Source: Tepidiforma bonchosmolovskayae
GTDB lineage: Bacteria > Chloroflexota > Dehalococcoidia > Tepidiformales > Tepidiformaceae
Direction of reading: 5' to 3'
Assembly (NCBI RefSeq): GCF_008838325.1
Contig: NZ_CP042829.1
Span: 186,001 to 250,000, forward strand
DNA: 64,000 nt
Within the stretch, counting starts at the first letter, position 1. Each line of letters starts with the position of its first letter. The notes beneath the pieces were generated by a model that saw nothing but the letters and a program-made list of their open reading frames with translations, made no database searches and was not told where the DNA came from. A program made the translations under genes and the position numbers. Of this stretch, positions 1 through 64,000 are shown one piece after another.

Positions 1-920
1 CGCGGACGAAGGACGGCCACGACGTCGCCATCAAGGTCCAGTACCCGGGCATCGACCGCGTGCTGGAGACCGACCTCCGGAACATCTCCATCCTGGTTCG
101 CATCCTGGCCCGGATCGAGCCGAACTTCGATTTCCGGGTCATCATGGACGAGCTGAACCGGCAGGTGCCGCGGGAGCTCGACTTTATCCTCGAAGGGCAG
201 AGCGCCGAGCGGGTCGCGCGCGACCTTTCGCACCGGCGGGACATCCGCATCCCGAAAGTGTACTGGGAGTACACCGCGCGGCGGGTCCTGACGACCGAGT
301 TCATCGAGGCGACCAAGATTTCGGACATCCCGGCGCTGCTGGCGCAGGGCATCGACCCGAATGATGTGGCGCTTATCATGACCGAGGCGTACTGCGAGCA
401 GATTCTCGTGCACGGCTACTTCCACGCGGACCCGCACCCGGGCAATCTGCTGGTGCTTCCGGGGCCAGTGGTCGTGTTCATCGACTTCGGGCTCTCGAAG
501 GAGCTCCCGGAGGACTTCCGCCTGAACTATGCGCGGCTGGTCGTGGCGATGATGCGGCAGGACGAAAAGGAGATGGTGGAGGCCTTCCGGGCGATTGGCT
601 TCCGAACGAAATCGGACGACCCGGAGACGCTCATCGCCCTTGGGCGGTCGTTCTTTGAGGCAGCGGGGCCTGAGCAGAAGCCCTACATCGACGCGGATGT
701 GATGCCCGAGGTCAACGAGCGGCTGGCGCGCATCCTGAACGCTAACCCGGTCACAGAGATCCCGGGGGAGATTCTGCTCATCTTCCGGGTGCTCGGGCTG
801 ATGAGCGGCCTGCAGAAGCGGCTGGACAGCCGGGTGAATATGTTCGAGACGATTACCCCCTACGCCGAGGAGCAGGCGAAGCTGCTCGAAATGCGCGGGG
901 CGGGAGAAGCGGCAGGCTGA
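1..920 (+). CDS. ABC1/AarF/UbiB family atypical kinase, 5' end cut off by window
   Basis: The reading frame is open from base 3 and ends in TGA at 918-920, so only the N-terminus is missing. The first residues contain the family VAIKVQYPG segment, the ATP-binding lysine region of ABC1 (UbiB/ADCK) kinases. The catalytic loop HADPHPGNLL and the metal-binding segment VFIDFGLSKEL follow. Family members are kinase-fold ATPases linked to isoprenoid quinone or lipid metabolism. Typical ABC1 proteins are about 450-560 residues; roughly 305 are present. No hydrophobic C-terminal tail is seen, so membrane association is not obvious. It converges on the J-like gene, with four bases between the two stops. 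The exact substrate cannot be told. Confidence 0.9.
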   Translation, partial: RTKDGHDVAIKVQYPGIDRVLETDLRNISILVRILARIEPNFDFRVIMDELNRQVPRELDFILEGQSAERVARDLSHRRDIRIPKVYWEYTARRVLTTEFIEATKISDIPALLAQGIDPNDVALIMTEAYCEQILVHGYFHADPHPGNLLVLPGPVVVFIDFGLSKELPEDFRLNYARLVVAMMRQDEKEMVEAFRAIGFRTKSDDPETLIALGRSFFEAAGPEQKPYIDADVMPEVNERLARILNANPVTEIPGEILLIFRVLGLMSGLQKRLDSRVNMFETITPYAEEQAKLLEMRGAGEAAG

Positions 921-924
921 CCGG

Positions 925-1326
925 TCAGATGAGCCAGTCTGCGATGGCCCGGAAGAGCGCGGTCGCGCTATCCCAGCCGAGGTAGAGCAGCGCGGCGGCC
1001 TGGACGGCCACCACGAGCCCGAGCGCCGCGACGAGGATGTTGCCGGCCAGGTTGCGGCGCCGCTGAGCGGCCCGGGCCTCCCGCTCGAGCCGCTCGAGTT
1101 CTGCGCGGAAGAACGCGCGGTCGTACTCGCGGCGGAGTTCAGGCTTCGAAAGCACCGCGTAGGCCTCGTTGAGGCGCTGCATCGCCTCCCGGGCGGAGTC
1201 GTCATACTGGGCCTGGCGCATCAGGTCGTCCGAGAGGCGCGCATAGGCGGCCTCGATGCCCGCAAGGTCAGCCTTTGGGGGCAGGTTGAGGATGGAGTAG
1301 TAATCGACCAGCCGGGGCTCGGCCAT
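925..1326 (-). CDS. J-domain-like membrane protein lacking the HPD motif
   Basis: 133 residues. Residues 8-70 look like a DnaJ J-domain (YYSILNLPP opening, then LNEAYAVLSKPELRREYD at the end of helix III). The loop after helix II reads RQAQYDDSARE, so the HPD tripeptide needed to stimulate DnaK ATPase is absent. A basic, Arg-rich stretch follows, then one transmembrane helix at about 92-118. A GGGAGGG Shine-Dalgarno lies 7 nt before ATG 1326. The gene is 77 bp downstream of the TetR gene on the same strand, so co-transcription is possible. It may be a membrane-bound J-like protein without co-chaperone activity. Alternatively it is simply a divergent J-domain whose role I cannot assign. Confidence 0.75.
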   Translation of the reverse strand: MAEPRLVDYYSILNLPPKADLAGIEAAYARLSDDLMRQAQYDDSAREAMQRLNEAYAVLSKPELRREYDRAFFRAELERLEREARAAQRRRNLAGNILVAALGLVVAVQAAALLYLGWDSATALFRAIADWLI

Positions 1327-1403
1327 TGCGTGCCCTCCCTACGGGAATAAGACGGCAGGGCGCAGGCAAAGATGAAGCCCTCGAGCGGCCGGCGGCGAAG
1401 AAT

Positions 1404-2012
1404 TCAGGGGGTGCAGGCGAGCCCGGCGATGTAGTAGCGCACCTGGCGGAGCGGCGTCTCCCGGTCGATGGGCGCGCCCCCGAAGACGTGCGCGAGGATG
1501 AACATGTTGAGGATGCCGGTGATTGCGGTGGCGCAGACGGGGACGTCATCGGTGCGCAGTTCGCCGGCCGCCATGCCCCGCGCGAGGATTTCGTCGAGCG
1601 GCAGACGCACGCGCTCCCCGAGTGCCTGAGAGAATTCGGCCATGGGCACGCCGCCAAGGCCGAATACTTCGCGCAGCACCAGCGCGATGATCTCCTCCTG
1701 CTGAAGGAAGCAGTCGAGGTACCGCTCGCAGTAGGCGAGCACCTGTTCGGCAACAGGCGCTTCGGCCGGGAGCTGGCTGCGGATGGTCTCAGCCAGCTCT
1801 TCGAGAATCTGGCGGACGATGCCGGCGTAGAGCCCCTCTTTTGAGCCGAAGTAGTAGTAGATCATCGGCTTCGTCGTGCCGGCGTCTTCCGAAACTTCGC
1901 GGAGTGAGGTGGCGGCGAAGCCCTTTTGCGAAAAGAGCCGCAGGGCGCTCGCGAAGATGCGGTCGCGAACGTCGGGTTCTCTCGCCTGGTCCTGGCCAGG
2001 ATGCGACGACAC
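1404..2012 (-). CDS. TetR/AcrR family transcriptional regulator
   Basis: About 202 residues from GTG 2012, chosen because GGAG lies 8 nt upstream and the length fits the family (about 190-220). The N-terminal helix-turn-helix is clear (RDRIFASALRLFSQKGFAATS, then TKPMIYYYFGSKEGLY). The C-terminal ligand/dimer domain is helical and includes FFLQQEEIIALVLREVFG-like features read as CFLQQEEIIALVLREV. The effector and target genes cannot be told. It is divergent from pyrR across a 229 bp gap, and a TATACT -10-like box for it lies at 2057-2062. The frame stays open further upstream, but that extension overlaps pyrR and shows no TetR homology. Confidence 0.88.
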   Translation of the reverse strand: MSSHPGQDQAREPDVRDRIFASALRLFSQKGFAATSLREVSEDAGTTKPMIYYYFGSKEGLYAGIVRQILEELAETIRSQLPAEAPVAEQVLAYCERYLDCFLQQEEIIALVLREVFGLGGVPMAEFSQALGERVRLPLDEILARGMAAGELRTDDVPVCATAITGILNMFILAHVFGGAPIDRETPLRQVRYYIAGLACTP

Positions 2013-2056
2013 GTACAGGCTCCGGGCGTGATGTGCGGGGACGAGCAGGCAGCCCG

Positions 2057-2062
2057 AGTATA
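2057..2062 (-). promoter_or_regulatory. Putative -10 box of the TetR gene
   Basis: The minus strand reads TATACT here, 44 nt before the chosen GTG. No convincing -35 element is seen. It lies back to back with the pyrR promoter, so the TetR protein could act on both, but no operator palindrome was found. Confidence 0.4.
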
Positions 2063-2119
2063 CGCCCGGGGAGCTGGATGGGTCATGTCCGGCGGCTGGC
2101 GCCGGCCGTTCAGACGGTG

Positions 2120-2125
2120 TATCCT
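2120..2125 (+). promoter_or_regulatory. Putative -10 box of the pyr operon (TATCCT)
   Basis: TATCCT matches the TANNNT pattern seen before several genes in this window. Transcription would start near 2132 and give a leader of about 110 nt holding the PyrR-binding element and the attenuator hairpin. The -35 region is poor (CTGGCG about 18 nt upstream). Confidence 0.5.
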
Positions 2126-2141
2126 CAGCGAAACCCTTTAA

Positions 2142-2168
2142 GGTGGTCCCGTGAGGCCGCCAAGGGAG
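2142..2168 (+). promoter_or_regulatory. PyrR-binding RNA element in the pyr leader
   Basis: The leader reads TCCCGTGAGGCCGCCAAGG inside this interval. This is close to the conserved PyrR binding loop of Bacillus-type pyr attenuators (TCCNGNGAGGCT followed by CAAGG). In that system UMP-bound PyrR stabilises this anti-antiterminator so that the downstream terminator forms. Position (about 75 nt before pyrR), gene context and motif agree. Binding itself is inferred. Confidence 0.75.
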
Positions 2169-2208
2169 GAGGTGCCGGCATGGCCGGCGGGGTGTTTGCT
2201 GTGACCTG

Positions 2209-2240
2209 CGCCTGCTCCGATTCCCGGGGGAGGCGTTTTT
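2209..2240 (+). terminator. pyr attenuator hairpin overlapping the pyrR ribosome binding site
   Basis: CGCCT at 2209-2213 pairs with AGGCG at 2231-2235. An inner CTCCG/CGGGG stem extends it, and TTTTT follows at 2236-2240. The GTG start of pyrR is at 2242. The 3' arm contains GGGGGAGG, the only good Shine-Dalgarno for pyrR. Folding would therefore both terminate transcription and hide the ribosome binding site. Confidence 0.7.
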
Positions 2241-2241
2241 C

Positions 2242-2790
2242 GTGAGCGGCGTACGGTATCTGGGGCCAGAAGAAATCGCCCGCACCATCCGGCGGCTGGG
2301 CCACGAGATCATCGAGAGCAACCGCGGCACGGATGGGCTCGTGCTGGTTGGGCTGCTCTCGCGGGGGTACCCGCTGGCGCGGCGGCTTGCAGCCGCGATC
2401 CGCGAATTCGAGGGCGTGGAAGTACCGGTAGGCGCCCTCGACATCGGGCTGTACCGGGACGATGTTGCGCAGCGCGGGACTCCACCGCCGGTGCGGCCAT
2501 CGGATATCCCGGTTTCCATCGACGGCAAGACCGTCGTGCTGGTCGACGATGTGCTGTTTACCGGGCGCTCTGCGCGGGCGGCGCTGGACGCGCTGCTGGA
2601 TTTCGGCCGGCCGGCGCGGGTTCGCCTGTGTGTGCTGGTCGACCGGGGCCACCGGGAGCTGCCGATCCGGCCCGACTTCGTGGGCAAGAATATCCCGACC
2701 GCGCTGGTGCAGCGGGTTCGGGTGCGGCTGAGCGAGACAGACGGTGAGGATGCGGTTTACGTGTACGGCGGGGAGGACGGCGATGCTTGA
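2242..2790 (+). CDS. pyrR: Bifunctional pyr operon RNA-binding regulator / uracil phosphoribosyltransferase
   Basis: 182 residues, normal for PyrR (about 180). The PRPP-binding loop [13 protein letters not shown] is at about 98-110, with the YRDD segment near 71. PyrR binds the pyr leader RNA in a UMP-dependent way and usually has weak uracil phosphoribosyltransferase activity. It is the first gene of the operon and sits directly behind its own presumed target (2142-2240), giving autoregulation. GTG 2242 is chosen because GGGGGAGG lies about 8 nt upstream. Its 3' end overlaps pyrB by 8 bp, suggesting translational coupling. Confidence 0.95.
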
Positions 2791-3766
2791 TGCTCCCGCA
2801 CGGCTCGCCGGGACCGCCGGCGGAGCCGCCTGGACTCGGAAGGACCTGCTGGATACGGATTCGCTCTCGCGCGAGGAGATCGAGCTGGTGCTCGAAACTG
2901 CGCGGAGCATGAAGGAGGTGCGCTCCCGGCCGGTCGCAAAAGTGCCGACGCTGCGGGGCGTGACCGTCGCGACGCTGTTCTACGAGCAGAGCACACGGAC
3001 ACGGGCGAGCTTCGAGGTCGCGGCGAAGTCGCTCGGCGCGGACGTGGTCAACCTCACGGCGTCAGGGTCATCGGTGGAGAAGGGCGAGTCGCTCATCGAC
3101 ACCGTACGGACGCTCGAGGCGATCGGCACGGACGTCATCGTGATGCGCCATTTCCGGTCGGGGGCGCCCTACCTCGCAGCCCGGCACACCGGCGCCAGCA
3201 TCATTAACGGCGGCGACGGGACGCACGCCCATCCGACGCAGGCGCTGCTCGACCTGTTCACGATGGTGAACCACCTCGGCTCGGTGGAAGGCCGCCGGGT
3301 CGTCATCGTCGGAGATATCCTGCACTCGCGCGTCGCGCGGTCGAATGCGTGGACGCTGCTTCGCCTCGGGGCGGAGGTGACGCTCTGCGGTCCGGCCACG
3401 CTGCTCCCGCGGTGGTTCGTGCCGGAGGTCCCCGGCGGCGGGAGGTGCACCGTCACGACCGACTTCGACCGGGCGATCGAAGGCGCCGACGTGGTGATGG
3501 CGCTGCGGATGCAGAAGGAGCGGCAGCAGCGCGGACTCATCCCCTCCCTCCGGGAGTACATCGCGGGGTACCAGGTGAACGCCCAACGGCTGGGGCGCGC
3601 CGCGCCGGGCGCGCTGCTGATGCACCCGGGACCGATGAACGAGGGGGTCGAGCTTTCGCCGGATGTGGCCCACGGCGCCCAATCCCGCATCGAAGAGCAG
3701 GTCGCCAACGGGGTCGCCGTACGCATGGCGCTGCTCTACCTGATCGCCGCGAGGAGCCGCGCATGA
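2783..3766 (+). CDS. pyrB: Aspartate carbamoyltransferase catalytic subunit
   Basis: 327 residues; cytosolic enzyme making N-carbamoyl-aspartate from carbamoyl phosphate and aspartate, the second step of UMP synthesis. The carbamoyl-phosphate loop STRTRASF starts at about residue 70, and [11 protein letters not shown] is at about 150. ATG 2783 is preferred over upstream in-frame starts because GGGAGG lies about 6-8 nt before it and the protein then begins like its family. No pyrI regulatory subunit is present. It overlaps pyrR by 8 bp and pyrC by 4 bp (ATGA), so the operon is tightly coupled. Confidence 0.95.
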
Positions 3767-5088
3767 ACGACATCCTGCTGGTCCGCGGCGGACGCGTGCT
3801 CGACCCGGCTGCGGGGCTGGACGCCGTTCTCGACGTGCTCGTGGCGAATGGCGTTGTTGCGGCGATTGGGCCGGGGCTCGAAGCGGCCGGGGCGCGAGTG
3901 CTGGATGCCGGCGGCTGCATCGTTGCGCCGGGCTTCGTTGACCTGCACGCGCACCTGCGTGAGCCCGGCTTTGAGCAGAAGGGCACCATCGCGACGGAGA
4001 CTGAGGCGGCGCTGCGCGGGGGGTTCACCACGGTGTGTGCGATGCCGAACACACGCCCTGCCCCCGATTGCGGGCCGGTGCTGGAGAGCATTGTCGACCT
4101 GGTGCGCCGCCATGCACGCGTGCGCGTCTTCCCCATCGGCTGCGTCACGCGGGAGCGTGCCGGCAAGGAGCTGGCGGAACTCGCGGAACTGGCGGCCGGG
4201 GGAGTCGTTGCGTTCAGCGACGACGGGAGCCCGGTAGCCGACCCGCGGCTGATGCGGAACGCGCTGGCGCTGGCCGAAGCTCTCGGCCTGCCGCTTTCGG
4301 AGCACTGCGACACGCCGGAGATGCACACCAGTGGCGCGATGAACGAAGGCGCGGTCAGCGAACGGCTGGGGCTCTCGGGCCAACCGGCTGCAGCAGAGGC
4401 GACGGCAGTCGCGCGGAACATCGAACTCGCCGCGGCGACGGGTGCGCGGCTCCATATCGCCCACGTCACGACCGCTCGGGCGGTCGAGCTGGTTGCCGAG
4501 GCGAAGGCGCGGGGGCTCCCGGTCACCTGCGAGGTGACGCCGAGCCACCTGTTCCTTACCGAGGCAGCGGTCGCCGGTGACGGGCCGGAGCCGGCCTACG
4601 ACACGAACGCCAAGATCAACCCGCCGCTGCGGACCGAGGCGGACCGGCGGGCGCTGCTGCGCGGGCTCGAGGCCGGGGTGATTGACGCCATCGCAACCGA
4701 CCACGCCCCGCACGCGGTGGAGGACAAGCTCGTCGAATTCGAGGACGCGGCGTTCGGCATAAGCTGCTTCGAATCGGCGGCCGGGACGGTGTTCACACTG
4801 GCGGCCCGCGGGGAGCTGCGCATCGAACGCGCCATTGCGGCGCTGACGAGCGGGCCGGCGGCGTGCTTCGGGCTGGCCGAGCGCGCGCCGGGCGTCGGCC
4901 GGCTCGAGCCGGGCGTCTCGCGGGACGTGGTGGTGATCGACCCGGCGGCGGAGTGGGTAGTCGACCCGGCCGGCTGGGTTTCGAAGGGGAAGAATACGCC
5001 GCTCGGCGGGCGCCGGCTTACCGGTGCGGTCCGGGCGGTCATCATCGATGGAACGCTCAGGTGGGAGCGGGAGGGTGCCAGTGTCTAA
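3763..5088 (+). CDS. pyrC: Dihydroorotase (class I type)
   Basis: 441 residues; zinc amidohydrolase closing carbamoyl-aspartate to dihydroorotate, the third pathway step. The metal motif DLHAHLREPG starts at about residue 60. HVTTARAVEL and ATDHAPHAVEDK carry further metal and catalytic residues. The length fits the class I (PyrC/AllB-like) family rather than the 350-residue E. coli type. The start ATG overlaps the pyrB stop as ATGA, and the 3' end overlaps carA by 8 bp. The neighbours leave little doubt over hydantoinase or allantoinase alternatives. Confidence 0.95.
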   Translation: MNDILLVRGGRVLDPAAGLDAVLDVLVANGVVAAIGPGLEAAGARVLDAGGCIVAPGFVDLHAHLREPGFEQKGTIATETEAALRGGFTTVCAMPNTRPAPDCGPVLESIVDLVRRHARVRVFPIGCVTRERAGKELAELAELAAGGVVAFSDDGSPVADPRLMRNALALAEALGLPLSEHCDTPEMHTSGAMNEGAVSERLGLSGQPAAAEATAVARNIELAAATGARLHIAHVTTARAVELVAEAKARGLPVTCEVTPSHLFLTEAAVAGDGPEPAYDTNAKINPPLRTEADRRALLRGLEAGVIDAIATDHAPHAVEDKLVEFEDAAFGISCFESAAGTVFTLAARGELRIERAIAALTSGPAACFGLAERAPGVGRLEPGVSRDVVVIDPAAEWVVDPAGWVSKGKNTPLGGRRLTGAVRAVIIDGTLRWEREGASV

Positions 5089-6178
5089 CGCGTGGCTCGT
5101 GCTCGCAGACGGGACGGCCTACCCGGGCCGGGCCGCCGGCATCGAAGGGCACGCCGACGGCGAGGTCGTGTTCAACACCTCGATGACCGGGTACCAGGAG
5201 ATGCTGACGGACCCGTCGTACGCAGGGCAGCTCCTTGTGCTGACCTATCCGCTCATCGGGAACTACGGCATCGACGAGCGCGTCGAAGAGTCGGCACGGA
5301 TCCAGCCGGCGGGCCTCATTGTCCGGCAAGCGACCGGCCAGCCGAGCCACCTGCGGTCGCATCGCACGCTGCGGGAGTACCTTGAGGCGCGCGGCGTGGT
5401 TGCCATCGACGGCGTGGACACCCGGGCGGTGACGCGGCGGATCCGCCGGCACGGTGTGATGCTCGGCACGATCACGACCCATGAGACGCCTGAGCAGGCG
5501 CTCGCCCGGGTCCGCGACCTGCCCGGATACGACGACATCAACTGGGTCGCTTCCGTCACGACACAGCGGGTTTACGACTGGTCCATCCCGCTCGGCGAAG
5601 GGAAGTACCGGGTGGCGCTGCTCGACGGCGGCGTGAAGCGGAACATCATGCGGATGCTCGAGAAGCGGGGATGTTCGATCCGGGTGTTCCCTGCGGACAC
5701 CCCGGCGGACGAGATTCTTGCGCTCCACCCGGACGGGGTCTGCCTTTCGCCCGGGCCGGGTGACCCGCGCCTGCTCGACGGCATGGTGCGCGAGGTCGGG
5801 CGGCTCATCGGGCAGGTGCCGGTGTTCGGCATCTGCCTGGGCCACCAGGTAGCCGCGCGGGCGCTCGGCGCGGGGACGTTTAAGCTGCCGTTCGGGCATC
5901 GCGGCGGCAATCACCCGGTGAAGGACCTCGTTTCCGGGCGGGTGACCATCACGGCGCAGAACCACGGGTACGCGGTGGACCCGGACGGGCTGGATTCGAG
6001 CGCGTTCGTCAGCCACATCAACCTGAACGACGGGACGGTCGAGGGCATCGCTTCGAAGAAGGACCCGCTGATGACCATCCAGTACCACAGCGAGGCCTGC
6101 CCGGGCCCGCTCGACAACGACTACATCTTCGACCGATTTGTCGAACTGATGGCCACCGCCAAAGGAGGGGTACGATGA
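5081..6178 (+). CDS. carA: Carbamoyl-phosphate synthase small (glutaminase) subunit
   Basis: 365 residues from GTG 5081, which has GGGAGG 6 nt upstream; GTG 5075 is also in frame. The N-terminal CarA domain has DGTAYPGRAAG and FNTSMTGYQEMLTDPSY. The C-terminal class I glutamine amidotransferase has the nucleophile in FGICLGHQVAARALG and the His/Glu pair in QYHSEACPGP. It releases ammonia from glutamine for CarB. An unrelated GNAT gene and a membrane protein gene separate it from carB, an unusual arrangement. Its stop overlaps the GNAT start (ATGA). Confidence 0.96.
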   Translation: MSNAWLVLADGTAYPGRAAGIEGHADGEVVFNTSMTGYQEMLTDPSYAGQLLVLTYPLIGNYGIDERVEESARIQPAGLIVRQATGQPSHLRSHRTLREYLEARGVVAIDGVDTRAVTRRIRRHGVMLGTITTHETPEQALARVRDLPGYDDINWVASVTTQRVYDWSIPLGEGKYRVALLDGGVKRNIMRMLEKRGCSIRVFPADTPADEILALHPDGVCLSPGPGDPRLLDGMVREVGRLIGQVPVFGICLGHQVAARALGAGTFKLPFGHRGGNHPVKDLVSGRVTITAQNHGYAVDPDGLDSSAFVSHINLNDGTVEGIASKKDPLMTIQYHSEACPGPLDNDYIFDRFVELMATAKGGVR

Positions 6179-6624
6179 CCCGGGCCACGGAGATCCGGCG
6201 GGCGACGCTCGCCGATGCGGAAGGAATCGCCGCCATCCTGCGCGGTATGGGCTCTGAGAACGTCGGGCTGGAGGGGCCGTTCGATGCGGCACGTGTGGAG
6301 GCCTGGCTGCGCCGCCTCGGCGACGACGGGGCGCTGTTCGTGGCCTATGACGGGAGTATTCCCGTCGCATTCGGGGCGCTCGACTTTGATACGGCCGACC
6401 CGGAGACAGGGCTGCTGGGCGTCTGGGTGCTGCCGGACCACCGGCGACGCGGGATCGCGACCGACCTTGCGGAGGCGATTCTCGAGTTCGCCCGGCAGCA
6501 CGGGTACCGGCGAATCCGCGGGCGGCTGCCGGAAGGCAACGAGCCTGCCCTGAGCTTCCTCTCGAGCATCGGCGCCATGGTGCCGCTCCGGAATCCGAAC
6601 ATGCGCTTCGAGCTGCCACTCTAG
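6175..6624 (+). CDS. GNAT family N-acetyltransferase
   Basis: 149 residues with a GCN5-type acetyltransferase fold. The acetyl-CoA binding motif A is at about 82-100 (GVWVLPDHRRRGIATDLA, with the R-x-x-G-I-A loop), followed by a typical helix and strand. The substrate cannot be told; members acetylate small amines, antibiotics or protein N-termini. The start overlaps the carA stop by 4 bp, so it is translated as part of the pyr operon. A direct role in pyrimidine synthesis is not implied by the fold. Confidence 0.85.
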   Translation: MTRATEIRRATLADAEGIAAILRGMGSENVGLEGPFDAARVEAWLRRLGDDGALFVAYDGSIPVAFGALDFDTADPETGLLGVWVLPDHRRRGIATDLAEAILEFARQHGYRRIRGRLPEGNEPALSFLSSIGAMVPLRNPNMRFELPL

Positions 6625-6635
6625 GGGGGCAGCCG

Positions 6636-7076
6636 ATGGCAGGGAGCAGCGCGATGACCATCCGCCGGCGGAACAACGCGCCGATCCGGCCCCGAAGGGG
6701 GGCGCCGGCTGCCGCGGACTTTGCGTTCGCCTTCGCGAGCGCAACGCTGGTCATCGCCGGCATCTTCGCGGTGGCGAGCTTCACCGGCCCGGGCTTCGCA
6801 GGGGGCGACGCGGGCGCAGACCTCGCGCGGTTCTTCGCCGCATCGCTCGCGATTGCCGCCGTCTGCGCGATGCTCATCGGAACGCTGCTTGTCTCGGGCG
6901 CGCCGGACGCACGGGACCATGTGCTGGCCCCGGTGGTTATCGGCGGGGCCATCGGGGTGCTGGAGGCGTTGGTCCTGCTTCGGGCGGCGCCCGAACTGCT
7001 GCCGCTGCCGCTTGCGCTGCTGCTCTTCGTCCCGCCCCAGGTCCGGGGCATCCTCTTCGGCCGGCGGGGGCGATGA
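6636..7076 (+). CDS. Small four-helix membrane protein of unknown function in the pyr operon
   Basis: 146 residues. A basic N-terminus (about 25 residues, Arg-rich) is followed by four hydrophobic segments at about 29-50, 62-84, 95-114 and 117-135, and a basic C-terminal tail ending RRGR. I recognise no domain. It sits 11 bp behind the GNAT gene and 91 bp before carB on the same strand, so it is probably co-transcribed with pyr genes. The size and shape recall small accessory membrane proteins, but uracil permease is excluded by size. Confidence 0.7.
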
Positions 7077-7167
7077 CGATGACAGGGCCTGCACTGCATG
7101 CCCGCGCAGCGGCACGGGTTCTCGATGGCCGCATGCGGCCGCTGCAACTTCCCGAGGGAGGGAACCG

Positions 7168-10100
7168 TTGAAACCTTCGAGCGTGCTCATCATCGGCTCC
7201 GGCCCGATCGTCATCGGGCAGGCCGCGGAGTTTGACTACGCCGGGACGCAGGCGTGCAAGGCGATGCGCGAGGAAGGCGTGCGCAGCATCCTCGTGAATT
7301 CGAACCCGGCCACCATCATGACCGACCTGGACATCGCCGACGCCGTGTACATCGAGCCGCTCACGGTCCCGGTGCTCGAACGGATCATCGCCCGCGAACG
7401 GCCGCAAGGACTCCTGCCCACCCTCGGCGGCCAGACCGGCCTGAACCTGGCGGTCGAACTCTCGAAGGCCGGCATTCTCGAGAAGTACAACGTCCGCCTG
7501 CTCGGGACGCCGCTGGATGCCATCCGCCGGGCAGAGGACCGGGAACTCTTCCGCGAGATGCTGGCCAAGCTGGGCGAGCCGGTACTGGAGAGCGAAATCT
7601 GCCACACGGTTGAGGAGTGCGTCGCAGCAGCGGAGAAGATTGGGCTGCCGGTCGTGGTGCGGCCGGCGTACACACTGGGCGGGACCGGCGGCGGCATGGC
7701 CTTCACGATGGACCAGCTGCGGGCAGTAGCCGCGTCGGGGCTTGCGGCAAGTCCGATCACGCAGGTGCTCGTCGAAAAGAACCTGCTCGGCTGGAAGGAA
7801 ATCGAGTACGAGGTGATGCGGGACAGCGCAGGCAACTGCATCACCATCTGCAACATGGAGAACATGGACCCGATGGGCGTCCACACAGGCGACTCCATCG
7901 TGGTCGCCCCTTCGCAGACGCTGAGCGATAAGGACTACCAGATGCTTCGCTCGGCCGCGCTGCGGATCATCTCCGAGCTGGGCATCGAGGGCGGGTGCAA
8001 TGTGCAGTTCTCGCTGGCGCCGCGCAAAGACGTGTGCGACTGGCGGGGCGACCCCGACGAACCGCTCCCCTACTACGTGATCGAGGTCAACCCGCGGGTG
8101 AGCCGCTCTTCGGCGCTGGCTTCGAAGGCGACGGGCTATCCGATCGCCCGCGTGGCCGCGAAGATCGCGTGCGGGCGGACGCTCGACGAGATTCCGAACG
8201 CGGTCACAAAGAAGACAACTGCCGCGTTCGAGCCGGCGCTCGACTACGTGGTGGTGAAGATCCCGCGGTGGCCGTTCGACAAGTTTGCGCTGGGCGACCG
8301 GACGCTGGGGACGCAGATGAAGGCGACCGGTGAGGTGATGGCCATCGACCGGACCTTCGAGGCGGCGCTCAACAAGGCGGTTCGGTCGCTCGAGGTCGGC
8401 GGCCGGAGCCTGCTCTGGGAGCGGCCGGAGTGGCGGGAGATGGACGAAATCCCGGTGCACGCGACGGATGAGCGGCTCTGGGCGCTGATGGCGGCGCTGC
8501 GGCGCGGCGAGGACGTGCTTTCGCTCGCGCGGCGGTCACGCGGGGTGGACCCGTGGTTCCTCGACCGGCTGCAGAACATCGTGCGGATGGAGCGCAGGCT
8601 GCTCGAAGAGCCGCTCCACCCGGACCTGCTGCGCGAGGCGAAGCAGATGGGCTTCAGCGACGAGATGGTCGCCCAGCTGGCAGACCGGCTCCCGGAGCAG
8701 ATCCGGGCGCTGCGGCACGAGTGGGGCATCCGGCCCGTGTACAAGATGGTCGACACCTGCGCAGCCGAGTTCGACGCAGAGACGCCCTACTTCTACAGCA
8801 CGTACGAGGTAGAGAACGAAGCAACCCCCGAAGCGGGGAACGGGGCGGTGGTGGTTGGGAGCGGGCCCATCCGTATCGGGCAGGGCATCGAGTTCGACTA
8901 TGCCAGCGTGCATGCGGCGTGGGCGCTCCAGGGCGCCGGACTGCGGGCGATCATGGTCAATTCCAACCCTGAGACGGTCTCGACCGACTTCGATACCTCG
9001 GACCGGCTCTACTTTGAGCCGCTCGATGAGGAGTCGATACGCGACATCATCGAGAACGAGGGCTCCGGGCCGGCGGGGACGCCGCCGAGCATCGTGCAGT
9101 TCGGCGGGCAGACCGCGATCAACATCGCCGGTCCGCTGCGGCGGGCGGGGCTGCCGATTATCGGCTCGGACGCAGAGGCGATCGATATCGCGGAGGACCG
9201 GCGGCGGTTCGAGCGGTTCCTGCAGGACCTCGGCATTCCCCAGCCGCCGGGTGCAGCGATCACGACGCTCGAAGAGGCGATGAAGACGGCCCAGCAGATC
9301 GGGTACCCGGTGCTCGTGCGGCCGTCGTACGTGCTGGGCGGCCGGGCGATGGAGATCGTCCAGAACGCGACGGAGCTGGTCACCTTCGTGGGCGCGGCGG
9401 CCGAAGTCGCGGCGGGCAAGCCGATCCTCATTGACAAGTTTCTCGAGGGCGCAGAGGTGGAGGTCGACGCCATCTGCGACGGCGAGCGGGTGCTGGTGCC
9501 GGGCATCATGGAGCACATCGAGCGCGCGGGCGTCCACTCGGGCGATTCGATGGCCGTGTACCCGCCCGTGCACCTCGATGAGGAGGAGAAGGCGGTCATC
9601 GTTGACTACACGCGCCGGATCGTGCTCGGGCTTGGGGCGATCGGACTGACAAACATCCAGTACGTGGTGCTCCCCCGGCGGAGGGGCGAGCCGCCGCGGG
9701 TGTTCGTACTCGAAGTCAACCCGCGGGCGAGCCGGACGGTGCCGTTCCTCTCGAAGGTGACCGGCGTGCCGATGGTGCAGCTCGCGGTGGGCGCGATGCT
9801 CGGACGGAAGCTCGCCGACCAGGGGTACCCCGACGGTCTCTGGCCGGAGCGCCAGCTCTACGCGATCAAGGCGCCGGTGTTCTCCATGTCGAAGCTCACC
9901 GGGGTGGATACCTACCTCGGACCGGAGATGAAGAGCACCGGCGAGGTGATGGGAGTCGACCGGACGTTCGAGGCGGCACTGGCGAAGGCGCTCATAGCGG
10001 CGGACCTGGCTCTGCCGCAGCAGGCGTCGATCCTGCTGAGCATTTCGGACAGGACGAAAGCCGATGCCCTCCCCCTTATCCACCAGCTCGCGGAGGCCGG

Positions 10101-10425
10101 CTACCGGCTGTATGCGACCGAGGGGACGAGCCGGATGATCGAGGCGCTGGGCCTGCCGGTGACCACCGTGACCAAGGTGCTGAGCGGAGGTCACCCGAAC
10201 GTGGTGGACGTCATCATGGACGGCACGGTCCAGTGCGTGATCAATACGCCGGAAGGCCGGATGACCGGGTCGCTCAGGGACGGGTTCCATATCCGCAGGG
10301 CAGCGGCCGAGCGGCGGATCCCGTGCTTTACGTCGATTGATACCGCGCGGGCGGCCATCCAGGCGCTTGCCAGGCCGACCGCGTACAGCGTGGCGACCGT
10401 GCGGGAGTACCTCGGTGGAAATTGA
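7168..10425 (+). CDS. carB: Carbamoyl-phosphate synthase large subunit
   Basis: 1085 residues, the normal full length. Two homologous ATP-grasp halves are seen: one opens with [20 protein letters not shown], the other with [19 protein letters not shown]. Each has the EVNPR metal-binding segment. A C-terminal MGS-like allosteric domain follows ([20 protein letters not shown]). It makes carbamoyl phosphate from bicarbonate, two ATP and CarA-derived ammonia for PyrB and arginine synthesis. TTG 7168 is chosen: GAGGGAGG lies 5 nt upstream and the protein then starts like the family. The 3' end overlaps pyrK by 11 bp. Confidence 0.96.
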
Positions 10426-11176
10426 CGACGCGGTCATCCTCGAGACACGCCCGGCGTGGGATGGTGCGTGGATCACCTGGTTTCACTCGCCCGCGCTCGC
10501 GCGCAGCGTCCAGCCCGGACAGTTCGTCATGGTGCACTGCAGCGCTGAGCGGACCGACCCGCTGTTCGCGCGGGCGTTCAGCTACTACCGGGTCGAGGGC
10601 GACCGGTTCGCGCTCTGCTACGCGGTGGTCGGGCGGGGCACTCGATGGCTGAGCGAACGTCCGCCGGGGACCGTTGTGCGGGCGTACGGGCCGCTGGGGC
10701 ACGGCCTGCGGCTCCCCGACGCACCTTCGAACCTGCTGCTAATCGGCGGGGGCGCCGGCATTGCCCCGCTGGTGGACACCGCCTACCGGGCTGTGGCTGC
10801 AGGGCACCATGTGGTGGCCATGATGGGCGCCCGTTCGGCCGCGCATCTGCTGCCAGCCTCCGAATGGCCGCGCGAGGTCGAGTACGTCGTGGTAACGGAG
10901 GACGGTTCGGCCGGGCCGAAGGGGTATGTGACGGAGCACCTGGGGAAGTACCAGGAGTGGGCAAACCGGATCTACGCGTGCGGTCCGAACCCGATGTTCC
11001 AGGCGCTCGCGGACGTGCTGCGGGGCAACGGCCGCCGGCAATCCCCGGAAATTCTGATGGAAGAGAACATGCCCTGCGGTTGGGGGATGTGCTACGGCTG
11101 CGCCATCTTCACGAAGCGGGGCGTCCGGCTCTGCTGCAAAGACGGCCCGCGCTTCAATCTGTTCGACGTGTTCTAG
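10415..11176 (+). CDS. pyrK: Dihydroorotate dehydrogenase electron-transfer subunit (PyrK-like)
   Basis: About 253 residues from GTG 10415, with GGGAG 7 nt upstream. An N-terminal FAD-binding barrel (PGQFVMVHC, then [12 protein letters not shown]) is followed by an NAD-binding domain ([12 protein letters not shown]). The C-terminal Cys cluster has CGWGMCYGC and LCCKDGP, matching the [2Fe-2S] site of PyrK. With PyrD-B it passes electrons from dihydroorotate to NAD. No pyrD lies next to it in the window, so its partner must be elsewhere. Position at the end of the pyr operon supports the call over other ferredoxin-reductase-like proteins. Confidence 0.9.
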
Positions 11177-11682
11177 GAAACCGGCGCGGCCTGGAGCGCT
11201 GCCTGCAGGTCGCGGAGGGCCTGCTCGGCGATCTGCATCATGACCTCGACCCGCGAGCCCGGGAACAGGTACTCGCGCACTGCGGTCCCGGCGGGCCCGG
11301 CCACGGCGATCACCACGGTGCCCACCGGCTTCGGCGAGCGGCGGCTGCCCTGGGGCCCTGCGATGCCGCTTTCGGCGACCGCCCACGCGCAGCCGAGCGC
11401 GCGCCGGAGCCCCTCGGCGGTGGCTGCCACCCACGGACCGCTGACGGCGCCATGCTGCCGGGCGATTTGGACGTCGAGGCCGAGCTGGGTCCAGCGGTGG
11501 GCGCCGGCATAGGGGATGATGCCGCCGTCGTACCACCGCGAGGCGCCGGGGACGCTGAGCAGGCGGGCGCTGACCAGCCCGCCGGCCGTCGTCTCCGATA
11601 CGGCGAGCTTTTCGCCGCGGGCGACCAGGAGCTCCCCGATGGCCGCCGCGAGCGCATCGTCTTCGAGGGGAAACCCGGGCAC
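11173..11682 (-). CDS. Stand-alone CinA C-terminal domain protein (PncC-like)
   Basis: 169 residues matching the CinA C-terminal (nicotinamide-nucleotide amidase) fold: GGLVSARLLSVPGAS, GGIIPYAG, then AESGIAGPQG and KPVGTVVIAVAG. Active PncC enzymes deamidate NMN. Here the family ESCTGG segment reads ETTAGG, and the lysine that normally follows the conserved Y-S-N stretch is not apparent (YAGAHRW). Catalysis may therefore be changed or lost. GTG start with AAGGAG 5 nt upstream. It is convergent with pyrK; the stops overlap by 4 bp. Confidence 0.82.
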   Translation of the reverse strand: MPGFPLEDDALAAAIGELLVARGEKLAVSETTAGGLVSARLLSVPGASRWYDGGIIPYAGAHRWTQLGLDVQIARQHGAVSGPWVAATAEGLRRALGCAWAVAESGIAGPQGSRRSPKPVGTVVIAVAGPAGTAVREYLFPGSRVEVMMQIAEQALRDLQAALQAAPVS

Positions 11683-11716
11683 ACAAGCTCCTTTCGGCCG
11701 CAGGTGCGGCGTCCTG

Positions 11717-11722
11717 TATCCT
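11717..11722 (+). promoter_or_regulatory. -10-like TATCCT box for the PhzF gene (leaderless pattern)
   Basis: TATCCT ends 7 nt before the ATG at 11730, so transcription should start at or next to the start codon. There is no Shine-Dalgarno in between. The same spacing is seen before gatC and the QueD-like gene. Confidence 0.5.
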
Positions 11723-11729
11723 TCCGGGC

Positions 11730-12620
11730 ATGCCGGAGTACCAGGTTAAGATTGTCGATGCCTTCACGACGCTGCGCTACACGGGGAACCCCTGCGGGGT
11801 CGTGACACGCGCGGAGGGGCTGACCGACGCCCAGATGCAGGCGATTGCCCGCGAGCTGAACGCGAGCGAGACCGCGTTCGTTTTCCCTTCCCAGCGGGCG
11901 AAGTTCCGGGTGCGGTTCTTCACGCCGCTCCGGGAGATCCCGCTGGCGGGCCACCCGACGATCGCGACGATGCACGCGCTGGTCGAGGAGGGGCGCATCG
12001 ACCTCTCAGGCGGGCCGGTCCGAGTGACGCAGGAGCTGAACATCGGGCTGCTGCCGGTGGACATTGGGCTCGATGACGAGCGGAACGTCCGCGTCGTGAT
12101 GACGCAGGCGCGCCCGGAGTTCGGGCGGAGGCTCGACCGGAACGTCTTCGCGGACGCGCTGGGCATCCGGCCGTCGGACATCCTGTCGGACGTGCCGGTC
12201 CAGGTGGTTTCAACGGGTACGCCGCAGGCGATGGTGCCGGTTCGGTCGCTGGAGGTGCTGCGGGCGCTGCGGCCGAACATGCAGCACCTGAGCGACCTCG
12301 AGGCCGTGGGGCACTACTTCAGCGTGCACGTGTTCTGTCTCGAAACCCTTGAGCCGGGCCACCGGGCGCATGCGCGGCACTTCGCGGCCAGCGCAGGGAT
12401 TCCCGAAGGCCCGGTGACCGGGAGCGCAACGGGCGCCATGGCCGCGTACCTCTGGAAGTACGGACTGGTGCGCGAACGGCGGTATACCGTCGAGCAGGGG
12501 CACATCATGGGCCGTCCGGGGCTGGTGGAGGTCGAGGTTGAGGCCGATGGCGAGGAGCCGGTCGGCATCCGCATCGCCGGGACAGCGGTAACCGTGCTCC
12601 GCGGGACCATCACGGTGTGA
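11730..12620 (+). CDS. PhzF family isomerase/epimerase-like protein
   Basis: 296 residues with the two-lobed diaminopimelate-epimerase-like fold of PhzF. The opening VDAFTTLRYTGNPCGVV and the catalytic glutamate in LNASETAFVF (about residue 49) are present, as is GPVTGSATGAMAAYL in the second lobe. PhzF itself isomerises a dihydroanthranilate in phenazine synthesis; most homologues outside phenazine clusters have unknown substrates, and no phenazine genes are nearby. It is preceded by a leaderless-type promoter box. Its stop overlaps a GTG that could start the next frame. Confidence 0.9.
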   Translation: MPEYQVKIVDAFTTLRYTGNPCGVVTRAEGLTDAQMQAIARELNASETAFVFPSQRAKFRVRFFTPLREIPLAGHPTIATMHALVEEGRIDLSGGPVRVTQELNIGLLPVDIGLDDERNVRVVMTQARPEFGRRLDRNVFADALGIRPSDILSDVPVQVVSTGTPQAMVPVRSLEVLRALRPNMQHLSDLEAVGHYFSVHVFCLETLEPGHRAHARHFAASAGIPEGPVTGSATGAMAAYLWKYGLVRERRYTVEQGHIMGRPGLVEVEVEADGEEPVGIRIAGTAVTVLRGTITV

Positions 12621-12653
12621 GCCGCCCTCGCCCGCGCCGGCGGTGCCGTCTGC

Positions 12654-12659
12654 TAGGCT
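12654..12659 (+). promoter_or_regulatory. -10-like TAGGCT box for the SCO1664-family gene
   Basis: TAGGCT lies 8 nt before ATG 12668 and 5 nt before an in-frame TTG. No Shine-Dalgarno separates it from the start. The position fits a leaderless transcript inside the end region of the PhzF gene. Confidence 0.4.
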
Positions 12660-12667
12660 CGGAATTG

Positions 12668-13396
12668 ATGGAGCCGGCAGAGATGGATGCGGTCGAAGCC
12701 CGGCTGAGCCGCGGCCGGTTTCTCGAGTGCCGGCCGGTCTGGTACTCGTCGAACTCGGTGTACCTTGGCCGGCTGGACTGCGGCGATGCCAGCCTGCTCG
12801 TGATCTACAAGCCGCGTTCCGGGGAGACCCCGCTGTGGGACTTTCCGGAAGGGACCCTGTACCGCCGCGAGGCGGCGGCCTACCGGCTGGCACGCCTCCT
12901 TGCATGGCCGCTGGTGCCGCCGACGGTCATCCGGGAGGGGCCCTCGGGCATCGGCTCGGTCCAGCTGTTTATCCGGCACGACCCGGAGAAGCACTTCTTT
13001 GTGCAGCGGGAAGACCCGTCGCTCTGGCCGCAGCTGCAGCGGCTGTGCCTGTTCGACGCGATTGCGAACAACGCCGACCGGAAGGGCGGCCACTGCCTGC
13101 TCGATGCGTCCGGGCACGTGTGGGCAATCGACAACGGCCTCTGTTTCAACGAACAGTACAAGCTGCGGTCGGTCATCTGGGACTGGGCCGGGGAGCCAAT
13201 CCCGGGGGAGCTGCTTTCCGAGCTCGAGGCAGGGGTGGCGCGGCTGCAGGGCGATTCCCCGGATGCGGAGGCACTGCGGGACCTGCTGAGCGCGCGGGAG
13301 TTCGGGCAGACCGTCCGGCGGGCGGAGCAACTGGTCCGCGCCGGCGTGTTTCCGCTCCCGGGGCCGGCCCGGCACTACCCGTGGCCGCTGGTGTAA
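12668..13396 (+). CDS. SCO1664 family protein (PI3/4-kinase-like fold)
   Basis: 242 residues from ATG 12668; a GTG at 12617 is in frame but lacks support. The sequence resembles the actinobacterial SCO1664 family (phosphatidylinositol 3-/4-kinase-like): VIYKPRSGETPLWDFPEGTL holds the nucleotide-binding lysine, FDAIANNADRKGGHCLLD the catalytic loop, and VWAIDNGLCF the metal-binding Asp. Function is not established. In Actinobacteria the family is common; here it suggests shared ancestry or transfer. It lies between PhzF and an acyl-CoA synthetase on the same strand, without an evident pathway link. Confidence 0.8.
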   Translation: MEPAEMDAVEARLSRGRFLECRPVWYSSNSVYLGRLDCGDASLLVIYKPRSGETPLWDFPEGTLYRREAAAYRLARLLAWPLVPPTVIREGPSGIGSVQLFIRHDPEKHFFVQREDPSLWPQLQRLCLFDAIANNADRKGGHCLLDASGHVWAIDNGLCFNEQYKLRSVIWDWAGEPIPGELLSELEAGVARLQGDSPDAEALRDLLSAREFGQTVRRAEQLVRAGVFPLPGPARHYPWPLV

Positions 13397-13439
13397 CCGT
13401 TCGGCCGCGCAGGCTTGCACGGCTTCGGCAGCCGTACGT

Positions 13440-13473
13440 AATGTGTAGCGCGCCCTGGAGGGCCAAACACATT
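13440..13473. repeat. Nested inverted repeat upstream of the acyl-CoA synthetase gene
   Basis: AATGTGT at 13440-13446 is the inverse of ACACATT at 13467-13473. Inside it, GCCCT and AGGGC (13452-13456, 13459-13463) form a second dyad. It ends 2 nt before the AGGAGG Shine-Dalgarno. It could be an operator or a 5' UTR stem; no regulator is assigned. Confidence 0.5.
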
Positions 13474-13487
13474 CAGGAGGCCGAGCG

Positions 13488-15137
13488 ATGTTCCCCAGCA
13501 CCATGATGGACATCCCGCTGACGGTGCAGAGCATCTTCTGGAGAGTGGAGCGGCTCTTCTACGACAAACCGCTGGCGACGTATACGGAATCCGGCGAGGC
13601 CGTCCGTTCGACGTACGGGGAGCTTGCCCGCAACGTGCACCGGCTGGCGAGCGCGCTGGCGAAGGAGGGCGTTCGAGAGGGGACGCGGGTGGGCACCTTC
13701 GGGTGGAACACCCAGCGGCACCTGGAGTGCTACTTTGCGATTCCCTGCATGGGTGCGGTGCTGCACACGATCAACGTGCGGCTGTTCGCCGACCAGCTGG
13801 AGTACATCATCAACCACGCAGAGGATGAGGTGATCTTCTGCGACCGGTCGGTGCTGCCGATCCTGGAAGGTTTGGCCGGCAAAATCCCGACGGTCCGCCT
13901 CGTGGTTCTGATGAACGACGGCCCCGAGCCGACCGGCAAGCTGCCGCGGACCGTGGATTACCACGAGTTTCTCGCATCCGGCGACGACCACTTCGCCTGG
14001 CCGACCCTGGATGAGCGGGCGGCAGCGGCCATGTGCTACACCTCGGGGACAACCGGCAACCCGAAGGGCGTCGTCTATTCGCACCGCTCGACGATGATCC
14101 ACTCGCTCGTGGCGGCGCTGCCGGACTCGGTCAATATCTCCGAGGTTGACACCCTGATGTACGCGGTGCCGATGTTCCACGCGAACGCGTGGGGCCTGCC
14201 GTATGCGGCAGCGAATGCCGGCGCATCGCAGGTGTTCTCGGACCGCTTCCTCGATGCTGAGCGGGTCGTGAATCTGCTCGACCGCGAAGGCGTGACGATC
14301 TCGGCCGGCGTGCCGACGGTCTGGCTGCCGGTCCTCAACCTGCTTGACCAGACGGGCAGGAAGCTTCCGAAGCTGCAGCGGGTGCTCTGCGGCGGGTCGG
14401 CTGCGCCGCCGGCGCTCATCGCCGGGCTGCGCCGCCACGGCATCCGGCTGGTGCATGCCTGGGGCATGACCGAGACGTCGCCGCTGGCGTCGCTCACGCG
14501 GATCCGGTCGACCATGCTGGACTGGCCGGAGGAGAAGCAGCTCGAGGTGGCAGCGAAGCAGGGAGTGATCGTCCCGACGCTGGAGTGGCGGATCGTCGAC
14601 CTGGAGACCGGCAAGGAACAGCCGTGGGACGGGAAGTCGATCGGCGAGCTGCAGATTCGCGGGCCGTACATCACCGGGACGTACTACAACGACCCGACGG
14701 CGAGCGAGAAGTTCATGGACGGCTGGCTGCGGACCGGCGACGTGGCGACCATCGACCCGCTCGGCTACGTCCAGCTCGTTGACCGGACGAAGGATCTGGT
14801 GAAGTCGGGCGGGGAATGGATTTCGTCGGTGGAGCTGGAGAACCTGATCATGGCCCACCCGAAGGTGCTCGAGGCGGCCGTCGTGGGGCTGCCGCACCCG
14901 CGCTGGCAGGAGCGGCCGGTGGCTGCCGTGGTCCCGAAGCCGGAGTACCGCGGCCAGCTCACGGCTGACGAAATCCGTGACTACCTGGCGGAGAAGGTCG
15001 CGAAGTGGTGGCTGCCGGATGAGGTGGTGTTCCTTGACGCGCTGCCGCGCACGAGCGTGGGCAAGTTCGCCAAGAACCAGCTTCGCGACCAGCTGGCCGA
15101 TGTCGCGAACCGCTGGTCGGCATCGGCCACGGCCTGA
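13488..15137 (+). CDS. Acyl-CoA synthetase (AMP-forming), medium/long-chain type
   Basis: 549 residues of the ANL adenylate-forming family. The P-loop-like motif CYTSGTTGNPKGVVYSHRS is at about 184-202, WGMTETSPL is the A5 motif, and DGWLRTGDVATID plus DRTKDLVKSGGEWISSVELE are the A7/A8 motifs. The C-terminal lysine is in PRTSVGKFAKNQLR. It activates a carboxylic acid as AMP ester and transfers it to CoA. The start (MDIPLTVQSIFWRVERLF region) resembles medium-chain fatty-acid ligases, but chain length cannot be fixed from sequence. Strong Shine-Dalgarno AGGAGG; an inverted repeat lies just upstream. Confidence 0.92.
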   Translation: MFPSTMMDIPLTVQSIFWRVERLFYDKPLATYTESGEAVRSTYGELARNVHRLASALAKEGVREGTRVGTFGWNTQRHLECYFAIPCMGAVLHTINVRLFADQLEYIINHAEDEVIFCDRSVLPILEGLAGKIPTVRLVVLMNDGPEPTGKLPRTVDYHEFLASGDDHFAWPTLDERAAAAMCYTSGTTGNPKGVVYSHRSTMIHSLVAALPDSVNISEVDTLMYAVPMFHANAWGLPYAAANAGASQVFSDRFLDAERVVNLLDREGVTISAGVPTVWLPVLNLLDQTGRKLPKLQRVLCGGSAAPPALIAGLRRHGIRLVHAWGMTETSPLASLTRIRSTMLDWPEEKQLEVAAKQGVIVPTLEWRIVDLETGKEQPWDGKSIGELQIRGPYITGTYYNDPTASEKFMDGWLRTGDVATIDPLGYVQLVDRTKDLVKSGGEWISSVELENLIMAHPKVLEAAVVGLPHPRWQERPVAAVVPKPEYRGQLTADEIRDYLAEKVAKWWLPDEVVFLDALPRTSVGKFAKNQLRDQLADVANRWSASATA

Positions 15138-15217
15138 AATGGCGCCAGCCGGGGGTCGTGAGGAGAACGGGGACCACCCACCGCCAGCCATTGCCGCCTG
15201 CGATGTGAGGCGCGGGC

Positions 15218-16606
15218 GTGCGTGAGGCGCAGGCGGCAGCACCCCGCGGGGTGCTCACGACCCGGATGGTGGGCAAGCGTCGCCGCCCCGCCGTCAGCAG
15301 CGGGGTTGCCCAGCTTGCGCTCGGCTTCGGCGCAATACTGCTGGCCGGCACGCTCATCCTGACAACCCCGCTGGCCTCCGAGGAGGGCCACTGGGTCAAC
15401 GTCAAAGACGCGCTCTTCACGGCGGTGTCGGCCATCTGCGTGACCGGACTCACGGTCGTCGACACGCCGTCGCACTGGAGCGCCCTGGGCGAGGTGGTCA
15501 TCCTCGTTCTCATCCAGGTCGGCGGCCTCGGGTACATGGTCGGCACGACGGTGGTGATGTGGGCGCTGGGGCGCCAAATCGGCATCCGCGACCGGAACAT
15601 GCTGCGTCTCTATTACGGTGCGCCGAGTCTGCACGAGACGTTTTCGTTTGCGCGGAGCGTTGCCCTGTTCACCTTCATCGCTGAAGGAGCGGGAGCGATT
15701 GTGCTCTGGGGCGCCTTCCGCGCCGAGGGTGTGCCACCGAACCGGGCTGCGTGGTGGGGGTTGTTCCATTCCGTGTCGGCGTTCAATAACGCGGGGTTCA
15801 GCCTGACGGGGCGCGACATGATGCCGTACCACGGCAACCCGGTGATCCTCGGCACCCTGATCGTCCTGATTTTCCTCGGCGGTATCGGCTTTCTGCCGGT
15901 GGTAAACCTGATGCGCAGGCGGTCGTTCGCCCGGCTGCCGCTGGACAACAAGCTCATCTACCTGACGAGCGCGGCGCTGCTCGCGCTGGGCATGCTGTTC
16001 ACGGCGGCCGTCGAGTGGCGGAACGACGGGACACTTGGGGGGCTGCCGCCGGTCGAACGGCCCCTCGTCGCGCTGTTCCAGAGCACCAGCGCCCGCACCG
16101 CCGGGTTCAGCGCCATCGACATGTCGCAGCTTCACGACCAGACCAAGTTCGCGACCATTGGGCTGATGTTCATCGGTGCAGCTGCCGGTTCGACGGGCGG
16201 CGGGCTCAAGGTGGGCGCATTTTCGCTGCTGTTCGCCGTGATGGTTGCGACCATCCGCGGGAACGACGAGGTGGCCGCGTTTCGCAAGCGGGTCCCACAG
16301 GCGGTGATCCAGCAGGCCACCACACTCGCGCTGTACCATGTCGCGCTCCTGTTCGCGTTCGGGCTTGCCCTGACCTTCACGGTCGACCGGCCGTTCATCG
16401 ATGTGCTGTTCGAAGCGCAGTCGGCGATTTCGACAGTTGGACTTTCGACCGCAGGCACGGTGAACTTCGGCGCCGACGGCCACCTGATCCTCATCCTGGC
16501 GATGCTCGCCGGCCGATTCAGCCCGGTCATGCTCGTGCTTTACATGACCCGCCCGCACCGGAAAGTGCCGTATCACCATCCTGTCGACAGCGTGAGGTTG
16601 AGCTGA
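15218..16606 (+). CDS. TrkH/KtrB family potassium channel-transporter subunit
   Basis: 462 residues with about ten hydrophobic segments. The four pore-loop repeats carry the filter glycines: CVTGLTV, NNAGFSL, RTAGFSA and STVGLST. It forms the K+ (or Na+/K+) pathway of Trk/Ktr systems, gated by the cytosolic TrkA/KtrA ring. The next gene, 1 bp away, encodes that ring protein. GTG 15218 is used; ATG 15266 is an alternative that removes a charged N-terminus. Length favours KtrB-like over the longer E. coli TrkH. Confidence 0.92.
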   Translation: MREAQAAAPRGVLTTRMVGKRRRPAVSSGVAQLALGFGAILLAGTLILTTPLASEEGHWVNVKDALFTAVSAICVTGLTVVDTPSHWSALGEVVILVLIQVGGLGYMVGTTVVMWALGRQIGIRDRNMLRLYYGAPSLHETFSFARSVALFTFIAEGAGAIVLWGAFRAEGVPPNRAAWWGLFHSVSAFNNAGFSLTGRDMMPYHGNPVILGTLIVLIFLGGIGFLPVVNLMRRRSFARLPLDNKLIYLTSAALLALGMLFTAAVEWRNDGTLGGLPPVERPLVALFQSTSARTAGFSAIDMSQLHDQTKFATIGLMFIGAAAGSTGGGLKVGAFSLLFAVMVATIRGNDEVAAFRKRVPQAVIQQATTLALYHVALLFAFGLALTFTVDRPFIDVLFEAQSAISTVGLSTAGTVNFGADGHLILILAMLAGRFSPVMLVLYMTRPHRKVPYHHPVDSVRLS

Positions 16607-16607
16607 G

Positions 16608-17255
16608 ATGAACGTCGCAATCCTCGGCCTCGGCCGGTTCGGTTCGCAGCTGGCCGAGGAGCTCGTTGCCATCGGCGTCGAGGTGCTTGCGGTCGACCGG
16701 GACGACGCGCGCGTCAATGAGCTGTCCGAGACCGCGACGCTGGCCGCGGCAGGCGACCTTTCCGACTTCGAGTTCCTGCAGAGCCTGGCGCTGCAGGACT
16801 ACGACTCGGTGGTGGTGGCCATCGGCTCAGAGGTCGCAACGTCGGTGCTGCTGACGCTGACGCTGAAGCGGCGGTTGAAGCTGAAGCATGTGGTGGCCAA
16901 GGCGAGCACCAACGACCACGCGGAGGCGCTGCGGCTGGCAGGCGCCGACCTCGTAATTTCGCCGGAGCAGGAGGCGGCAATCCGGCTGGCGCACACCCTG
17001 GGGCCTTCGAGCCACCTTGAGGAGTACATGTCGCTGGGGCCAACGTACGGAGTGGCGAAACTGAAGGCACCGATCAGCGCGGTTGGGCGGACGATCGGGT
17101 CGCTCGAGGCGTTCACGCGCCACAACGTGGTTCTGCTCGCGATGGTCCGGAACGACCTGGTGACGTTCCGTCCGGACCGGGATGTGGTGGTGGAGGACGG
17201 GGACGTGTGGCTTATCGCAGGCGAGGACGAGCAGCTGCGGAGAGCGGGCAGCTGA
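16608..17255 (+). CDS. TrkA/KtrA family potassium uptake regulator (RCK)
   Basis: 215 residues. The N-terminal Rossmann RCK_N domain opens with VAILGLGRFGSQLAEEL and has acidic LAVDRDD at the second strand end, typical for NAD(H) or ATP binding. The C-terminal RCK_C domain (about 135-215) includes VGRTIGSLEAF. The single RCK unit and length match KtrA rather than the doubled TrkA of E. coli. It forms the cytosolic gating ring for the TrkH/KtrB protein encoded 1 bp upstream. The two genes form a clear two-gene operon ahead of the tRNA cluster. Confidence 0.93.
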   Translation: MNVAILGLGRFGSQLAEELVAIGVEVLAVDRDDARVNELSETATLAAAGDLSDFEFLQSLALQDYDSVVVAIGSEVATSVLLTLTLKRRLKLKHVVAKASTNDHAEALRLAGADLVISPEQEAAIRLAHTLGPSSHLEEYMSLGPTYGVAKLKAPISAVGRTIGSLEAFTRHNVVLLAMVRNDLVTFRPDRDVVVEDGDVWLIAGEDEQLRRAGS

Positions 17256-17300
17256 CGGCCGTGCCCCGGGGCGGGAGGATCATGAGGACGCCGGGAATGG

Positions 17301-17374
17301 TGGTTGCCGAGCAGGGATTCGAACCCCGACCATAGGCTCCAAAGGCCCGTGTGCTACCGTTACACCACTCGGCA
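17301..17374 (-). tRNA. tRNA-Gln (anticodon TTG)
   Basis: 74 nt including an encoded CCA. Acceptor TGCCGAG pairs with CTCGGCA, the T-arm holds GGTTCGAATCC, and the anticodon loop reads CTTTGGA. U at position 1 is usual for tRNA-Gln. Last of three minus-strand tRNA genes. Confidence 0.92.
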
Positions 17375-17393
17375 AAGCGCGGGGAGCGGCGGC

Positions 17394-17479
17394 TGGTGCC
17401 GAAGGTGGGATTCGAACCCACACGAGCTTGCACTCAGCGGTTTTTGAGACCGCCGCGTCTGCCATTCCGCCACTTCGGC
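17394..17479 (-). tRNA. tRNA-Leu (anticodon CAA)
   Basis: 86 nt with encoded CCA. Acceptor GCCGAAG pairs with CTTCGGC, the anticodon loop is CTCAAAA between GCGGT and ACCGC, and the long variable arm marks a class II tRNA. It reads UUG. Separated by 19 bp from tRNA-Gln. Confidence 0.93.
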
Positions 17480-17513
17480 TGCCGTTGCCCATGATACCCG
17501 GTACCCGGGAGGA

Positions 17514-17544
17514 CAACAGAAACGCCCGCCGAGCTGGCGGGCGT
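17514..17544 (-). terminator. Rho-independent terminator after tRNA-Gly
   Basis: On the minus strand a 9-bp stem (ACGCCCGCC / GGCGGGCGT, 5-nt loop) is followed by TTCTGTT. It lies between tRNA-Gly and tRNA-Leu, so tRNA-Gly is probably a separate unit. Confidence 0.7.
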
Positions 17545-17555
17545 CGGGTCTTCGC

Positions 17556-17630
17556 TGGAGCGGAAGACGAGGTTCGAACTCGCGACCTCCTCCTTGGCAA
17601 GGAGGCGCTCTACCACTGAGCTACTTCCGC
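17556..17630 (-). tRNA. tRNA-Gly (anticodon GCC)
   Basis: 75 nt with encoded CCA. Acceptor GCGGAAG pairs with CTTCCGC, the anticodon loop is TTGCCAA between CCTCC and GGAGG, and the T-arm GAGTTCGAACCTC is canonical. It has its own promoter at 17643-17670 and a terminator just downstream. Confidence 0.95.
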
Positions 17631-17642
17631 CTGACGCTCTGG

Positions 17643-17670
17643 ATTATAGCATGCGTCCCGGCTGCGCCAA
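17643..17670 (-). promoter_or_regulatory. Promoter of tRNA-Gly
   Basis: The minus strand has TATAAT (17648-17643) with TTGGCG 16 nt upstream (17670-17665). The -10 ends 12 nt before the mature tRNA 5' end. This is the best consensus -35/-10 pair seen in the window. Confidence 0.75.
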
Positions 17671-17683
17671 GGCCGCGGCAGCC

Positions 17684-18229
17684 TCAGTCGCCGAGGAGGG
17701 TGGTGTAGCCGAGGCCGATCACCTCTTCGACGTACTGGCTCCGCCAGCCCGGGTCGGGGATGGGGACGCCGTGCTCGCGGAACCAGCGGTGGAGCTGGAG
17801 ATACTCTTCTTCGAGGCGCATCCGCCACGCGTCCTCTTCGCGGAAGAGTTCGGGGTCGACCTCGTGGAGCCCCTTCTTCATATCGTCGTAGCTGACGTCG
17901 GTCTCTTCCTTCCAGTAGGTGGAAAGGTAGTCGATGGAGTCCTCGAGGTTCCGGCGGCACTCCTCGAGCATCATGGTCATCATGCCGGTCTCGTCCATCA
18001 GCTCGCCGTTGACGCGGTGGATGCGGGCGCAGGACTCGCAGACGACGACGAGCTTGCGGGCGTCGCAGTCGGTCTTGTCGGTGCAATCGCGGCAGCGTGC
18101 TGCGAACTCGGCCGCCGAGGGTTCGCGGGTGTACCCGACGACCATCTCGTCGCCGAGCGCGCCGCAGGCCTGGCAGGCGAGCTTCTCGGAGAGAATCTCG
18201 TTGATGGTCTTGTCCCAGTCGAGCTGCAT
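17684..18229 (-). CDS. Cys-rich protein of unknown function, possible zinc-binding
   Basis: 181 residues from ATG 18229, with GGAGG 6 nt upstream. Cysteines fall in pairs: CQAC near 17-20, CRDC near 45-48, a lone Cys after DKTD, and CESC near 63-66. This suggests one or two zinc sites in the first third. The rest is acidic and helical (many Glu, Trp, Tyr) and contains EDAWRMRLEEEYLQLHRWF. I recognise no named family. It is 35 bp downstream of the QueD-like gene on the same strand and probably co-transcribed. Confidence 0.75.
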   Translation of the reverse strand: MQLDWDKTINEILSEKLACQACGALGDEMVVGYTREPSAAEFAARCRDCTDKTDCDARKLVVVCESCARIHRVNGELMDETGMMTMMLEECRRNLEDSIDYLSTYWKEETDVSYDDMKKGLHEVDPELFREEDAWRMRLEEEYLQLHRWFREHGVPIPDPGWRSQYVEEVIGLGYTTLLGD

Positions 18230-18264
18230 GGGATTCCTCCAGGGATGGAGCGGAAGCACCCCGC

Positions 18265-18750
18265 TCACAGCTCCAGTGTATACCAGCCCGCCTGCCCCGG
18301 CATTTCCTCGATGCCGACGGTGAGGCGCCGGATGTGGGTGGCGCCCTGCTGCAGGAGCGCCCCGAAAAGGCGCCCGGCGAACCACTCGGCGATGCATTCG
18401 GCGGTGGAGTTGAGGATTGGCAGGGGCAGGACGTCGCTGGCGGGGAAGCGGTAGGTCCGGCCGCGGTAGCTGACCTCCCAGCTGTCGGGCTCTTCGCGGA
18501 TTTCGAGGTGGGGGCTGGACCGCTGGAGGATGAACTTATGGTCCAGCAGCTCGGTCAGCTCGCGGGCGGCGCGTTTGACCGCGCCGAAGTCCCACACCCA
18601 GGCGTCTTCAGTGAGCGGGCCCTCGATTTCGATGAAGACGTCGTAGTTGTGGCCGTGGAGCGGCTCGCAATCCCCCGAGAAGGTGGCCATATGCGCAGCA
18701 GCGAACCGCAGGCGATTCCGTTCGACCGTGATCTTGCGTGACGTGTGCAT
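18265..18750 (-). CDS. 6-pyruvoyl-tetrahydropterin synthase / QueD family protein
   Basis: 161 residues. The zinc ligands are FAAAHMATF and LHGHNYDV; the catalytic Cys sits just before (GDCEPLHGHNY), and WDFGAVKRAARELTELLDHKFI is typical of the family. QueD makes 6-carboxy-tetrahydropterin for queuosine; close homologues make pterins for folate or other cofactors. No queC, queE or folE lies in the window, so the exact product is open. ATG 18750 is chosen because a TACGAT box lies exactly 7 nt upstream, as at other leaderless-type starts here; upstream in-frame starts are less convincing. Confidence 0.88.
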   Translation of the reverse strand: MHTSRKITVERNRLRFAAAHMATFSGDCEPLHGHNYDVFIEIEGPLTEDAWVWDFGAVKRAARELTELLDHKFILQRSSPHLEIREEPDSWEVSYRGRTYRFPASDVLPLPILNSTAECIAEWFAGRLFGALLQQGATHIRRLTVGIEEMPGQAGWYTLEL

Positions 18751-18757
18751 GGGCTCC

Positions 18758-18763
18758 ATCGTA
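18758..18763 (-). promoter_or_regulatory. -10-like TACGAT box for the QueD-like gene (leaderless pattern)
   Basis: The minus strand reads TACGAT, then 7 nt, then ATG 18750. A GGAG occurs within the 7 nt but is too close to the start to work well as a ribosome binding site. Confidence 0.45.
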
Positions 18764-18853
18764 GCGGCCGGGCGGCGAACCGCGCGCATTGCCGCAATCC
18801 GTTCCGTTCGTCACAATCCTGACGAGGCGCCAACCGGCGCAGGAGCCTGCCGC

Positions 18854-19729
18854 GTGACGATCATCGCTGTGACCGCTGCCCAGCCCGGTGCGGGGAAGAC
18901 CGGCGTCGCCGCCGCCATCGCCCGCGCGCTCGCCTACAGCGGGAGGCCGACCCGGCTTGTCCGGCTGGAAGAACCCGGCAGCCGCGCGGCTGAGGATGCG
19001 CGGTGGTACAGCGGGCTGGAGTTCGCCCCGGGCAGCCCCGCTGAGCCGCTGAGCAGCGTTCCCGGAACCGCGGCCGATGAGGTGCTGGTCGTTGAATGCG
19101 GGACTGCGGCGGTTCCGGCCGGGGCAGTCGTGGTGGCGGTGGCGCGCGGCGCGGGGGCCGGTGCTCCGCCGGCGCATGCCGCGGCAGTCGTGCAGCTTGC
19201 GGTGCCCGGCGTGCGCGGCGTCCAGGTCAAGAGCGGCGCGCCGCTGCACATCCAGGTGGGCGAAGACCGCACGCTGGCAGGATTTGCGCTCGACGAAGCG
19301 CTCCGGTGGCTCCACGCGGAGGTGCTGCTGCCGGGCGACCTGCCCGAGGACACGACCTCAGACCACCTCGTGATTGCGCCGATCGGCTCCGACGCCGGTC
19401 AGCCGTATTTTCGCCGGTTCCCTTCGATGACGGTCGTCGCGCGATTCGACCGGACCGACATGCACCTCGCTGCGCTGCGCGCCTCGCCGAATGCGCTGAT
19501 CCTGACGGGCGGCCGCCAGCCGAGCGGCTACACCATCGACGCGGCCAGCGCGAGCGGCGTCCCGCTCGTGCTCTCGCGGACCGACACGGAAAACACGGTG
19601 ATCGCCCTCGAGCGGGTCTTCGAAGGGACCCGGTTCCGCGGGGAGCGGAAGCTGGAGCGGATGAGCGAACTGCTGGCAGGAACGGAACTGTTCGAGGCGC
19701 TGCTGCAGCCGGCCCCGGCAACGGCGTAG
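18854..19729 (+). CDS. P-loop NTPase with C-terminal DRTGG domain (BioD-like)
   Basis: 291 residues from GTG 18854, with AGGAG 8 nt upstream. Residues 1-100 form a BioD-like P-loop domain (Walker A AAQPGAGKTGVA at about 8-19). The C-terminal part, about 170-275, matches the DRTGG domain (VVARFDRTDMHLAAL, then LILTGGRQPSGY). This pair is known from the N-terminus of long phosphotransacetylases and from stand-alone proteins of unknown role. No phosphotransacetylase catalytic domain is attached. DRTGG domains probably sense or regulate. It is divergent from the QueD-like gene. Confidence 0.8.
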   Translation: MTIIAVTAAQPGAGKTGVAAAIARALAYSGRPTRLVRLEEPGSRAAEDARWYSGLEFAPGSPAEPLSSVPGTAADEVLVVECGTAAVPAGAVVVAVARGAGAGAPPAHAAAVVQLAVPGVRGVQVKSGAPLHIQVGEDRTLAGFALDEALRWLHAEVLLPGDLPEDTTSDHLVIAPIGSDAGQPYFRRFPSMTVVARFDRTDMHLAALRASPNALILTGGRQPSGYTIDAASASGVPLVLSRTDTENTVIALERVFEGTRFRGERKLERMSELLAGTELFEALLQPAPATA

Positions 19730-19814
19730 CGGTCCGCTCGGGCGCTCTTCGCGGAGGCACACTCCGGTTGCCCTGCGAGCACGGACGGCGGAGAACAGCA
19801 ACCAGGGAGCGGGT

Positions 19815-20522
19815 TTATCCCCCGATGACGGGCCCGTCATCGGGCGCCTGGCCCGGCGGCGGCGCCGCGGTTCCGCGGGCCCCGAAGGGGTCGCGGTTCG
19901 GCCGCGACTGCGGCGCGGGAGCCGGAGGAGGAGCGGCCGGGCGGGCGGGCTGAGGTGCGGCTGCCCGCTGCGCGGGAGCCCGGGGAGCAGGCGCCGGCTG
20001 GGCGCTGTACTGGCGCGGCTGCGGCGGGCGCACCGGCCGCGCGCCGAAACCCTCGCGCGGGGGCTTTTCGAGGCCGCAGTAGGGACAGGCGACCCACGCG
20101 TAGCTCAAGGGCCTTCCGCACTGGCGGCACGGCTCTTTCAGCTGCGTTCGGCAGGAGGGACAGACGAGAAAGTCGTCCTGGACGCGGCGCTTGCAGGTGG
20201 GACAGGCCTTCTGATCTTCGAGTTCCTGGAGGAGCGCCTCTTCCTCGAGGGAGCGTTCGTACAGCTCCGCCAGCGTGTAGCGAGGCCGGACAATCAGGTA
20301 GACCCAGTGGCCCGGCAGGAAGAAGAGGAGGACGAGGAGAACGGCTACGGTCTGGAGGACCGGGTCGCGGGTGCGCTGGCGGATGTCCCGGTAGGTCCAA
20401 AAGACGAGTGCGACCCAAACGGCTGCGAGGTAGATGAGCAGCAGGGCGAGGACGTAGCGGACCGTTGCTTCCCAGGAGCCCCCGGGCCACGAATCGAACA
20501 TCATCAGCTCCGGCGAGGGCAC
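19815..20522 (-). CDS. Membrane protein with double zinc ribbon and Pro/Ala-rich tail
   Basis: 235 residues if GTG 20522 is used; ATG 20501 has GGAG 6 nt upstream and is equally possible. Two transmembrane helices (about 20-43 and 59-77) are followed by an acidic linker. A double zinc ribbon has CPTC/CPSC (about 108-124) and CRQC/CPYC (about 132-149). The last 80 residues are Pro, Ala and Gln rich and likely disordered. Both ribbons look intact. The function is unknown; such proteins often scaffold at the membrane. It is divergent from pcrA and convergent with the DRTGG gene. Confidence 0.8.
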   Translation of the reverse strand: MPSPELMMFDSWPGGSWEATVRYVLALLLIYLAAVWVALVFWTYRDIRQRTRDPVLQTVAVLLVLLFFLPGHWVYLIVRPRYTLAELYERSLEEEALLQELEDQKACPTCKRRVQDDFLVCPSCRTQLKEPCRQCGRPLSYAWVACPYCGLEKPPREGFGARPVRPPQPRQYSAQPAPAPRAPAQRAAAPQPARPAAPPPAPAPQSRPNRDPFGARGTAAPPPGQAPDDGPVIGG

Positions 20523-20595
20523 CAGCCCCGCATCACCTTACCGCAGGCGGCAGCAAGGCGCAGCCGTTGAATCGCTCAGCCGGGTGATCGAATGC

Positions 20596-20601
20596 TAGGA
20601 T
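20596..20601 (+). promoter_or_regulatory. -10-like TAGGAT box for pcrA
   Basis: TAGGAT ends 6 nt before GTG 20608. The intervening GCGGGA is only a weak, closely placed Shine-Dalgarno, so the transcript may be leaderless. Confidence 0.45.
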
Positions 20602-20607
20602 GCGGGA

Positions 20608-22779
20608 GTGAGTGCACCGACCGGGACGGCCGATATCCTCGCGGGGCTGAACGACGCGCAGCGCGCCGCCGTGACGCACGGGGATGGGGCGCTGCTGATC
20701 CTGGCCGGACCGGGGAGCGGCAAGACACGGGTCATCACCCACCGGATCGGCTGGCTCATCCGGGAGCGGCGCATTGCCCCGTGGCGCATTCTCGCGGTGA
20801 CGTTTACGAACAAGGCCGCCCGCGAAATGCGCGAACGGGCCGCGCGCCTCATCGGCGAGGACGCGGAGGCGGTCCACATGGGCACCTTCCACGCGATGTG
20901 CGCCCGGTGGCTGCGCATCGACGGCGAAGCGGTAGGAGTGCCGCGCGAGTTCGCCATTTATGACGACTCGGACCAGCTCGGCGTGGTGAAGCGGGTGCTC
21001 GAAGAGCTGCGCATCGACCCCCGGCAGTTCGCGCCGCGGGGCATCCTGTCGCGGATTTCGGCGGCGAAGAGCGAGATGCTGACGCCGGAGGTCCTCCTCG
21101 GGCGGGTCCGGACCTACCAGGAGGAGGTGGCGGCCCGCGTCTACGAACGGTACGATGCCGCGCTTCGGCGGGCAGGAGCGCTGGACTTCGACGACCTGCT
21201 CCTGCGGGCGGTCGAATTGCTGCGCGTACCGGCGATGCGGGAAAAGTGGGCCGGCCGCTACGAGCATGTGCTGGTCGACGAGTTCCAGGACACCAACCCG
21301 GCGCAGTATGTGCTGGCGCGCGAGCTGGCGTCGGTGCACCGGAACATTACCGTGGTGGGCGACCCTGACCAGGGGATCTACTCCTGGCGCAGCGCGGATA
21401 TCCGGAACGTCGAGCACTTCCGCCGGGACTTCCCCGAGGCGACGGTGGTGCTCCTGGAGCAAAACTACCGGTCAACCGCGCCCATCCTCCGGGCTGCGGA
21501 AGCCGTCATTGCGCGCAATCCCGGACGGCATCCTCGCCGGCTCTGGACCGAGCGGACCGGCGGCGAGCCGATCGTGACCTACGAGGCGTACAACGACGAG
21601 GAGGAGGGCGAGTTCGTCGCGCGGGAGGTCGGCAGGCTCGTCGCGGCCGGGCGGAGCTACCGGGACATTGCCGTGCTCTACCGGACGAACGCGCAATCGC
21701 GCCCCTTCGAAGAGGCGCTTGTCCGGCACCGGATTCCGTACCGGCTGGTTGGCGGCGTGCGGTTCTACGAGCGACGGGAGATCCGCGAACTGCTCGCGTA
21801 CTTCCGGGTTATTCACAACCCCGCGGATGAGGCGAGCCTTGGCAGGATCATCAACGTGCCCGGCCGCGGCATCGGCGAACGCACGGTCGACCGGCTCCGC
21901 GAGCTGGCCGCTGCGCAGGGCACGAGCCTGTGGGAGGCATGCCGCTCGGCAGCCGACGGCCGGGCCGAGGGCATCGGGAGCCGCGCCGCAGCGGCCCTGC
22001 GCGGGTTCGTCGCCACCATGGAGGAGCTCAGGGAGCACCGGGACGAGCCGCTGGGCCGGCTGTTCGAGCGGCTGATCAACGCCGTCGGGTACGTGCGTTA
22101 CCTCGAGGAGGGAGATGACGCGGAGGAGCGGATGGAGAACGTGCTCGAACTGCAGGCGTTGCTGGCGGAGTACGAGGAAACGGCCGGTGAGGGGAACGAC
22201 CTTGCGACCTTCCTGCAGGACGTGGCGCTGGTGACGGACCAGGACACCCTCGACGGCCGCGGCCAGGGCGTGACGCTGATCACCCTGCACGCGGCAAAGG
22301 GGCTCGAGTTCCCGGTGGTGTTCCTGGTCGGGATGGAGGAGGGGCTGCTCCCGCACATCCGGTCGTTCGATGACCCGCAGCAGATGGCAGAGGAGCGCCG
22401 GCTCTGTTATGTCGGGATGACCCGCGCGATGGACCTGCTCTACCTGACGCGGGCCTACCGCCGGATGACGTTCGGCGCGAGCGCGGCGAATCCCCCGTCG
22501 CGTTTCCTGGCGGACGTACCGGCCGAGATCCGGCGCCCCTACGGGAACACCACCCGCGGGTACGTTGAGGCCGCTGCGGCGCTCGTCGACACCGACGACC
22601 TCGAGCCCGCGGAGACGCCGGTGTTCCCGGTCGGCACGCGGGTGGTCCACCCGAAGTTCGGAGAAGGCGTGGTGACCGACGCGCGGGCCAACGGCAGCGA
22701 CACCGAGTACGTCGTCGAGTTCAATACCGCCGGGACACGCCGGCTGCTCCAGAGCTATGCGAAGTTGAGGGCGCTGTGA
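20608..22779 (+). CDS. pcrA: UvrD/PcrA-type superfamily 1A DNA helicase
   Basis: 723 residues, normal for PcrA/UvrD. Motifs in order: Walker A AGPGSGKTR (about 33-41), TFTNKAAREM (Ia), DEFQDTNPAQY (II), GDPDQGIYSWR (III), LEQNYRST (IV), LHAAKGLEFPVVF (V) and VGMTRAMDLLYLTRA (VI). The C-terminal VGTRVVHPKFGEGVV is the Tudor-like PcrA tail that contacts RNA polymerase. It unwinds DNA 3'-5' in nucleotide excision repair, replication restart and transcription-coupled repair. The last four bases overlap the MscS gene start (GTGA). Confidence 0.95.
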   Translation: MSAPTGTADILAGLNDAQRAAVTHGDGALLILAGPGSGKTRVITHRIGWLIRERRIAPWRILAVTFTNKAAREMRERAARLIGEDAEAVHMGTFHAMCARWLRIDGEAVGVPREFAIYDDSDQLGVVKRVLEELRIDPRQFAPRGILSRISAAKSEMLTPEVLLGRVRTYQEEVAARVYERYDAALRRAGALDFDDLLLRAVELLRVPAMREKWAGRYEHVLVDEFQDTNPAQYVLARELASVHRNITVVGDPDQGIYSWRSADIRNVEHFRRDFPEATVVLLEQNYRSTAPILRAAEAVIARNPGRHPRRLWTERTGGEPIVTYEAYNDEEEGEFVAREVGRLVAAGRSYRDIAVLYRTNAQSRPFEEALVRHRIPYRLVGGVRFYERREIRELLAYFRVIHNPADEASLGRIINVPGRGIGERTVDRLRELAAAQGTSLWEACRSAADGRAEGIGSRAAAALRGFVATMEELREHRDEPLGRLFERLINAVGYVRYLEEGDDAEERMENVLELQALLAEYEETAGEGNDLATFLQDVALVTDQDTLDGRGQGVTLITLHAAKGLEFPVVFLVGMEEGLLPHIRSFDDPQQMAEERRLCYVGMTRAMDLLYLTRAYRRMTFGASAANPPSRFLADVPAEIRRPYGNTTRGYVEAAAALVDTDDLEPAETPVFPVGTRVVHPKFGEGVVTDARANGSDTEYVVEFNTAGTRRLLQSYAKLRAL

Positions 22780-23708
22780 ACGGCGAGCTGATCTTCCTTG
22801 TGCCGACGACGGTCGTGGCATGGGGCGACTGGTTTCGTGAGAACGGCCTCGTGATCGCCGGCGTCATCGCGGCGCTGGTGGTGCTGCGGTACGTGGTGCA
22901 GCGCGTGGTAAGCCGGGTCATTCGCTCGGCCGCGCTGCGGGCGGCCAGGACGCGGGCCGAGGACCCGGAAGTGGTGAAGCGGCGGGTGGATACGCTGCTC
23001 GCCACGCTGGGCTGGCTGTTCAACATCTTCCTGGCTCTCCTCGGCGCAGTGATCGTCCTCGACCAGCTCGGCGTCCAGGTATCGGCGCTTGTTGCGGGCG
23101 TCGGGGTGGCCGGGCTTGCCGTCGGGCTCGCGGCGCAGACGCTGATCAAAGACGTCATCAACGGGCTCTTCATCCTCGTCGAGGGACAGTACGCAGTCGG
23201 CGATGTGGTGCGGGTGGCAGGGGTCAGCGGACAGGTGGTCGAGATTACGCCCCGTCGGACGGTGCTCCGCGACCTCGACGGCAACGTCCACATCATCCCG
23301 AACAGCGCGATCACGGTCGCGACGAACATGACCTCGGGATTCAGCCGGGTCAATCTCAACGTTCTTGTGGCGTACGAGGAGGACCTCTCGCGCGTCATCC
23401 AGGTCATCAACGAGGAGTGCGAGCGGCTGGCCGCGGACCGGGCGGACGATTTCCTGAGCACTCCGGCGGTGGTCCGGGTGGACCGGCTTGCTGAGGACGG
23501 CGTCGAGCTGAAGGTCGTCGGCGACGTCAAGGCGTTCAAGCAGTGGGAGCTGATGGGCGAACTGCGGCGCCGGGTGAAAGAGCGGTTCGACCGGGAGGGC
23601 ATTGAAATCCCGTACCGGCACGAAGTGCAGGTGCTGCCGAGGCCCCGGCCGCCGCAGCCGGGCGCGTCCGGGGGAGCAGCCGGCGCGGAAACCAGCCCGC
23701 GGAATTGA
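22776..23708 (+). CDS. MscS family small-conductance mechanosensitive channel
   Basis: 310 residues. Three membrane segments lie at about 16-34, 78-100 and 102-135. The last is the pore helix: VAGVGVAGLAVGLAAQTLIKD is Gly/Ala-rich as in TM3 of MscS. The cytosolic beta-domain follows, with GDVVRVAGVSGQVVEITPRRT and NVHIIPNSAI. It releases solutes on hypo-osmotic shock. The C-terminal tail is short, Pro/Gly-rich and disordered. GTG 22776 overlaps the pcrA stop, so the pair is translationally coupled; a functional link between them is unlikely. Confidence 0.93.
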   Translation: MNGELIFLVPTTVVAWGDWFRENGLVIAGVIAALVVLRYVVQRVVSRVIRSAALRAARTRAEDPEVVKRRVDTLLATLGWLFNIFLALLGAVIVLDQLGVQVSALVAGVGVAGLAVGLAAQTLIKDVINGLFILVEGQYAVGDVVRVAGVSGQVVEITPRRTVLRDLDGNVHIIPNSAITVATNMTSGFSRVNLNVLVAYEEDLSRVIQVINEECERLAADRADDFLSTPAVVRVDRLAEDGVELKVVGDVKAFKQWELMGELRRRVKERFDREGIEIPYRHEVQVLPRPRPPQPGASGGAAGAETSPRN

Positions 23709-23709
23709 C

Positions 23710-24171
23710 CTACTCGGCCGGGGCAGCCTCGCGGTGTGACCGTTCGGCGCGGACCTGGCGCGGGTCGAGCGGCTCCCCGCAGCCGCCGCAGACGAGCCGG
23801 GCTCCGAGGACATGGCCGCACTGGTGGGTGAGGGTCAGCGGCGGCCCTTCCGGCCCTGCCATCCAGCGGTCGCCCCACGAGAGCATGGCGACAAGCACGG
23901 GGTAGAGGTCGCGGCCCTTTTCGGTCAGGCGGTACTCGCAGCGGGGCGGCCGGTCCTGGTACTGACGCCGCTCGAGGACGCCATGTTCGACGAGGCGCTG
24001 GAGGCGGGCCGCCAGGACGTTGCGCGCGATACCGAGCCGCTGCTGGAAGTCGTCGAAGCGGCGGACGCCGTTGAAGGCCTCGCGGATGACGAGCATAGTC
24101 CACCACTCGCCGATGACCTCGAGCGTGCGGGCGACGGAGCAGGGCATCTCGGCGAAGCTGGTGCGGCGCAT
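23710..24171 (-). CDS. HxlR-type winged-helix regulator
   Basis: 153 residues from ATG 24171. The HxlR hallmarks are MPCSVARTLEVIGEWWTMLV at the N-terminus, IRRF-like VRRFDDFQQRLGIARNVLAARL, and YRLTEKGRDLYPVLVAM in the wing. The C-terminus adds HQCGHVLGARLVCGGCGEPL, a three-Cys/one-His stretch that could bind metal or sense thiol stress. Start choice rests on a TATGCT box 6 nt upstream; an upstream in-frame extension is less likely. It is divergent from ilvD, sharing 119 bp, but HxlR members usually regulate detoxification genes, so control of ilvD is only a possibility. Confidence 0.88.
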   Translation of the reverse strand: MRRTSFAEMPCSVARTLEVIGEWWTMLVIREAFNGVRRFDDFQQRLGIARNVLAARLQRLVEHGVLERRQYQDRPPRCEYRLTEKGRDLYPVLVAMLSWGDRWMAGPEGPPLTLTHQCGHVLGARLVCGGCGEPLDPRQVRAERSHREAAPAE

Positions 24172-24177
24172 GGCGGG

Positions 24178-24183
24178 AGCATA
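24178..24183 (-). promoter_or_regulatory. -10-like TATGCT box for the HxlR gene (leaderless pattern)
   Basis: The minus strand reads TATGCT, then CCCGCC, then ATG 24171. No Shine-Dalgarno is present. Confidence 0.5.
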
Positions 24184-24290
24184 CCACACCGGCATGGCAA
24201 AGTTGCTGGCAGCAACCGACCCTGCGATTCGTCCGGCAGCAGAGCCCGGAGTAAGCTTTGCGCAACGCAACCCCATTTCCGGAGCAGAGC

Positions 24291-25964
24291 ATGAGCTACG
24301 ACCCGCGAGCCCGCAGCCGCACCCTCGTCGATGGCCCCGACCGGGCCCCGGCGCGTTCGTACTTCAAGTCGGTCGGGTACACGTCAGAGGACCTGAAGCG
24401 GCCGCTCGTGATGGTCGCGCATTCGTGGATTGGCACGATGCCGTGCAATTTCAACCACCGCGAGCTTGCTTCGGAAGTGATGGCCGGCGTCTGGGCGGCA
24501 GGGGGCACCCCGATGGAGGTCAATACGATTTCCATCTCCGACGGCATCTCGATGGGCACCGAGGGAATGAAGGCATCGCTCATCTCGCGAGAGCTGATCG
24601 CCGACTCGATTGAGCTGGCGGCGGTCGGCTACTCGTTCGACGCGGCGGTCATCATCGTTGGCTGCGACAAGACGATTCCGGCGGCGGCGATGGCCCTCGC
24701 CCGGCTGAATATCCCGGGGCTGATCCTCTACGGCGGGTCAATTGCGCCCGGCAAGTACCGTGGCCGTGACATCACCATCCAGGACGTCTTTGAAGGAGTG
24801 GGGCAGCACGCTGCGGGCAAGCTTTCCGAAGAGGAGCTTGAGGAGATTGTGGACGCCGCCTGCCCCGGGGCGGGGGCCTGCGGCGCCCAGTACACGGCGA
24901 ACACGATGGCCACCGTAATGGAGTTCCTCGGGCTCTCGCCGATGGGCAGTGCGACCGTCGGTGCGACCGACCGGCGGAAGCGGAAGGTGGCGTTCCAGGC
25001 TGGCGAGCTGGTGATGAAGGTGTTGAATGACGGCCTGCTGCCGCGCGACATCCTGACCAGGCAGGCGTTCGAGAATGGCATCATCTGCGCTGCTTCGACG
25101 GGCGGGTCGACCAACGCGGTGCTGCACCTCCTCGCCATCGCGCACGAAGCCGGCGTGCCGCTCGACATCGACGATTTCGACCGCATCTCGGAGCAGACGC
25201 CGCTCATCGGGGACCTCCGCCCGGGCGGCCGCTACGTTGCGCTCGACATGGACCGGGCGGGCGGCACGCGTTTGCTGGCGAAGCGGCTGCTCGAGGCCGG
25301 CAAGCTCCACGGCAACGTGATGACCGTGACAGGGCGAACGATCGCGGAAGAGGCAGCCGAGGCGGTCGAAACCCCGGGCCAGGATGTCATCCTGCCCGTC
25401 GAGAAGGCGCTCAAGCCGACCGGGGGGCTGGTCATCCTCAAGGGCAACCTCGCGCCGGAGGGCTGCGTCATCAAGGTCGCGGGACACGAGCGGATGTACC
25501 ACGAGGGCCCGGCGCGGGTGTTCGAGTGCGAGGAGGATGCGTTCCACGCAGTGACGACTGGGCAGATCCGGCCCGGCGATGTGGTGGTTATCCGGAACGA
25601 GGGTCCGAAGGGCGGGCCGGGCATGCGTGAAATGCTGGGCGTCACCGCGGCGCTGGTGGGCGAAGGCCTCGGCGAGTCGGTTGCGCTGCTGACGGATGGG
25701 CGCTTCAGCGGCGCGACCCGCGGCCTCATGGCGGGGCACGTGGCGCCCGAGGCGGCAGTCGGGGGCCCGATTGCGCTGGTGCGGGAAGGCGACATCATCA
25801 GTTTCGACGTGAAGGGTCGGAAGCTGACGCTCCACGTGGATGAGGCGGAGCTCGGACGGCGCCGGGCGGAGTGGAAGCCGCGCCCGCCAAAGTACACGCG
25901 CGGGGTGTTCGCCAAGTACGCGGCGCAGGTTTCGAGCGCCTCTACCGGCGCGGTCACGTCCTGA
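24291..25964 (+). CDS. ilvD: Dihydroxy-acid dehydratase
   Basis: 557 residues, the usual length. It dehydrates dihydroxy-isovalerate and dihydroxy-methylvalerate in valine, isoleucine and pantothenate synthesis. Fe-S cluster cysteines are visible at 52 ([12 protein letters not shown]), 125 ([13 protein letters not shown]) and 197 ([12 protein letters not shown]). The start ATG has GGAG 6 nt upstream. No ilvB/N/C lie next to it, so it is unlinked from the rest of branched-chain synthesis in this window. A weak bidirectional hairpin follows the stop. Confidence 0.95.
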
Positions 25965-25975
25965 GGGGCGCCGGG

Positions 25976-25992
25976 GCCGCCTGCCAGGCGGC
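25976..25992. terminator. Possible bidirectional hairpin between convergent genes
   Basis: GCCGCC and GGCGGC form a 6-bp stem with a 5-nt loop in the 32 bp between ilvD and the His-rich membrane gene. There is no T tract on either side. Confidence 0.3.
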
Positions 25993-25996
25993 GCTC

Positions 25997-27064
25997 CTAG
26001 CGCCCCTGGACGCGAAGCTCGGTCGCTGCCGGCAGGACCGCTCCGGGGTAGGCGCCAGGGGCGATTTCCGGCATGTCGTGCGCGAAGACGCCGCCGCGTG
26101 TCGGCACGGTCCACACGTGGAGCTGCCACGGGGTGCGCGCCGTGAAGATGCCGGGGCAGTCCTGCCGGCTGGCGACGGTACGGACGGCGCTGCCGACGAA
26201 GCACAGGTTCTCGTGGTAGTGCCAGGCATCAAGCGGGCCGAAGTAGGACGGTGGCTCCTCGGTGACCCCTTCGGCGAGGAACATGGCACCGACGAGACGC
26301 CAGCTTCCATCGAGACGCTTGGTATAGAGCAAGACCTCGGGGCGGGCGGGGTCCATCTCATGCCCGTCGCGCTGGTAGTCGAGCCTGATGAAGTGGGCTG
26401 CGATGCCCGGGAGGTCCTGGGTGATCTGGATATAGCCGTCGGCCATGGCCCGCCGGACGTCCTCGTAGGGCGCGATATTCGCGCGGAGTTCGGCGACGAA
26501 GGCTGCGGCGCTGGCGAGCTGCTCGGCCGTCACGGGAATTTCTGCGTGGTGATGCTGGGCCGAGCCCTCACCCATCGGGTCCGAAGCACCGGGAACATCA
26601 GCTGCGTGGGTATGGCCATCGGCGGAGGTGACGAATTTTGCTGCTATGGCCGGGCCGACTGCCCGGGCGAGGGCAGGGTCGAGGACGACCACCTGCGCCC
26701 GGTCGTGGAGATGGCCTGCATCGTGGATGTGCCCGCCGCTATCGGCACGGGAAGCGAGCCAGATTGACCCGGCAGCGGCCACGCCGACCATCGGTAGGCC
26801 GGTCCCGCGGAGGAGCGAGCCCCAGAGGCCGTCGCCGCCGATGTTCCGCTCGTTCAGCCAGGTGACCGCGACCCCCAGAAGGCAGGCGGCCATGATGGCG
26901 GTTCCGGCGACGATCATGAGGTGTGACGGGTTGGCGAGTGAGAGTACGTCCTCGCGCTGTGCCAGGGTGACGTCCCGCGAATGGCGATAGACATCCCAGC
27001 CGAGCCCTGCGAGATGGAGCGCAAGGCCGGAAATCGCGCCGAGCCATAACGTCCGGTAGTGCAT
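25997..27064 (-). CDS. His-rich membrane protein of unknown function
   Basis: 355 residues from ATG 27064, with GAGGAG 7 nt upstream. Three membrane helices lie at about 5-25, 48-70 and 90-105. A presumably exported region follows with clustered histidines: 112, 114, 118, 120 (GHIHDAGHLH), 151, 153 and 171-173. The C-terminal half is soluble-looking and has WHYHENLCFVG and PWQLHVWTVP, which look conserved. I cannot name the family. The His clusters suggest metal binding or transport support. It is divergent from the carboxylase gene (115 bp). Confidence 0.75.
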   Translation of the reverse strand: MHYRTLWLGAISGLALHLAGLGWDVYRHSRDVTLAQREDVLSLANPSHLMIVAGTAIMAACLLGVAVTWLNERNIGGDGLWGSLLRGTGLPMVGVAAAGSIWLASRADSGGHIHDAGHLHDRAQVVVLDPALARAVGPAIAAKFVTSADGHTHAADVPGASDPMGEGSAQHHHAEIPVTAEQLASAAAFVAELRANIAPYEDVRRAMADGYIQITQDLPGIAAHFIRLDYQRDGHEMDPARPEVLLYTKRLDGSWRLVGAMFLAEGVTEEPPSYFGPLDAWHYHENLCFVGSAVRTVASRQDCPGIFTARTPWQLHVWTVPTRGGVFAHDMPEIAPGAYPGAVLPAATELRVQGR

Positions 27065-27179
27065 CGTTCTACTCCTCACGGGGAAGCGTACGCGAATGAC
27101 GTTCGGGCCGGAAGCGGCGAAGCGCAAATGAGCGCGGGCCGGTATGCTTCGACCACCACGACGGGGCTCCCGACGGACC

Positions 27180-30100
27180 ATGCCGATTCGCCGCCTCCTG
27201 ATTGCGAACCGCGGGGAGATCGCCCTGCGAATCATGCGCGCCGCCGCCGAGCTCGGCATCGAGACGGTCGCCGTCGCCCCGGCGGACGACGCGGGCAGCC
27301 TGCACGTGCGCCGCGCGGATCGGCGTGTCGAACTGCCCGGCGCAGGGGTCGCGGCCTACCTTGACGGTGCGGCCATCGTACGGGCTGCCACGGAGTCGGG
27401 CTGCGACGCGGTCCACCCTGGGTACGGATTCCTGAGCGAGCGGGCGGATTTTGCCGCGGCGTGCGAGGGGGCCGGGCTCATCTTCGTGGGGCCGCGGCCG
27501 GAGACGCTGGCGGCACTGGGCGACAAGGTGGCTGCCCGGCAGCTGGCGATGGCCTGCCGGGTGCCGGTCGTGCCGGGGACGCCCGAGGCGGTCGACGTCA
27601 CGCAGGCGCGGGAATTCCTCGCCAGCCTCGATGGCGCGCCGATGCTGCTCAAGGCTGTGGCCGGCGGGGGCGGGCGGGGTGTGCGGGTCGTCCGCGCGCC
27701 GGAGGAGCTCGAGGCGGCATTCGCCCGGGCCAGCTCGGAGGCAGCGGCCGCGTTCGGCGACGGCTCACTCTACGCCGAGCGGTTCATTGAACGTGCGCGG
27801 CACATCGAAGTGCAGGTCATCGGCGACGGGGCTGGCGGGGTCACGCACGCCTGGGAGCGGGAGTGCAGCCTGCAGCGGCGGCACCAGAAGGTCGTCGAGA
27901 TTGCCCCGGCGCCGGGGCTCCCGGAAGGGCTGCGGGAGCAGCTGGTCGCCGCGAGCCTGGCGATGGCGCGCCAGCTGCGATACCGCGGCCTCGGGACGTT
28001 CGAGTTCCTCGTCGATGCCACGCGCCCGCTCGACAGCGGGTCGCCCTGGTACTTCATCGAGGCGAACGCCCGGCTCCAGGTGGAGCATACGGTGACTGAG
28101 GAAGTGACCGGCCTGGACCTGGTCGCGCTGCAGCTCGCTATCGCCGGGGGCGCGACCCTGGCCGAACTCGGACTCGGGGATGGGCCCCCGGCGCCGCGCG
28201 GCTTCGCCATCCAGGCCCGCGTCAACGCGGAACGGATGACGGCGACCGGGATGGCCTACCCGGCTGCAGGGACGGTCACTGCGTTCGCGCCGCCCGCGGG
28301 ACCATTCGTCCGCGTGGACACGGCCGCGGCGGCGGGCGCCAGCATCAGCCCGGCGTTTGATTCGCTGCTGGCGAAGGTGGTCGTCCGCTCGCCGGCACCG
28401 GAGTTCGGGACGGCCGTCGCCCGCCTCCGCCGGGCGCTGGGCGAGTTCGAGGTGGCCGGCGTGGAGAGCAACCTCGGATTCCTGCGTGCACTTGCCGAGC
28501 GGCCGGAGCTGGCCGCGGCCGACCTGTACACCCGGTTCATCGATGACCACGCCGCGGAGCTGGTCGAGCGCGCCGCGCAGCTCGCGCCGCCGGCACCGGA
28601 GGCATCCCCTGCCGGCGCCCAGGTTGCGGGGGCCCGCATCGACACCAGCGACCCGCTGGCCGTGCTCGCTTACGGGAAGCGCCGGGCCGCTGCGTCGAGG
28701 CCTGAGCCCCAGCCGGTCGCCGAAGGTGAAGAAGCCGTCCGCGCGCCGCTGCAGGGCACCATCGTCGCCGTGCAGGCGGAGCCCGGGCAGAAGGTACGGG
28801 CCGGGCAGGTGGTGGCGGTAATGGAAGCGATGAAGATGGAGCACGAGGTGACGGCTCCATGCGCGGGGACGGTGGTGCGGGTCGAGGTTGGGCAAGGGGT
28901 GCCGGTGGTCGAGGGCGCCGTGCTGCTGACCATCGCCCCGGGCGAGGCCGACAGCGCGGCCGAAACGGGGACCGAGGAGGTCGACCTCGACCGCATCCGG
29001 CCGGACCTCGCCGAGGTGCTCGAACGGCGCGCGCGCACGCGCGACGAACGGCGGCCGGAGGCGGTCGCCAGGCGGCATGCGACGGGGCACCGCACGGCGC
29101 GCGAAAACATTGCCCACCTGTGCGACCCGGGGACGTTCATCGAATACGGGCCGCTGGTCCTCGCGGCACAGCGGGCGCGCCGGTCGCTCGAGGAGCTGAT
29201 TGAGAAAACGCCGGCCGACGGCCTGGTCACCGGGGTTGGCAGCGTCAACGGCGAGCTGTTCGGGGACCCGGCGAGCCGGTGCGCGATTATGGCCTACGAC
29301 TACACCGTGCTCGCGGGCACGCAGGGCGGCCAGAACCACCGCAAGACGGACCGGATCATCGACGTGGCCGAGCAGGGCCGCATGCCGTTCATTCTGTTCG
29401 CCGAGGGCGGCGGGGGCCGGCCGGGCGACACCGATATCGTTGCGAGCGCCCTTTCGCCTCCGACCTTCACGCGCTTTGCTCAGCTCTCCGGGCTCGTGCC
29501 GATGATCGGCATCACGACGGGGCGGTGCTTCGCCGGCAACGCAGCGCTGCTGGGCTGCTGCGACGTCGTGATTGCGACTGAAGATGCGAACATCGGGATG
29601 GGCGGCCCGGCGATGATCGAAGGCGGCGGTCTCGGCATCTACGCCCCGGAGGAGATCGGACCGACGTCGGTCCAGGTGCCGAACGGGGTGATCGATATCC
29701 TCGTCCGCGACGAAGCCGAGGCAGTCGAGACGGCGAAACGGTACCTCTCGTACTTCCAGGGCAGCCTGCCGACGTGGGAGGCCGCCGACCAGCGCCTGCT
29801 GCGGACGGTGGTCCCCGAGAACCGGCTCCGGGTGTACGACGTGCGAAAGGCGATACGGCTCGTCTTCGACACAGGGTCGGTGCTTGAGCTGCGGCCGAAG
29901 TTCGGCCTCGGCATCATCACGGCGCTGGCCCGGCTGGAGGGGCGGCCGGTGGGTGTGGTGGCGAACAACCCGGCGCACCTCGGCGGCGCGATCGATTCGG
30001 ACGGGGCGGATAAAGCGGCGCGCTTCCTTCAGCTGTGCGATGCGTTCGACCTGCCGGTGGTCTACTTTTGCGACACACCGGGCATTATGGTCGGGCCGGA

Positions 30101-30548
30101 AGTGGAGAAGACGGCCCTGGTTCGGCACGCGGCCAGGCTGTTCCTCACCGGTGCGAACATCAGCGTGCCGACGTTCACAGTCATCCTGCGCAAGGCGTAC
30201 GGACTGGGGGCGATTGCGATGGCGGGCGGGACGTACCACCGTCCGTTGTTCACGGTGGCCTGGCCCACGGCCGAGTTCGGCGGCATGGGGCTCGAAGGCT
30301 CGGTGAAGCTCGGCTATCGGAACGAGCTGGCCGCAATCGCGGACCCGGAAAAGCGGCGGGAGTTCTATGAAGCGATGGTGGCCCGCGCCTACGAGCGGGG
30401 AAAGGCGCTCAACCAGGCCTCGCTGTTCGAAGTGGACGACGCGATCGACCCGGCCGAGACACGGGACTGGCTGACGGGGCTGTTGCGCTCCATCCGGCCC
30501 GGCCCGCCCCGGACCACCAAGAAGCGTCCGAACATCGACGCCTGGTAG
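27180..30548 (+). CDS. Single-chain acyl-CoA carboxylase (BC-BCCP-CT fusion)
   Basis: 1122 residues. Residues 1-445 are biotin carboxylase (RRLLIANRGEIALRIMRA; the glycine loop AGGGGRGV; EANARLQVEHTVTE). A linker and the biotinyl domain follow, with EAMKMEHE and the biotinylated lysine at about 552. From about 620 to the end is the carboxyltransferase (YDYTVLAGTQGGQNHRKTDR; GGPAMIEGGGLG). All parts of an acyl-CoA carboxylase are in one chain, the architecture described for single-chain long-chain acyl-CoA carboxylase. The substrate (acetyl, propionyl or longer) is unknown. ATG 27180 lacks a good Shine-Dalgarno; TATGCT at 27141-27146 may be its -10. Confidence 0.92.
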   Translation: MPIRRLLIANRGEIALRIMRAAAELGIETVAVAPADDAGSLHVRRADRRVELPGAGVAAYLDGAAIVRAATESGCDAVHPGYGFLSERADFAAACEGAGLIFVGPRPETLAALGDKVAARQLAMACRVPVVPGTPEAVDVTQAREFLASLDGAPMLLKAVAGGGGRGVRVVRAPEELEAAFARASSEAAAAFGDGSLYAERFIERARHIEVQVIGDGAGGVTHAWERECSLQRRHQKVVEIAPAPGLPEGLREQLVAASLAMARQLRYRGLGTFEFLVDATRPLDSGSPWYFIEANARLQVEHTVTEEVTGLDLVALQLAIAGGATLAELGLGDGPPAPRGFAIQARVNAERMTATGMAYPAAGTVTAFAPPAGPFVRVDTAAAAGASISPAFDSLLAKVVVRSPAPEFGTAVARLRRALGEFEVAGVESNLGFLRALAERPELAAADLYTRFIDDHAAELVERAAQLAPPAPEASPAGAQVAGARIDTSDPLAVLAYGKRRAAASRPEPQPVAEGEEAVRAPLQGTIVAVQAEPGQKVRAGQVVAVMEAMKMEHEVTAPCAGTVVRVEVGQGVPVVEGAVLLTIAPGEADSAAETGTEEVDLDRIRPDLAEVLERRARTRDERRPEAVARRHATGHRTARENIAHLCDPGTFIEYGPLVLAAQRARRSLEELIEKTPADGLVTGVGSVNGELFGDPASRCAIMAYDYTVLAGTQGGQNHRKTDRIIDVAEQGRMPFILFAEGGGGRPGDTDIVASALSPPTFTRFAQLSGLVPMIGITTGRCFAGNAALLGCCDVVIATEDANIGMGGPAMIEGGGLGIYAPEEIGPTSVQVPNGVIDILVRDEAEAVETAKRYLSYFQGSLPTWEAADQRLLRTVVPENRLRVYDVRKAIRLVFDTGSVLELRPKFGLGIITALARLEGRPVGVVANNPAHLGGAIDSDGADKAARFLQLCDAFDLPVVYFCDTPGIMVGPEVEKTALVRHAARLFLTGANISVPTFTVILRKAYGLGAIAMAGGTYHRPLFTVAWPTAEFGGMGLEGSVKLGYRNELAAIADPEKRREFYEAMVARAYERGKALNQASLFEVDDAIDPAETRDWLTGLLRSIRPGPPRTTKKRPNIDAW

Positions 30549-30622
30549 GACTGCGCAAGGGCGCTGGGCGGCGGGTGCCGGCAAGGGCAGCTGAACGGGA
30601 GGTGGTCCGGAGGAGGGGTCGG

Positions 30623-31270
30623 CTAGTACAGGCCGGGGACGAGGCGCCAGCGGACACGGGCGGCGTACGACTGGTAGTCGCTGGTTGCGCGGAGGACCCG
30701 CTCTTCGGCCTGGATGCGCAGGACCTGGAAGATGAGCACCGTGGCGAACACGAGCGCGTTCCACCACCAGAAGTTCGCCAGGAGGAACCCGGCGAGGGTG
30801 ATGTTGTGGCCGAGGTAGATGGGATGGCGCACGAAGCGGTAGGGCCCGGCGGTTTTCAAGCCGCGGTTGGCCGCGACGACGCCGAAGCTCCGGCCCAGGG
30901 TGGCGAAGCTGACGATGACCCAGGTGAGCCCGACGACCTGGAGGGCGATCCCGTACCCTTCGAGCAGCCCGCCGCTGGGGTGGGGACGGGAGGCGAGTGC
31001 GAACCAGCCGCCGATGGTCGCGATGACCCAGTCGTAGACCCGGGTTGAGGTGTAGATGGGGCGGCGGCGCGTCAGGAAGATGCCAACGAGCAGCCCCTGT
31101 TCGATCGCGAAGAACGCGCTGGCGGCGGAGTGCCCCTCGAGGGCGGAGCGGCCGTGCGCGTAGAAGAAGAGGGCGCTTACCACCACGAGGGCCGCATCCT
31201 GGGCCAGCGAAACGCGGCGCTTCCACGGCGCTGGGGTAGAGGGCGCTGACGCCGCGGCGGATTGGTCCAT
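30623..31270 (-). CDS. Isoprenylcysteine carboxyl methyltransferase-like integral membrane protein
   Basis: 215 residues with four to five hydrophobic segments. The C-terminal SAM-binding signature is clear: GPYRFVRHPIYLGHNI, then LRIQAEERVL. This is the ICMT/PEMT-like methyltransferase superfamily; bacterial members often have unknown lipid or isoprenoid acceptors. GGGAG lies 9 nt before ATG 31270. It is convergent with the carboxylase gene (74 bp gap) and divergent from the pilus locus. Confidence 0.82.
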   Translation of the reverse strand: MDQSAAASAPSTPAPWKRRVSLAQDAALVVVSALFFYAHGRSALEGHSAASAFFAIEQGLLVGIFLTRRRPIYTSTRVYDWVIATIGGWFALASRPHPSGGLLEGYGIALQVVGLTWVIVSFATLGRSFGVVAANRGLKTAGPYRFVRHPIYLGHNITLAGFLLANFWWWNALVFATVLIFQVLRIQAEERVLRATSDYQSYAARVRWRLVPGLY

Positions 31271-31466
31271 GGTCAGTCTCCCTGTCGGTGCTGATTCACA
31301 AGGTCGTCATCTGTAAGGTCGGCAGTGCGGCCCGCCTGGTGCAGGCGGGAGGCGGGGAGGGCCGAGGAGAGACGAAGCGGTTGCACGTGGGTGACGGGCC
31401 TTTTGGGGCCCAGCGGGCCGGCCGAAGTTGCGAGTAGCTCCACCGATGGTGGCGCCCCGCCGGAAG

Positions 31467-31551
31467 GCGACCGACGCGACGGCCAAACCCGCAAGGGGTT
31501 CGCGGAGGTTCGACGGACGGCTCCGGGCCTGAGGGCCCGCAGGTCGGACGC
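31467..31551 (+). ncRNA. Candidate structured leader RNA upstream of flp (GEMM-like features)
   Basis: In the 343 bp gene-free stretch 31271-31613. GCGACCGAC (31467-31475) pairs with GTCGGACGC (31543-31551) except for one A-A mismatch. Inside lie CCC-GCAA-GGG (31488-31497), a GNRA-capped stem, and CGGGCC-TGAG-GGCCCG (31524-31539). The segment ACGCGACGGCCAAACC before the GNRA stem resembles the 5' core of GEMM-I (cyclic-di-GMP-I) riboswitches. The 3' core (ACGCAAAGC) is not clearly matched, so the class is uncertain. The rest of the gap shows no gene. Confidence 0.35.
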
Positions 31552-31613
31552 TGACTATCGAGGGCGAACACACCCGGGGCAGGGACCCCAAAACGAGAGG
31601 TAGGAGTACCGAC

Positions 31614-31799
31614 ATGTCGAAGCTTCGCAACTGGGCCGTCAGCAAGGTCGCCGCGTGGCAGGCGCGCGACGAGGAAGGCCAGGGTCTCGCCGAATACGGC
31701 CTGATCCTCGCCCTCATCGCCATCGTCTGCATCGGCGCCCTCACGCTCCTGGGCGGCAACATCGCCAACGCGCTCAACAACGTCGCTGGCAGCATCTAG
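31614..31799 (+). CDS. flp: Flp/Fap-type class III prepilin (major pilin)
   Basis: 61 residues. The prepilin cleavage context is EEGQGLAEYGLILALIAIV: Gly before the cut, Glu at +5 and Tyr at +6 of the mature pilin. A hydrophobic helix runs to about residue 45. The short size and the EY pair mark Flp (Tad/type IVc) pilins. It is polymerised into thin adhesive pili by the downstream Tad machinery after cutting by the prepilin peptidase at 39904-40575. AGGAG lies 8 nt upstream. A strong terminator follows, as expected for a highly expressed pilin. Confidence 0.95.
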   Translation: MSKLRNWAVSKVAAWQARDEEGQGLAEYGLILALIAIVCIGALTLLGGNIANALNNVAGSI

Positions 31800-31839
31800 T
31801 TCGCAGGGCCGGTGACCCCGGCACTGCGACCAGCAAGGG

Positions 31840-31871
31840 AAGGGGTGGGGCACGACGGTACCCCACCCCTT
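31840..31871 (+). terminator. Terminator or processing hairpin after flp
   Basis: An 11-bp perfect stem (AAGGGGTGGGG / CCCCACCCCTT) with a 10-nt loop, followed by TCTGCC. It lies 41 nt after the flp stop and 26 nt before tadE. Partial termination would give more pilin than assembly proteins. Confidence 0.75.
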
Positions 31872-31896
31872 CTGCCATCAGGCAGGAGTCCGCGGA

Positions 31897-32403
31897 ATGC
31901 TGAATGCGGCAGAAGAAACCAGGGAACAGGGAACGGGAGAGCCGGGCACGCCCCGGCGTTCGGCTGTGCGGCGGCTGCTGCGGCGGTTCCGCGAAACGGA
32001 GACCGGGCAGGCGCTGGTGGAGTTCACCATGATCCTGCCGCTCTTCGTGCTCCTGTTCATGAGCATGGTCGAATTCGGGCGGGCCTTCCATACGTGGCTG
32101 CTGATTACGAACGCGGCCCGCGAGGGCGCGCGGGTTGCGGCGGTTCAGTCGGACCTTTCGACGGTACAGAACCGTGTCTACGGCAGCTTCTGCGCGAACT
32201 ACCCCAGCCAGTGCAACATCGACCCGACCAAAGTGACCATTACAACGACGAACGTCCAGGGGTCGCGCGGGTCAATGGTCTCAGTGGATGTCGCATACCA
32301 GTTCCAGTTCGTGACGCCGATTGGCGGCATCGTTCGGATTGTTTCCGGCGGCAACCTCTCGGCGCCCACCATCCGCTCGCACGCGTCGATGCGGCTGGAG
32401 TAG
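31897..32403 (+). CDS. tadE: TadE-like pseudopilin
   Basis: 168 residues. The TadE signature ETETGQALVEFTMILPLFVL occurs at about 30-50, with a pilin-like hydrophobic helix and the class III cleavage context G|QALVEF. The C-terminal domain has two Cys (SFCANYPSQCN) that may form a disulfide. TadE pseudopilins are cut by the prepilin peptidase and needed for Flp pilus biogenesis. An AGGAG lies 10 nt before the ATG. It is separated from flp by a strong hairpin. Confidence 0.9.
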   Translation: MLNAAEETREQGTGEPGTPRRSAVRRLLRRFRETETGQALVEFTMILPLFVLLFMSMVEFGRAFHTWLLITNAAREGARVAAVQSDLSTVQNRVYGSFCANYPSQCNIDPTKVTITTTNVQGSRGSMVSVDVAYQFQFVTPIGGIVRIVSGGNLSAPTIRSHASMRLE

Positions 32404-32434
32404 AAAGCGCCGGGCAGCAGAAGGGAGGCGAGCC

Positions 32435-33973
32435 ATGGTGCGTTCGCTGATTCGCAGAGTCTTTGGGGAGGAGCGCGGGCAGGCGTTGCCGCTGTTCGCG
32501 CTCTTCCTGCTCGTGTTTCTCGGTTTCGTCGCCATGAGCATCGATGTCGGGCGGTATGTCTGGGCGCGGACGCAGATGCAGGCGGCGGTCGATGCTGCTG
32601 CGCTTGCCGCCGCGCAGAGCATGCCGAGCCAAACGGATGCCGCAACGAAGGCCACCGAGTACTGGATGGACAACAGCGAGTTCATCCGGAGCCAGGGCAC
32701 GAACGTCCAGTTCGCGGTGACGTACCCGGAAGGGAACAAGGCAGTCCGGGTGGAGGCGCGGGCGGATATTCCCACCTGGTTCGCTCGCCTCTTCGGCGTG
32801 GACCACTGGACCGTTTCTGCCTCAGGGGACGCCGAGTCGCAGGTGCTCGACATCGTCGTGGTGTTTGACATCTCGGGCTCGATGTGCTTCGACAGCTTCC
32901 GGCAGGTGGAGAACTCCGGCTCGTACATGATGAGCCCGGGACGGCTGACGCCGGCGGGCGGCTTCCAGTTTCCGCGGCTTGCTGCCAACATTAATGCGAC
33001 GCAAACGACGATCCCGCTCAACGATGTCAGGATTTTTGCCAGCACGAACGCAGCAACGAACCGGAGCAATTTCGGCACGACGTTCAACACGACGACTCCG
33101 TACTGGCAGGTATCGGTCGGCTCGAACGCGACCTCCGTGCCCACATCCGCAAGCCTGCGGCCCGGGATCATCATGATCGATAACGAGCTGATGCGGATTA
33201 CCGGCGTCAACACAAGCAACAATACGCTAACGGTTATCCGCGGCTACCGGAACGAGGCGACCGACACCAACACCGTTGCGACCTCGCACGCAGCAAACGC
33301 GGAAGTGTGGGCCAACCGCACCGGGTACAGCAGCACGAGCGACTACTGCCAGCTCGCGAGCTACTACACGCCGACGACGACCCAGAACGGGCCGCACCAG
33401 CCGTTCGATGCCGCGATCGACGCCGCAAAGTACTTCACCACGCTGTTCGACCAGCAGTACGACAAGATCGGCTCGGTCCGGTATTCGACGACGGCAGCAA
33501 TCAGCCAGAACCTGACGTCGAACTTCTCGACGGTGCGGGGCAGCCTGGATGCCATCCTCTGGCCGGCCGGGGCCACGAATATCGCGCACGGGCTGGCCGT
33601 CGGCAGGCAGGTCCTCGACGGGCCCGGGAAACGGGCGAATGCGGTACGGGTCCTGGTCCTGTTGACGGACGGCGTTGCGAACACCTACTGCGGCAGCGCG
33701 ACCTACAACCCAAGCGCCTACAACAGCACCTCGTGTTCCACCGGCAGCGGGGTGAGCCAGGCGGAGCAGCACGCCCGCCAGGAGGCGCAGCGCGCGCGGA
33801 ACGGCGACATCATCATCTTCACGATTGGCCTGGGGAACGACCTGAACACGACGTTCCTGCAGGACATCGCCACGATCGGCGGCGGCAAGTTCTACCACGC
33901 GCCGACGACGGCCGAGCTGGACGAAGCCTTCCAGGCGGTCGCCGAGCAGACACACATTGCGCTGGTGCGGTAG
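32435..33973 (+). CDS. TadG-like protein with von Willebrand A domain and inserted tail-type module
   Basis: 512 residues from ATG 32435, with GGGAGG 6 nt upstream. The N-terminus has a TadE/G helix (ERGQALPLFALFLLVFLGF, about 13-31). The von Willebrand A domain starts at about 138 with the MIDAS motif DISGS (145-149); the distal MIDAS Thr is near 381 and TDG is at 411-413. Between them, at about 185-292, is an Asn/Thr-rich insert (INATQTTIPL, then IMIDNELMRITGV, NNTLTVIRGY) that resembles repeats in phage tail proteins. It is probably surface exposed and may give the pilus adhesive or binding function. Confidence 0.85.
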   Translation: MVRSLIRRVFGEERGQALPLFALFLLVFLGFVAMSIDVGRYVWARTQMQAAVDAAALAAAQSMPSQTDAATKATEYWMDNSEFIRSQGTNVQFAVTYPEGNKAVRVEARADIPTWFARLFGVDHWTVSASGDAESQVLDIVVVFDISGSMCFDSFRQVENSGSYMMSPGRLTPAGGFQFPRLAANINATQTTIPLNDVRIFASTNAATNRSNFGTTFNTTTPYWQVSVGSNATSVPTSASLRPGIIMIDNELMRITGVNTSNNTLTVIRGYRNEATDTNTVATSHAANAEVWANRTGYSSTSDYCQLASYYTPTTTQNGPHQPFDAAIDAAKYFTTLFDQQYDKIGSVRYSTTAAISQNLTSNFSTVRGSLDAILWPAGATNIAHGLAVGRQVLDGPGKRANAVRVLVLLTDGVANTYCGSATYNPSAYNSTSCSTGSGVSQAEQHARQEAQRARNGDIIIFTIGLGNDLNTTFLQDIATIGGGKFYHAPTTAELDEAFQAVAEQTHIALVR

Positions 33974-33995
33974 GCCAGGCCCGGGACGTCAGAAC

Positions 33996-34030
33996 GACAT
34001 CCCCGCCGCTCCTGGCGGGGATGTCGCTTT
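33996..34030 (+). terminator. Terminator after the vWA-protein gene
   Basis: A 12-bp perfect stem (GACATCCCCGCC / GGCGGGGATGTC) with a 6-nt loop, followed by GCTTT. It splits the Tad locus into a pilin unit (flp-tadE-vWA) and an assembly unit (cpaB onward). Confidence 0.75.
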
Positions 34031-34102
34031 CCCGGCGGATTCCGTCGGCGGTCTGTGGGGGAACTGCAAGAGCGCCGATATAGCAAGGGGAGGAGTGCTC
34101 AC

Positions 34103-34996
34103 GTGAACAGATCGATTGCAGCAGCTACCAGTGGTTCGAGCCGGAATCGCGGCGTGCTCTTGCTCGCCTGCGCCTTCGGCCTCCTGAGCGCCCTGCTCGT
34201 CTTCGCGTTCCTGAACGGGCGCGGGGGCGAGAAGGACCTGAGCGGCGAGATATTCGCCGGCGAAGGTGCGGAGACGGTGGTGGTCCTGACCCGGAACGTC
34301 GCGGTCGGCGAAAAGATCACGTCCGACATGCTGACAACGCGCACCATCCCGGCCACGGCGCTCCTGCCCGGGCGGGTGAAAGACAGCGAGATGTCTTCGC
34401 TGGTCGGCAAGGTGGCCACGGCGCCGATGTACGCGGGCGAGCAGGTGATCGACGCGAAGGTCACCACGTACGTCGGGCAGGACACGCTGGCGTACAAGGT
34501 GCCGCAGGGGATGCGGGCGATATCGCTCCAGGTGCCGCACGAGGCGTGGATTGCAGCCGGGCTGCCGCAGCCGGGTGACCGTGTGGACATCCTCGGGATT
34601 ACCACGCTGAGCAAAGTGGACCCCCTGACCGGCGAAGAGAAGCCGAACGTCGTGGCGGGGTACATCGCCCAGGACGTCGAAGTGCTGGCGGTGGCGCAGA
34701 CCGTTGTGAAGACCGTTCCGAAGGTGGACGGCGGCAGCAACGGCTCGGGCAGCGCGGCAGCCTCGGGGCCGTCAGCGGCGACCTCGGGGGCGGTGAAGCA
34801 GGAGAACGCGACGTACGAAAAGGCAATTTCGATCACGCTGGCGCTGCCGCCCGACCTCGCGGCCAAGGTAGCGCTCATCGACGCGATGCGGGACGACGTG
34901 GGCCAGTACCGGATTCTGCCGCGGCAGAAGGGCGACGCCGACCCGATCACGGGCAAGCAGGTATGGACGTACGACGACCTGTTCCCGGTCCGGTGA
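34103..34996 (+). CDS. cpaB: Flp pilus assembly protein CpaB/RcpC
   Basis: 297 residues from GTG 34103, with GGGGAGG 9 nt upstream. One membrane helix at about 15-35 is followed by a SAF-like domain (VVVLTRNVAVGEKITSDML; YAGEQVIDAKV) and the RcpC domain (ISLQVPHEAWIAAGLPQPGDRVDIL). A Gly/Ser-rich linker (about 210-228) interrupts it. In diderms CpaB works with the CpaC secretin. No secretin gene follows here, which fits a monoderm envelope. It opens the assembly operon after a terminator. Confidence 0.9.
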   Translation: MNRSIAAATSGSSRNRGVLLLACAFGLLSALLVFAFLNGRGGEKDLSGEIFAGEGAETVVVLTRNVAVGEKITSDMLTTRTIPATALLPGRVKDSEMSSLVGKVATAPMYAGEQVIDAKVTTYVGQDTLAYKVPQGMRAISLQVPHEAWIAAGLPQPGDRVDILGITTLSKVDPLTGEEKPNVVAGYIAQDVEVLAVAQTVVKTVPKVDGGSNGSGSAAASGPSAATSGAVKQENATYEKAISITLALPPDLAAKVALIDAMRDDVGQYRILPRQKGDADPITGKQVWTYDDLFPVR

Positions 34997-35111
34997 CGCG
35001 GCTGGGGTAAGTGTTCCGCGGGCGCGGCGAGGCCGCCGTGCCCGCTCCAGTATCAGATGACGCAGGCCCCTGGTGGTCGCCGGGGTGCAGACGGTGGAGG
35101 AAACGACGACG

Positions 35112-36332
35112 ATGGCACGAGTACCGCAGCTTCTCGTGGTTGACCCGGACCGGGAGAGCTCGGCTGAGCTGGCGAAAACGCTGCAAATGCTGGGCTTCGG
35201 GATTCTCGGGACTGCCGGGTACGGTGTGGAAGCGTTCACGCTCTGCTTCCAGATGCGGCCCGACCTGGTGCTGATGCGGATCGAGGAGCCGCTGGTGCGC
35301 CCGGTGCAGACACTCTCGCGGATCAACGATGGGCTGCCCGACCTGCCCATCATCGTGTTCTCCACTGAGGCGAACATCCGCCTGATGCGGCAGTCGATGG
35401 TGGGCGGGGCCTCGGATTACCTGGTCGAGCCGCTGGACCCGGAAGAGCTCGAAAGCTCGATCATGAAGGTCCTCGAGAAGAAGGAGCGGGAGATGATGCG
35501 GCGCCGCGGCGAGCTCGCCGACCCGGTGGCGCAGGGCACGATCATCACCGTTTTCGGGGCCAAGGGCGGCATCGGCAAGACGACGATTGCTTCGAACCTG
35601 GCGGTGGCGCTCGCAACAGAGGCGCACCAGACGGTGGCACTGGTCGACATGGACACCCGCTTCGGCGACGTGGCCATCACGATGGATATCCCGGTTGAGC
35701 GGTCGATCGCCGACCTGGCCCGGAACCTGGACAACGTCGACCGGAACACGCTGCGCGAGTACCTCGTTGAGCACGAGTCGGGCGTCCGGATTCTGCCGGC
35801 GCCGACCCGGCCGGCGGACTGGCGGAACCTGACGTCGGCGCACATCCGCGACGTCGTCGACGTCCTCTCCCAGACGCACGACTTCGTGATCCTGGATACG
35901 CCCGGGACATTCAACGAGATTGTGGCGGCGGCGATCGAGGTCGGGACGATGATCCTGCTCATCACGACACTCGACATGGCCAGCATCAAGGACACCGTCC
36001 TGGCGCTCGAGATGCTGCACGAGCGGTTCGGCAACGATGACGAGCGGATCAAGGTGGTGCTGAACCGGGCCGGCGTCGACACCGGCGTCCGGGAGAGGGA
36101 CGTCGAGCGGACGCTGGACACTGCCCTGTGGTGGAAGATTCCGCAGGACACCGAGGTAGTGAAGGCCGCGCAGCTCGGGCGACCGATTGTGCTGAGCCGG
36201 CCGAACAGCAAGGTTGCCGTCGAGATCCGGGAGATTGCCCGGGCGCTCGCCGGGATCCGGGCGCGTTCGAAGGCGAAGAAGAGCGGCGGCCTGGGGAGCC
36301 TGTTCGGGGGCCTGTTCAAGAAGAGCGCCTAG
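35112..36332 (+). CDS. cpaE: CpaE/TadZ-like pilus localisation ATPase with pseudo-receiver domain
   Basis: 406 residues from ATG 35112 (GGAGG 11 nt upstream; GTG 35073 also in frame). Residues 5-120 form a receiver-like domain in which the phospho-acceptor Asp is Arg56 (DLVLMRIEEP) and the usual Lys is Glu106. The MinD/ParA ATPase has Walker A GAKGGIGKTT at 149-158 and LVDMDTRFGD after it. CpaE/TadZ proteins place the Tad machine at the cell pole. The receiver domain is likely a fixed docking or dimer module rather than a phospho-switch. Confidence 0.92.
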   Translation: MARVPQLLVVDPDRESSAELAKTLQMLGFGILGTAGYGVEAFTLCFQMRPDLVLMRIEEPLVRPVQTLSRINDGLPDLPIIVFSTEANIRLMRQSMVGGASDYLVEPLDPEELESSIMKVLEKKEREMMRRRGELADPVAQGTIITVFGAKGGIGKTTIASNLAVALATEAHQTVALVDMDTRFGDVAITMDIPVERSIADLARNLDNVDRNTLREYLVEHESGVRILPAPTRPADWRNLTSAHIRDVVDVLSQTHDFVILDTPGTFNEIVAAAIEVGTMILLITTLDMASIKDTVLALEMLHERFGNDDERIKVVLNRAGVDTGVRERDVERTLDTALWWKIPQDTEVVKAAQLGRPIVLSRPNSKVAVEIREIARALAGIRARSKAKKSGGLGSLFGGLFKKSA

Positions 36333-36360
36333 GAGACCACGCGCAGCGAGGAGATGAGCC

Positions 36361-38040
36361 ATGCCGGATGACATTCGCGACCGACGAGCAGCTGGAGACG
36401 ACGAACGCCCGGCATTCGGCTGGGGCGCGCGCCGGCGGATTCTCCCGCCGGGACCGGTTGGCGGACCGCCACCGGCAGCACAGGGTCCTGCCGGCCCGGG
36501 GGCTCCCCCGCCTGGGAATCCCGAGGCCCCGAAGCTCCGTCCATCCGGCCAGCTTGGACGGCCGGGGCCGGGGAAGCCGTGGGGCCACGTCGAACCGGCG
36601 GCACCGCCCCCGCCGCCGGGCATCCCGGGTCAGCAGCGCGGGGGCGCCATGCTGCGTCCGGCGGCTCCTGCTCCTCCGCCACAGGACGCCGCGGCAGGGC
36701 CCGGCGGTGCGCTGCGGCCGGTACGGCCCGTCCAGGTGGATGCACCGGGCGGCCGCGCGGCGGGCGCCAATGCGGTCGCCGAGGCGACGAAGATCCGGCT
36801 GCACGAACTCCTCATCGAAGAGCTGGAACATGGCGCGCTGGAAGGGCTCGCCCCGGAGCAGCAGCGCGAGGCGGTCATCAAGGCGGCCCGAGAGTTGCTC
36901 GTGCAGGAGGGGCTCCAGCTCGGCGGGATGCCGCGCGACGAGCTCCTCGAGGCGGTGGCGGACGAGGCCCTCGGGCTCGGCCCGCTTGAGCCGCTGCTGC
37001 GCGACCCCTCCATCTCGGAAATCATGGTCAATGACATCGACAAGGTGTACTTCGAGCGGGAAGGGCGCATCTTCCGGAGCCCGGTGCGGTTCCGTGACAA
37101 GGCGCACGTGATGCGCATCATCGAGCGGATTGTGGCGCCCCTCGGCCGGCGCATCGATGAATCGAGCCCGATGGTGGACGCCCGCCTGCCTGACGGTTCG
37201 CGCGTCAACATCACCATTCCGCCGGCCTCGCCGAAGGCGCCGACGATCACGATCCGAAAGTTCCGCGCCGACAAGATGCGGATGGCGGACCTGATCGCGG
37301 TTGGCGCGCTGAGCGAGCAGACCGCGGAGTTCCTCGCGATGTGTGTGCGGGCACACCTGAACATCGTCATCAGCGGTGGTACGGGCACCGGGAAGACCAC
37401 GTTCTTGAACGCGCTCTCGGCGTTCATCCCGAACACGGAGCGGATTATCACCATCGAGGATCCGGCCGAACTCCGGCTGCAGCAGGACCACGTCATTACG
37501 CTCGAAGCGCGGCCTGCGAGCATCGAAGGGAAGAACCAGATCAAGCAGCGCGACCTGGTCCGCAACTGCCTGCGCATGCGGCCGGACCGCATCATCGTCG
37601 GCGAGGTACGCGGCGAGGAAGCGTTCGACATGCTGCAGGCGATGAACACGGGCCATGACGGGTCGATTTCGACGATCCACGCGAACAACCCGCGCGAAGC
37701 CCTTTCCCGCCTCGAGAACATGGTCCTGATGGCGGGCATGGACCTTCCGTCGCGGGCCATCCGCGAACAGATCGCCTCGGCGATCCACATCTTCGTCCAG
37801 CTGAGCCGGCTCCAGGACGGCTCGCGCAAGGTGACCCACGTGACCGAGGTCAGCGGCATGGAGGGCGACACGATCACCCTGCAGGACATCTTCCTGTTCA
37901 AGCTGGACCGCGTGGACGAGGACGGGAAAGTGCACGGGTCGATGCGGCCGACGGGGATTCGGCCGGGGTTTGCGCACAAGTTTGCGATTGCCGGCATCGA
38001 GCTGCCGAACAACCTGTTCGGCACCGGGGAAGGATGGTAG
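36361..38040 (+). CDS. cpaF: CpaF/TadA secretion ATPase of the Tad pilus
   Basis: 559 residues. The first 135 are Pro/Gly/Ala-rich and probably disordered, an extension beyond the usual core. The ATPase has Walker A GGTGTGKTTF at about 339-348, the Asp box ITIEDPAELRLQQDHVITLE, and Walker B RIIVGEVRGEEAFDML with the His box STIHANNPREAL. It powers pilin polymerisation and, in some systems, retraction. GAGGAG precedes the ATG. The 3' end overlaps tadB by 7 bp if its first ATG is used. Confidence 0.95.
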   Translation: MPDDIRDRRAAGDDERPAFGWGARRRILPPGPVGGPPPAAQGPAGPGAPPPGNPEAPKLRPSGQLGRPGPGKPWGHVEPAAPPPPPGIPGQQRGGAMLRPAAPAPPPQDAAAGPGGALRPVRPVQVDAPGGRAAGANAVAEATKIRLHELLIEELEHGALEGLAPEQQREAVIKAARELLVQEGLQLGGMPRDELLEAVADEALGLGPLEPLLRDPSISEIMVNDIDKVYFEREGRIFRSPVRFRDKAHVMRIIERIVAPLGRRIDESSPMVDARLPDGSRVNITIPPASPKAPTITIRKFRADKMRMADLIAVGALSEQTAEFLAMCVRAHLNIVISGGTGTGKTTFLNALSAFIPNTERIITIEDPAELRLQQDHVITLEARPASIEGKNQIKQRDLVRNCLRMRPDRIIVGEVRGEEAFDMLQAMNTGHDGSISTIHANNPREALSRLENMVLMAGMDLPSRAIREQIASAIHIFVQLSRLQDGSRKVTHVTEVSGMEGDTITLQDIFLFKLDRVDEDGKVHGSMRPTGIRPGFAHKFAIAGIELPNNLFGTGEGW

Positions 38041-38996
38041 GCGGCATGCTGATTCTCGTCGCGCTTTCGACCGGGGCATTCGCGACGCTCCTGGTTCTCT
38101 GGCTCTTCGGGTTCGGCGCCTCGAGCGTCGAAGCATCGGCGCGGCTGAAGAAGCTGCGCGAGGTCGAAGCCCAGCTCCCGGCGGAGACCCGGGCACGACT
38201 GCGGCGTCGGACTGCGGTGAACTTCGCGGGCATTACCCTCATCTCGGGGAACATCGCTGCGAACTGGTCGCGCGACCTTGAGCGGGCGGGGCTGACGCTG
38301 AACGCGAAGGAGTACTTCACCCTCCGGGTGGTCGTGTCCGTCCTGTTCGCCTTTGTCGGGGTCGTGCTGCTGCCACTGCCGATTTTCGGGGTGATGCTGG
38401 CGCCGCTCGGCTGGCTCCTGGTGGGATTCTGGCTGAAGCGCCGAATGGCGAGCCGCCTGCACAAGATGGAAGGCCAGCTGGTGGAGCTCCTCCAGATGCT
38501 TTCGAGCGGGCTGCGGGCGGGCTTCGGCCTTCTGCAGGCGATGGAGGCGGCCGCGGAACAGATCCCGGCACCGCTCTCGGTGGAGATTCGGCGGACACTG
38601 CGGGATACAGCGATGGGTGCAAGCGTCGAACAGGCGCTGCAGGCGCTGAACGACCGCGTAGGCAGCCCGGACTTCGACATCGTGATTACGGCAATCCTGA
38701 TCCAGCGGAGCGTTGGCGGGAACCTGGCTGAGATTCTCGACAACGTGGCGCACACAATGCGCGAGCGTGAGCGGATCAAGGGCGAGATTCGCACCCTGAC
38801 GTCGCAGCAGCGGCTCACCGGTTACGTTATCGGTGGCATCCCAATCGGCCTGCTGATTATCTTCTACATGATCAGCCCGGAATTCACGGGGCTGCTGTTC
38901 ACCGACCCGCTCGGCCGGCTGATGCTGATGGGCGCGTTTATCAGCGAGGTCATCGGCTACCTGATTATCCAGAAGATCGTGAACATCGAGGTGTAG
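38034..38996 (+). CDS. tadB: TadB inner-membrane platform protein (T2SS-F fold)
   Basis: 320 residues from ATG 38034; ATG 38046 is an alternative with better Shine-Dalgarno spacing. Hydrophobic helices lie at about 5-22, 97-140, 275-293 and 300-318. The T2SSF domain has LVELLQMLSSGLRAGFGLLQAME and VGGNLAEILDNVAHTMRERERIKGE split by a loop. It forms the membrane platform with TadC and couples to CpaF. Gene order cpaF-tadB-tadC matches Tad loci. Confidence 0.93.
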   Translation: MVGGMLILVALSTGAFATLLVLWLFGFGASSVEASARLKKLREVEAQLPAETRARLRRRTAVNFAGITLISGNIAANWSRDLERAGLTLNAKEYFTLRVVVSVLFAFVGVVLLPLPIFGVMLAPLGWLLVGFWLKRRMASRLHKMEGQLVELLQMLSSGLRAGFGLLQAMEAAAEQIPAPLSVEIRRTLRDTAMGASVEQALQALNDRVGSPDFDIVITAILIQRSVGGNLAEILDNVAHTMRERERIKGEIRTLTSQQRLTGYVIGGIPIGLLIIFYMISPEFTGLLFTDPLGRLMLMGAFISEVIGYLIIQKIVNIEV

Positions 38997-39000
38997 CGCG

Positions 39001-39903
39001 ATGGAGCTGCTCATTGCCTTCAGCACGTTTCTCTTCATCACCCTCATGACGTACGGGCTGCTCTATCGCTCCACCGGCAACTCGGCGATGGACATACGGC
39101 TCGGCGGGCTCCGGTACACCCGGCCGGCGCGGGAGGCGCTGCCCGACCCCGAGGCGGCGTTCACCCAGCGCGTCATCAAGCCGCTGCTCGCGAGCCTCAA
39201 CCGGCAGATCAATGCGATTCTGCCGTCGTCCATCGAAGAGCGGGTCGAGATGGCGCTTGTCCAGGCGGGCCTGCGCATCAAGCCCGGGCAGTTCATTGTC
39301 CTGGTCGCCATCTTCGCCGGGCTGCTGCCGCTACTCGGCCTGGTGTACTCCATGAGCGCCGGGCTCGATGCGCAGCGAACGCTGCTGGTGTTCGTCGTGA
39401 TGAGCGGCCTGGGGCTGTACGCGCCGCGCATCTTCCTCCTTGGCCGCATCCGCCGCCGCCAGAAGGAGATCTGGAAGTCACTGCCGGACGCCTTTGACCT
39501 GATTACGGCATCGGTCGAGGCCGGCCTGGGTATCGACGCAGCGTTCACCAGGGTGATCGAGAAGGTGAAGGGTCCGTTTGCGGAGGAGCTGACCCGGACG
39601 ATGCGGGAGGTGCAGATGGGGCGCGCCCGGCGGGACGCCTTCCTCGATATGGCCGACCGCACCGGCGTGGATGAACTGCGTCAGCTCATCAATGCCATCG
39701 TGCAGGCCGAGGCGATGGGAATCTCCATCGGCGGCGTCATCCGCGTGCAGACCGGCGTCATCCGGACGAAGCGGCGGCAGCGGGCCGAGGAGGCGGCCTT
39801 TAAGGCACCGATCAAGATGGTCTTCCCGCTCGTCTTCTTCATCTTCCCGGCCATCATGATCGTCATCGGCGGGCCAGCCATTATCCAGCTGAAGAACCTG
39901 TAG
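39001..39903 (+). CDS. tadC: TadC inner-membrane platform protein (T2SS-F fold)
   Basis: 300 residues, 4 bp after tadB. Membrane helices are at about 5-22, 95-115, 118-140 and 272-292. The T2SSF domain has PDAFDLITASVEAGLGIDAAF and EAMGISIGGVIRVQTGVIRTKRRQ. It pairs with TadB as the pilus assembly platform. Its stop abuts the stop of the opposite-strand prepilin peptidase with no base between. No TadD/TadF-like genes follow. Confidence 0.93.
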   Translation: MELLIAFSTFLFITLMTYGLLYRSTGNSAMDIRLGGLRYTRPAREALPDPEAAFTQRVIKPLLASLNRQINAILPSSIEERVEMALVQAGLRIKPGQFIVLVAIFAGLLPLLGLVYSMSAGLDAQRTLLVFVVMSGLGLYAPRIFLLGRIRRRQKEIWKSLPDAFDLITASVEAGLGIDAAFTRVIEKVKGPFAEELTRTMREVQMGRARRDAFLDMADRTGVDELRQLINAIVQAEAMGISIGGVIRVQTGVIRTKRRQRAEEAAFKAPIKMVFPLVFFIFPAIMIVIGGPAIIQLKNL

Positions 39904-40575
39904 TCAGCCGAAGCGGTCGAACCACAGCAAAACGATGACGGCCCCGGCCGCGAGGTAGGGGCCGTAGCTGTATGTTGCGCCCCTGCCCCGGAGCAGGATG
40001 AGCACCGCTGCGACGACACCGGCGAGAAGGATGCCAATCAGCAGCGCCGTCATGACCGCGGGCCAGCCGGTCAGCAGTCCGATGAGGAGGATCAGCTTGG
40101 CATCGCCGATACCGAAGGCCGTTTCGCGCGAGCGGGCAGCGGCCCCGGCGAGCCCGCCGAGGAGCAGGAGCAGCGCCGCGGCGGCGAGCCCGGCTGCCCC
40201 GCCGAGCAGCACGTCCCAGGTCGACCGGTCCTGCCAGAGTGGAGCGGCGGCGAGCGCCGCCAGGATGCCCGGGTAGACCAGGACGTTTGGGATGCGACGC
40301 CGGTCGAAATCGGTGGAGCTGACGGCAACCAGGAGCAGGCAGAAGCCCGCGGTGAGGAACGGCTGCATCCCGCCCGGGTGACCAGAGCGAAACGCCAGGG
40401 CCGCAACGAGCGCGCCGGCGGGCATGGTGAAAGCCCGCAACGCGAAGAGGCGGCCGCCAACCGCAGGGTCCTCGCGGAAGGCAGGCTCGCGGTAAAGGCC
40501 GTGCTGGACAGCCGGAAACCAGAAGCCGGCAACCGCACCGGCGAGCCCAGCAGCGAGCTGCGGAAGCCCGTCCAC
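39904..40575 (-). CDS. Prepilin peptidase (A24 family, TadV/CpaA-like)
   Basis: 223 residues with six to seven hydrophobic segments. The two catalytic aspartates are in SSTDFDRRRIPN and GIGDAKLILLIG (the GxGD motif). The N-terminal methyltransferase part with its Cys motifs, found in type IV/II PilD, is absent. It should cut Flp, TadE and the vWA protein at the Gly before the hydrophobic helix. It lies on the opposite strand, tail to tail with tadC. GTG start at 40575; the ribosome binding site is weak. Confidence 0.9.
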   Translation of the reverse strand: MDGLPQLAAGLAGAVAGFWFPAVQHGLYREPAFREDPAVGGRLFALRAFTMPAGALVAALAFRSGHPGGMQPFLTAGFCLLLVAVSSTDFDRRRIPNVLVYPGILAALAAAPLWQDRSTWDVLLGGAAGLAAAALLLLLGGLAGAAARSRETAFGIGDAKLILLIGLLTGWPAVMTALLIGILLAGVVAAVLILLRGRGATYSYGPYLAAGAVIVLLWFDRFG

Positions 40576-40623
40576 GGGCGGACTATGGGCGCTCGGCCGG
40601 CTAGCGGCAATTGCCGGCCGGTA

Positions 40624-40941
40624 TCAGGACGGGGGCGACTCAAGATCGGCGCGGAGCTCGGCGAGGAGGTCGGGGGACACCTCGACAAAGGGGCCCCCGA
40701 GGCGATCGTTCCAGCGGGCCGCGAAGGCGAGGACATCGGCGTCGGGGGCTGGGGCTGCTCTCCGGGGAATGAGGGGAGAGGCGCCGCCGCCGAGCGCTTC
40801 GAAGGTGGTCTCCTCGAGCAGGACGGAAAGCGCATCCCGGAGGTGCTTCCGGGTGATGGCTGGTTCGAGCCGGAAAGCGGCAAGGGACGATGCGGTGGAA
40901 AGCAGGTCGGCAAGGCGGATGCGCGGGGGCTCGACGGTCAC
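40624..40941 (-). CDS. Small protein of unknown function downstream of MarR
   Basis: 105 residues, GTG start 6 bp after the MarR stop, so it is likely co-translated with it. No domain is recognised. The N-terminal half looks helical (IRLADLLSTASSLAAFRLE, then TRKHLRDALSVLLEE); the middle is Pro/Ala-rich. No membrane helix or Cys pairs are present. It might be a partner of the MarR protein, but this is only context. Confidence 0.55.
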   Translation of the reverse strand: MTVEPPRIRLADLLSTASSLAAFRLEPAITRKHLRDALSVLLEETTFEALGGGASPLIPRRAAPAPDADVLAFAARWNDRLGGPFVEVSPDLLAELRADLESPPS

Positions 40942-40947
40942 GGCGTC

Positions 40948-41427
40948 TCAGTCGTCGGCGTCCTCAAGCTGAAGGTCGCGCCTGCGCCGCTCGCTGCCGG
41001 ATTCGACGAAGCGTTCGACGGCGCGGGCGAAATCGACGAGTTCGGCTGGGGACATGCTCTCCATGAGGCCGGCGGCGTAGTCGCGCAGCTCTTCCCGGAG
41101 GGACTCGACGACCGCCCGGCCGCGGGGCTCAAGCCAAATGCAGATGCTGCGCCGGTCGTTGGGAGCGACTTCGCGGCGGATGAATCCGCCCCGTTCGAGG
41201 CGTTCGAGCAGGGCCGAGACGGAGGGGCGGGTGACGTAGAGGCGCTCGGCGAGCTCTGCGTTGCTGAGGCCTTCCTGTTCGGCGAGGTGGCCGAGCAGGC
41301 GCAGCTGTGTCACGGTGAGGTTCTCGCGGTCCCAGAGGGTGAGGCGGATGGGGTCGAGGAGTGCGCTTGCCCGGAAGAGCGCGGAGATGGCGCGTTCGAG
41401 TTCCGGGGTGCGGGGCTGTCGTTTCAC
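40948..41427 (-). CDS. MarR family transcriptional regulator
   Basis: 159 residues from GTG 41427, chosen for GGAGGAG 5 nt upstream; the longer in-frame extension has no support. The winged helix is clear: LTVTQLRLLGHLAEQEGLSN, RLYVTRPSVSALLERLERGG, and the wing with NDRRSICIWLEPRG containing the conserved D-R-R. It is divergent from a luciferase-like oxidoreductase, so it may control that gene through the 160 bp gap, where TTCGCGAA at 41444-41451 is a small palindrome. The ligand is unknown. Confidence 0.9.
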   Translation of the reverse strand: MKRQPRTPELERAISALFRASALLDPIRLTLWDRENLTVTQLRLLGHLAEQEGLSNAELAERLYVTRPSVSALLERLERGGFIRREVAPNDRRSICIWLEPRGRAVVESLREELRDYAAGLMESMSPAELVDFARAVERFVESGSERRRRDLQLEDADD

Positions 41428-41558
41428 GTGGCTCCTCCGGTTTTCGCGAATTCCGCCCGTGTCCCCGGCAGGATTCTGGAGGGAGCCGCGAGGACGCGCA
41501 AATGCCTGGATGCGATGGAGCGGCACCGGGGAAGTTCGCACGGCGCTAAGGATTCTGC

Positions 41559-41564
41559 TAGACT
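41559..41564 (+). promoter_or_regulatory. Putative -10 box of the luciferase-like oxidoreductase gene
   Basis: TAGACT, 23 nt before ATG 41588, with AAGGAGG at 41575-41581. The leader would be short with a normal ribosome binding site, unlike the leaderless-type starts elsewhere. Confidence 0.45.
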
Positions 41565-41587
41565 CGCGCGACACAAGGAGGTTTCGA

Positions 41588-42886
41588 ATGAAGTTCGGGA
41601 TTTTCTACGAGCATCAGCTGCCGCGGCCGTGGGACGAGGGGGCGGAACTGAAGCTGTTCCAGGACGCGCTGGACCAGGTCGAGCTGGCGGACCGGCTGGG
41701 CATCGACTTCGCCTGGGAGGTCGAGCATCACTTCCTGGAGGAGTACTCGCACTCGTCCTGCCCGGAGGTGTTCCTGGCGGCGGCCAGCCAGCGGACCAAG
41801 AACATTCGGCTTGGGCACGGGATTAAGCTGATGCCGCCGAACTACAATCCGCCGGCCCGCATTGCCGAAGAGATTGCGACGCTGGACCTTGTTTCGAACG
41901 GGCGGGTGGAATTCGGGACCGGCGAGTCAGCTTCGCGGGCCGAGCTGGAGGGGTTCAACATCAACCCGGCCGAGCGGCGGGCGATGTGGCTTGAGACGAC
42001 CGAACAGGTCTGCAACATGATGGCGATGGACCCGTACCCGGGCTACCAGGGGAAGTACTTCTCGATGCCGGTGCGGAACGTGGTGCCGAAGCCGGTGCAG
42101 AAGCCGCACCCGCCGCTGTGGGTGGCGTGCTCGAACCGGGACACCATCCATCTCGCGGCGCAGCTGGGCATCGGTGCGCTGACATTCGCGTTCGTGGATG
42201 CGGCGGAAGCGAAGAAGTGGGTGGACGACTACTACGAGACGTTTAAGCGGGAGTGCGTACCGATCGGCCACACCGTGAACCCGAACATCGCGATGGTGAC
42301 GAGCTTCTCGATTCACCATGACCGCGAGGAGGCGTTCCGCCGCGGCTTCGACGGCTTCAAGTTCTTCCAGTTTGGGCTCGGCCACCATTATGTCTTCGGG
42401 CACCACAAGCCGGGCCGGACCAACATCTGGGCAAACTACGAGAAGGTGAAGGCTGCGATGGGCGCCGAGCAGCTCGACTTCCTCGGCGGCGGCACGGGCG
42501 GAATCGGGACGCCGGAGGACCTGCGCCAGCACCTGCGAAAGTTCGCCGATGCGGGGGTCGACCAGACGGTTTTCATCCAGCAGGGCGGGAAGAACCGGCA
42601 CGAGCACATCTGCGAGGCCCTCGAACTGTTCGCCGCTGAAGTGATGCCGGAGTTCAAGGAAGAAGAGGAGCGCCGGCAGAAGCAGAAGATGGACGAGCTT
42701 GCCCCGTACATCGAGAAGGCGATGCAGCGCAAGCAGTGGATGCGGGAGCTGACGGACGACGAGATCCCGACGTATGCGGCGTACGGCGCCATGATTGCCG
42801 AGGTCGATACGTCGAACCTCGAGGGGGCCGCGCGCATTCGCGCGGAGCGCTGGAAGAAGATGCGCGAGGTGCTCGCGAAGGTCTGA
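41588..42886 (+). CDS. LLM class flavin-dependent oxidoreductase (luciferase-like)
   Basis: 432 residues. The TIM-barrel luciferase-like fold starts MKFGIFYEHQLPRPW; WEVEHHFLEEYSHS and LVSNGRVEFGTGESASR are typical. Such proteins use FMN or F420 to oxidise varied substrates. It is longer than most LLM proteins (about 330-380); the C-terminal 60 residues are charged and helical (EEEERRQKQKMDELAPYIE). Strong Shine-Dalgarno AAGGAGG. It is divergent from a MarR regulator, suggesting inducible expression. The substrate is not predictable. Confidence 0.9.
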   Translation: MKFGIFYEHQLPRPWDEGAELKLFQDALDQVELADRLGIDFAWEVEHHFLEEYSHSSCPEVFLAAASQRTKNIRLGHGIKLMPPNYNPPARIAEEIATLDLVSNGRVEFGTGESASRAELEGFNINPAERRAMWLETTEQVCNMMAMDPYPGYQGKYFSMPVRNVVPKPVQKPHPPLWVACSNRDTIHLAAQLGIGALTFAFVDAAEAKKWVDDYYETFKRECVPIGHTVNPNIAMVTSFSIHHDREEAFRRGFDGFKFFQFGLGHHYVFGHHKPGRTNIWANYEKVKAAMGAEQLDFLGGGTGGIGTPEDLRQHLRKFADAGVDQTVFIQQGGKNRHEHICEALELFAAEVMPEFKEEEERRQKQKMDELAPYIEKAMQRKQWMRELTDDEIPTYAAYGAMIAEVDTSNLEGAARIRAERWKKMREVLAKV

Positions 42887-42910
42887 GGCGCGCGGTTTCC
42901 GCTGGAGGCT

Positions 42911-42940
42911 GGTGGCCCTCTCCGCCCCGGGAGGGCCACC
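42911..42940. terminator. Bidirectional terminator-like hairpin
   Basis: GGTGGCCCTC (42911-42920) pairs with GAGGGCCACC (42931-42940), loop 10 nt, perfect 10-bp stem. It lies between two convergent genes. No T tract is present. Confidence 0.6.
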
Positions 42941-42968
42941 GCGCTGCCCGGGGAAGCCCGCCGCCGGT

Positions 42969-44624
42969 TCAGTCAGCGATATCCGGCGTCCGTTTCGGCG
43001 GGGGCGACCCGAGACCGCCCATTGGCGTGAGCTTCGACATGTCGATATCGAGCAAGCAGGGCCCAGCGGAGGCAAGCCCGCGTTCGAGGGCGGCGCGGAA
43101 GGTGGCTGGTGAGTCGACCGCCTCGGCGGGAACCCCCATACCCCGGGCGACCTGGACGAAGTCCGGCGTTGCGAGGTCGACCCCGAACTGGCGGCCTTCG
43201 AACGTGCGGGCCTCGATCGTGCGGAGGACGCCGTAGCCGCGGTCGTTGAAAACGCACACCACAACCGGCACGCGGTACTGCGCGGCGGTCGCCAGCTCGG
43301 CGATGTTGAGCATGAATCCACCGTCGCCCTGGATAACGACTGCGGGACGGCCGGCTCCGATGGCGGCGCCGATTGCGAGCGGCAGGGCGGGCCCGATAGC
43401 GGCGGATGTCGGATAGATGGACGTCCGTGGGGCGAGGACCGGGAGGATGCGGTTGCCCCAGAGGTAGGCCGGGACGGTGGCATCGCGCACGATGAGCGCG
43501 TCGCGGGGAGCCAGCTCACGGATTGCGTCCATGATGGCCGCGTAGTCGGGGCCGATTTCGCGCCTGATTTGGGCCAGGGCCGCCGCACGCAGGTCGGCGG
43601 CGCGCGCAGCGAACGCCGGCTCCATGCGGACATCGGCGAGGTCGCGGGCCAGGGCCGCCAGTGCGAGGCGCGCATCGCCGACCACGGGGACGTCGGCGGT
43701 GTAATTTCGGCCGATGACGCCCGGGTCGGCGTCGATGTGGATGAGCCGGGCCGGCCAGCGCAGCGACCAGTTGCGGGTCGCGCCGGCCTGGAAGCGGGTG
43801 CCGACGGCAAGGATGACGTCGGCCGTATCGAACAGCTCCTGGAGCGCCGGGTGGGCTGAGAGCGGGCCGAGCGCGAGGGGGTGGTCCTCCGGGATTGCCC
43901 CGCGCCCGTTCGCGGAGGTGACGACCGGGGCGCCGAGCGATTCGGCCAGCTCCTGGAGTTCAGCTTCAGCGCCGGACGCGAGGACGCCGCCGCCTGCCCA
44001 GATGAGGACCCGCCTGGCGCCCCGGAGGAGGTCGGCAGCCCGGGCGAGGGCATCGCGGCCGGGGCGAATCCGCGGCCAGCCTTCGATGTGAGGGATGTCA
44101 ACCTCGGCGCGGGTGTACTGCAGGTCGATCGGGATTTCGACGGCGCCGGGAGCCGGGCGGCCGGTATGGATATCGCGGGCCACGGCGACGATGGTCTCGG
44201 CGATCTCCTCGGTGCGGCGCACGCTTTCAGCGCGCCGGGTGACGGTCCGGAGCATGGGCAGCTGGGCCTCGGCTTCGTGGAGGAACCCCTTCCCTTTGCC
44301 GTAGTAGAGCGACTCGACCTGGCCGGTGATCAGGAGCACGCGGCTGGAGGCGAATTGCGCCTCGTAGAGGCCCGTCATCGCATTGGTGGTCCCGGGGCCG
44401 GTGCTGGCGATCGCCACGCCAAGCCTGCCTGTTGCCCGGGCGTAGCCATCGGCAGCATGAAGGGCGCCCTGCTCATGGCGGACGGCGACCGGGGTGATGC
44501 CGCCGAGGCGGTGAATGGCATCGTAGATGGGGATATTGTGGACGCTGACGATACCGAAGACGTGTTCGACGCCAAGGGCGCGCAGGGCTTCGTAGACGGC
44601 TTCGCCGCCGGACATTTCGCGCAC
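42969..44624 (-). CDS. Thiamine-diphosphate enzyme, acetolactate-synthase-like
   Basis: About 551 residues from GTG 44624, with GGAGG 5 nt upstream; in-frame GTG 44642 lies upstream. The catalytic Glu is in VRHEQGALHAADGYARATG. The TPP motif is GDGGFMLNIAELATAAQ followed by NDRGYG. A central FAD/nucleotide-like domain is present (GGGVLASGAEAELQEL). It may be an acetolactate synthase, oxalyl-CoA or benzoylformate decarboxylase-like enzyme; no small subunit gene lies beside it. It is last in a minus-strand run with an aldo/keto reductase, malQ and pgi. Confidence 0.88.
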   Translation of the reverse strand: MREMSGGEAVYEALRALGVEHVFGIVSVHNIPIYDAIHRLGGITPVAVRHEQGALHAADGYARATGRLGVAIASTGPGTTNAMTGLYEAQFASSRVLLITGQVESLYYGKGKGFLHEAEAQLPMLRTVTRRAESVRRTEEIAETIVAVARDIHTGRPAPGAVEIPIDLQYTRAEVDIPHIEGWPRIRPGRDALARAADLLRGARRVLIWAGGGVLASGAEAELQELAESLGAPVVTSANGRGAIPEDHPLALGPLSAHPALQELFDTADVILAVGTRFQAGATRNWSLRWPARLIHIDADPGVIGRNYTADVPVVGDARLALAALARDLADVRMEPAFAARAADLRAAALAQIRREIGPDYAAIMDAIRELAPRDALIVRDATVPAYLWGNRILPVLAPRTSIYPTSAAIGPALPLAIGAAIGAGRPAVVIQGDGGFMLNIAELATAAQYRVPVVVCVFNDRGYGVLRTIEARTFEGRQFGVDLATPDFVQVARGMGVPAEAVDSPATFRAALERGLASAGPCLLDIDMSKLTPMGGLGSPPPKRTPDIAD

Positions 44625-44696
44625 GGCTGCCTCCGGGGGCACAGGTAGTGGCCCGGACGCTACCGGCGCCCGGGCGGGGGTGTCAACGCAGCGCCA

Positions 44697-45704
44697 TCAC
44701 CACCGGAAGGCTCCGGCGCGCCAGTCGGCCTCGTAATACGGAGCCACATGCGTGCCGGGAGGGATGATGCGGTCGATCGCCTTTCGGTCTTCATCGGTGA
44801 TGGTGACCTCGAGGGCGCCGAGGTTGTCCTCGAGCTGCTCCATGGTCCGCGGGCCGATGATCGGGCTGGTGACCCCGGGCTGGTGGATGCACCAGGCGAG
44901 CGCGAGACGGGAGATAGTGGTGCCTTTCTCCCTGGCAAGAGATTCGAGGGGTTCGACCACATCCCAGATGGCTTCGTTCATGCGGCGCCGGTAGAGGGGG
45001 TTGGCGTCGAGGTTGGCGTAGCGGCTGTCCTCGGGCGGGGGCGCGTTCCGGCGGTATTTCCCGGTGAGGAGCCCGCCGGCAAGCGGGCTCCAGGGGATGA
45101 TGCCGAACCCGTAGGCCTGGGCCATTGGGAGGAGTTCCCGCTCGATGCGGCGGTCGAGCAGGTTGTACGGAGGCTGTTCGCAGACGAAGCGCTCAAGCCC
45201 GTACTCCTTCGCGACCCAGAGGCTTTCGACCAGCTGCCAGGCGGCGAAGGTGCTGCTGCCGATGTACCGCACCTTGCCGGAGCGGACGAGGTCATCGAGC
45301 GCGCGAAGTGTCTCGTCAATCGGAACATCGGGCTGGGGCCGATGGACCTGGTAGAGGTCGATCCAGTCGGTCTTCAGGCGGCGGAGGCTGGCTTCGCACT
45401 GCTCGATGATGTGGCGCCGGGTATTTCCCATGGCGTTCGGGTCGTCGCCCATGCGGCCGTGGACCTTGGTTGCGAGGATGACCTGGCTGCGGCGGCCGTT
45501 GCGCTGGAGCGCCTCGCCGACGGCCTCTTCGCTGCGCCCCTGGTTGTAGACGTTGGCGGTATCGATGAAGTTGATGCCGGCATCGAGGGCGCGGTCAATG
45601 ATGGCTGCCGAGTCGGCGGGGGAGGTTTTGCCGCCGAACATCATGGCGCCGAGGCAGAGGGGGCTGACGCGGATGCCGGTTCGGCCGAGCGGTCGGTAAT
45701 CCAC
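44697..45704 (-). CDS. Aldo/keto reductase
   Basis: 335 residues from GTG 45704; GGAGG lies 8 nt before it and overlaps an upstream GTG. The barrel opens YRPLGRTGIRVSPLCLG. The catalytic tetrad is visible: Asp and Tyr in FIDTANVYNQGRSE, Lys in ILATKVHG, His in YQVHRPQP. The C-terminal NADPH site has the S-P-I-I-G-like SPIIGPRTMEQLEDNL. It reduces aldehydes or ketones with NADPH; the subgroup resembles YghZ/potassium-channel-beta-like AKRs. The substrate is unknown. Confidence 0.92.
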   Translation of the reverse strand: MDYRPLGRTGIRVSPLCLGAMMFGGKTSPADSAAIIDRALDAGINFIDTANVYNQGRSEEAVGEALQRNGRRSQVILATKVHGRMGDDPNAMGNTRRHIIEQCEASLRRLKTDWIDLYQVHRPQPDVPIDETLRALDDLVRSGKVRYIGSSTFAAWQLVESLWVAKEYGLERFVCEQPPYNLLDRRIERELLPMAQAYGFGIIPWSPLAGGLLTGKYRRNAPPPEDSRYANLDANPLYRRRMNEAIWDVVEPLESLAREKGTTISRLALAWCIHQPGVTSPIIGPRTMEQLEDNLGALEVTITDEDRKAIDRIIPPGTHVAPYYEADWRAGAFRW

Positions 45705-45809
45705 CTGGAACACCTCCGGGGAGTGCTGCGGGGGCAGCGTACGCGAAGCGCAACTGACCCGCAGCAGCCGGGGTCCGGGGGAGGTGCAGGCGAGGGAGAG
45801 GCCGGCCGG

Positions 45810-47285
45810 TCAGCGGCGGGTGCCGTCCCTGCCCGTGCGTTCGACGAGTGCGCGGAAGAACTCGAGGCGGTCGGGCGTCACCTGCTCCGGTGCGTACCGC
45901 CAGGTCCAGTTGCCTTCAGCGCGGCCGGGATGGTTCATGCGGTGGCTGCCATCGAGGGCAAGGAGGTCCTGCATGGGGATGATGGCAGTTTCGGCGACGC
46001 TTTCGAGGGCCACACGGACGAGGTCGTCGACAATGCGTGACCCGTCGATGCCGAGTTCGCGGCGGACGTTGTCGCGCTCCCATTCGGGGAGGCTCGTCCA
46101 CCAGCCGAGGGTGGTGTCGTTGTCGTGGGTACCGGTGTAGACGACCTGGTTTTCGCGGTGGTTCCGGGGAAGGTACGGATTGTCGGGGTCGCCGCCGAAG
46201 GCGAACTGGAGGACGGCCATCCCGGGGTAGCCGAGCTCGTCGCGGAGCGCGCGGACGTCGTCGGTGATGATGCCCAGGTCTTCGACGATGATGGGCAGCC
46301 GCCCGAGGGCAGCTTCGAGGGCGTCGAAGAGGGCGCGGCCCGGGCCGGGCACCCAGCGGCCATTGACAGCGGTCGGTTCGTCGGCGGGGATGTGCCAGGC
46401 TGCGACGAAGCCGCGGAAGTGGTCGACCCTGAGGGCATCGAAGAGGTCGAGGGCGCGGCGGAAGCGGGCAATCCACCAGGCGTAGCCATCGGCGCGCATG
46501 GCATCCCAGTCGTAGAGCGGGTTGCCCCAGCGCTGCCCGGTGTCGCTGAAGGCATCGGGCGGAACGCCGGCGACGACGGCTGGGTTGCCGCTGGCATCGA
46601 GGAGGAAGAGGGAGCGGTGGGCCCAGTGGTCGGCGCTGTCGCGGTCGACGAAGATGGGCATATCGCCGATGAGGAGGATGCCGCGCGCGTGTGCGGCATC
46701 CCGAAGCTCCTGCCACTGGAGGTCGAACACGTACTGCAGGAAGCGGTGGAACTCGACCTCGTCGGCGAGGGCGGTGCCGGGCGTCGGCCGCGAGGGCGGG
46801 TAGTTTCGGTACTCGGCCGGCCACTCCCACCAGGGCTGGCCGGTGAGTTCGCGCAGCGCTTCGAACAGGGCGTAGTCATCGAGCCAGGGGTGGGCCGCGG
46901 CGAATTCGGCAAGGCGCGGCCTGCAACCCTCGGCGACGAAGCGTTCGAACGCCCGCCGGAGGCGCGGGAGCCGCGCTGCGCGAAGAGCGGCGAAGTCGAC
47001 CCGGTTCGGGGTGCCGAAGGGCGCAAGCTGCGCGTCCTGGGGCGCGAGCCAGCCGCGGCGGGCAAGCCATTCGAGGTCGATCAGGCGGTCGTCGCCGGCG
47101 AACGCAGAACGACCGGCGTAGGGCGAATCGTAGGGACCCGGCGGACAGACGGGCAGCATCTGCCAGGCGCGCGCGCCGGCCCGGCTGAGCAGGTCGACGA
47201 AACGATGGGCCGGTGCGCCGAGGGTGCCGGGGTGCGGGAGGGAGGTGGCGTGGAGCAGGATGCCTGCGAGTCGCTGGCCCATCAT
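45810..47285 (-). CDS. malQ: 4-alpha-glucanotransferase (amylomaltase)
   Basis: 491 residues; glycoside hydrolase 77. It transfers alpha-1,4-glucan chains in maltodextrin and glycogen metabolism. The start GILLHATSLPHPGTLG and PYDSPYAGRSAFAGD are typical. The catalytic nucleophile Asp is in LRVDHFRGF, the acid/base Glu in VEDLGIITDDV, and the third acid in GTHDNDTTLGWW. The start ATG overlaps the pgi stop by 4 bp, so glucan and hexose-phosphate enzymes are coupled. Confidence 0.95.
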   Translation of the reverse strand: MMGQRLAGILLHATSLPHPGTLGAPAHRFVDLLSRAGARAWQMLPVCPPGPYDSPYAGRSAFAGDDRLIDLEWLARRGWLAPQDAQLAPFGTPNRVDFAALRAARLPRLRRAFERFVAEGCRPRLAEFAAAHPWLDDYALFEALRELTGQPWWEWPAEYRNYPPSRPTPGTALADEVEFHRFLQYVFDLQWQELRDAAHARGILLIGDMPIFVDRDSADHWAHRSLFLLDASGNPAVVAGVPPDAFSDTGQRWGNPLYDWDAMRADGYAWWIARFRRALDLFDALRVDHFRGFVAAWHIPADEPTAVNGRWVPGPGRALFDALEAALGRLPIIVEDLGIITDDVRALRDELGYPGMAVLQFAFGGDPDNPYLPRNHRENQVVYTGTHDNDTTLGWWTSLPEWERDNVRRELGIDGSRIVDDLVRVALESVAETAIIPMQDLLALDGSHRMNHPGRAEGNWTWRYAPEQVTPDRLEFFRALVERTGRDGTRR

Positions 47286-48808
47286 GCCGGGAACGCCAGG
47301 CGCTCGAGTTCGGCCAGCGAGAGGCGGGCGACCCGGCGGCCGTGCGCAAGGAGTGCCGCCACATCGCCGCGGGCCTGCGCCGCTTCCAGCTGCGCGAAGG
47401 TGAAGGGCTCCCCGGGCACAGGGAAGTCGACGCTGGGCGGGTCCTCGACCACAAGGAACACGCCGGTGTTCGGGCCGCCCTTGTGAAGCTGGCCGGTCGA
47501 GTGGAGGTAGCGGGGGCCGAAGCCGATGGTCGTCGCCACGCGGAGGCGGTCACGGAAGGCGTGACGGGCGCGCTCAAGGCGGTCAGCGGTCGTGCGGTCG
47601 CGGGGAAGGTAGGCGAGGATCGCGAGATAGTCGCCGGGGCGGATGCTCGCGAGGACGTCGGCGGGTGCCGGCGTCACGGGCTCGGGGGCAACGCCTTCAA
47701 GGAGCCGGCGGGCCAGCCGCTTGGCTTCCTCGACGTTGGGCTGGTCGAACGGATTGATGCCGAGGATGTGCCCGGCCACCGCGGTGGCGAACTCCCAGCG
47801 GAAGAACTCGGCAGCGAGGTCGAGGGGGCCGATGGCAGGAAGCCGGACCACGGGCTGCCCGGAGGCTTCGAGCTCGGCGAGCCCATCGAGCGGGCCGTAC
47901 GCGACGAAGAGGCGGTCGTCGCCGTACACCGACGGCGGACCGATTCGCTCGCCCTCGACGGGGAGGATGCCGCGGCCGTGCTTCCCGGTCGATTCGGCGA
48001 CAAGCTGCTCGATCCAGTGGCCGAGACCTTCGACCTGCTGGGGCAGGAAGACGGTGAGCTTGTCGCGGCCGGCAAGCGCGGCTTCCGCCATGACGGCCCC
48101 GAGCCAGGCACCGGGGTTCGCGGCAGGGTCCGGGTCCTGGCAGGAGCGGGCCATCGGGCCGAGGCGCCCGAACATGCCGGGGATATCGACGCCGCAGAGG
48201 ATGGCCGGGACCAGGCCGAAATACGACAGCGCGGAGAAGCGCCCGCCGATGTCGGGCGGGTTGAGGAAAAGCCGTTCGATTCCGAGCCGGTGGGCCTCGG
48301 CCTCGAGGGGCGTGCCGGGGTCGGTGATCACGATGTAGCGGTGCGGGTCGGGGAGGCGTTCCCGGAAAAACGCGAACTGGCTCCGGGTCTCAATCGTGGT
48401 GCCGGACTTGCTGGAGACGGCGATGACCGTGGCGGCCAGGTCGAGGCGCGCCAGGAGCGCGTCAAGCTGCCGCGGGTCGGTCGAATCGAGGAGCTCGAAG
48501 CGGAGCGCATCGGGAGCGGGACCGAAGGCCGAGGTCATCACCTCGGGCGCCAGGCTCGAGCCGCCCATGCCAAGCAGGAGCAAGGAGGCGGCACCTTCGG
48601 CCCGCAGCGTTTCCCGGAGCGCGGCGATGGCCGGGAGCCGCGCGAACATCTGCTGGTGGACCGTCAGCCATCCGAGCCGGTCGGCGCACTCGGCGGGTTC
48701 CGGCTGCCAGACGGTGTGGTCGCGCGCCCAGATGCGGTCGATGATGCGGTTGCTGGCGAGGGCGGCGAGGCGGGCGTTGACGGCCGATTCCAGTGGGGCC
48801 GGGAGCAT
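47282..48808 (-). CDS. pgi: Glucose-6-phosphate isomerase
   Basis: 508 residues from ATG 48808, with GGAGG 4 nt upstream. SIS-type phosphoglucose isomerase: LLLLGMGGSSLAPEVM, AVSSKSGTTIETRSQFAFF, and the C-terminal NQPNVEEAKR-like FDQPNVEEAKRLARRLL. It interconverts glucose-6-P and fructose-6-P. The sequence resembles the isomerase half of bifunctional transaldolase-isomerases found in some Actinobacteria and Chloroflexi, but no transaldolase domain is attached. A TATCGT -10 lies at 48837-48842 inside an inverted repeat. Confidence 0.9.
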   Translation of the reverse strand: MLPAPLESAVNARLAALASNRIIDRIWARDHTVWQPEPAECADRLGWLTVHQQMFARLPAIAALRETLRAEGAASLLLLGMGGSSLAPEVMTSAFGPAPDALRFELLDSTDPRQLDALLARLDLAATVIAVSSKSGTTIETRSQFAFFRERLPDPHRYIVITDPGTPLEAEAHRLGIERLFLNPPDIGGRFSALSYFGLVPAILCGVDIPGMFGRLGPMARSCQDPDPAANPGAWLGAVMAEAALAGRDKLTVFLPQQVEGLGHWIEQLVAESTGKHGRGILPVEGERIGPPSVYGDDRLFVAYGPLDGLAELEASGQPVVRLPAIGPLDLAAEFFRWEFATAVAGHILGINPFDQPNVEEAKRLARRLLEGVAPEPVTPAPADVLASIRPGDYLAILAYLPRDRTTADRLERARHAFRDRLRVATTIGFGPRYLHSTGQLHKGGPNTGVFLVVEDPPSVDFPVPGEPFTFAQLEAAQARGDVAALLAHGRRVARLSLAELERLAFPA

Positions 48809-48811
48809 GGA

Positions 48812-48850
48812 GCCTCCGCGGGGGTGGTGCTCCCTAACGATAGCGGAGGC
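48812..48850. repeat. Inverted repeat flanking the pgi promoter
   Basis: GCCTCCGC (48812-48819) and GCGGAGGC (48843-48850) are exact inverse copies 23 bp apart. On the pgi strand the box TATCGT lies next to the upstream arm, and the downstream arm contains the pgi Shine-Dalgarno. It could be an operator. Confidence 0.4.
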
Positions 48851-49047
48851 GTGGTGAACGGGCAGGGCGGGCGATGGGCAGGATGACCTGCTCGCCGGCC
48901 ACAACGGCGCGCTCGCGCGGAACGACACCGGTGCGCGGCGGCAGACGGTGCGGCAGCGGACGCGGCTTCCGGTAGGGGAGCGGCTCGGCCGATGCGTACA
49001 TTCCATCAGCACGTTACGACAGGTCCGGAGAGAAAACCCGGGCCGAC

Positions 49048-49087
49048 CGGTGACAGGCACGGGACGGAGCGGTGACAGGCCCGTGAC
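49048..49087. repeat. Tandem 18-bp direct repeat at 22-bp spacing
   Basis: CGGTGACAGGCACGGGAC (49048-49065) and CGGTGACAGGCCCGTGAC (49070-49087) match at 16 of 18 bases. Their starts are 22 bp apart, about two DNA turns. They sit in the 377 bp gene-free stretch 48851-49227 between pgi and the Cys4 genes. I see no gene in that stretch. Confidence 0.5.
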
Positions 49088-49227
49088 TACTCCGCCGGGG
49101 AAACGCGGGGGCGGAGCCGTACCGATATCCGGGTTTCTCTGGAGTGCACAGGAGGTCCGGGGCTGCCGACTATCAGAACAGGCGGCCGACTCCGCAAAGG
49201 TGCACGGCACGGCCGGGGGACGTGGCG

Positions 49228-49419
49228 ATGCAGCAGCACATCCGCATCTGTCAGCACTGCGGGACGCCGTACGACTGGCGCCGCTCGCCGAGCGCGTTCC
49301 TGAAGATGACCTACTGCGGCAGCCTCTGCGAGAAGGCAGACCTCGGCTTCACGATTGAGACGCTGCTCCGCGATTTCGAGTACGTGCGAGGAGAGTGGCG
49401 GGCGCTCCTTGCGGCGTAA
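49228..49419 (+). CDS. Small Cys4 zinc-finger-like protein, copy 1
   Basis: 63 residues from ATG 49228, with GGGGGA 7 nt upstream. Cysteines 8, 11, 30 and 34 form C-x2-C-x18-C-x3-C. Around them lie conserved YDWRRSPS and MTYCGSLCEKADLGFT. The pattern suggests one zinc site in a treble-clef or ribbon fold, followed by an amphipathic helix (ETLLRDFEYVRGEW). I recognise no named family. A second copy lies 149 bp downstream. Protein or nucleic-acid binding is possible, and no partner is evident. Confidence 0.75.
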   Translation: MQQHIRICQHCGTPYDWRRSPSAFLKMTYCGSLCEKADLGFTIETLLRDFEYVRGEWRALLAA

Positions 49420-49567
49420 CCGGCAACGAGCCCGGGCGGCATCCCGGGAAGGGGGAAGGTAAGCGCGGCCACCGGGTCGCTTTACGAAACGGACTCGCGG
49501 CCCCTACGCTGGATCTCGGAAGGCAGCCGACCAGCGAGGCGGCGAAGCCAGCAGAGGAGGCACACCA

Positions 49568-49795
49568 ATGGATACGCCCATCGGACCCGGCCCGACCGGG
49601 ATGAACCTGAACAACATCCGCGTTTGCGCACGGTGCGGCCTCCGCTATGACTGGCGGAAGTCGCCGAGCGGCATGAAGATGACGTACTGCTCGTCGCTCT
49701 GCGAAAAGGCGGACCTCGGCTTCACGGTCGAGGCGCTCATCCGCTGGGAGCGCGAACCGGCCGAAAAGGAGCCTGTGACCCCCGGCGGGGAGTAA
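49568..49795 (+). CDS. Small Cys4 zinc-finger-like protein, copy 2
   Basis: 75 residues with a strong GAGGAGG before the ATG. Cysteines 20, 23, 41 and 45 have the same C-x2-C-x17-C-x3-C layout as copy 1. The blocks YDWRKSPS and MTYCSSLCEKADLGFT are nearly identical. Differences are a 12-residue N-terminal extension (PIGPGPTG), one residue less between the Cys pairs, and a charged Pro-rich tail. It is clearly a paralog by tandem duplication. Both keep all four Cys, so both are probably functional. A strong terminator follows. Confidence 0.8.
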   Translation: MDTPIGPGPTGMNLNNIRVCARCGLRYDWRKSPSGMKMTYCSSLCEKADLGFTVEALIRWEREPAEKEPVTPGGE

Positions 49796-49819
49796 CCACC
49801 GACAGGCTGGCACCAGCAC

Positions 49820-49847
49820 GCGGGCCCGGCGTTTTCGCCGGGCCCGC
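49820..49847 (+). terminator. Terminator after the Cys4 gene pair
   Basis: GCGGGCCCGGCG (49820-49831) and CGCCGGGCCCGC (49836-49847) make a perfect 12-bp stem with loop TTTT. The following TGTCGTCC is not T-rich. It may also serve the convergent sulfurtransferase gene. Confidence 0.65.
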
Positions 49848-49875
49848 TGTCGTCCACGGGGATGCTGCAAGCGGG

Positions 49876-50712
49876 CTATTCGAGCGTGAGCGGGGTGTCG
49901 TCGCGGTTGGCCCAGTCGCGCATGGAGCCGTCGTAGACCCGGATGTTGTCGTAGCCGACGAGCGTCATGGCGAAGGCGGCATGCGCGGCGCGGATACCGC
50001 CCTGGCAGTACGTAATGGTGGCGCGGTCGCGGGAGAAGCCGGCCTCGGCCAGGAGCCGATCGATCTCCTCGGCCGGGAGGAAGCGGCGGAGGTCGCCCTT
50101 CTCCACGAAGTTCAGCCACTCGAGGTGCTTCGCGCCGGGGACGCGGCCGACGCGGCGGTTGCCGCGGTCGTTGGTGCCGTTCCACTCCTCGTCGGTCCGG
50201 GCATCGAGGATTTGACAGGAGGGGTCGCCGATGTGCGCCTTGAGGTACTCCGCGTCGGCGATAAGGTCGGGGTTCGGGCGGGCAACGAAGGTGGCCGGGG
50301 CGGGGCGCGTGGCGTGGAAGGTGACCGGCCGGCCTTCCGTGAGCCAGCGGTGCCAGCCGCCGTTCAGCACCCGGACGTTCGGATGGCCGTAGTAGTTGAG
50401 CACCCACCACATCCGCGCGGCGAGGAGTGCGTTGTTGTCGTCGTAGGGCACGACGAGGGTTTCGTTCGAGACGCCGAGGCGGCCCATGAGCGCTTCGAAC
50501 TCGCGCGGTGGCATCACGAAGGTACCGTGGTCGGCACCGGGCGGACCGGACTCCTTGATGTAATAGTGGACCGGGAGGTGAACCGCGCCGGGTATGTGGG
50601 CGCGGCGGTAGGCTTCGAGGACGGCGCAGTCGATGATGCGCACGCCGGGGTCGTCGAGGTGATCCATGAGCCAGTCGGGCTCGACGAGCAGCTCAGGCCG
50701 GGCGTACTCCAT
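49876..50712 (-). CDS. Two-domain rhodanese sulfurtransferase
   Basis: 278 residues, normal for thiosulfate or 3-mercaptopyruvate sulfurtransferases. Two rhodanese folds: the N-terminal one is structural (VRIIDCAVLEAYRRAHIPGA, no catalytic Cys), the C-terminal one has Cys236 in ITYCQGGIRAAHAAF. The LDARTDEEWNG segment precedes the active site. The loop CQGGIRA fits thiosulfate-type more than the mercaptopyruvate CGSGVTA. It moves sulfane sulfur to acceptors such as cyanide or thiols. GGAGG lies 9 nt before ATG. Confidence 0.92.
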   Translation of the reverse strand: MEYARPELLVEPDWLMDHLDDPGVRIIDCAVLEAYRRAHIPGAVHLPVHYYIKESGPPGADHGTFVMPPREFEALMGRLGVSNETLVVPYDDNNALLAARMWWVLNYYGHPNVRVLNGGWHRWLTEGRPVTFHATRPAPATFVARPNPDLIADAEYLKAHIGDPSCQILDARTDEEWNGTNDRGNRRVGRVPGAKHLEWLNFVEKGDLRRFLPAEEIDRLLAEAGFSRDRATITYCQGGIRAAHAAFAMTLVGYDNIRVYDGSMRDWANRDDTPLTLE

Positions 50713-50768
50713 GGCGCAATTCCTCCGGTGAACGGTGGACCGCAGTCTACGCGGCCACCAGGCAACCG

Positions 50769-53700
50769 TCAGGGGCGCTGCGCAGGGGTCGGGGTAACCT
50801 GGTTGTTCGGCGCGCCGCCGAAGGGGGTCGGCGTCGCCCCCGGGAACGGAGGCCCGGTCTTGCGCACGTTGATGTAGACGACGAGCGAGAGGCCCTTGCC
50901 GTCGTTGGTTGAGAGACGGAGGGTGTAGACGCCATCATCGAGGCCGGCGATGCGGATCGTGCCGAGCGGGCCGTTCTCTACCTTTGCCGTGCCCTGGCCG
51001 ATGGTGGTCCACTCCGTCGGCGTGGAGGACTTGCCGAGTTCGAGCTTCCAGTTCTTGAGGTTGGGCGGATTGACCGTGCCGATGACCTCGGTATCGCCGG
51101 AGATGGTACGGCCGGTGGTAATGTTGTTGATGGCGATGGCGGCCAGGCCGGTGCTCTTTTCCTTCGGAGCGATCGGGATGTTGCGCTTCTGCGCAAGCTC
51201 CTCGGCGAGTTCGGGCTTGAACGCGGGCAGTTTGACGAACTTCTGGACCTTGCGGAACTCGGCGGGCGTCTGTTCGGTGGCGAGGAGCCCGTTGCGGCTG
51301 TCGATCTCCTTCTCTTCGCACTGGGATTCGTAGGTCACATCGGTGCGGACCCAGGCGACGACGACCTGGTCGCAGTACTTGAAATCGGGGCCAAGGGTGC
51401 GGTCGGTTGCCGGGGTCTGGAACTCGCGCTGGGCGACGTTCCGCGGCTGGAGGTCGGAAAAATCCTTGCCGATATCGGGGACGCCGCGGGCTGCGAGGGC
51501 TTCGTGGTAGTAGCCCATCCAGTTCTTCCAAAGGCGGACGGTCGTGTTCGCTGCCGCGAACTGGCGGTCGTTCACGAGTTCGTTCGTGGCGTTGCCGACC
51601 CAAACGGCCGTGGCCGCGTGGCGGGAGTAGCCGGTCATCCAGGTTTCGAGGGTATCGGCGGCGGAGGCAGGCCCCTGCTGGGTGCCGGTCTTCACGCCCG
51701 AGGGGATGCGCTTGCCGTTGGCGAAAAAGTCGAGGCCGAGGTCGTTGTTGCTGCCGCCGCACCCCCAGATGATGAAGCGGGCGGTGCAGTCGGACATGAT
51801 GGTGTGGAGGAGCCAGACAGAGCCGGCATCGACGACCTGGCGGGATTCAGGTTCGCCCTGGCGGAAGATGACGTTGCCGTCCTTGTCGCGGACCTCGAGG
51901 ATGACGACGGGGTCGAGTTCGCGGGTGCCCTCGATACGGAGGTAGCCTTTCTCGAACTGCAGCTTCTGCTCGAGGGCGAGTTCGTAGTTCGCGCCGGTAT
52001 CGAGCGCCGTGCTCTTCAGCTCACTGACTTTCACATAGCGGGCAAGGGTGGGGACGCCGACCATCCTGCCCATGTTGGCGATGGTCGCATCCATGTAGGC
52101 CATGTCGATGGCGCGGATGTTGGCGCCGCCGGTCGCGATCGAGGCGCCATAAGTGACGTCGGGATGCGAGCGGAAGGTCGGGTCGAAGCGCTGATCCACC
52201 GTCGTAATACCGAGCGCTTTGGCCATCTTGATAACGTTGTCGACGCCGGCCTCCTGCGCGGCACGGAAGGCCGGGACGTTCTGTGAGCCGCCGAGGCCGG
52301 CCCGGGCCGAGATGAGCCCTTCGGACTTGTCGGCATCCCTGCGCGGGTTTTCGATGGCGGTGCCCTCGATGGTCAGGGGGCTGGTGTCCCAGAAGATGCT
52401 CATGGGGGCCTTGTTGAGCACATCGAACCAGGTGAGGTAGACGGCAGGTTTGAACGACGAGCCCGGCTGGTTGATCTCGTTCAGCTGGTCGATCTCACCG
52501 GCGACCCGGCGGTCGGAGCGGAAGGACGGGTCGCGGTTCGGCGCGTAGACGATCACCTGGCCGGTGGACGGCTCGATGGTGACGATGGCGGCGTTGTGGC
52601 ACTCGCAGCCGGCTTCGAGACCGGCGGCGATGAAGCCGCGGGCCATCTCCATGGCCTTTGCGGTCAGCTCCCAGTCGAGGGTCGAGACCACCTTATAGCC
52701 GGCCATGTGGACGCTGGATTTACAGTCGGAAGCGGAGGGGATTTTGGGGAGGATGCCGGCCTCGCACATGCGGACGAGGCGGGGTTCGACCTGGTTGTCG
52801 ACAAACGCCTCGGCGCGCTGGGGGTTGGAGCCGAGATAGACGCGCACTTCTTCCGCCTTGGCAGCGGCTGCCTGCTCGGGGGTGATGCGGCCGTGGCGGA
52901 CCATGAGGTCGAGGACGTCCTCCTGGCGGGCCTTGGCCTCGCCGCCGACAACGGCCCGCCCGAGTTCATCGGTAATGCATTCGCCGCGGTTATCTTTCAC
53001 ACAGTTGAGGCGGGGGTGGTAGGCGGTGGGCGCCTGCGGAATGCCAGCAAGGAGGGCCGCTTCGGCGAGGGTGAGGTCTTTGGCCGGCTTGCGGAAGTAG
53101 CCCTGTGCGGCGGCCTCGACGCCGATGTAGCGGTCGGCGTAGCTGATCTGGTTGAGGTACCAGGTGAGAATCTGCTCCTTTGTGTAGTCCTGTTCGAGTT
53201 CGATGGCGTACGCGATCTCGCGGAGCTTGCGGTCGAGGGTGCGTTCAGCGGTGACGCAGGCGTTGCGGTTGTCGCCGTCTTCGGCGACCGAGGGGCAGAT
53301 GTAGACGTTTTTGATGAGCTGCTGGGTGATGGAAGACCCGCCCGTGCCGGCGCCGAAGCTATTGAGGACGTAGTTTTCGTAGGCGGCGCGGATGAGGCCC
53401 TTGAGGTTGACGCCGGGATGGGTCCAGAAGGAGTTATCCTCGGTCGAGACGGTGGCCTCGACCATCCAGGGCGAAATCTGGTCGAGGGTGACCGGGTTGA
53501 GGAGCTGCGCGTTCGGATTCGAGAGCGTGGCGAGGAGCACGCCCTTTTCGGGGCCGCCGCGGTCGTAGATTTCCGTCGGCACCGACGAGACTTCGAGCAG
53601 CTTCTGCTCGATGGGGACGTAATCCTTCGCGTAGGAGTTGTAGATGGTGAAGAGCGCGCCGAGCCCGGCCGCGGCGCAGACGGCGCCGAAGCCGATGAGT

Positions 53701-53789
53701 GCGAGGAGCGCGACGAGGATGGGGCGCGCGCGGCTCCCGTCGCCCCGGCGGCGCTCACGGAGGCGGCGGCGCACAACGATGCTGTTCAT
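50769..53789 (-). CDS. Class A penicillin-binding protein (transglycosylase/transpeptidase)
   Basis: 1006 residues from ATG 53789. A cytosolic basic N-terminus and one membrane helix (about 25-50) are followed by GT51 (EDNSFWTHPGVN with the catalytic Glu at about 115; GGSSITQQLIKN; LREIAYAIELE). The transpeptidase has SSFK at about 442, SQN and KTG at about 698. Several extra Cys (CPSV, CVTAE, CECH, CGG) suggest disulfides. The last 110 residues form a beta-rich module (INNITTGRTISGDTEVIGTV) and a Pro-rich tail. It builds cell-wall glycan and cross-links. It is divergent from gatC. Confidence 0.93.
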   Translation of the reverse strand: MNSIVVRRRLRERRRGDGSRARPILVALLALIGFGAVCAAAGLGALFTIYNSYAKDYVPIEQKLLEVSSVPTEIYDRGGPEKGVLLATLSNPNAQLLNPVTLDQISPWMVEATVSTEDNSFWTHPGVNLKGLIRAAYENYVLNSFGAGTGGSSITQQLIKNVYICPSVAEDGDNRNACVTAERTLDRKLREIAYAIELEQDYTKEQILTWYLNQISYADRYIGVEAAAQGYFRKPAKDLTLAEAALLAGIPQAPTAYHPRLNCVKDNRGECITDELGRAVVGGEAKARQEDVLDLMVRHGRITPEQAAAAKAEEVRVYLGSNPQRAEAFVDNQVEPRLVRMCEAGILPKIPSASDCKSSVHMAGYKVVSTLDWELTAKAMEMARGFIAAGLEAGCECHNAAIVTIEPSTGQVIVYAPNRDPSFRSDRRVAGEIDQLNEINQPGSSFKPAVYLTWFDVLNKAPMSIFWDTSPLTIEGTAIENPRRDADKSEGLISARAGLGGSQNVPAFRAAQEAGVDNVIKMAKALGITTVDQRFDPTFRSHPDVTYGASIATGGANIRAIDMAYMDATIANMGRMVGVPTLARYVKVSELKSTALDTGANYELALEQKLQFEKGYLRIEGTRELDPVVILEVRDKDGNVIFRQGEPESRQVVDAGSVWLLHTIMSDCTARFIIWGCGGSNNDLGLDFFANGKRIPSGVKTGTQQGPASAADTLETWMTGYSRHAATAVWVGNATNELVNDRQFAAANTTVRLWKNWMGYYHEALAARGVPDIGKDFSDLQPRNVAQREFQTPATDRTLGPDFKYCDQVVVAWVRTDVTYESQCEEKEIDSRNGLLATEQTPAEFRKVQKFVKLPAFKPELAEELAQKRNIPIAPKEKSTGLAAIAINNITTGRTISGDTEVIGTVNPPNLKNWKLELGKSSTPTEWTTIGQGTAKVENGPLGTIRIAGLDDGVYTLRLSTNDGKGLSLVVYINVRKTGPPFPGATPTPFGGAPNNQVTPTPAQRP

Positions 53790-53893
53790 CGCGAGGCACC
53801 CCCTGCGGGGAGGAGGCAGATGCCCTGCATCGCACCCGAGGGTACCAGACGGCCGGGGCTGGCAACACGGGCGCGGGTAAGGGCCGCTTCCCC

Positions 53894-53899
53894 TATCCT
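53894..53899 (+). promoter_or_regulatory. -10-like TATCCT box for gatC (leaderless pattern)
   Basis: TATCCT, then 7 nt, then ATG 53907. Same hexamer and spacing as before the PhzF gene. No Shine-Dalgarno is present. Confidence 0.55.
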
Positions 53900-53906
53900 T
53901 GACGGC

Positions 53907-54194
53907 ATGGCGCTCACCCGTGACGACGTGCTGCATGTCGCCCGGCTCGCCCGCATCGCCCTCAGCGATGACGAGGTCGAACGATTCAGGGCACAGCTCT
54001 CCGGCATCCTCGACCATTTCGCGGCGCTGGCCGCGGTGGACACCGACGGCGTCGAGCCGACCGCGCACCCGCTGCCGCTGGCGAATGTGATGCGCGACGA
54101 CGTCATCGAGCCCTCCCTTCCGCGCGATGACGTGCTGGCAAATGCGCCGCTGGCTGAGGACGGCTACTTCCGGGTCCGGGCGGTGCTGGAATGA
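53907..54194 (+). CDS. gatC: Asp-tRNA(Asn)/Glu-tRNA(Gln) amidotransferase subunit C
   Basis: 95 residues. Typical GatC: LTRDDVLHVARLARIALSDDE at the start, LAAVDTDGVEPTAHPLPLANVMRDD-like centre, and FRVRAVLE at the end. GatC stabilises the GatA-GatB interface. The stop overlaps gatA by 4 bp. No gatB follows in this window, so it must lie elsewhere; this is common. The promoter box ahead suggests a leaderless mRNA. Confidence 0.95.
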   Translation: MALTRDDVLHVARLARIALSDDEVERFRAQLSGILDHFAALAAVDTDGVEPTAHPLPLANVMRDDVIEPSLPRDDVLANAPLAEDGYFRVRAVLE

Positions 54195-55654
54195 GCGACC
54201 TGTGGAAGCTCACGGCCCATGAAGCGCACGAAGGCCTGCGCCGGCGGGAGTTCACGAGCGTGGAGCTGACGGAGTCGGTGCTGGAGCGGGTGGCCCGGGT
54301 CGAGCCGACCATCAACGCGTACATCACGCTCACCGCTGAGCTTGCGCTCGAGCAGGCGCGGGAAGCAGATGCAAAGCTGGCAGCAGGGACCGCCACCCCC
54401 CTCACGGGCATCCCGGTGGGGGTGAAGGACCTGATCATCACCAAAGGGGTGCGGACGACGGCGGGTTCGAAGATGCTCGAAAACTTCATCCCGCCATATG
54501 ACAGCCACGTCTACGAGAACTTACGGCGGGCCGGCGCGGTGATGATCGGCAAGTGCAACATGGACGAGTTCGCAATGGGCTCGTCGACCGAACACTCCGC
54601 CTTCGGGCCAACGCGCAACCCGTGGAACCCGGAACTGGTGCCCGGCGGCTCGTCCGGGGGGTCGGCAGCCGCGGTGGCAGCCGGCGAATGCCTTGTCGCG
54701 CTCGGGAGCGACACAGGCGGGTCGATTCGGCAGCCGGCGGCGCTCTGCGGGCAGGTGGGGCTGGACCCGACCTACGGCCGCGTCAGCCGCTACGGGATCA
54801 TCGCGTTCGGGAGTTCGCTCGACCAGGTCGGGCCGATTGGGCGGGACGTTGAGGATGTGGCGACGATGCTCGACTGCATCGGGGGCCACGACCCGCGCGA
54901 CAGCACGACCAACCCGGAGCCGATGCCGGACCTCCGCCACTACCTCGGCCGGGATATCCGGGGCATCCGCATTGGGGTGCCGAAGGAGTACTTCATCAGC
55001 GGGATGGAGCCCGGGGTCGCTGCGCGGATCGAGGAGGCGCTGGCGCTTTTCGAATCGCTCGGCGCGGTTGTCGACCGGGAGGTTTCGCTGCCGAGCACCG
55101 AGCATGCCCTTGCCGTGTACTACATCATCGCCCCGAGCGAGGCGTCGGCGAACCTGGCGCGGTACGACGGGGTGAAGTACGGATTCAGCGACCGCTCAGC
55201 GCCGACGATGTGGGAGAACATGGAGCAGACCCGCGCGAAGGGCTTCGGCAACGAGGTGAAGCGGCGCATCATGCTCGGCACCTACGCGCTCAGTGCGGGG
55301 TACTACGACGCGTACTACCTGAAGGCGCAGAAGGTGCGGACGATCATCAGCCGGGAGTTCGCAGAAGCGTTCGAGAAGTACGACGTGCTGGTGACGCCGA
55401 CGTCTCCGACCGTCGCCTTCCCGCTCGGCGCCAAGGTGGACGACCCGTTCGCGATGTACCTCAACGATATCTACACCCTGCCGGCTTCGGTGGCGGGTCT
55501 GCCAGCGATCAGCGTGCCGTGCGGGTTCAGCGACGGGCTCCCGGTCGGGATGCAGATTATCGGCAACTTTTTCGATGAAGGCCGCATTCTCCAGGTGGCG
55601 CACGCCTTTGAGCAGGCGTCGGGCTACCGGAACCTGCTCGCGCCGATGCAGTGA
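54191..55654 (+). CDS. gatA: Asp-tRNA(Asn)/Glu-tRNA(Gln) amidotransferase subunit A
   Basis: 487 residues, the normal length. The amidase-signature Ser-cisSer-Lys triad is visible: Lys in GIPVGVKDLI, the serines in PGGSSGGSAAAVAAGE and SDTGGSIRQPAALCG. The conserved MGSSTEHSAFGPTRNPW lies just before. It releases ammonia from glutamine and passes it to GatB for Gln-tRNA or Asn-tRNA formation. It is coupled to gatC by ATGA overlap. A tRNA-Gln gene occurs at 17.3 kb, whose charging may need this enzyme. Confidence 0.96.
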   Translation: MSDLWKLTAHEAHEGLRRREFTSVELTESVLERVARVEPTINAYITLTAELALEQAREADAKLAAGTATPLTGIPVGVKDLIITKGVRTTAGSKMLENFIPPYDSHVYENLRRAGAVMIGKCNMDEFAMGSSTEHSAFGPTRNPWNPELVPGGSSGGSAAAVAAGECLVALGSDTGGSIRQPAALCGQVGLDPTYGRVSRYGIIAFGSSLDQVGPIGRDVEDVATMLDCIGGHDPRDSTTNPEPMPDLRHYLGRDIRGIRIGVPKEYFISGMEPGVAARIEEALALFESLGAVVDREVSLPSTEHALAVYYIIAPSEASANLARYDGVKYGFSDRSAPTMWENMEQTRAKGFGNEVKRRIMLGTYALSAGYYDAYYLKAQKVRTIISREFAEAFEKYDVLVTPTSPTVAFPLGAKVDDPFAMYLNDIYTLPASVAGLPAISVPCGFSDGLPVGMQIIGNFFDEGRILQVAHAFEQASGYRNLLAPMQ

Positions 55655-55744
55655 CCGGAGCACTGCTCGAACTCCCCGGAGCGGAGTCCGGGCCCGGGCA
55701 CGCGTGCTCCCGGTGACCTTCCTCCAGGCTGGGGCGGGCCGGGC

Positions 55745-56287
55745 ATGATGCGCGCCGGGGTGGCAGCCATCGCTGCGGGTGCAACGGCGGGAGCCCTCGA
55801 CGCGGGCGGCCTCGGCTGGCTCGGGTGGAGCCTTGCCGGACTCGGGCTGGTGGTTGTGCTGTACGGCGTTGCCCGCCGGGCGGAGCGGCGCGCCTCGTTG
55901 CGGACGCTGGAGGGCCTGCGCGGGCTGCCCCCAGGGGCCTTCGAAGAGCGCGTGGCACAGTGGCTTCGGCGGGCCGGATGGAAGGTTGAAGTCGTGGGCC
56001 GGCCCGGTGACGGCGGGGTTGACCTCGTGGCGCGGAAAGGGCGCGCCGTGGCGGCTGTCCAGTGCAAACGGCTGGCTGCCGGCGGAACGGTGGGCGCGGG
56101 GGTTGTCCGCGAACTGTACGGTGCAGCGGTGGCGGCAGGTGCGACCGCGGCGGTGCTCGTGACGACCGGCCGGGTCTCGCAGGCGGCGCGGCAGTGGGCC
56201 GCCGAGCGGGACGGCGAGCCGAAGCTGGTGCTTCTTGACGGGGAGGCTGCCGCCGCGGCCGCGCGGGCCGGGCGGTTGCGGCTGTAA
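55745..56287 (+). CDS. Membrane-anchored Mrr-like restriction endonuclease-fold protein
   Basis: 180 residues. Two hydrophobic segments lie at about 3-20 and 24-43. A basic linker leads to an Mrr_cat-type domain: LPPGAFEERVAQWLRRAGWKV, then the PD-(D/E)xK core GDGGVDLVARKG and AVQCKRL (Asp, then Q-x-K). The active-site pattern D...QxK looks intact. Soluble Mrr proteins cut modified DNA; membrane-tethered versions are widespread and poorly understood. No methylase or helicase is nearby. It converges on an amidase gene with 7 bp between. Confidence 0.8.
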   Translation: MMRAGVAAIAAGATAGALDAGGLGWLGWSLAGLGLVVVLYGVARRAERRASLRTLEGLRGLPPGAFEERVAQWLRRAGWKVEVVGRPGDGGVDLVARKGRAVAAVQCKRLAAGGTVGAGVVRELYGAAVAAGATAAVLVTTGRVSQAARQWAAERDGEPKLVLLDGEAAAAAARAGRLRL

Positions 56288-56294
56288 CCAGCGG

Positions 56295-57698
56295 TCAGAG
56301 CGGCGGCTCCCTGCGGTGCCAGTCGGTCGCACACTCGTAGGCGAACGCGGCCCGGAGGAGGGTGGGCTCATCGAACGGGCGGGCGGCGAGCTGGAGGCCG
56401 ATGGGAAGACCTTCGGAGGAGAAGCCGCAGGGGATGCTGATGGCGGGCACGCCCGCGAGGTTGAACGGCATCGTCAGGGAGGCGAAGGCGGCACCGGTGC
56501 TGAGCTGGACGCCCTCGACCTCGACCGGGTCCTCGCCGATGCGGGAGGCCGGGCGCATGGTCGTCGGCGCAGCGAGGAGGTCGACCGACTGGAGCGCGCG
56601 CCGCACCCCTTCTTTGATGCGGTAGCTGTCGAGGTAGGCGGCTGCGAGGTCGAGGGGCTCGGGCGGCGGCTGAAGGAGGATGTTCCGGAGCTCCTCGCTG
56701 TACGCCTCCGGCTGCTGTTCGAGGTATGGCGCGTGGTAGAGGCGGCCTTCGACGTTGACGAGCCGCCAGGCGGAGATGACCTGCTCGCGGGTGAAGCCGG
56801 AGTCGACGTCCTCGACCGTGGCGCCGAGGGTGCGGAAGCATTCGAGGGCCTCTTCGACGGCAACCAGGACTTCGGGGTCGAGCAGGCCGAAGAACTGGTC
56901 GCGCGGGACGCCGATGCGCAGGCCGCGGACGTCGGGAACGAGGGCTGCGCGGTAGTCTGGCACCGGGACGGGGACGGTAGCGAAGTCGTCGGGGTCGTAG
57001 CCGGCGATCGCCTGGAGGAGCATCGCGGCGTCCTCCACGGTCCGGGCGATGGGCCCGGCGTGGTCGAACTGCCAGGACATCGGGATGATGCCGGCCCGGC
57101 TTACCCGGCCGAATGTCGGTTTGAGCCCGACACAGCCGCAGAGGGCGGCAGGAATGCGAATGCTCCCGCCGGTGTCGGTCCCGAGGGTGCCGAGCGCGAG
57201 CCGTGCAGCGATGGCCGCCCCGGAGCCGCCGCTGGAGCCGCCCGGTATGCGCTCCGGGTCCCACGGGTTGCGGGTCGGGCCGGTGTGGGGGTTATTGGTG
57301 GTGGTGCCCCAGGCGAATTCGTGGGTGTTCGTCTTCCCGAGCAGGACCGCGCCCGCCTCGCGGAGCATGGTGGCGGCGGCCGCATCGCGTTCCGGGATAC
57401 GGCCGCGGAGAACGGCCGAGCCGGCGGCCGTTTCGATGCCTGCGGTGTCGTACAGGTCTTTGAGTCCGACGGGGATGCCATGGAGCGGGCCGCGGTAGAT
57501 GCCGGCCCGGAGCTCTTCCTCTGCGCGGGCAGCGTCGGCAAGGGCCCGCTCGGCCGTCACCAGGACGAAGGCGTTCAGCCGGGGATTGAGCCGCGCAATT
57601 CGGTCGAGGCAGGCGCGGGTGAGCTCGGTAGGGGCGAGTTCGCGGCGCTGGATGGCGCGGGCGGCCTCGGCGATGGTCAGGCTGGCTGGGTCGGTCAT
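56295..57698 (-). CDS. Amidase signature enzyme (GatA-like paralog)
   Basis: 467 residues from ATG 57698. The amidase triad is complete: Lys in GIPVGLKDLYDT, serines in PGGSSGGSGAAIAARL and GTDTGGSIRIPAALCG. It differs from the true gatA upstream in the C-terminal half, and no gatC-like partner is coupled. It likely hydrolyses a small amide; the substrate is unknown. It is 37 bp downstream of the methyltransferase gene and may share its transcript. The ribosome binding site is weak; upstream in-frame sequence is Pro-rich and likely untranslated. Confidence 0.9.
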   Translation of the reverse strand: MTDPASLTIAEAARAIQRRELAPTELTRACLDRIARLNPRLNAFVLVTAERALADAARAEEELRAGIYRGPLHGIPVGLKDLYDTAGIETAAGSAVLRGRIPERDAAAATMLREAGAVLLGKTNTHEFAWGTTTNNPHTGPTRNPWDPERIPGGSSGGSGAAIAARLALGTLGTDTGGSIRIPAALCGCVGLKPTFGRVSRAGIIPMSWQFDHAGPIARTVEDAAMLLQAIAGYDPDDFATVPVPVPDYRAALVPDVRGLRIGVPRDQFFGLLDPEVLVAVEEALECFRTLGATVEDVDSGFTREQVISAWRLVNVEGRLYHAPYLEQQPEAYSEELRNILLQPPPEPLDLAAAYLDSYRIKEGVRRALQSVDLLAAPTTMRPASRIGEDPVEVEGVQLSTGAAFASLTMPFNLAGVPAISIPCGFSSEGLPIGLQLAARPFDEPTLLRAAFAYECATDWHRREPPL

Positions 57699-57735
57699 CG
57701 GCGCGAACCTGCGATTGGGGAATGGGGCCTGGAAG

Positions 57736-59274
57736 TCAGGCCTCAAGGTAGCCGTGGCGGGCGAGCCACTGGAGGGCGGCGGCGAGCGCGACCCTCGCGG
57801 TGGCGAAGGATACGCCGGCGGCGCGAACGGCGTCATCCCGGGCGGCCGGGGCCAGTTCTTCGACAATGAGGCGGGCGAGCTGGTCGTGGTCGCGGGTGCC
57901 GTCGAGGTAAGGGAGCAGCGCGAGCGGAAGAGGCGGCACCTCGTGGACGGCGTGGGTGAGGGCCACGGGCATGGTGCCGTCGCGGGCGGCCTGGTGGCGG
58001 GCCATGGCGAATGCCCGCGGCTGCGGACCGGGGCGGGAAACGGGGCTGGCAGGCTCGACTTCGAGCTGGAGGCCGCCGTGGAAGAAGAGCCTCAGCAGCT
58101 TCGGGGCGGTGCGCTCCCAGAAGCGGCGCGGGTCGACCGCTGCGGCGAGCTCTTCGGCGGGGACGGCAGCCGGGCGGCGGTCGGCGAGGTAGCGGACGGC
58201 TTCGAGGAGGTCGGGGTCGCGCAGGGCGAGGATGCCGCCGGGGTGGGCAAGCTTGGGCAACGCGGGGTCGAACCGCTCCTCTCCGGGGCCGATGAAGTCG
58301 CCGAGCAGGCGGAGACTGAGCCCGCGAAGGGCGTCGGGGTGCGGGGGCCGCACGAGCTGGATGCCCTTGCTGCACAGCAGGGACTCCCGGAAGGTGCGCC
58401 CGTGGACGAAGTCGAGGAGCTGCTCCCGCTCGATGTGGCCCCGTGCGAGGGTTGCGAACTCCCGGGCGATGCCGGGGGCGAGGTCAGGGAGCGCCATGCG
58501 GAGCGGCCAGGCGTCGCCGAGATACTGGAGGCCGGCACCGGCGGCATGGGCGACGAAGTCGGCGAAGAACACCGGAGTGTTCGTTGGCTCGAGGTGCTCG
58601 TGGGCGACATAGTCATCGGGTCGGTCGGCGATAAAGTCGAGCTCGCGGGCGAGGACGCGGGCGTAGAGGGGGCCTCCGGGGAGCCGCGCTTCGAGGTCGA
58701 GGGAGGTGCGGACCACAATCTCGGCCATGGCCCGGGCATGGGCGACGAGACGGTCGGGCGGGGCGTCGAGGTTGCGAGTCGCGAAGACCATGAGCTCGCG
58801 GAGGGGCTGGCGCAGGAACCAGCCCGGGTAGCAGTTGTAGCTGACGAAGGCGATGCCGTTCGGCGCGAGGAGTTCCCGGCAAAGGCGGAGGAGGCGGTCG
58901 CGGACCGGGGCTTCGACCCAGGAATAGACGCCATGGGCGATGATATAGTCGAACGTTCCCAGCTCCGGGCCGACCTCCAGGATGTCGCGGAGGTCGAACC
59001 GCACATTCTGGAGGCCGAGGTCGGCGGCGACCTTGCGGGCGAACTCGACCTGGCGGGGGGCGTTATCGATGCCAATGCAGGCGGCGCCCGGGAGGCCGGC
59101 GGCGATGGCATTGAGGTTTTCGCCGATGGCCGAACCGAACTCGAGGATGCGGGCAGAGGCGACGGGCGGGGCATCGAGGCCGAAGAGCCGGCCAATCGCG
59201 GCGAGACGCCGGGGGTGGGAGGCTTCGACGGCGGTACCCTCGTAGGGGATGGCGTCGTAGCTGATGACTGGCAC
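57736..59274 (-). CDS. SAM-dependent methyltransferase with methyltransferase regulatory domain
   Basis: 512 residues, GTG start. Residues 40-165 form a class I methyltransferase (ILEFGSAIGENLNAIAAG, CIGIDNAP, DYIIAHGVYSWV). A helical segment with YNCYPGWFLRQPLRELM follows, typical of proteins with a methyltransferase regulatory domain. The C-terminal 250 residues are Leu/Ala-rich with paired charged helices. The substrate is unknown. TACACT lies 10 nt before the start, without a Shine-Dalgarno. It may be co-transcribed with the amidase. Confidence 0.85.
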   Translation of the reverse strand: MPVISYDAIPYEGTAVEASHPRRLAAIGRLFGLDAPPVASARILEFGSAIGENLNAIAAGLPGAACIGIDNAPRQVEFARKVAADLGLQNVRFDLRDILEVGPELGTFDYIIAHGVYSWVEAPVRDRLLRLCRELLAPNGIAFVSYNCYPGWFLRQPLRELMVFATRNLDAPPDRLVAHARAMAEIVVRTSLDLEARLPGGPLYARVLARELDFIADRPDDYVAHEHLEPTNTPVFFADFVAHAAGAGLQYLGDAWPLRMALPDLAPGIAREFATLARGHIEREQLLDFVHGRTFRESLLCSKGIQLVRPPHPDALRGLSLRLLGDFIGPGEERFDPALPKLAHPGGILALRDPDLLEAVRYLADRRPAAVPAEELAAAVDPRRFWERTAPKLLRLFFHGGLQLEVEPASPVSRPGPQPRAFAMARHQAARDGTMPVALTHAVHEVPPLPLALLPYLDGTRDHDQLARLIVEELAPAARDDAVRAAGVSFATARVALAAALQWLARHGYLEA

Positions 59275-59380
59275 CTCGACGACCAGTGTACGCAGGCCGG
59301 GAACCGGGGCGCGAGACGGGCAAGAATCGGGGAACGCCCGGTATTGACGTTATGAACGGGAGCCGGGAGAGTTAGCAGGC

Positions 59381-59452
59381 ATGGTTCACGCTACAACGCT
59401 CGCCGCGCTCCTTGCTGCTGCTGCCGCTGCGGCTGCGCGTGCGCGCCGGTAA
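59381..59452 (+). CDS. Possible Ala-rich leader peptide upstream of the aminotransferase
   Basis: A 23-codon frame, ATG to TAA, in the 283 bp gap 59275-59557. It encodes 12 alanines, eight of them consecutive (codons 12-19), and ends RARR. GGGAGAG lies 9 nt before the ATG. Six of the 12 Ala codons are GCT, a codon that is scarce in neighbouring genes, which prefer GCG and GCC. A hairpin lies 40 nt downstream, before the aminotransferase. This is the layout of an amino-acid attenuator leader. A chance frame in GC-rich repeat sequence cannot be excluded. Confidence 0.35.
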   Translation: MVHATTLAALLAAAAAAAARARR

Positions 59453-59491
59453 CGGGTGGCGGTCGAGCCAGCACGTCGAGAAACGCACAGG

Positions 59492-59513
59492 AAGGCCGCC
59501 CCCGGGCGGCCTT
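59492..59513 (+). terminator. Attenuator-like hairpin between the Ala-rich mini-ORF and the aminotransferase
   Basis: AAGGCCGCC (59492-59500) pairs with GGCGGCCTT (59505-59513), loop CCCG. The 5' arm could instead pair with GGCGGTC at 59458-59464, just after the mini-ORF stop, giving a competing 7-bp stem. The T tract is weak (TTTCCC). Confidence 0.45.
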
Positions 59514-59557
59514 TCCCGGTATGAAAGGCTGGCGGGGGCAAGGAGGAGCAGTCGCCG

Positions 59558-60754
59558 ATGACCGCTGAAACCGGCACCCGAACATCCCCCGACCGGTATA
59601 TCTCGCGCCGCATGCAGGCCGTTCCCCCAAGCGGCATCCGGCGGTTTTTCGACCTGCTGAGCACGATCGAGGATGTGATTTCGCTGGGCGTGGGCGAGCC
59701 CGACTACGTCACCCCGGAGCCGTTCCGGCGGGCCGCAATTGCGAGCATTGAGCGGGGCGACACGCATTACACCTCGAACTATGGCCTGCTGGAGCTGCGG
59801 GAGCGGCTCGCCGCCCACATCGAGCGGCTGTACGGCGTCCGGTACGACCCGAGGAGCGAGATTGTGGTCACGTCCGGTTCGAGCGAGGGGCTCGACATCG
59901 CAATGCGGGCCCTGATCGACCCCGGCGACGAGGTGCTCTGCGCGGACCCGAGCTACGTGGCGTACATGCCGGTCACGGTGATGGCCGGGGGAGTGTTCGT
60001 TCCGGTGCCGACGCGGCAGGAGGACGACTTCCGGCTGCTGCCGGGCCCGCTTGAAGCGGCGGTCACGCCGCGCTCGCGCGTGCTGCTGCTCGGCTACCCG
60101 GCGAACCCGACCGGGGCAACGATGTCGCGAGAGGACCTCGCCGCGGTCGCCGAAGTTGCGGAACGGCACGACCTTGCGGTGATCAGCGACGAGCTGTACG
60201 ACCGGATGACCTACGAGGGCGAGCACACCTGCTTCGCCTCGCTGCCGGGGATGCGCGAGCGGACGGTGCTCCTCGGCGGGTTCAGCAAGGCGTACGCGAT
60301 GACAGGGTGGCGGCTCGGATGGGTGGCGGCGCCGGCACCAATCGCCGAAGCGCTGATGAAGGTGCACCAGTACGTGATGATGTCAGCACCGACGGCGTCG
60401 CAGTACGCGGCCATTGCGGCCCTGGACGAGGGCGAGGCGTTCGTGACCGAGATGGTGGCGGAGTACAACCGGCGGCGCCGGCTGATCGTCGACGGGTTTC
60501 GGGCGGTCGGGCTCCCGACGTTCGAGCCGCGGGGCGCCTTCTATGCGTTCCCGGACATTCGGGTCACCGGGCTGACCAGCCTCGAGTTCAGCGAGCTGCT
60601 GCTGACCGAGGAGCGCGTGGCGGTGGTGCCGGGCAGTGCATTCGGGGCGTGCGGCGAAGGGCACGTGCGGGCGTGCTACGCCAGCGGCTTTGAGCAGATT
60701 GAGCGGGCGCTGGAGCGCATCGGACGGTTTGTGCAGCGGCACCGGGCGGGGTAG
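59558..60754 (+). CDS. PLP-dependent aminotransferase, class I/II
   Basis: 398 residues with AAGGAGGAG before the ATG. PLP-binding features: VTSGSSEGLDIAMRALIDPG, NPTGATMSRE, SDELYDRMTY, and the Schiff-base lysine at 244 in GGFSKAYAMTGWRLGW. The C-terminal Arg is in ACYASGFEQIERALERI-type context. It belongs with the Asp/Ala/aromatic aminotransferases (AlaA/AspC-like) and uses glutamate or a related donor; the exact pair is open. A leader-like Ala-rich frame and hairpin lie upstream. A strong terminator follows. Confidence 0.93.
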   Translation: MTAETGTRTSPDRYISRRMQAVPPSGIRRFFDLLSTIEDVISLGVGEPDYVTPEPFRRAAIASIERGDTHYTSNYGLLELRERLAAHIERLYGVRYDPRSEIVVTSGSSEGLDIAMRALIDPGDEVLCADPSYVAYMPVTVMAGGVFVPVPTRQEDDFRLLPGPLEAAVTPRSRVLLLGYPANPTGATMSREDLAAVAEVAERHDLAVISDELYDRMTYEGEHTCFASLPGMRERTVLLGGFSKAYAMTGWRLGWVAAPAPIAEALMKVHQYVMMSAPTASQYAAIAALDEGEAFVTEMVAEYNRRRRLIVDGFRAVGLPTFEPRGAFYAFPDIRVTGLTSLEFSELLLTEERVAVVPGSAFGACGEGHVRACYASGFEQIERALERIGRFVQRHRAG

Positions 60755-60785
60755 CGCAGCCCGCGCCCTGGGGCTGCGCCGTTTT
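60754..60785 (+). terminator. Terminator after the aminotransferase
   Basis: GCGCAGCCC (60754-60762) and GGGCTGCGC (60771-60779) form a 9-bp stem with an 8-nt loop, followed by CGTTTTC. It begins at the last base of the stop codon. Confidence 0.8.
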
Positions 60786-60885
60786 CGTGCCAGATAGCGA
60801 GCCCCGCTCGAACGACCTTCCCCGGATATACAGGGCTGATGGTAGGATTCGGCGCCATCGATAGCACCGAGAAGGAGGCCGAACC

Positions 60886-61278
60886 ATGAGGGGTCGATGG
60901 GGTCGCCGGGCGTGGCTCGCAGGGACGGCGACAGTACTGCTGGCCACCGCAGCCTGCGGAGGCGGCGGCAGCGAGAAGACCGAGGTGAAACTCGAGAACG
61001 TGAATCCGAACGTCTCGACGCCCGCTGCGGCCGCCGAGCGTCCGGTCCAGGAGATCAAGGTCACCGACCAGGGCTGCGACCCGGCGAACGTGACGATCAA
61101 GGCACGGACACGGGTCATCTGGAAGTGGCAGAACACGTCAACGCCGATCGCTATCCTCCTGGCGGGGCAGAAGTCGCCGGAGCAGACGACCGGCGAGTAC
61201 CAGCGCGACTTCGACCAGGGCGGGGTCAGCTTCCCCTACCAGTGCGGGCCGATGACCGGGCGCATCGTGGTCGAATAG
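60886..61278 (+). CDS. Cupredoxin-like lipoprotein without copper-ligand histidines
   Basis: 130 residues. A lipoprotein signal peptide ends at LLATAACGGGG (Cys24), with a flexible Gly/Ser linker. The mature part resembles a cupredoxin: VTDQGCDPANVTIKARTRVIWKWQN, then FPYQCGPMTGRIVVE in place of the usual C-terminal Cys-His-Met copper loop. The protein contains no histidine at all, so a normal type 1 copper site is impossible. Cys64 and Cys120 could form a disulfide. TAGGAT at 60843-60848 is a likely -10 and AAGGAGG is the ribosome binding site. Confidence 0.8.
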   Translation: MRGRWGRRAWLAGTATVLLATAACGGGGSEKTEVKLENVNPNVSTPAAAAERPVQEIKVTDQGCDPANVTIKARTRVIWKWQNTSTPIAILLAGQKSPEQTTGEYQRDFDQGGVSFPYQCGPMTGRIVVE

Positions 61279-61311
61279 CGGGACGCGGGAACCGCCGGTG
61301 CGGGGCGCGGG

Positions 61312-62853
61312 TCAGAGCCCGTAGCGGTCTGGCCGGGTCCGGAGCCATTCGCCGACCATCTCGCCAATCATGATGCTGGTGAGGTTGGTGTTGGCGCGGG
61401 GCACCGTGGGCATGATGCTGGCATCGGCGACAACGAGACCTTCGGTGCCGTGGACGCGGCCGTACTGGTCCACGACGGCGCCGGCGTCGTCCGCGGGGCC
61501 CATGGGGGCAGTTGCGCAGGGGTGGTACCCGCTCGCTGCGAACCGGAGCAGCAGCTGACCGATGACCTCATCGGAGAGGTCGCGGGTGACGTCCGGGAAA
61601 ACGATGCGGTCAACCAGCGCGCCGAGCGGGCCGGTCGTGACGAAACGCAGGGCATCGCGGAAGCAGGCGATAAGCCTGCGGCGGTCTTCCGCATCCTCGC
61701 AGAAGCGATTTTCGATGATCGGGGCAGCGTGCGGGTCCGCCGACGGGAGGCGGAGGGTGCCGGTGCCGTTGACCTGCTCGAGGACCGCGGCGACGGCGAT
61801 CGCCTGGAGCGGGCCGCCGCCGCGGGGTGAAAACGAGAACGCTTCGACCTGGAGGTCGTTGCGGTACGGGCTGGCGGGGGCGGTGTACCGCAGGATGGTC
61901 TGCACGATCGGCTGGTCGGGGTCGAGGATTGCGGGGTTGCGGACGGTCGCGACGACAGCGAGCGCGGGGTGGTCGCTCAGGCGGGTGCCCACGCCGGGGG
62001 CGAGGCGGACGGGTTCGATGCCGAGACGGGCGAGCTCCGCGGCAGGGCCGATGCCGGAGCGGAGCAGGATAGCCGGCGAATGGATCGCGCCGGCGCTGAG
62101 GACGATGAGCCGGCCGCGCAGGGTCTCGACCGCGCCATCGCGTTCGACCTCGACTCCCACCGCCCGGCGGCCCTCGAAGAGGACCCGGCGGGTGAGCGCG
62201 AGCGGGAGGATGCGGAAGTTCGGACGGGCGCGGGCAGGCGCCAGGTAGCCGATTGCGGTGGAGATGCGCAGCCTGCCGATTTTGTTCATCGGGTGGGGGC
62301 CGGCGCCCCAGGAATCGGGCGCGTTGGCGTCGTCGCAGCGGGGATAGCCGAGCTCGTCGGCGGTTTCGAGCCACGCCTGGTGGACCTTCGTGAGTTCGTC
62401 CCAGCGGTAGCGGCGGATGGTGATCGGTCCGGCGTCGCCGTGGTAGGGGCGGTCGCCGAAATCGAGGTCGCGCTCGAGGCGCCGAAACGCGGGAAGCACC
62501 TTCTCCCAGGCCCATTCGGGATTGCCGGCGGCGGCCCAGCCGTCGTAGTCCTCGGGGACTCCGCGAAGGGCGATCGTGGTATTGACGGCGCTGGAGCCGC
62601 CGGTCACGCGCCCGCGAGGGAAGGGCTGACTTCGCCCGGCGACGGTCGGCTGGTAGGTGAGGCCCCAGTCGTGGGCGGTGTAGGAGTTGTTGTGGCTGTT
62701 GACGAGGTCGAACGGGAGCCGGGAGAGGTCCGGGTAATCGGGACCGGCCTCGATCAGGAGCACCGAACGGCGCGGGTCTTCGGCGGCGCGGGCGGCGATG
62801 ACGGCCCCGGACGAGCCGGCGCCGACGACGATGATATCGAAGGGTTCATCCAT
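61312..62853 (-). CDS. GMC family FAD-dependent oxidoreductase
   Basis: 513 residues. The FAD-binding motif IIVVGAGSSGAVIAAR opens the protein. GMC signature 1 is FPRGRVTGGSSAVNTTIALRG and signature 2 is SAGAIHSPAILLRSGIGPA. The catalytic His is in SGYHPCATAPMG and the Asn/His partner in PRANTNLTSIMIGE. Members oxidise alcohols (choline, glucose, polyethylene glycol, aryl alcohols); the substrate here is unknown. It is convergent with the lipoprotein gene and divergent from the acyl-CoA synthetase gene. CGAGGAGG lies 7 nt before the ATG. Confidence 0.93.
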   Translation of the reverse strand: MDEPFDIIVVGAGSSGAVIAARAAEDPRRSVLLIEAGPDYPDLSRLPFDLVNSHNNSYTAHDWGLTYQPTVAGRSQPFPRGRVTGGSSAVNTTIALRGVPEDYDGWAAAGNPEWAWEKVLPAFRRLERDLDFGDRPYHGDAGPITIRRYRWDELTKVHQAWLETADELGYPRCDDANAPDSWGAGPHPMNKIGRLRISTAIGYLAPARARPNFRILPLALTRRVLFEGRRAVGVEVERDGAVETLRGRLIVLSAGAIHSPAILLRSGIGPAAELARLGIEPVRLAPGVGTRLSDHPALAVVATVRNPAILDPDQPIVQTILRYTAPASPYRNDLQVEAFSFSPRGGGPLQAIAVAAVLEQVNGTGTLRLPSADPHAAPIIENRFCEDAEDRRRLIACFRDALRFVTTGPLGALVDRIVFPDVTRDLSDEVIGQLLLRFAASGYHPCATAPMGPADDAGAVVDQYGRVHGTEGLVVADASIMPTVPRANTNLTSIMIGEMVGEWLRTRPDRYGL

Positions 62854-62951
62854 GGCGGCCTCCTCGGCGAGGGACTGTACCGGCCGGGCGGGTGGGATGC
62901 ACGGACCGGTTCCCGTACAATCCGCACACCATCCGTTTCCGCGAGGCGTTC

Positions 62952-63650
62952 ATGTCGTTCGAATCCGTGCTGGCGCAGGCGCGCGCCGAGGGGCGCACCC
63001 TGCTGACCGAAGTTGAGGCGAAGTCGCTGCTGGAGGAGGCGGGCGTGCCGGTGGCCACCACGACGCTGGCCCGCACCCGCGAGGAGGCCCAGGAGCAGGC
63101 CGAACGGCTTGGGTACCCGGTGGTGCTGAAGGTCGTCTCGCCAGACATCGCCCACAAGTCGGACGTCGGCGGCGTGAAGCTGAACCTGGCCAGCCGTGAA
63201 GCTGTCGGCCAGGCCTTCGATGAGATTCTCGCGAGCGCGGCCCAGGCTGTCCCCGGGGCGCGCATCACCGGGGTGGCGGTCCAGCACATGGCGCCCCAGG
63301 GCACCGAGGTGATCGTCGGCATGACGACTGACCCGCAATTCGGGCCGGTCATGATGTTCGGGCTGGGCGGCATCATGGTCGAAGTGCTGAAGGATGTCTC
63401 CTTCCGGCTGGTGCCGCTCGAGGAGAAGGATGCGCGGGAGATGATCGACGAGATCAAAGGGCGCCCGGTGCTTTCCGGGGTGCGCGGGCAGCCGCCGGCC
63501 GACATCGATGCGCTGACCCGGACGATCCTGAAGGTCTCGGAGTTCGTCGAGCAGCACCCGGAGGTGAAGGAGCTGGACCTCAACCCGGTGTTCGCCTACC
63601 CGGACGGGGCGCTCGCGGTGGACGCCCGCATCATCATCGGCGAGGCATAG
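62952..63650 (+). CDS. Acetate--CoA ligase (ADP-forming) beta-type subunit, ATP-grasp
   Basis: 232 residues. The ATP-grasp_5 fold of ADP-forming acyl-CoA synthetases: LLTEVEAKSLLEEAGVPVATT, YPVVLKVVSPDIAHKSDVGGVKL, GTEVIVGMTTDPQFGPVMMFGLGG and KELDLNPVFAYPDG. The length matches separate beta subunits of archaeal-type enzymes. It uses ATP or makes it by interconverting acyl-CoA and acid plus ADP/ATP. The alpha-like CoA-binding gene starts 31 bp downstream, so the pair is split. TACAAT at 62916-62921 may be the -10. The ribosome binding site is weak. Confidence 0.9.
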   Translation: MSFESVLAQARAEGRTLLTEVEAKSLLEEAGVPVATTTLARTREEAQEQAERLGYPVVLKVVSPDIAHKSDVGGVKLNLASREAVGQAFDEILASAAQAVPGARITGVAVQHMAPQGTEVIVGMTTDPQFGPVMMFGLGGIMVEVLKDVSFRLVPLEEKDAREMIDEIKGRPVLSGVRGQPPADIDALTRTILKVSEFVEQHPEVKELDLNPVFAYPDGALAVDARIIIGEA

Positions 63651-63681
63651 GCAGGCAGGGGCCTGCCGGGAGGGCAGCAGC

Positions 63682-64000
63682 ATGGCGGTTCCGGGGCACC
63701 GGCTCGACCGGATGTTCAACCCGAAGGTCGTGGCCGTGATTGGCGATAAGGGGCCGGGCTACATGTGGCTCCACAACAACCTGCCGCTCAAGGAGCGCGG
63801 CGGTCGACTCTATTCGGTCCAGCTGGATGAGAAGGAGATCCCCGGGATTGAGGCGCTCGGGGTGCAGAACTTCAAATCGGTGCTGGAGGTCCCGGAGCCG
63901 ATTGACTATGCACTCGTCGCGGTTCCGCGGCAGGTTTCGCCGTACGTCTTGAAGGACCTCATCGCTGCAGGGGCGGGCGGCGCCGGGTTCTTCACCTCGG
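63682..64000 (+). CDS. ADP-forming acyl-CoA synthetase alpha-type (CoA-binding) subunit, 3' end cut off by window
   Basis: ATG 63682 has GGGAGGG 7-8 nt upstream. The frame stays open to the window end (106 codons). The visible part is a CoA-binding Rossmann domain: DRMFNPKVVAVIGDKGPGYM, RLYSVQLDEKEIPGIEALG and DYALVAVPRQVSPYVLKDL. This matches the N-terminus of acetate--CoA ligase (ADP-forming) alpha subunits. The catalytic His domain lies beyond the window. The order beta then alpha, 31 bp apart, indicates one operon. Confidence 0.85.
   Translation, partial: MAVPGHRLDRMFNPKVVAVIGDKGPGYMWLHNNLPLKERGGRLYSVQLDEKEIPGIEALGVQNFKSVLEVPEPIDYALVAVPRQVSPYVLKDLIAAGAGGAGFFTS

Follow-up and report, generated by a model that had tools for sequence, protein, structure and literature searches.

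A short alanine-rich reading frame and a GC-rich hairpin precede an aminotransferase gene in Tepidiforma bonchosmolovskayae (Tepidiformaceae, Chloroflexota), and the locus raises the question of whether ribosomes translating the frame control transcription of the gene. The locus lies in a 64,000-nucleotide stretch, called the window here, of the 2.75 Mb, single-contig genome. A first-pass annotation had described a 23-codon frame with 12 alanine codons, eight of them consecutive, followed by a hairpin at 59492–59513 and an aminotransferase gene, and had likened this layout to classical amino-acid attenuation. We found the frame and its run as described, the hairpin to be the core of a longer one, and the gene to encode a class I/II aminotransferase with a PF00155 domain (Table 1). 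On the evidence below, it is highly likely that the leader is a ribosome-mediated transcription attenuator that would sense charged tRNA-Ala and control an aminotransferase that probably makes alanine. Comparison established the geometry and the pairings; we infer that the ribosome stalls, that transcription terminates and that the leader responds to alanine, with alanine limitation as the signal.

Table 1 Features of the leader and the aminotransferase gene, with the evidence for each
Feature	Position	Strand	Evidence
-35 element TTGACG	59344..59349	+	TTGAC[GC], exactly 17 nt spacing in relatives
-10 element GAGAGT	59367..59372	+	[GC]AGAGT or near variant in nearly all relatives
Predicted transcription start	59379..59381	+	At or 1–2 nt 5' of leader ATG, from promoter spacing and lack of a conserved Shine–Dalgarno
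Leader ORF MVHATTLAALLAAAAAAAARARR (then stop)	59381..59452	+	Sequence, relatives, codon changes
Strand 1 (protector), in the first codons, potential partner of strand 2	59382..59394	+	Folding; cognate preference
Eight-Ala-codon run (regulatory codons)	59414..59437	+	Run of 4–8 Ala in 25/25 leaders
Strand 2 (antiterminator strand, GGGTGGCGGTC), right after stop codon	59454..59464	+	Comparison and folding
Strand 3, terminator 5' arm, alternative partner of strand 2	59490..59500	+	Covariation and folding
Strand 4, terminator 3' arm, then weak T tract	59505..59515	+	Covariation and folding
Aminotransferase Shine–Dalgarno AAGGAGGAG	59540..59548	+	Sequence
Class I/II aminotransferase, probable alanine aminotransferase (alaT-like)	59558..60754	+	Pfam PF00155; nearest NCBIfam PRK07682

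A comparison of relatives, which the annotation had proposed for seeing whether the enzyme is kept without the frame or the stems, recovered the Ala-rich frame and both stems in 25 of the 28 family orthologues with enough upstream sequence. These 25 loci share one layout: TTGAC[GC], 17 nt, an [GC]AGAGT-like element, 7–10 nt, a start codon, the Ala-rich ORF, a GGCGG-type strand after the stop codon and, about 20–40 nt beyond that strand, a GC-rich hairpin. The leader is missing in two of the exceptions (G017 and G036). The third, G013 (locus L030), is small and AT-rich; the promoter is still there, as is a hairpin with seven T, but the Ala-rich ORF is not, a natural loss of the sensor.

The leader ORF and its alanine codons

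The leader ORFs of the 25 relatives have 7–13 Ala in 21–30 codons, and the Ala run is preserved across about 13 genera. Among close relatives, codon changes in the ORF comprise 22 synonymous and 15 non-synonymous ones, against a random expectation of 33% synonymous, and substitutions within the Ala run are synonymous without exception. This synonymous excess, together with a run that changes only synonymously, supports the view that the leader ORF is a coding sequence and, indirectly, that it is translated. The annotation had also remarked that half of the Ala codons are GCT, rare in nearby genes. GCT accounts for 6 of the 12 leader Ala codons and for 1 of 47 in the aminotransferase gene, and in 13 relatives it makes up 41 of 137 leader Ala codons and 38 of 636 in the aminotransferase genes (p ~1e-13), with the excess individually significant in 6 of the 13 leaders. 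The GCT excess may hinder self-folding of the Ala run, or it may slow decoding.

Between genera the leader peptide varies throughout, apart from its Ala run and its short tail (A-[RHQ]-A-R-[RGS]). The tail, followed by the stop codon, occupies leader codons 20–23 (59438–59449) and is kept in nearly all leaders, at some synonymous sites too (GCG CGC); leader L018 has the Ala run and lacks the tail. Simple codon sensing gives no reason for a conserved peptide tail. A general sensor of translation stress could give one, and the mycobacterial whiB7 uORF system offers a model for it, since later articles credit it with an alanine-starvation response (PMC13236596 and PMC10727445, citing Poulton et al. 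2024). As those articles present it, whiB7 is a single uORF system that answers both antibiotics and alanine starvation, and the whiB7/wblC attenuator shares with the present leader a uORF, a terminator with an antiterminator and an alanine-starvation response, which here we would only predict. In a sensor of this kind any stall, whether caused by antibiotics or by arrest of a nascent chain on poly-Ala with a basic tail, would induce the gene, and alanine would be one trigger among others. We regard this as improbable. Those articles have whiB7/wblC controlling a transcription factor and answering many translation inhibitors, whereas here one metabolic gene, an aminotransferase that is neither a resistance gene nor a regulator, would be controlled directly. 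Moreover, L018 does without the tail yet keeps its Ala run, and what stays constant among these leaders is the Ala codons.

Promoter, competing stems and a proposed switch

The promoter was identified by comparison, as sigma-70 and terminator pattern scans gave no match at the locus, given its GAGAGT -10 element and short T tract. The pattern TTGAC-N19-AGAGT occurs three times in the 2.75 Mb genome and once in the window, where 0.04 occurrences would be expected. In relatives the start codon follows the -10 element by 7–10 nt, which leaves room for a 5' UTR of at most about 1–4 nt, and comparing relatives revealed no conserved Shine–Dalgarno before the leader ORF, unlike the aminotransferase genes, which have a clear one. 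This fixed gap and the absence of a conserved Shine–Dalgarno indicate that the leader mRNA is probably leaderless. The plausible Shine–Dalgarno that had been assigned to the mini-ORF falls in the gap from the -10 element to the ATG and lacks conservation; it probably precedes the transcription start and would then be untranscribed. A Shine–Dalgarno-led leader was rejected on these grounds.

Downstream of the ORF, two pairings compete for strand 3. The terminator hairpin (59490–59500:59505–59515) has a predicted energy of -21.3 kcal/mol (z -2.6), and the fragment 59450–59505 folds as an antiterminator at -25.8 kcal/mol (z -2.9), in keeping with the earlier suggestion that GGCGGTC (59458–59464) can pair with the 5' arm of the hairpin. 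Both stems co-vary. At one strand 2:strand 3 pair, 13 of 26 sequences have C-G and 11 have G-C, and further pairs switch between T-G, C-G and T-A or between C-G and T-A; strands 2 and 3 occur as GGCGGTC/GACCGCC, GGCGGCC/GGCCGCC and GGCGGC/GCCGCC. Strand 4 changes along with them, and the terminator arms likewise retain their pairing. In 12 representatives, not corrected for relatedness, cognate pairing beats heterologous pairing both for strands 2 and 3 (p 0.027) and for strands 1 and 2 (permutation p 0.004), and in single leaders fewer than half of the strand 1:strand 2 pairings are clearly better than shuffles. The covariation tests draw on few independent lineages and make no correction for relatedness. 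With 12 representatives and no such correction, the cognate-pairing tests are, taken singly, supportive and not conclusive. Between strands 2 and 3, the motif GTCGAG (59474–59479) recurs in several genera (L001, L003 and L011–L014).

The position of the stop codon fits these pairings. Strand 2 begins 2–6 nt past it in 12 of the 13 leaders; in the thirteenth (L007) the reading frame passes through strand 2, so a terminating ribosome would hide strand 2 in all 13. When folding was masked for a ribosome on the Ala run, the antiterminator was mostly formed before strand 4, and with a ribosome on the stop codon it never formed. Family conservation, co-varying stems and the spacing from stop codon to strand 2 together bear out the classical layout that the first reading had proposed.

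A switch could then work as follows. RNA polymerase would initiate at or next to the leader ATG, and a ribosome would translate the leaderless Ala-rich ORF, a step that the synonymous changes support. With ample Ala-tRNA the ribosome would reach the stop codon and cover strand 2, leaving strands 3 and 4 to form the terminator, and transcription would stop 5' of the aminotransferase gene. With Ala-tRNA scarce, the ribosome would stall on the Ala run and leave strand 2 free to pair with strand 3 before strand 4 exists, which would pre-empt the terminator and allow the gene to be transcribed. Without translation, strand 1 could pair with strand 2 and termination would be the default.

Equilibrium folding favours the terminator over the antiterminator in most leaders, even with a stalled ribosome, which means that the switch must be kinetic. 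The same result could be read as a sign that there is no amino-acid switch: the ORF might instead affect how the aminotransferase is translated, through coupling or RNA unfolding, or the hairpin might serve constitutively, as a terminator or as a processing site. The weak T tract would fit such a reading: the caution voiced earlier holds for the window, where the tract is CTTTCCC, and for its genus. It does not extend to several relatives, which have T4–T5, and the hairpin ends about 25 nt 5' of the aminotransferase Shine–Dalgarno. In addition, a constitutive hairpin would have no need of the covariation seen between the antiterminator and strand 3. We therefore hold an arrangement without a switch to be quite improbable. 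It is very improbable that the ORF encodes a functional small protein, hydrophobic and Ala-rich, beside an unrelated hairpin. Its coding character is supported and TLAALLAAAAAAAARARR could form a short helix that is hydrophobic and has a basic end, but the peptide varies freely between genera apart from the run and short tail, and a protein would require neither fixed spacing to strand 2 nor co-varying RNA pairs.

Distribution of the leader and identity of the gene

A covariance model of the leader found one strong copy each in 29 of the 38 family genomes, that is, in 29 of the 32 with an orthologue of the aminotransferase and in none of the six without; two of the 29 copies are at contig ends, with the gene at the end of another contig. 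The automatic structure of the model was poor, so the search was mainly sequence-driven. Matches in relatives reached E values down to 1e-33, with a single strong place per genome. This distribution, together with an eight-codon GCN run that has no counterpart elsewhere on the window's + strand and that none of 30 first-order Markov simulations of the window reproduced, overturns the earlier caution about GC-rich repeats and rules out a chance Ala run, leaving a chance product of this GC-rich, Ala-rich genome with a negligible probability.

Outside the family, the model was run against about 140 genomes of the class, where the few matches were weak and scattered, and against about 300 genomes of the phylum, where it gave one match, none of them convincing; no ORF with at least five consecutive Ala was present in the 400 nt upstream of about 57 orthologues. 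Rfam 15 gave no match for 59300–59600 up to E = 1; a known riboswitch, T-box or Rfam leader was rejected for lack of a match.

Other amino-acid genes were also inspected. No attenuators were seen before ilvB and trpE of the source genome. The leuA genes of the family (L139, L148–L162 and L164) carry a conserved hairpin, CGCCCCGG-ACTCA-CCGGGGCGCG, seen by eye in 17 of the 18 loci; it is followed by CCTTT in several loci and has no Rfam match. In the source genome (L139) it lies about 190–280 nt upstream of the gene, and a short ORF, which begins some 8 nt past a TATCCT-like -10 element, overlaps it. The leuA hairpin and ORF are possibly a second leaderless-ORF leader, one without a Leu run. Ahead of a leuA-like gene (L140), a leaderless-looking ORF, MKLASRPKVRATPRTSRGVAI, lies about 80–160 nt upstream, starts 7 nt after TAGCAT and overlaps the hairpin CCCCGCG-TACAT-CGCGGGG.

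The aminotransferase scores 512 bits against PRK07682, under the curated cut-off of 620 for that model, and 372 bits against the next. We take PRK07682 to be the family of Bacillus subtilis YugH, renamed AlaT, whose gene neighbours that of the Lrp-type regulator AlaR. Among solved relatives the best are one aromatic and one aspartate aminotransferase, so the substrate is something that we infer. The enzyme probably makes alanine, and its neighbours elsewhere in the class support an alanine role: an Lrp/AsnC gene (PF01037) adjoins the aminotransferase gene in 21 of 61 loci there, commonly in the order gatA-lrp-alaT. No Lrp/AsnC gene was found beside the aminotransferase gene in the loci of Tepidiformaceae, several genera of which have the order gatA-attenuator-alaT. 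This arrangement suggests that the leader may stand in for the protein regulator. Tentatively, and with a little less than even confidence, we propose that a leaderless Ala-codon attenuator replaced the Lrp/AsnC regulator of alaT in Tepidiformaceae and is the first known attenuator to control an alanine gene directly through Ala codons.

In the window, the GatA-like amidase gene (56295–57866, − strand) is near the aminotransferase gene and inverted; in other genera it lies directly upstream in the same orientation. A small cupredoxin-like lipoprotein gene (60886–61278, + strand), whose Pfam score is slightly under the cut-off, lies just 3' of the aminotransferase gene. The source genome also encodes an alanine dehydrogenase.

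Relation to known attenuators

Codon-run attenuators are textbook systems for Trp, His, Leu, Ile/Val, Phe and Thr, and one for Cys is also known. The classical trp, his, leu and ilv attenuators share with this leader a short ORF rich in codons for the amino acid of the pathway, a terminator before the first gene, a mutually exclusive antiterminator and a strand 2 located directly after the stop codon. They differ from it in that the amino acid here is alanine, a single aminotransferase gene follows, the ORF is probably leaderless and the distribution is so far confined to Tepidiformaceae. In B. subtilis, the PRK07682-like alanine aminotransferase gene of the AlaR-AlaT pair (yugGH) is presumably regulated by the DNA-binding Lrp-type protein. 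The Lrp-type gene adjoins the aminotransferase gene there, as it does elsewhere in this Chloroflexota class, whereas the Tepidiformaceae locus has no such neighbour and carries an RNA leader in the gap.

The closest precedents for a leaderless start are actinobacterial. As summarized in later articles, mycobacterial leaderless short ORFs with consecutive cysteine codons attenuate a downstream operon (Canestrari et al. 2020, cited in PMC9031893, PMC13236596), and this combination of a leaderless short ORF, a run of codons for one amino acid and attenuation of what follows is the one proposed for the present leader, with Ala in place of Cys. No conserved intrinsic terminator was found for the polycysteine ORFs (PMC1262725), whereas the terminator is conserved here. 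The Corynebacterium ilvBNC attenuator also has a leaderless leader peptide (PMC11857589; Morbach et al. 2000). It has the three-hairpin logic and the protector hairpin near the start that are proposed here, but employs branched-chain codons in an actinobacterium, in contrast to Ala codons in Chloroflexota.

In the open literature we found no description of an alanine-codon attenuator before an alanine gene, nor of a codon-run attenuator in Chloroflexota. The first-pass annotation knew of no established alanine-responsive ribosome attenuator; that statement stands for attenuators placed before an alanine gene and gives way for the whiB7 uORF, going by the articles that describe its answer to alanine starvation. 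What would be new here is the use of Ala codons, a probably leaderless ORF and the restriction to one bacterial family; the classical logic was already known.

For an aminotransferase whose sequence does not reveal its substrate, the leader points to a definite candidate function. If the attenuator is real, its position before an alanine gene would extend the list of codon-run attenuators, and bacteria other than Actinobacteria would be shown to run the mechanism on a leaderless ORF together with an intrinsic terminator. If the proposed replacement is also true, a protein regulator would have been swapped for a cis-acting ribosome sensor, gatA-lrp-alaT against gatA-attenuator-alaT. The class offers a natural comparison of protein regulator and RNA leader at the same gene.
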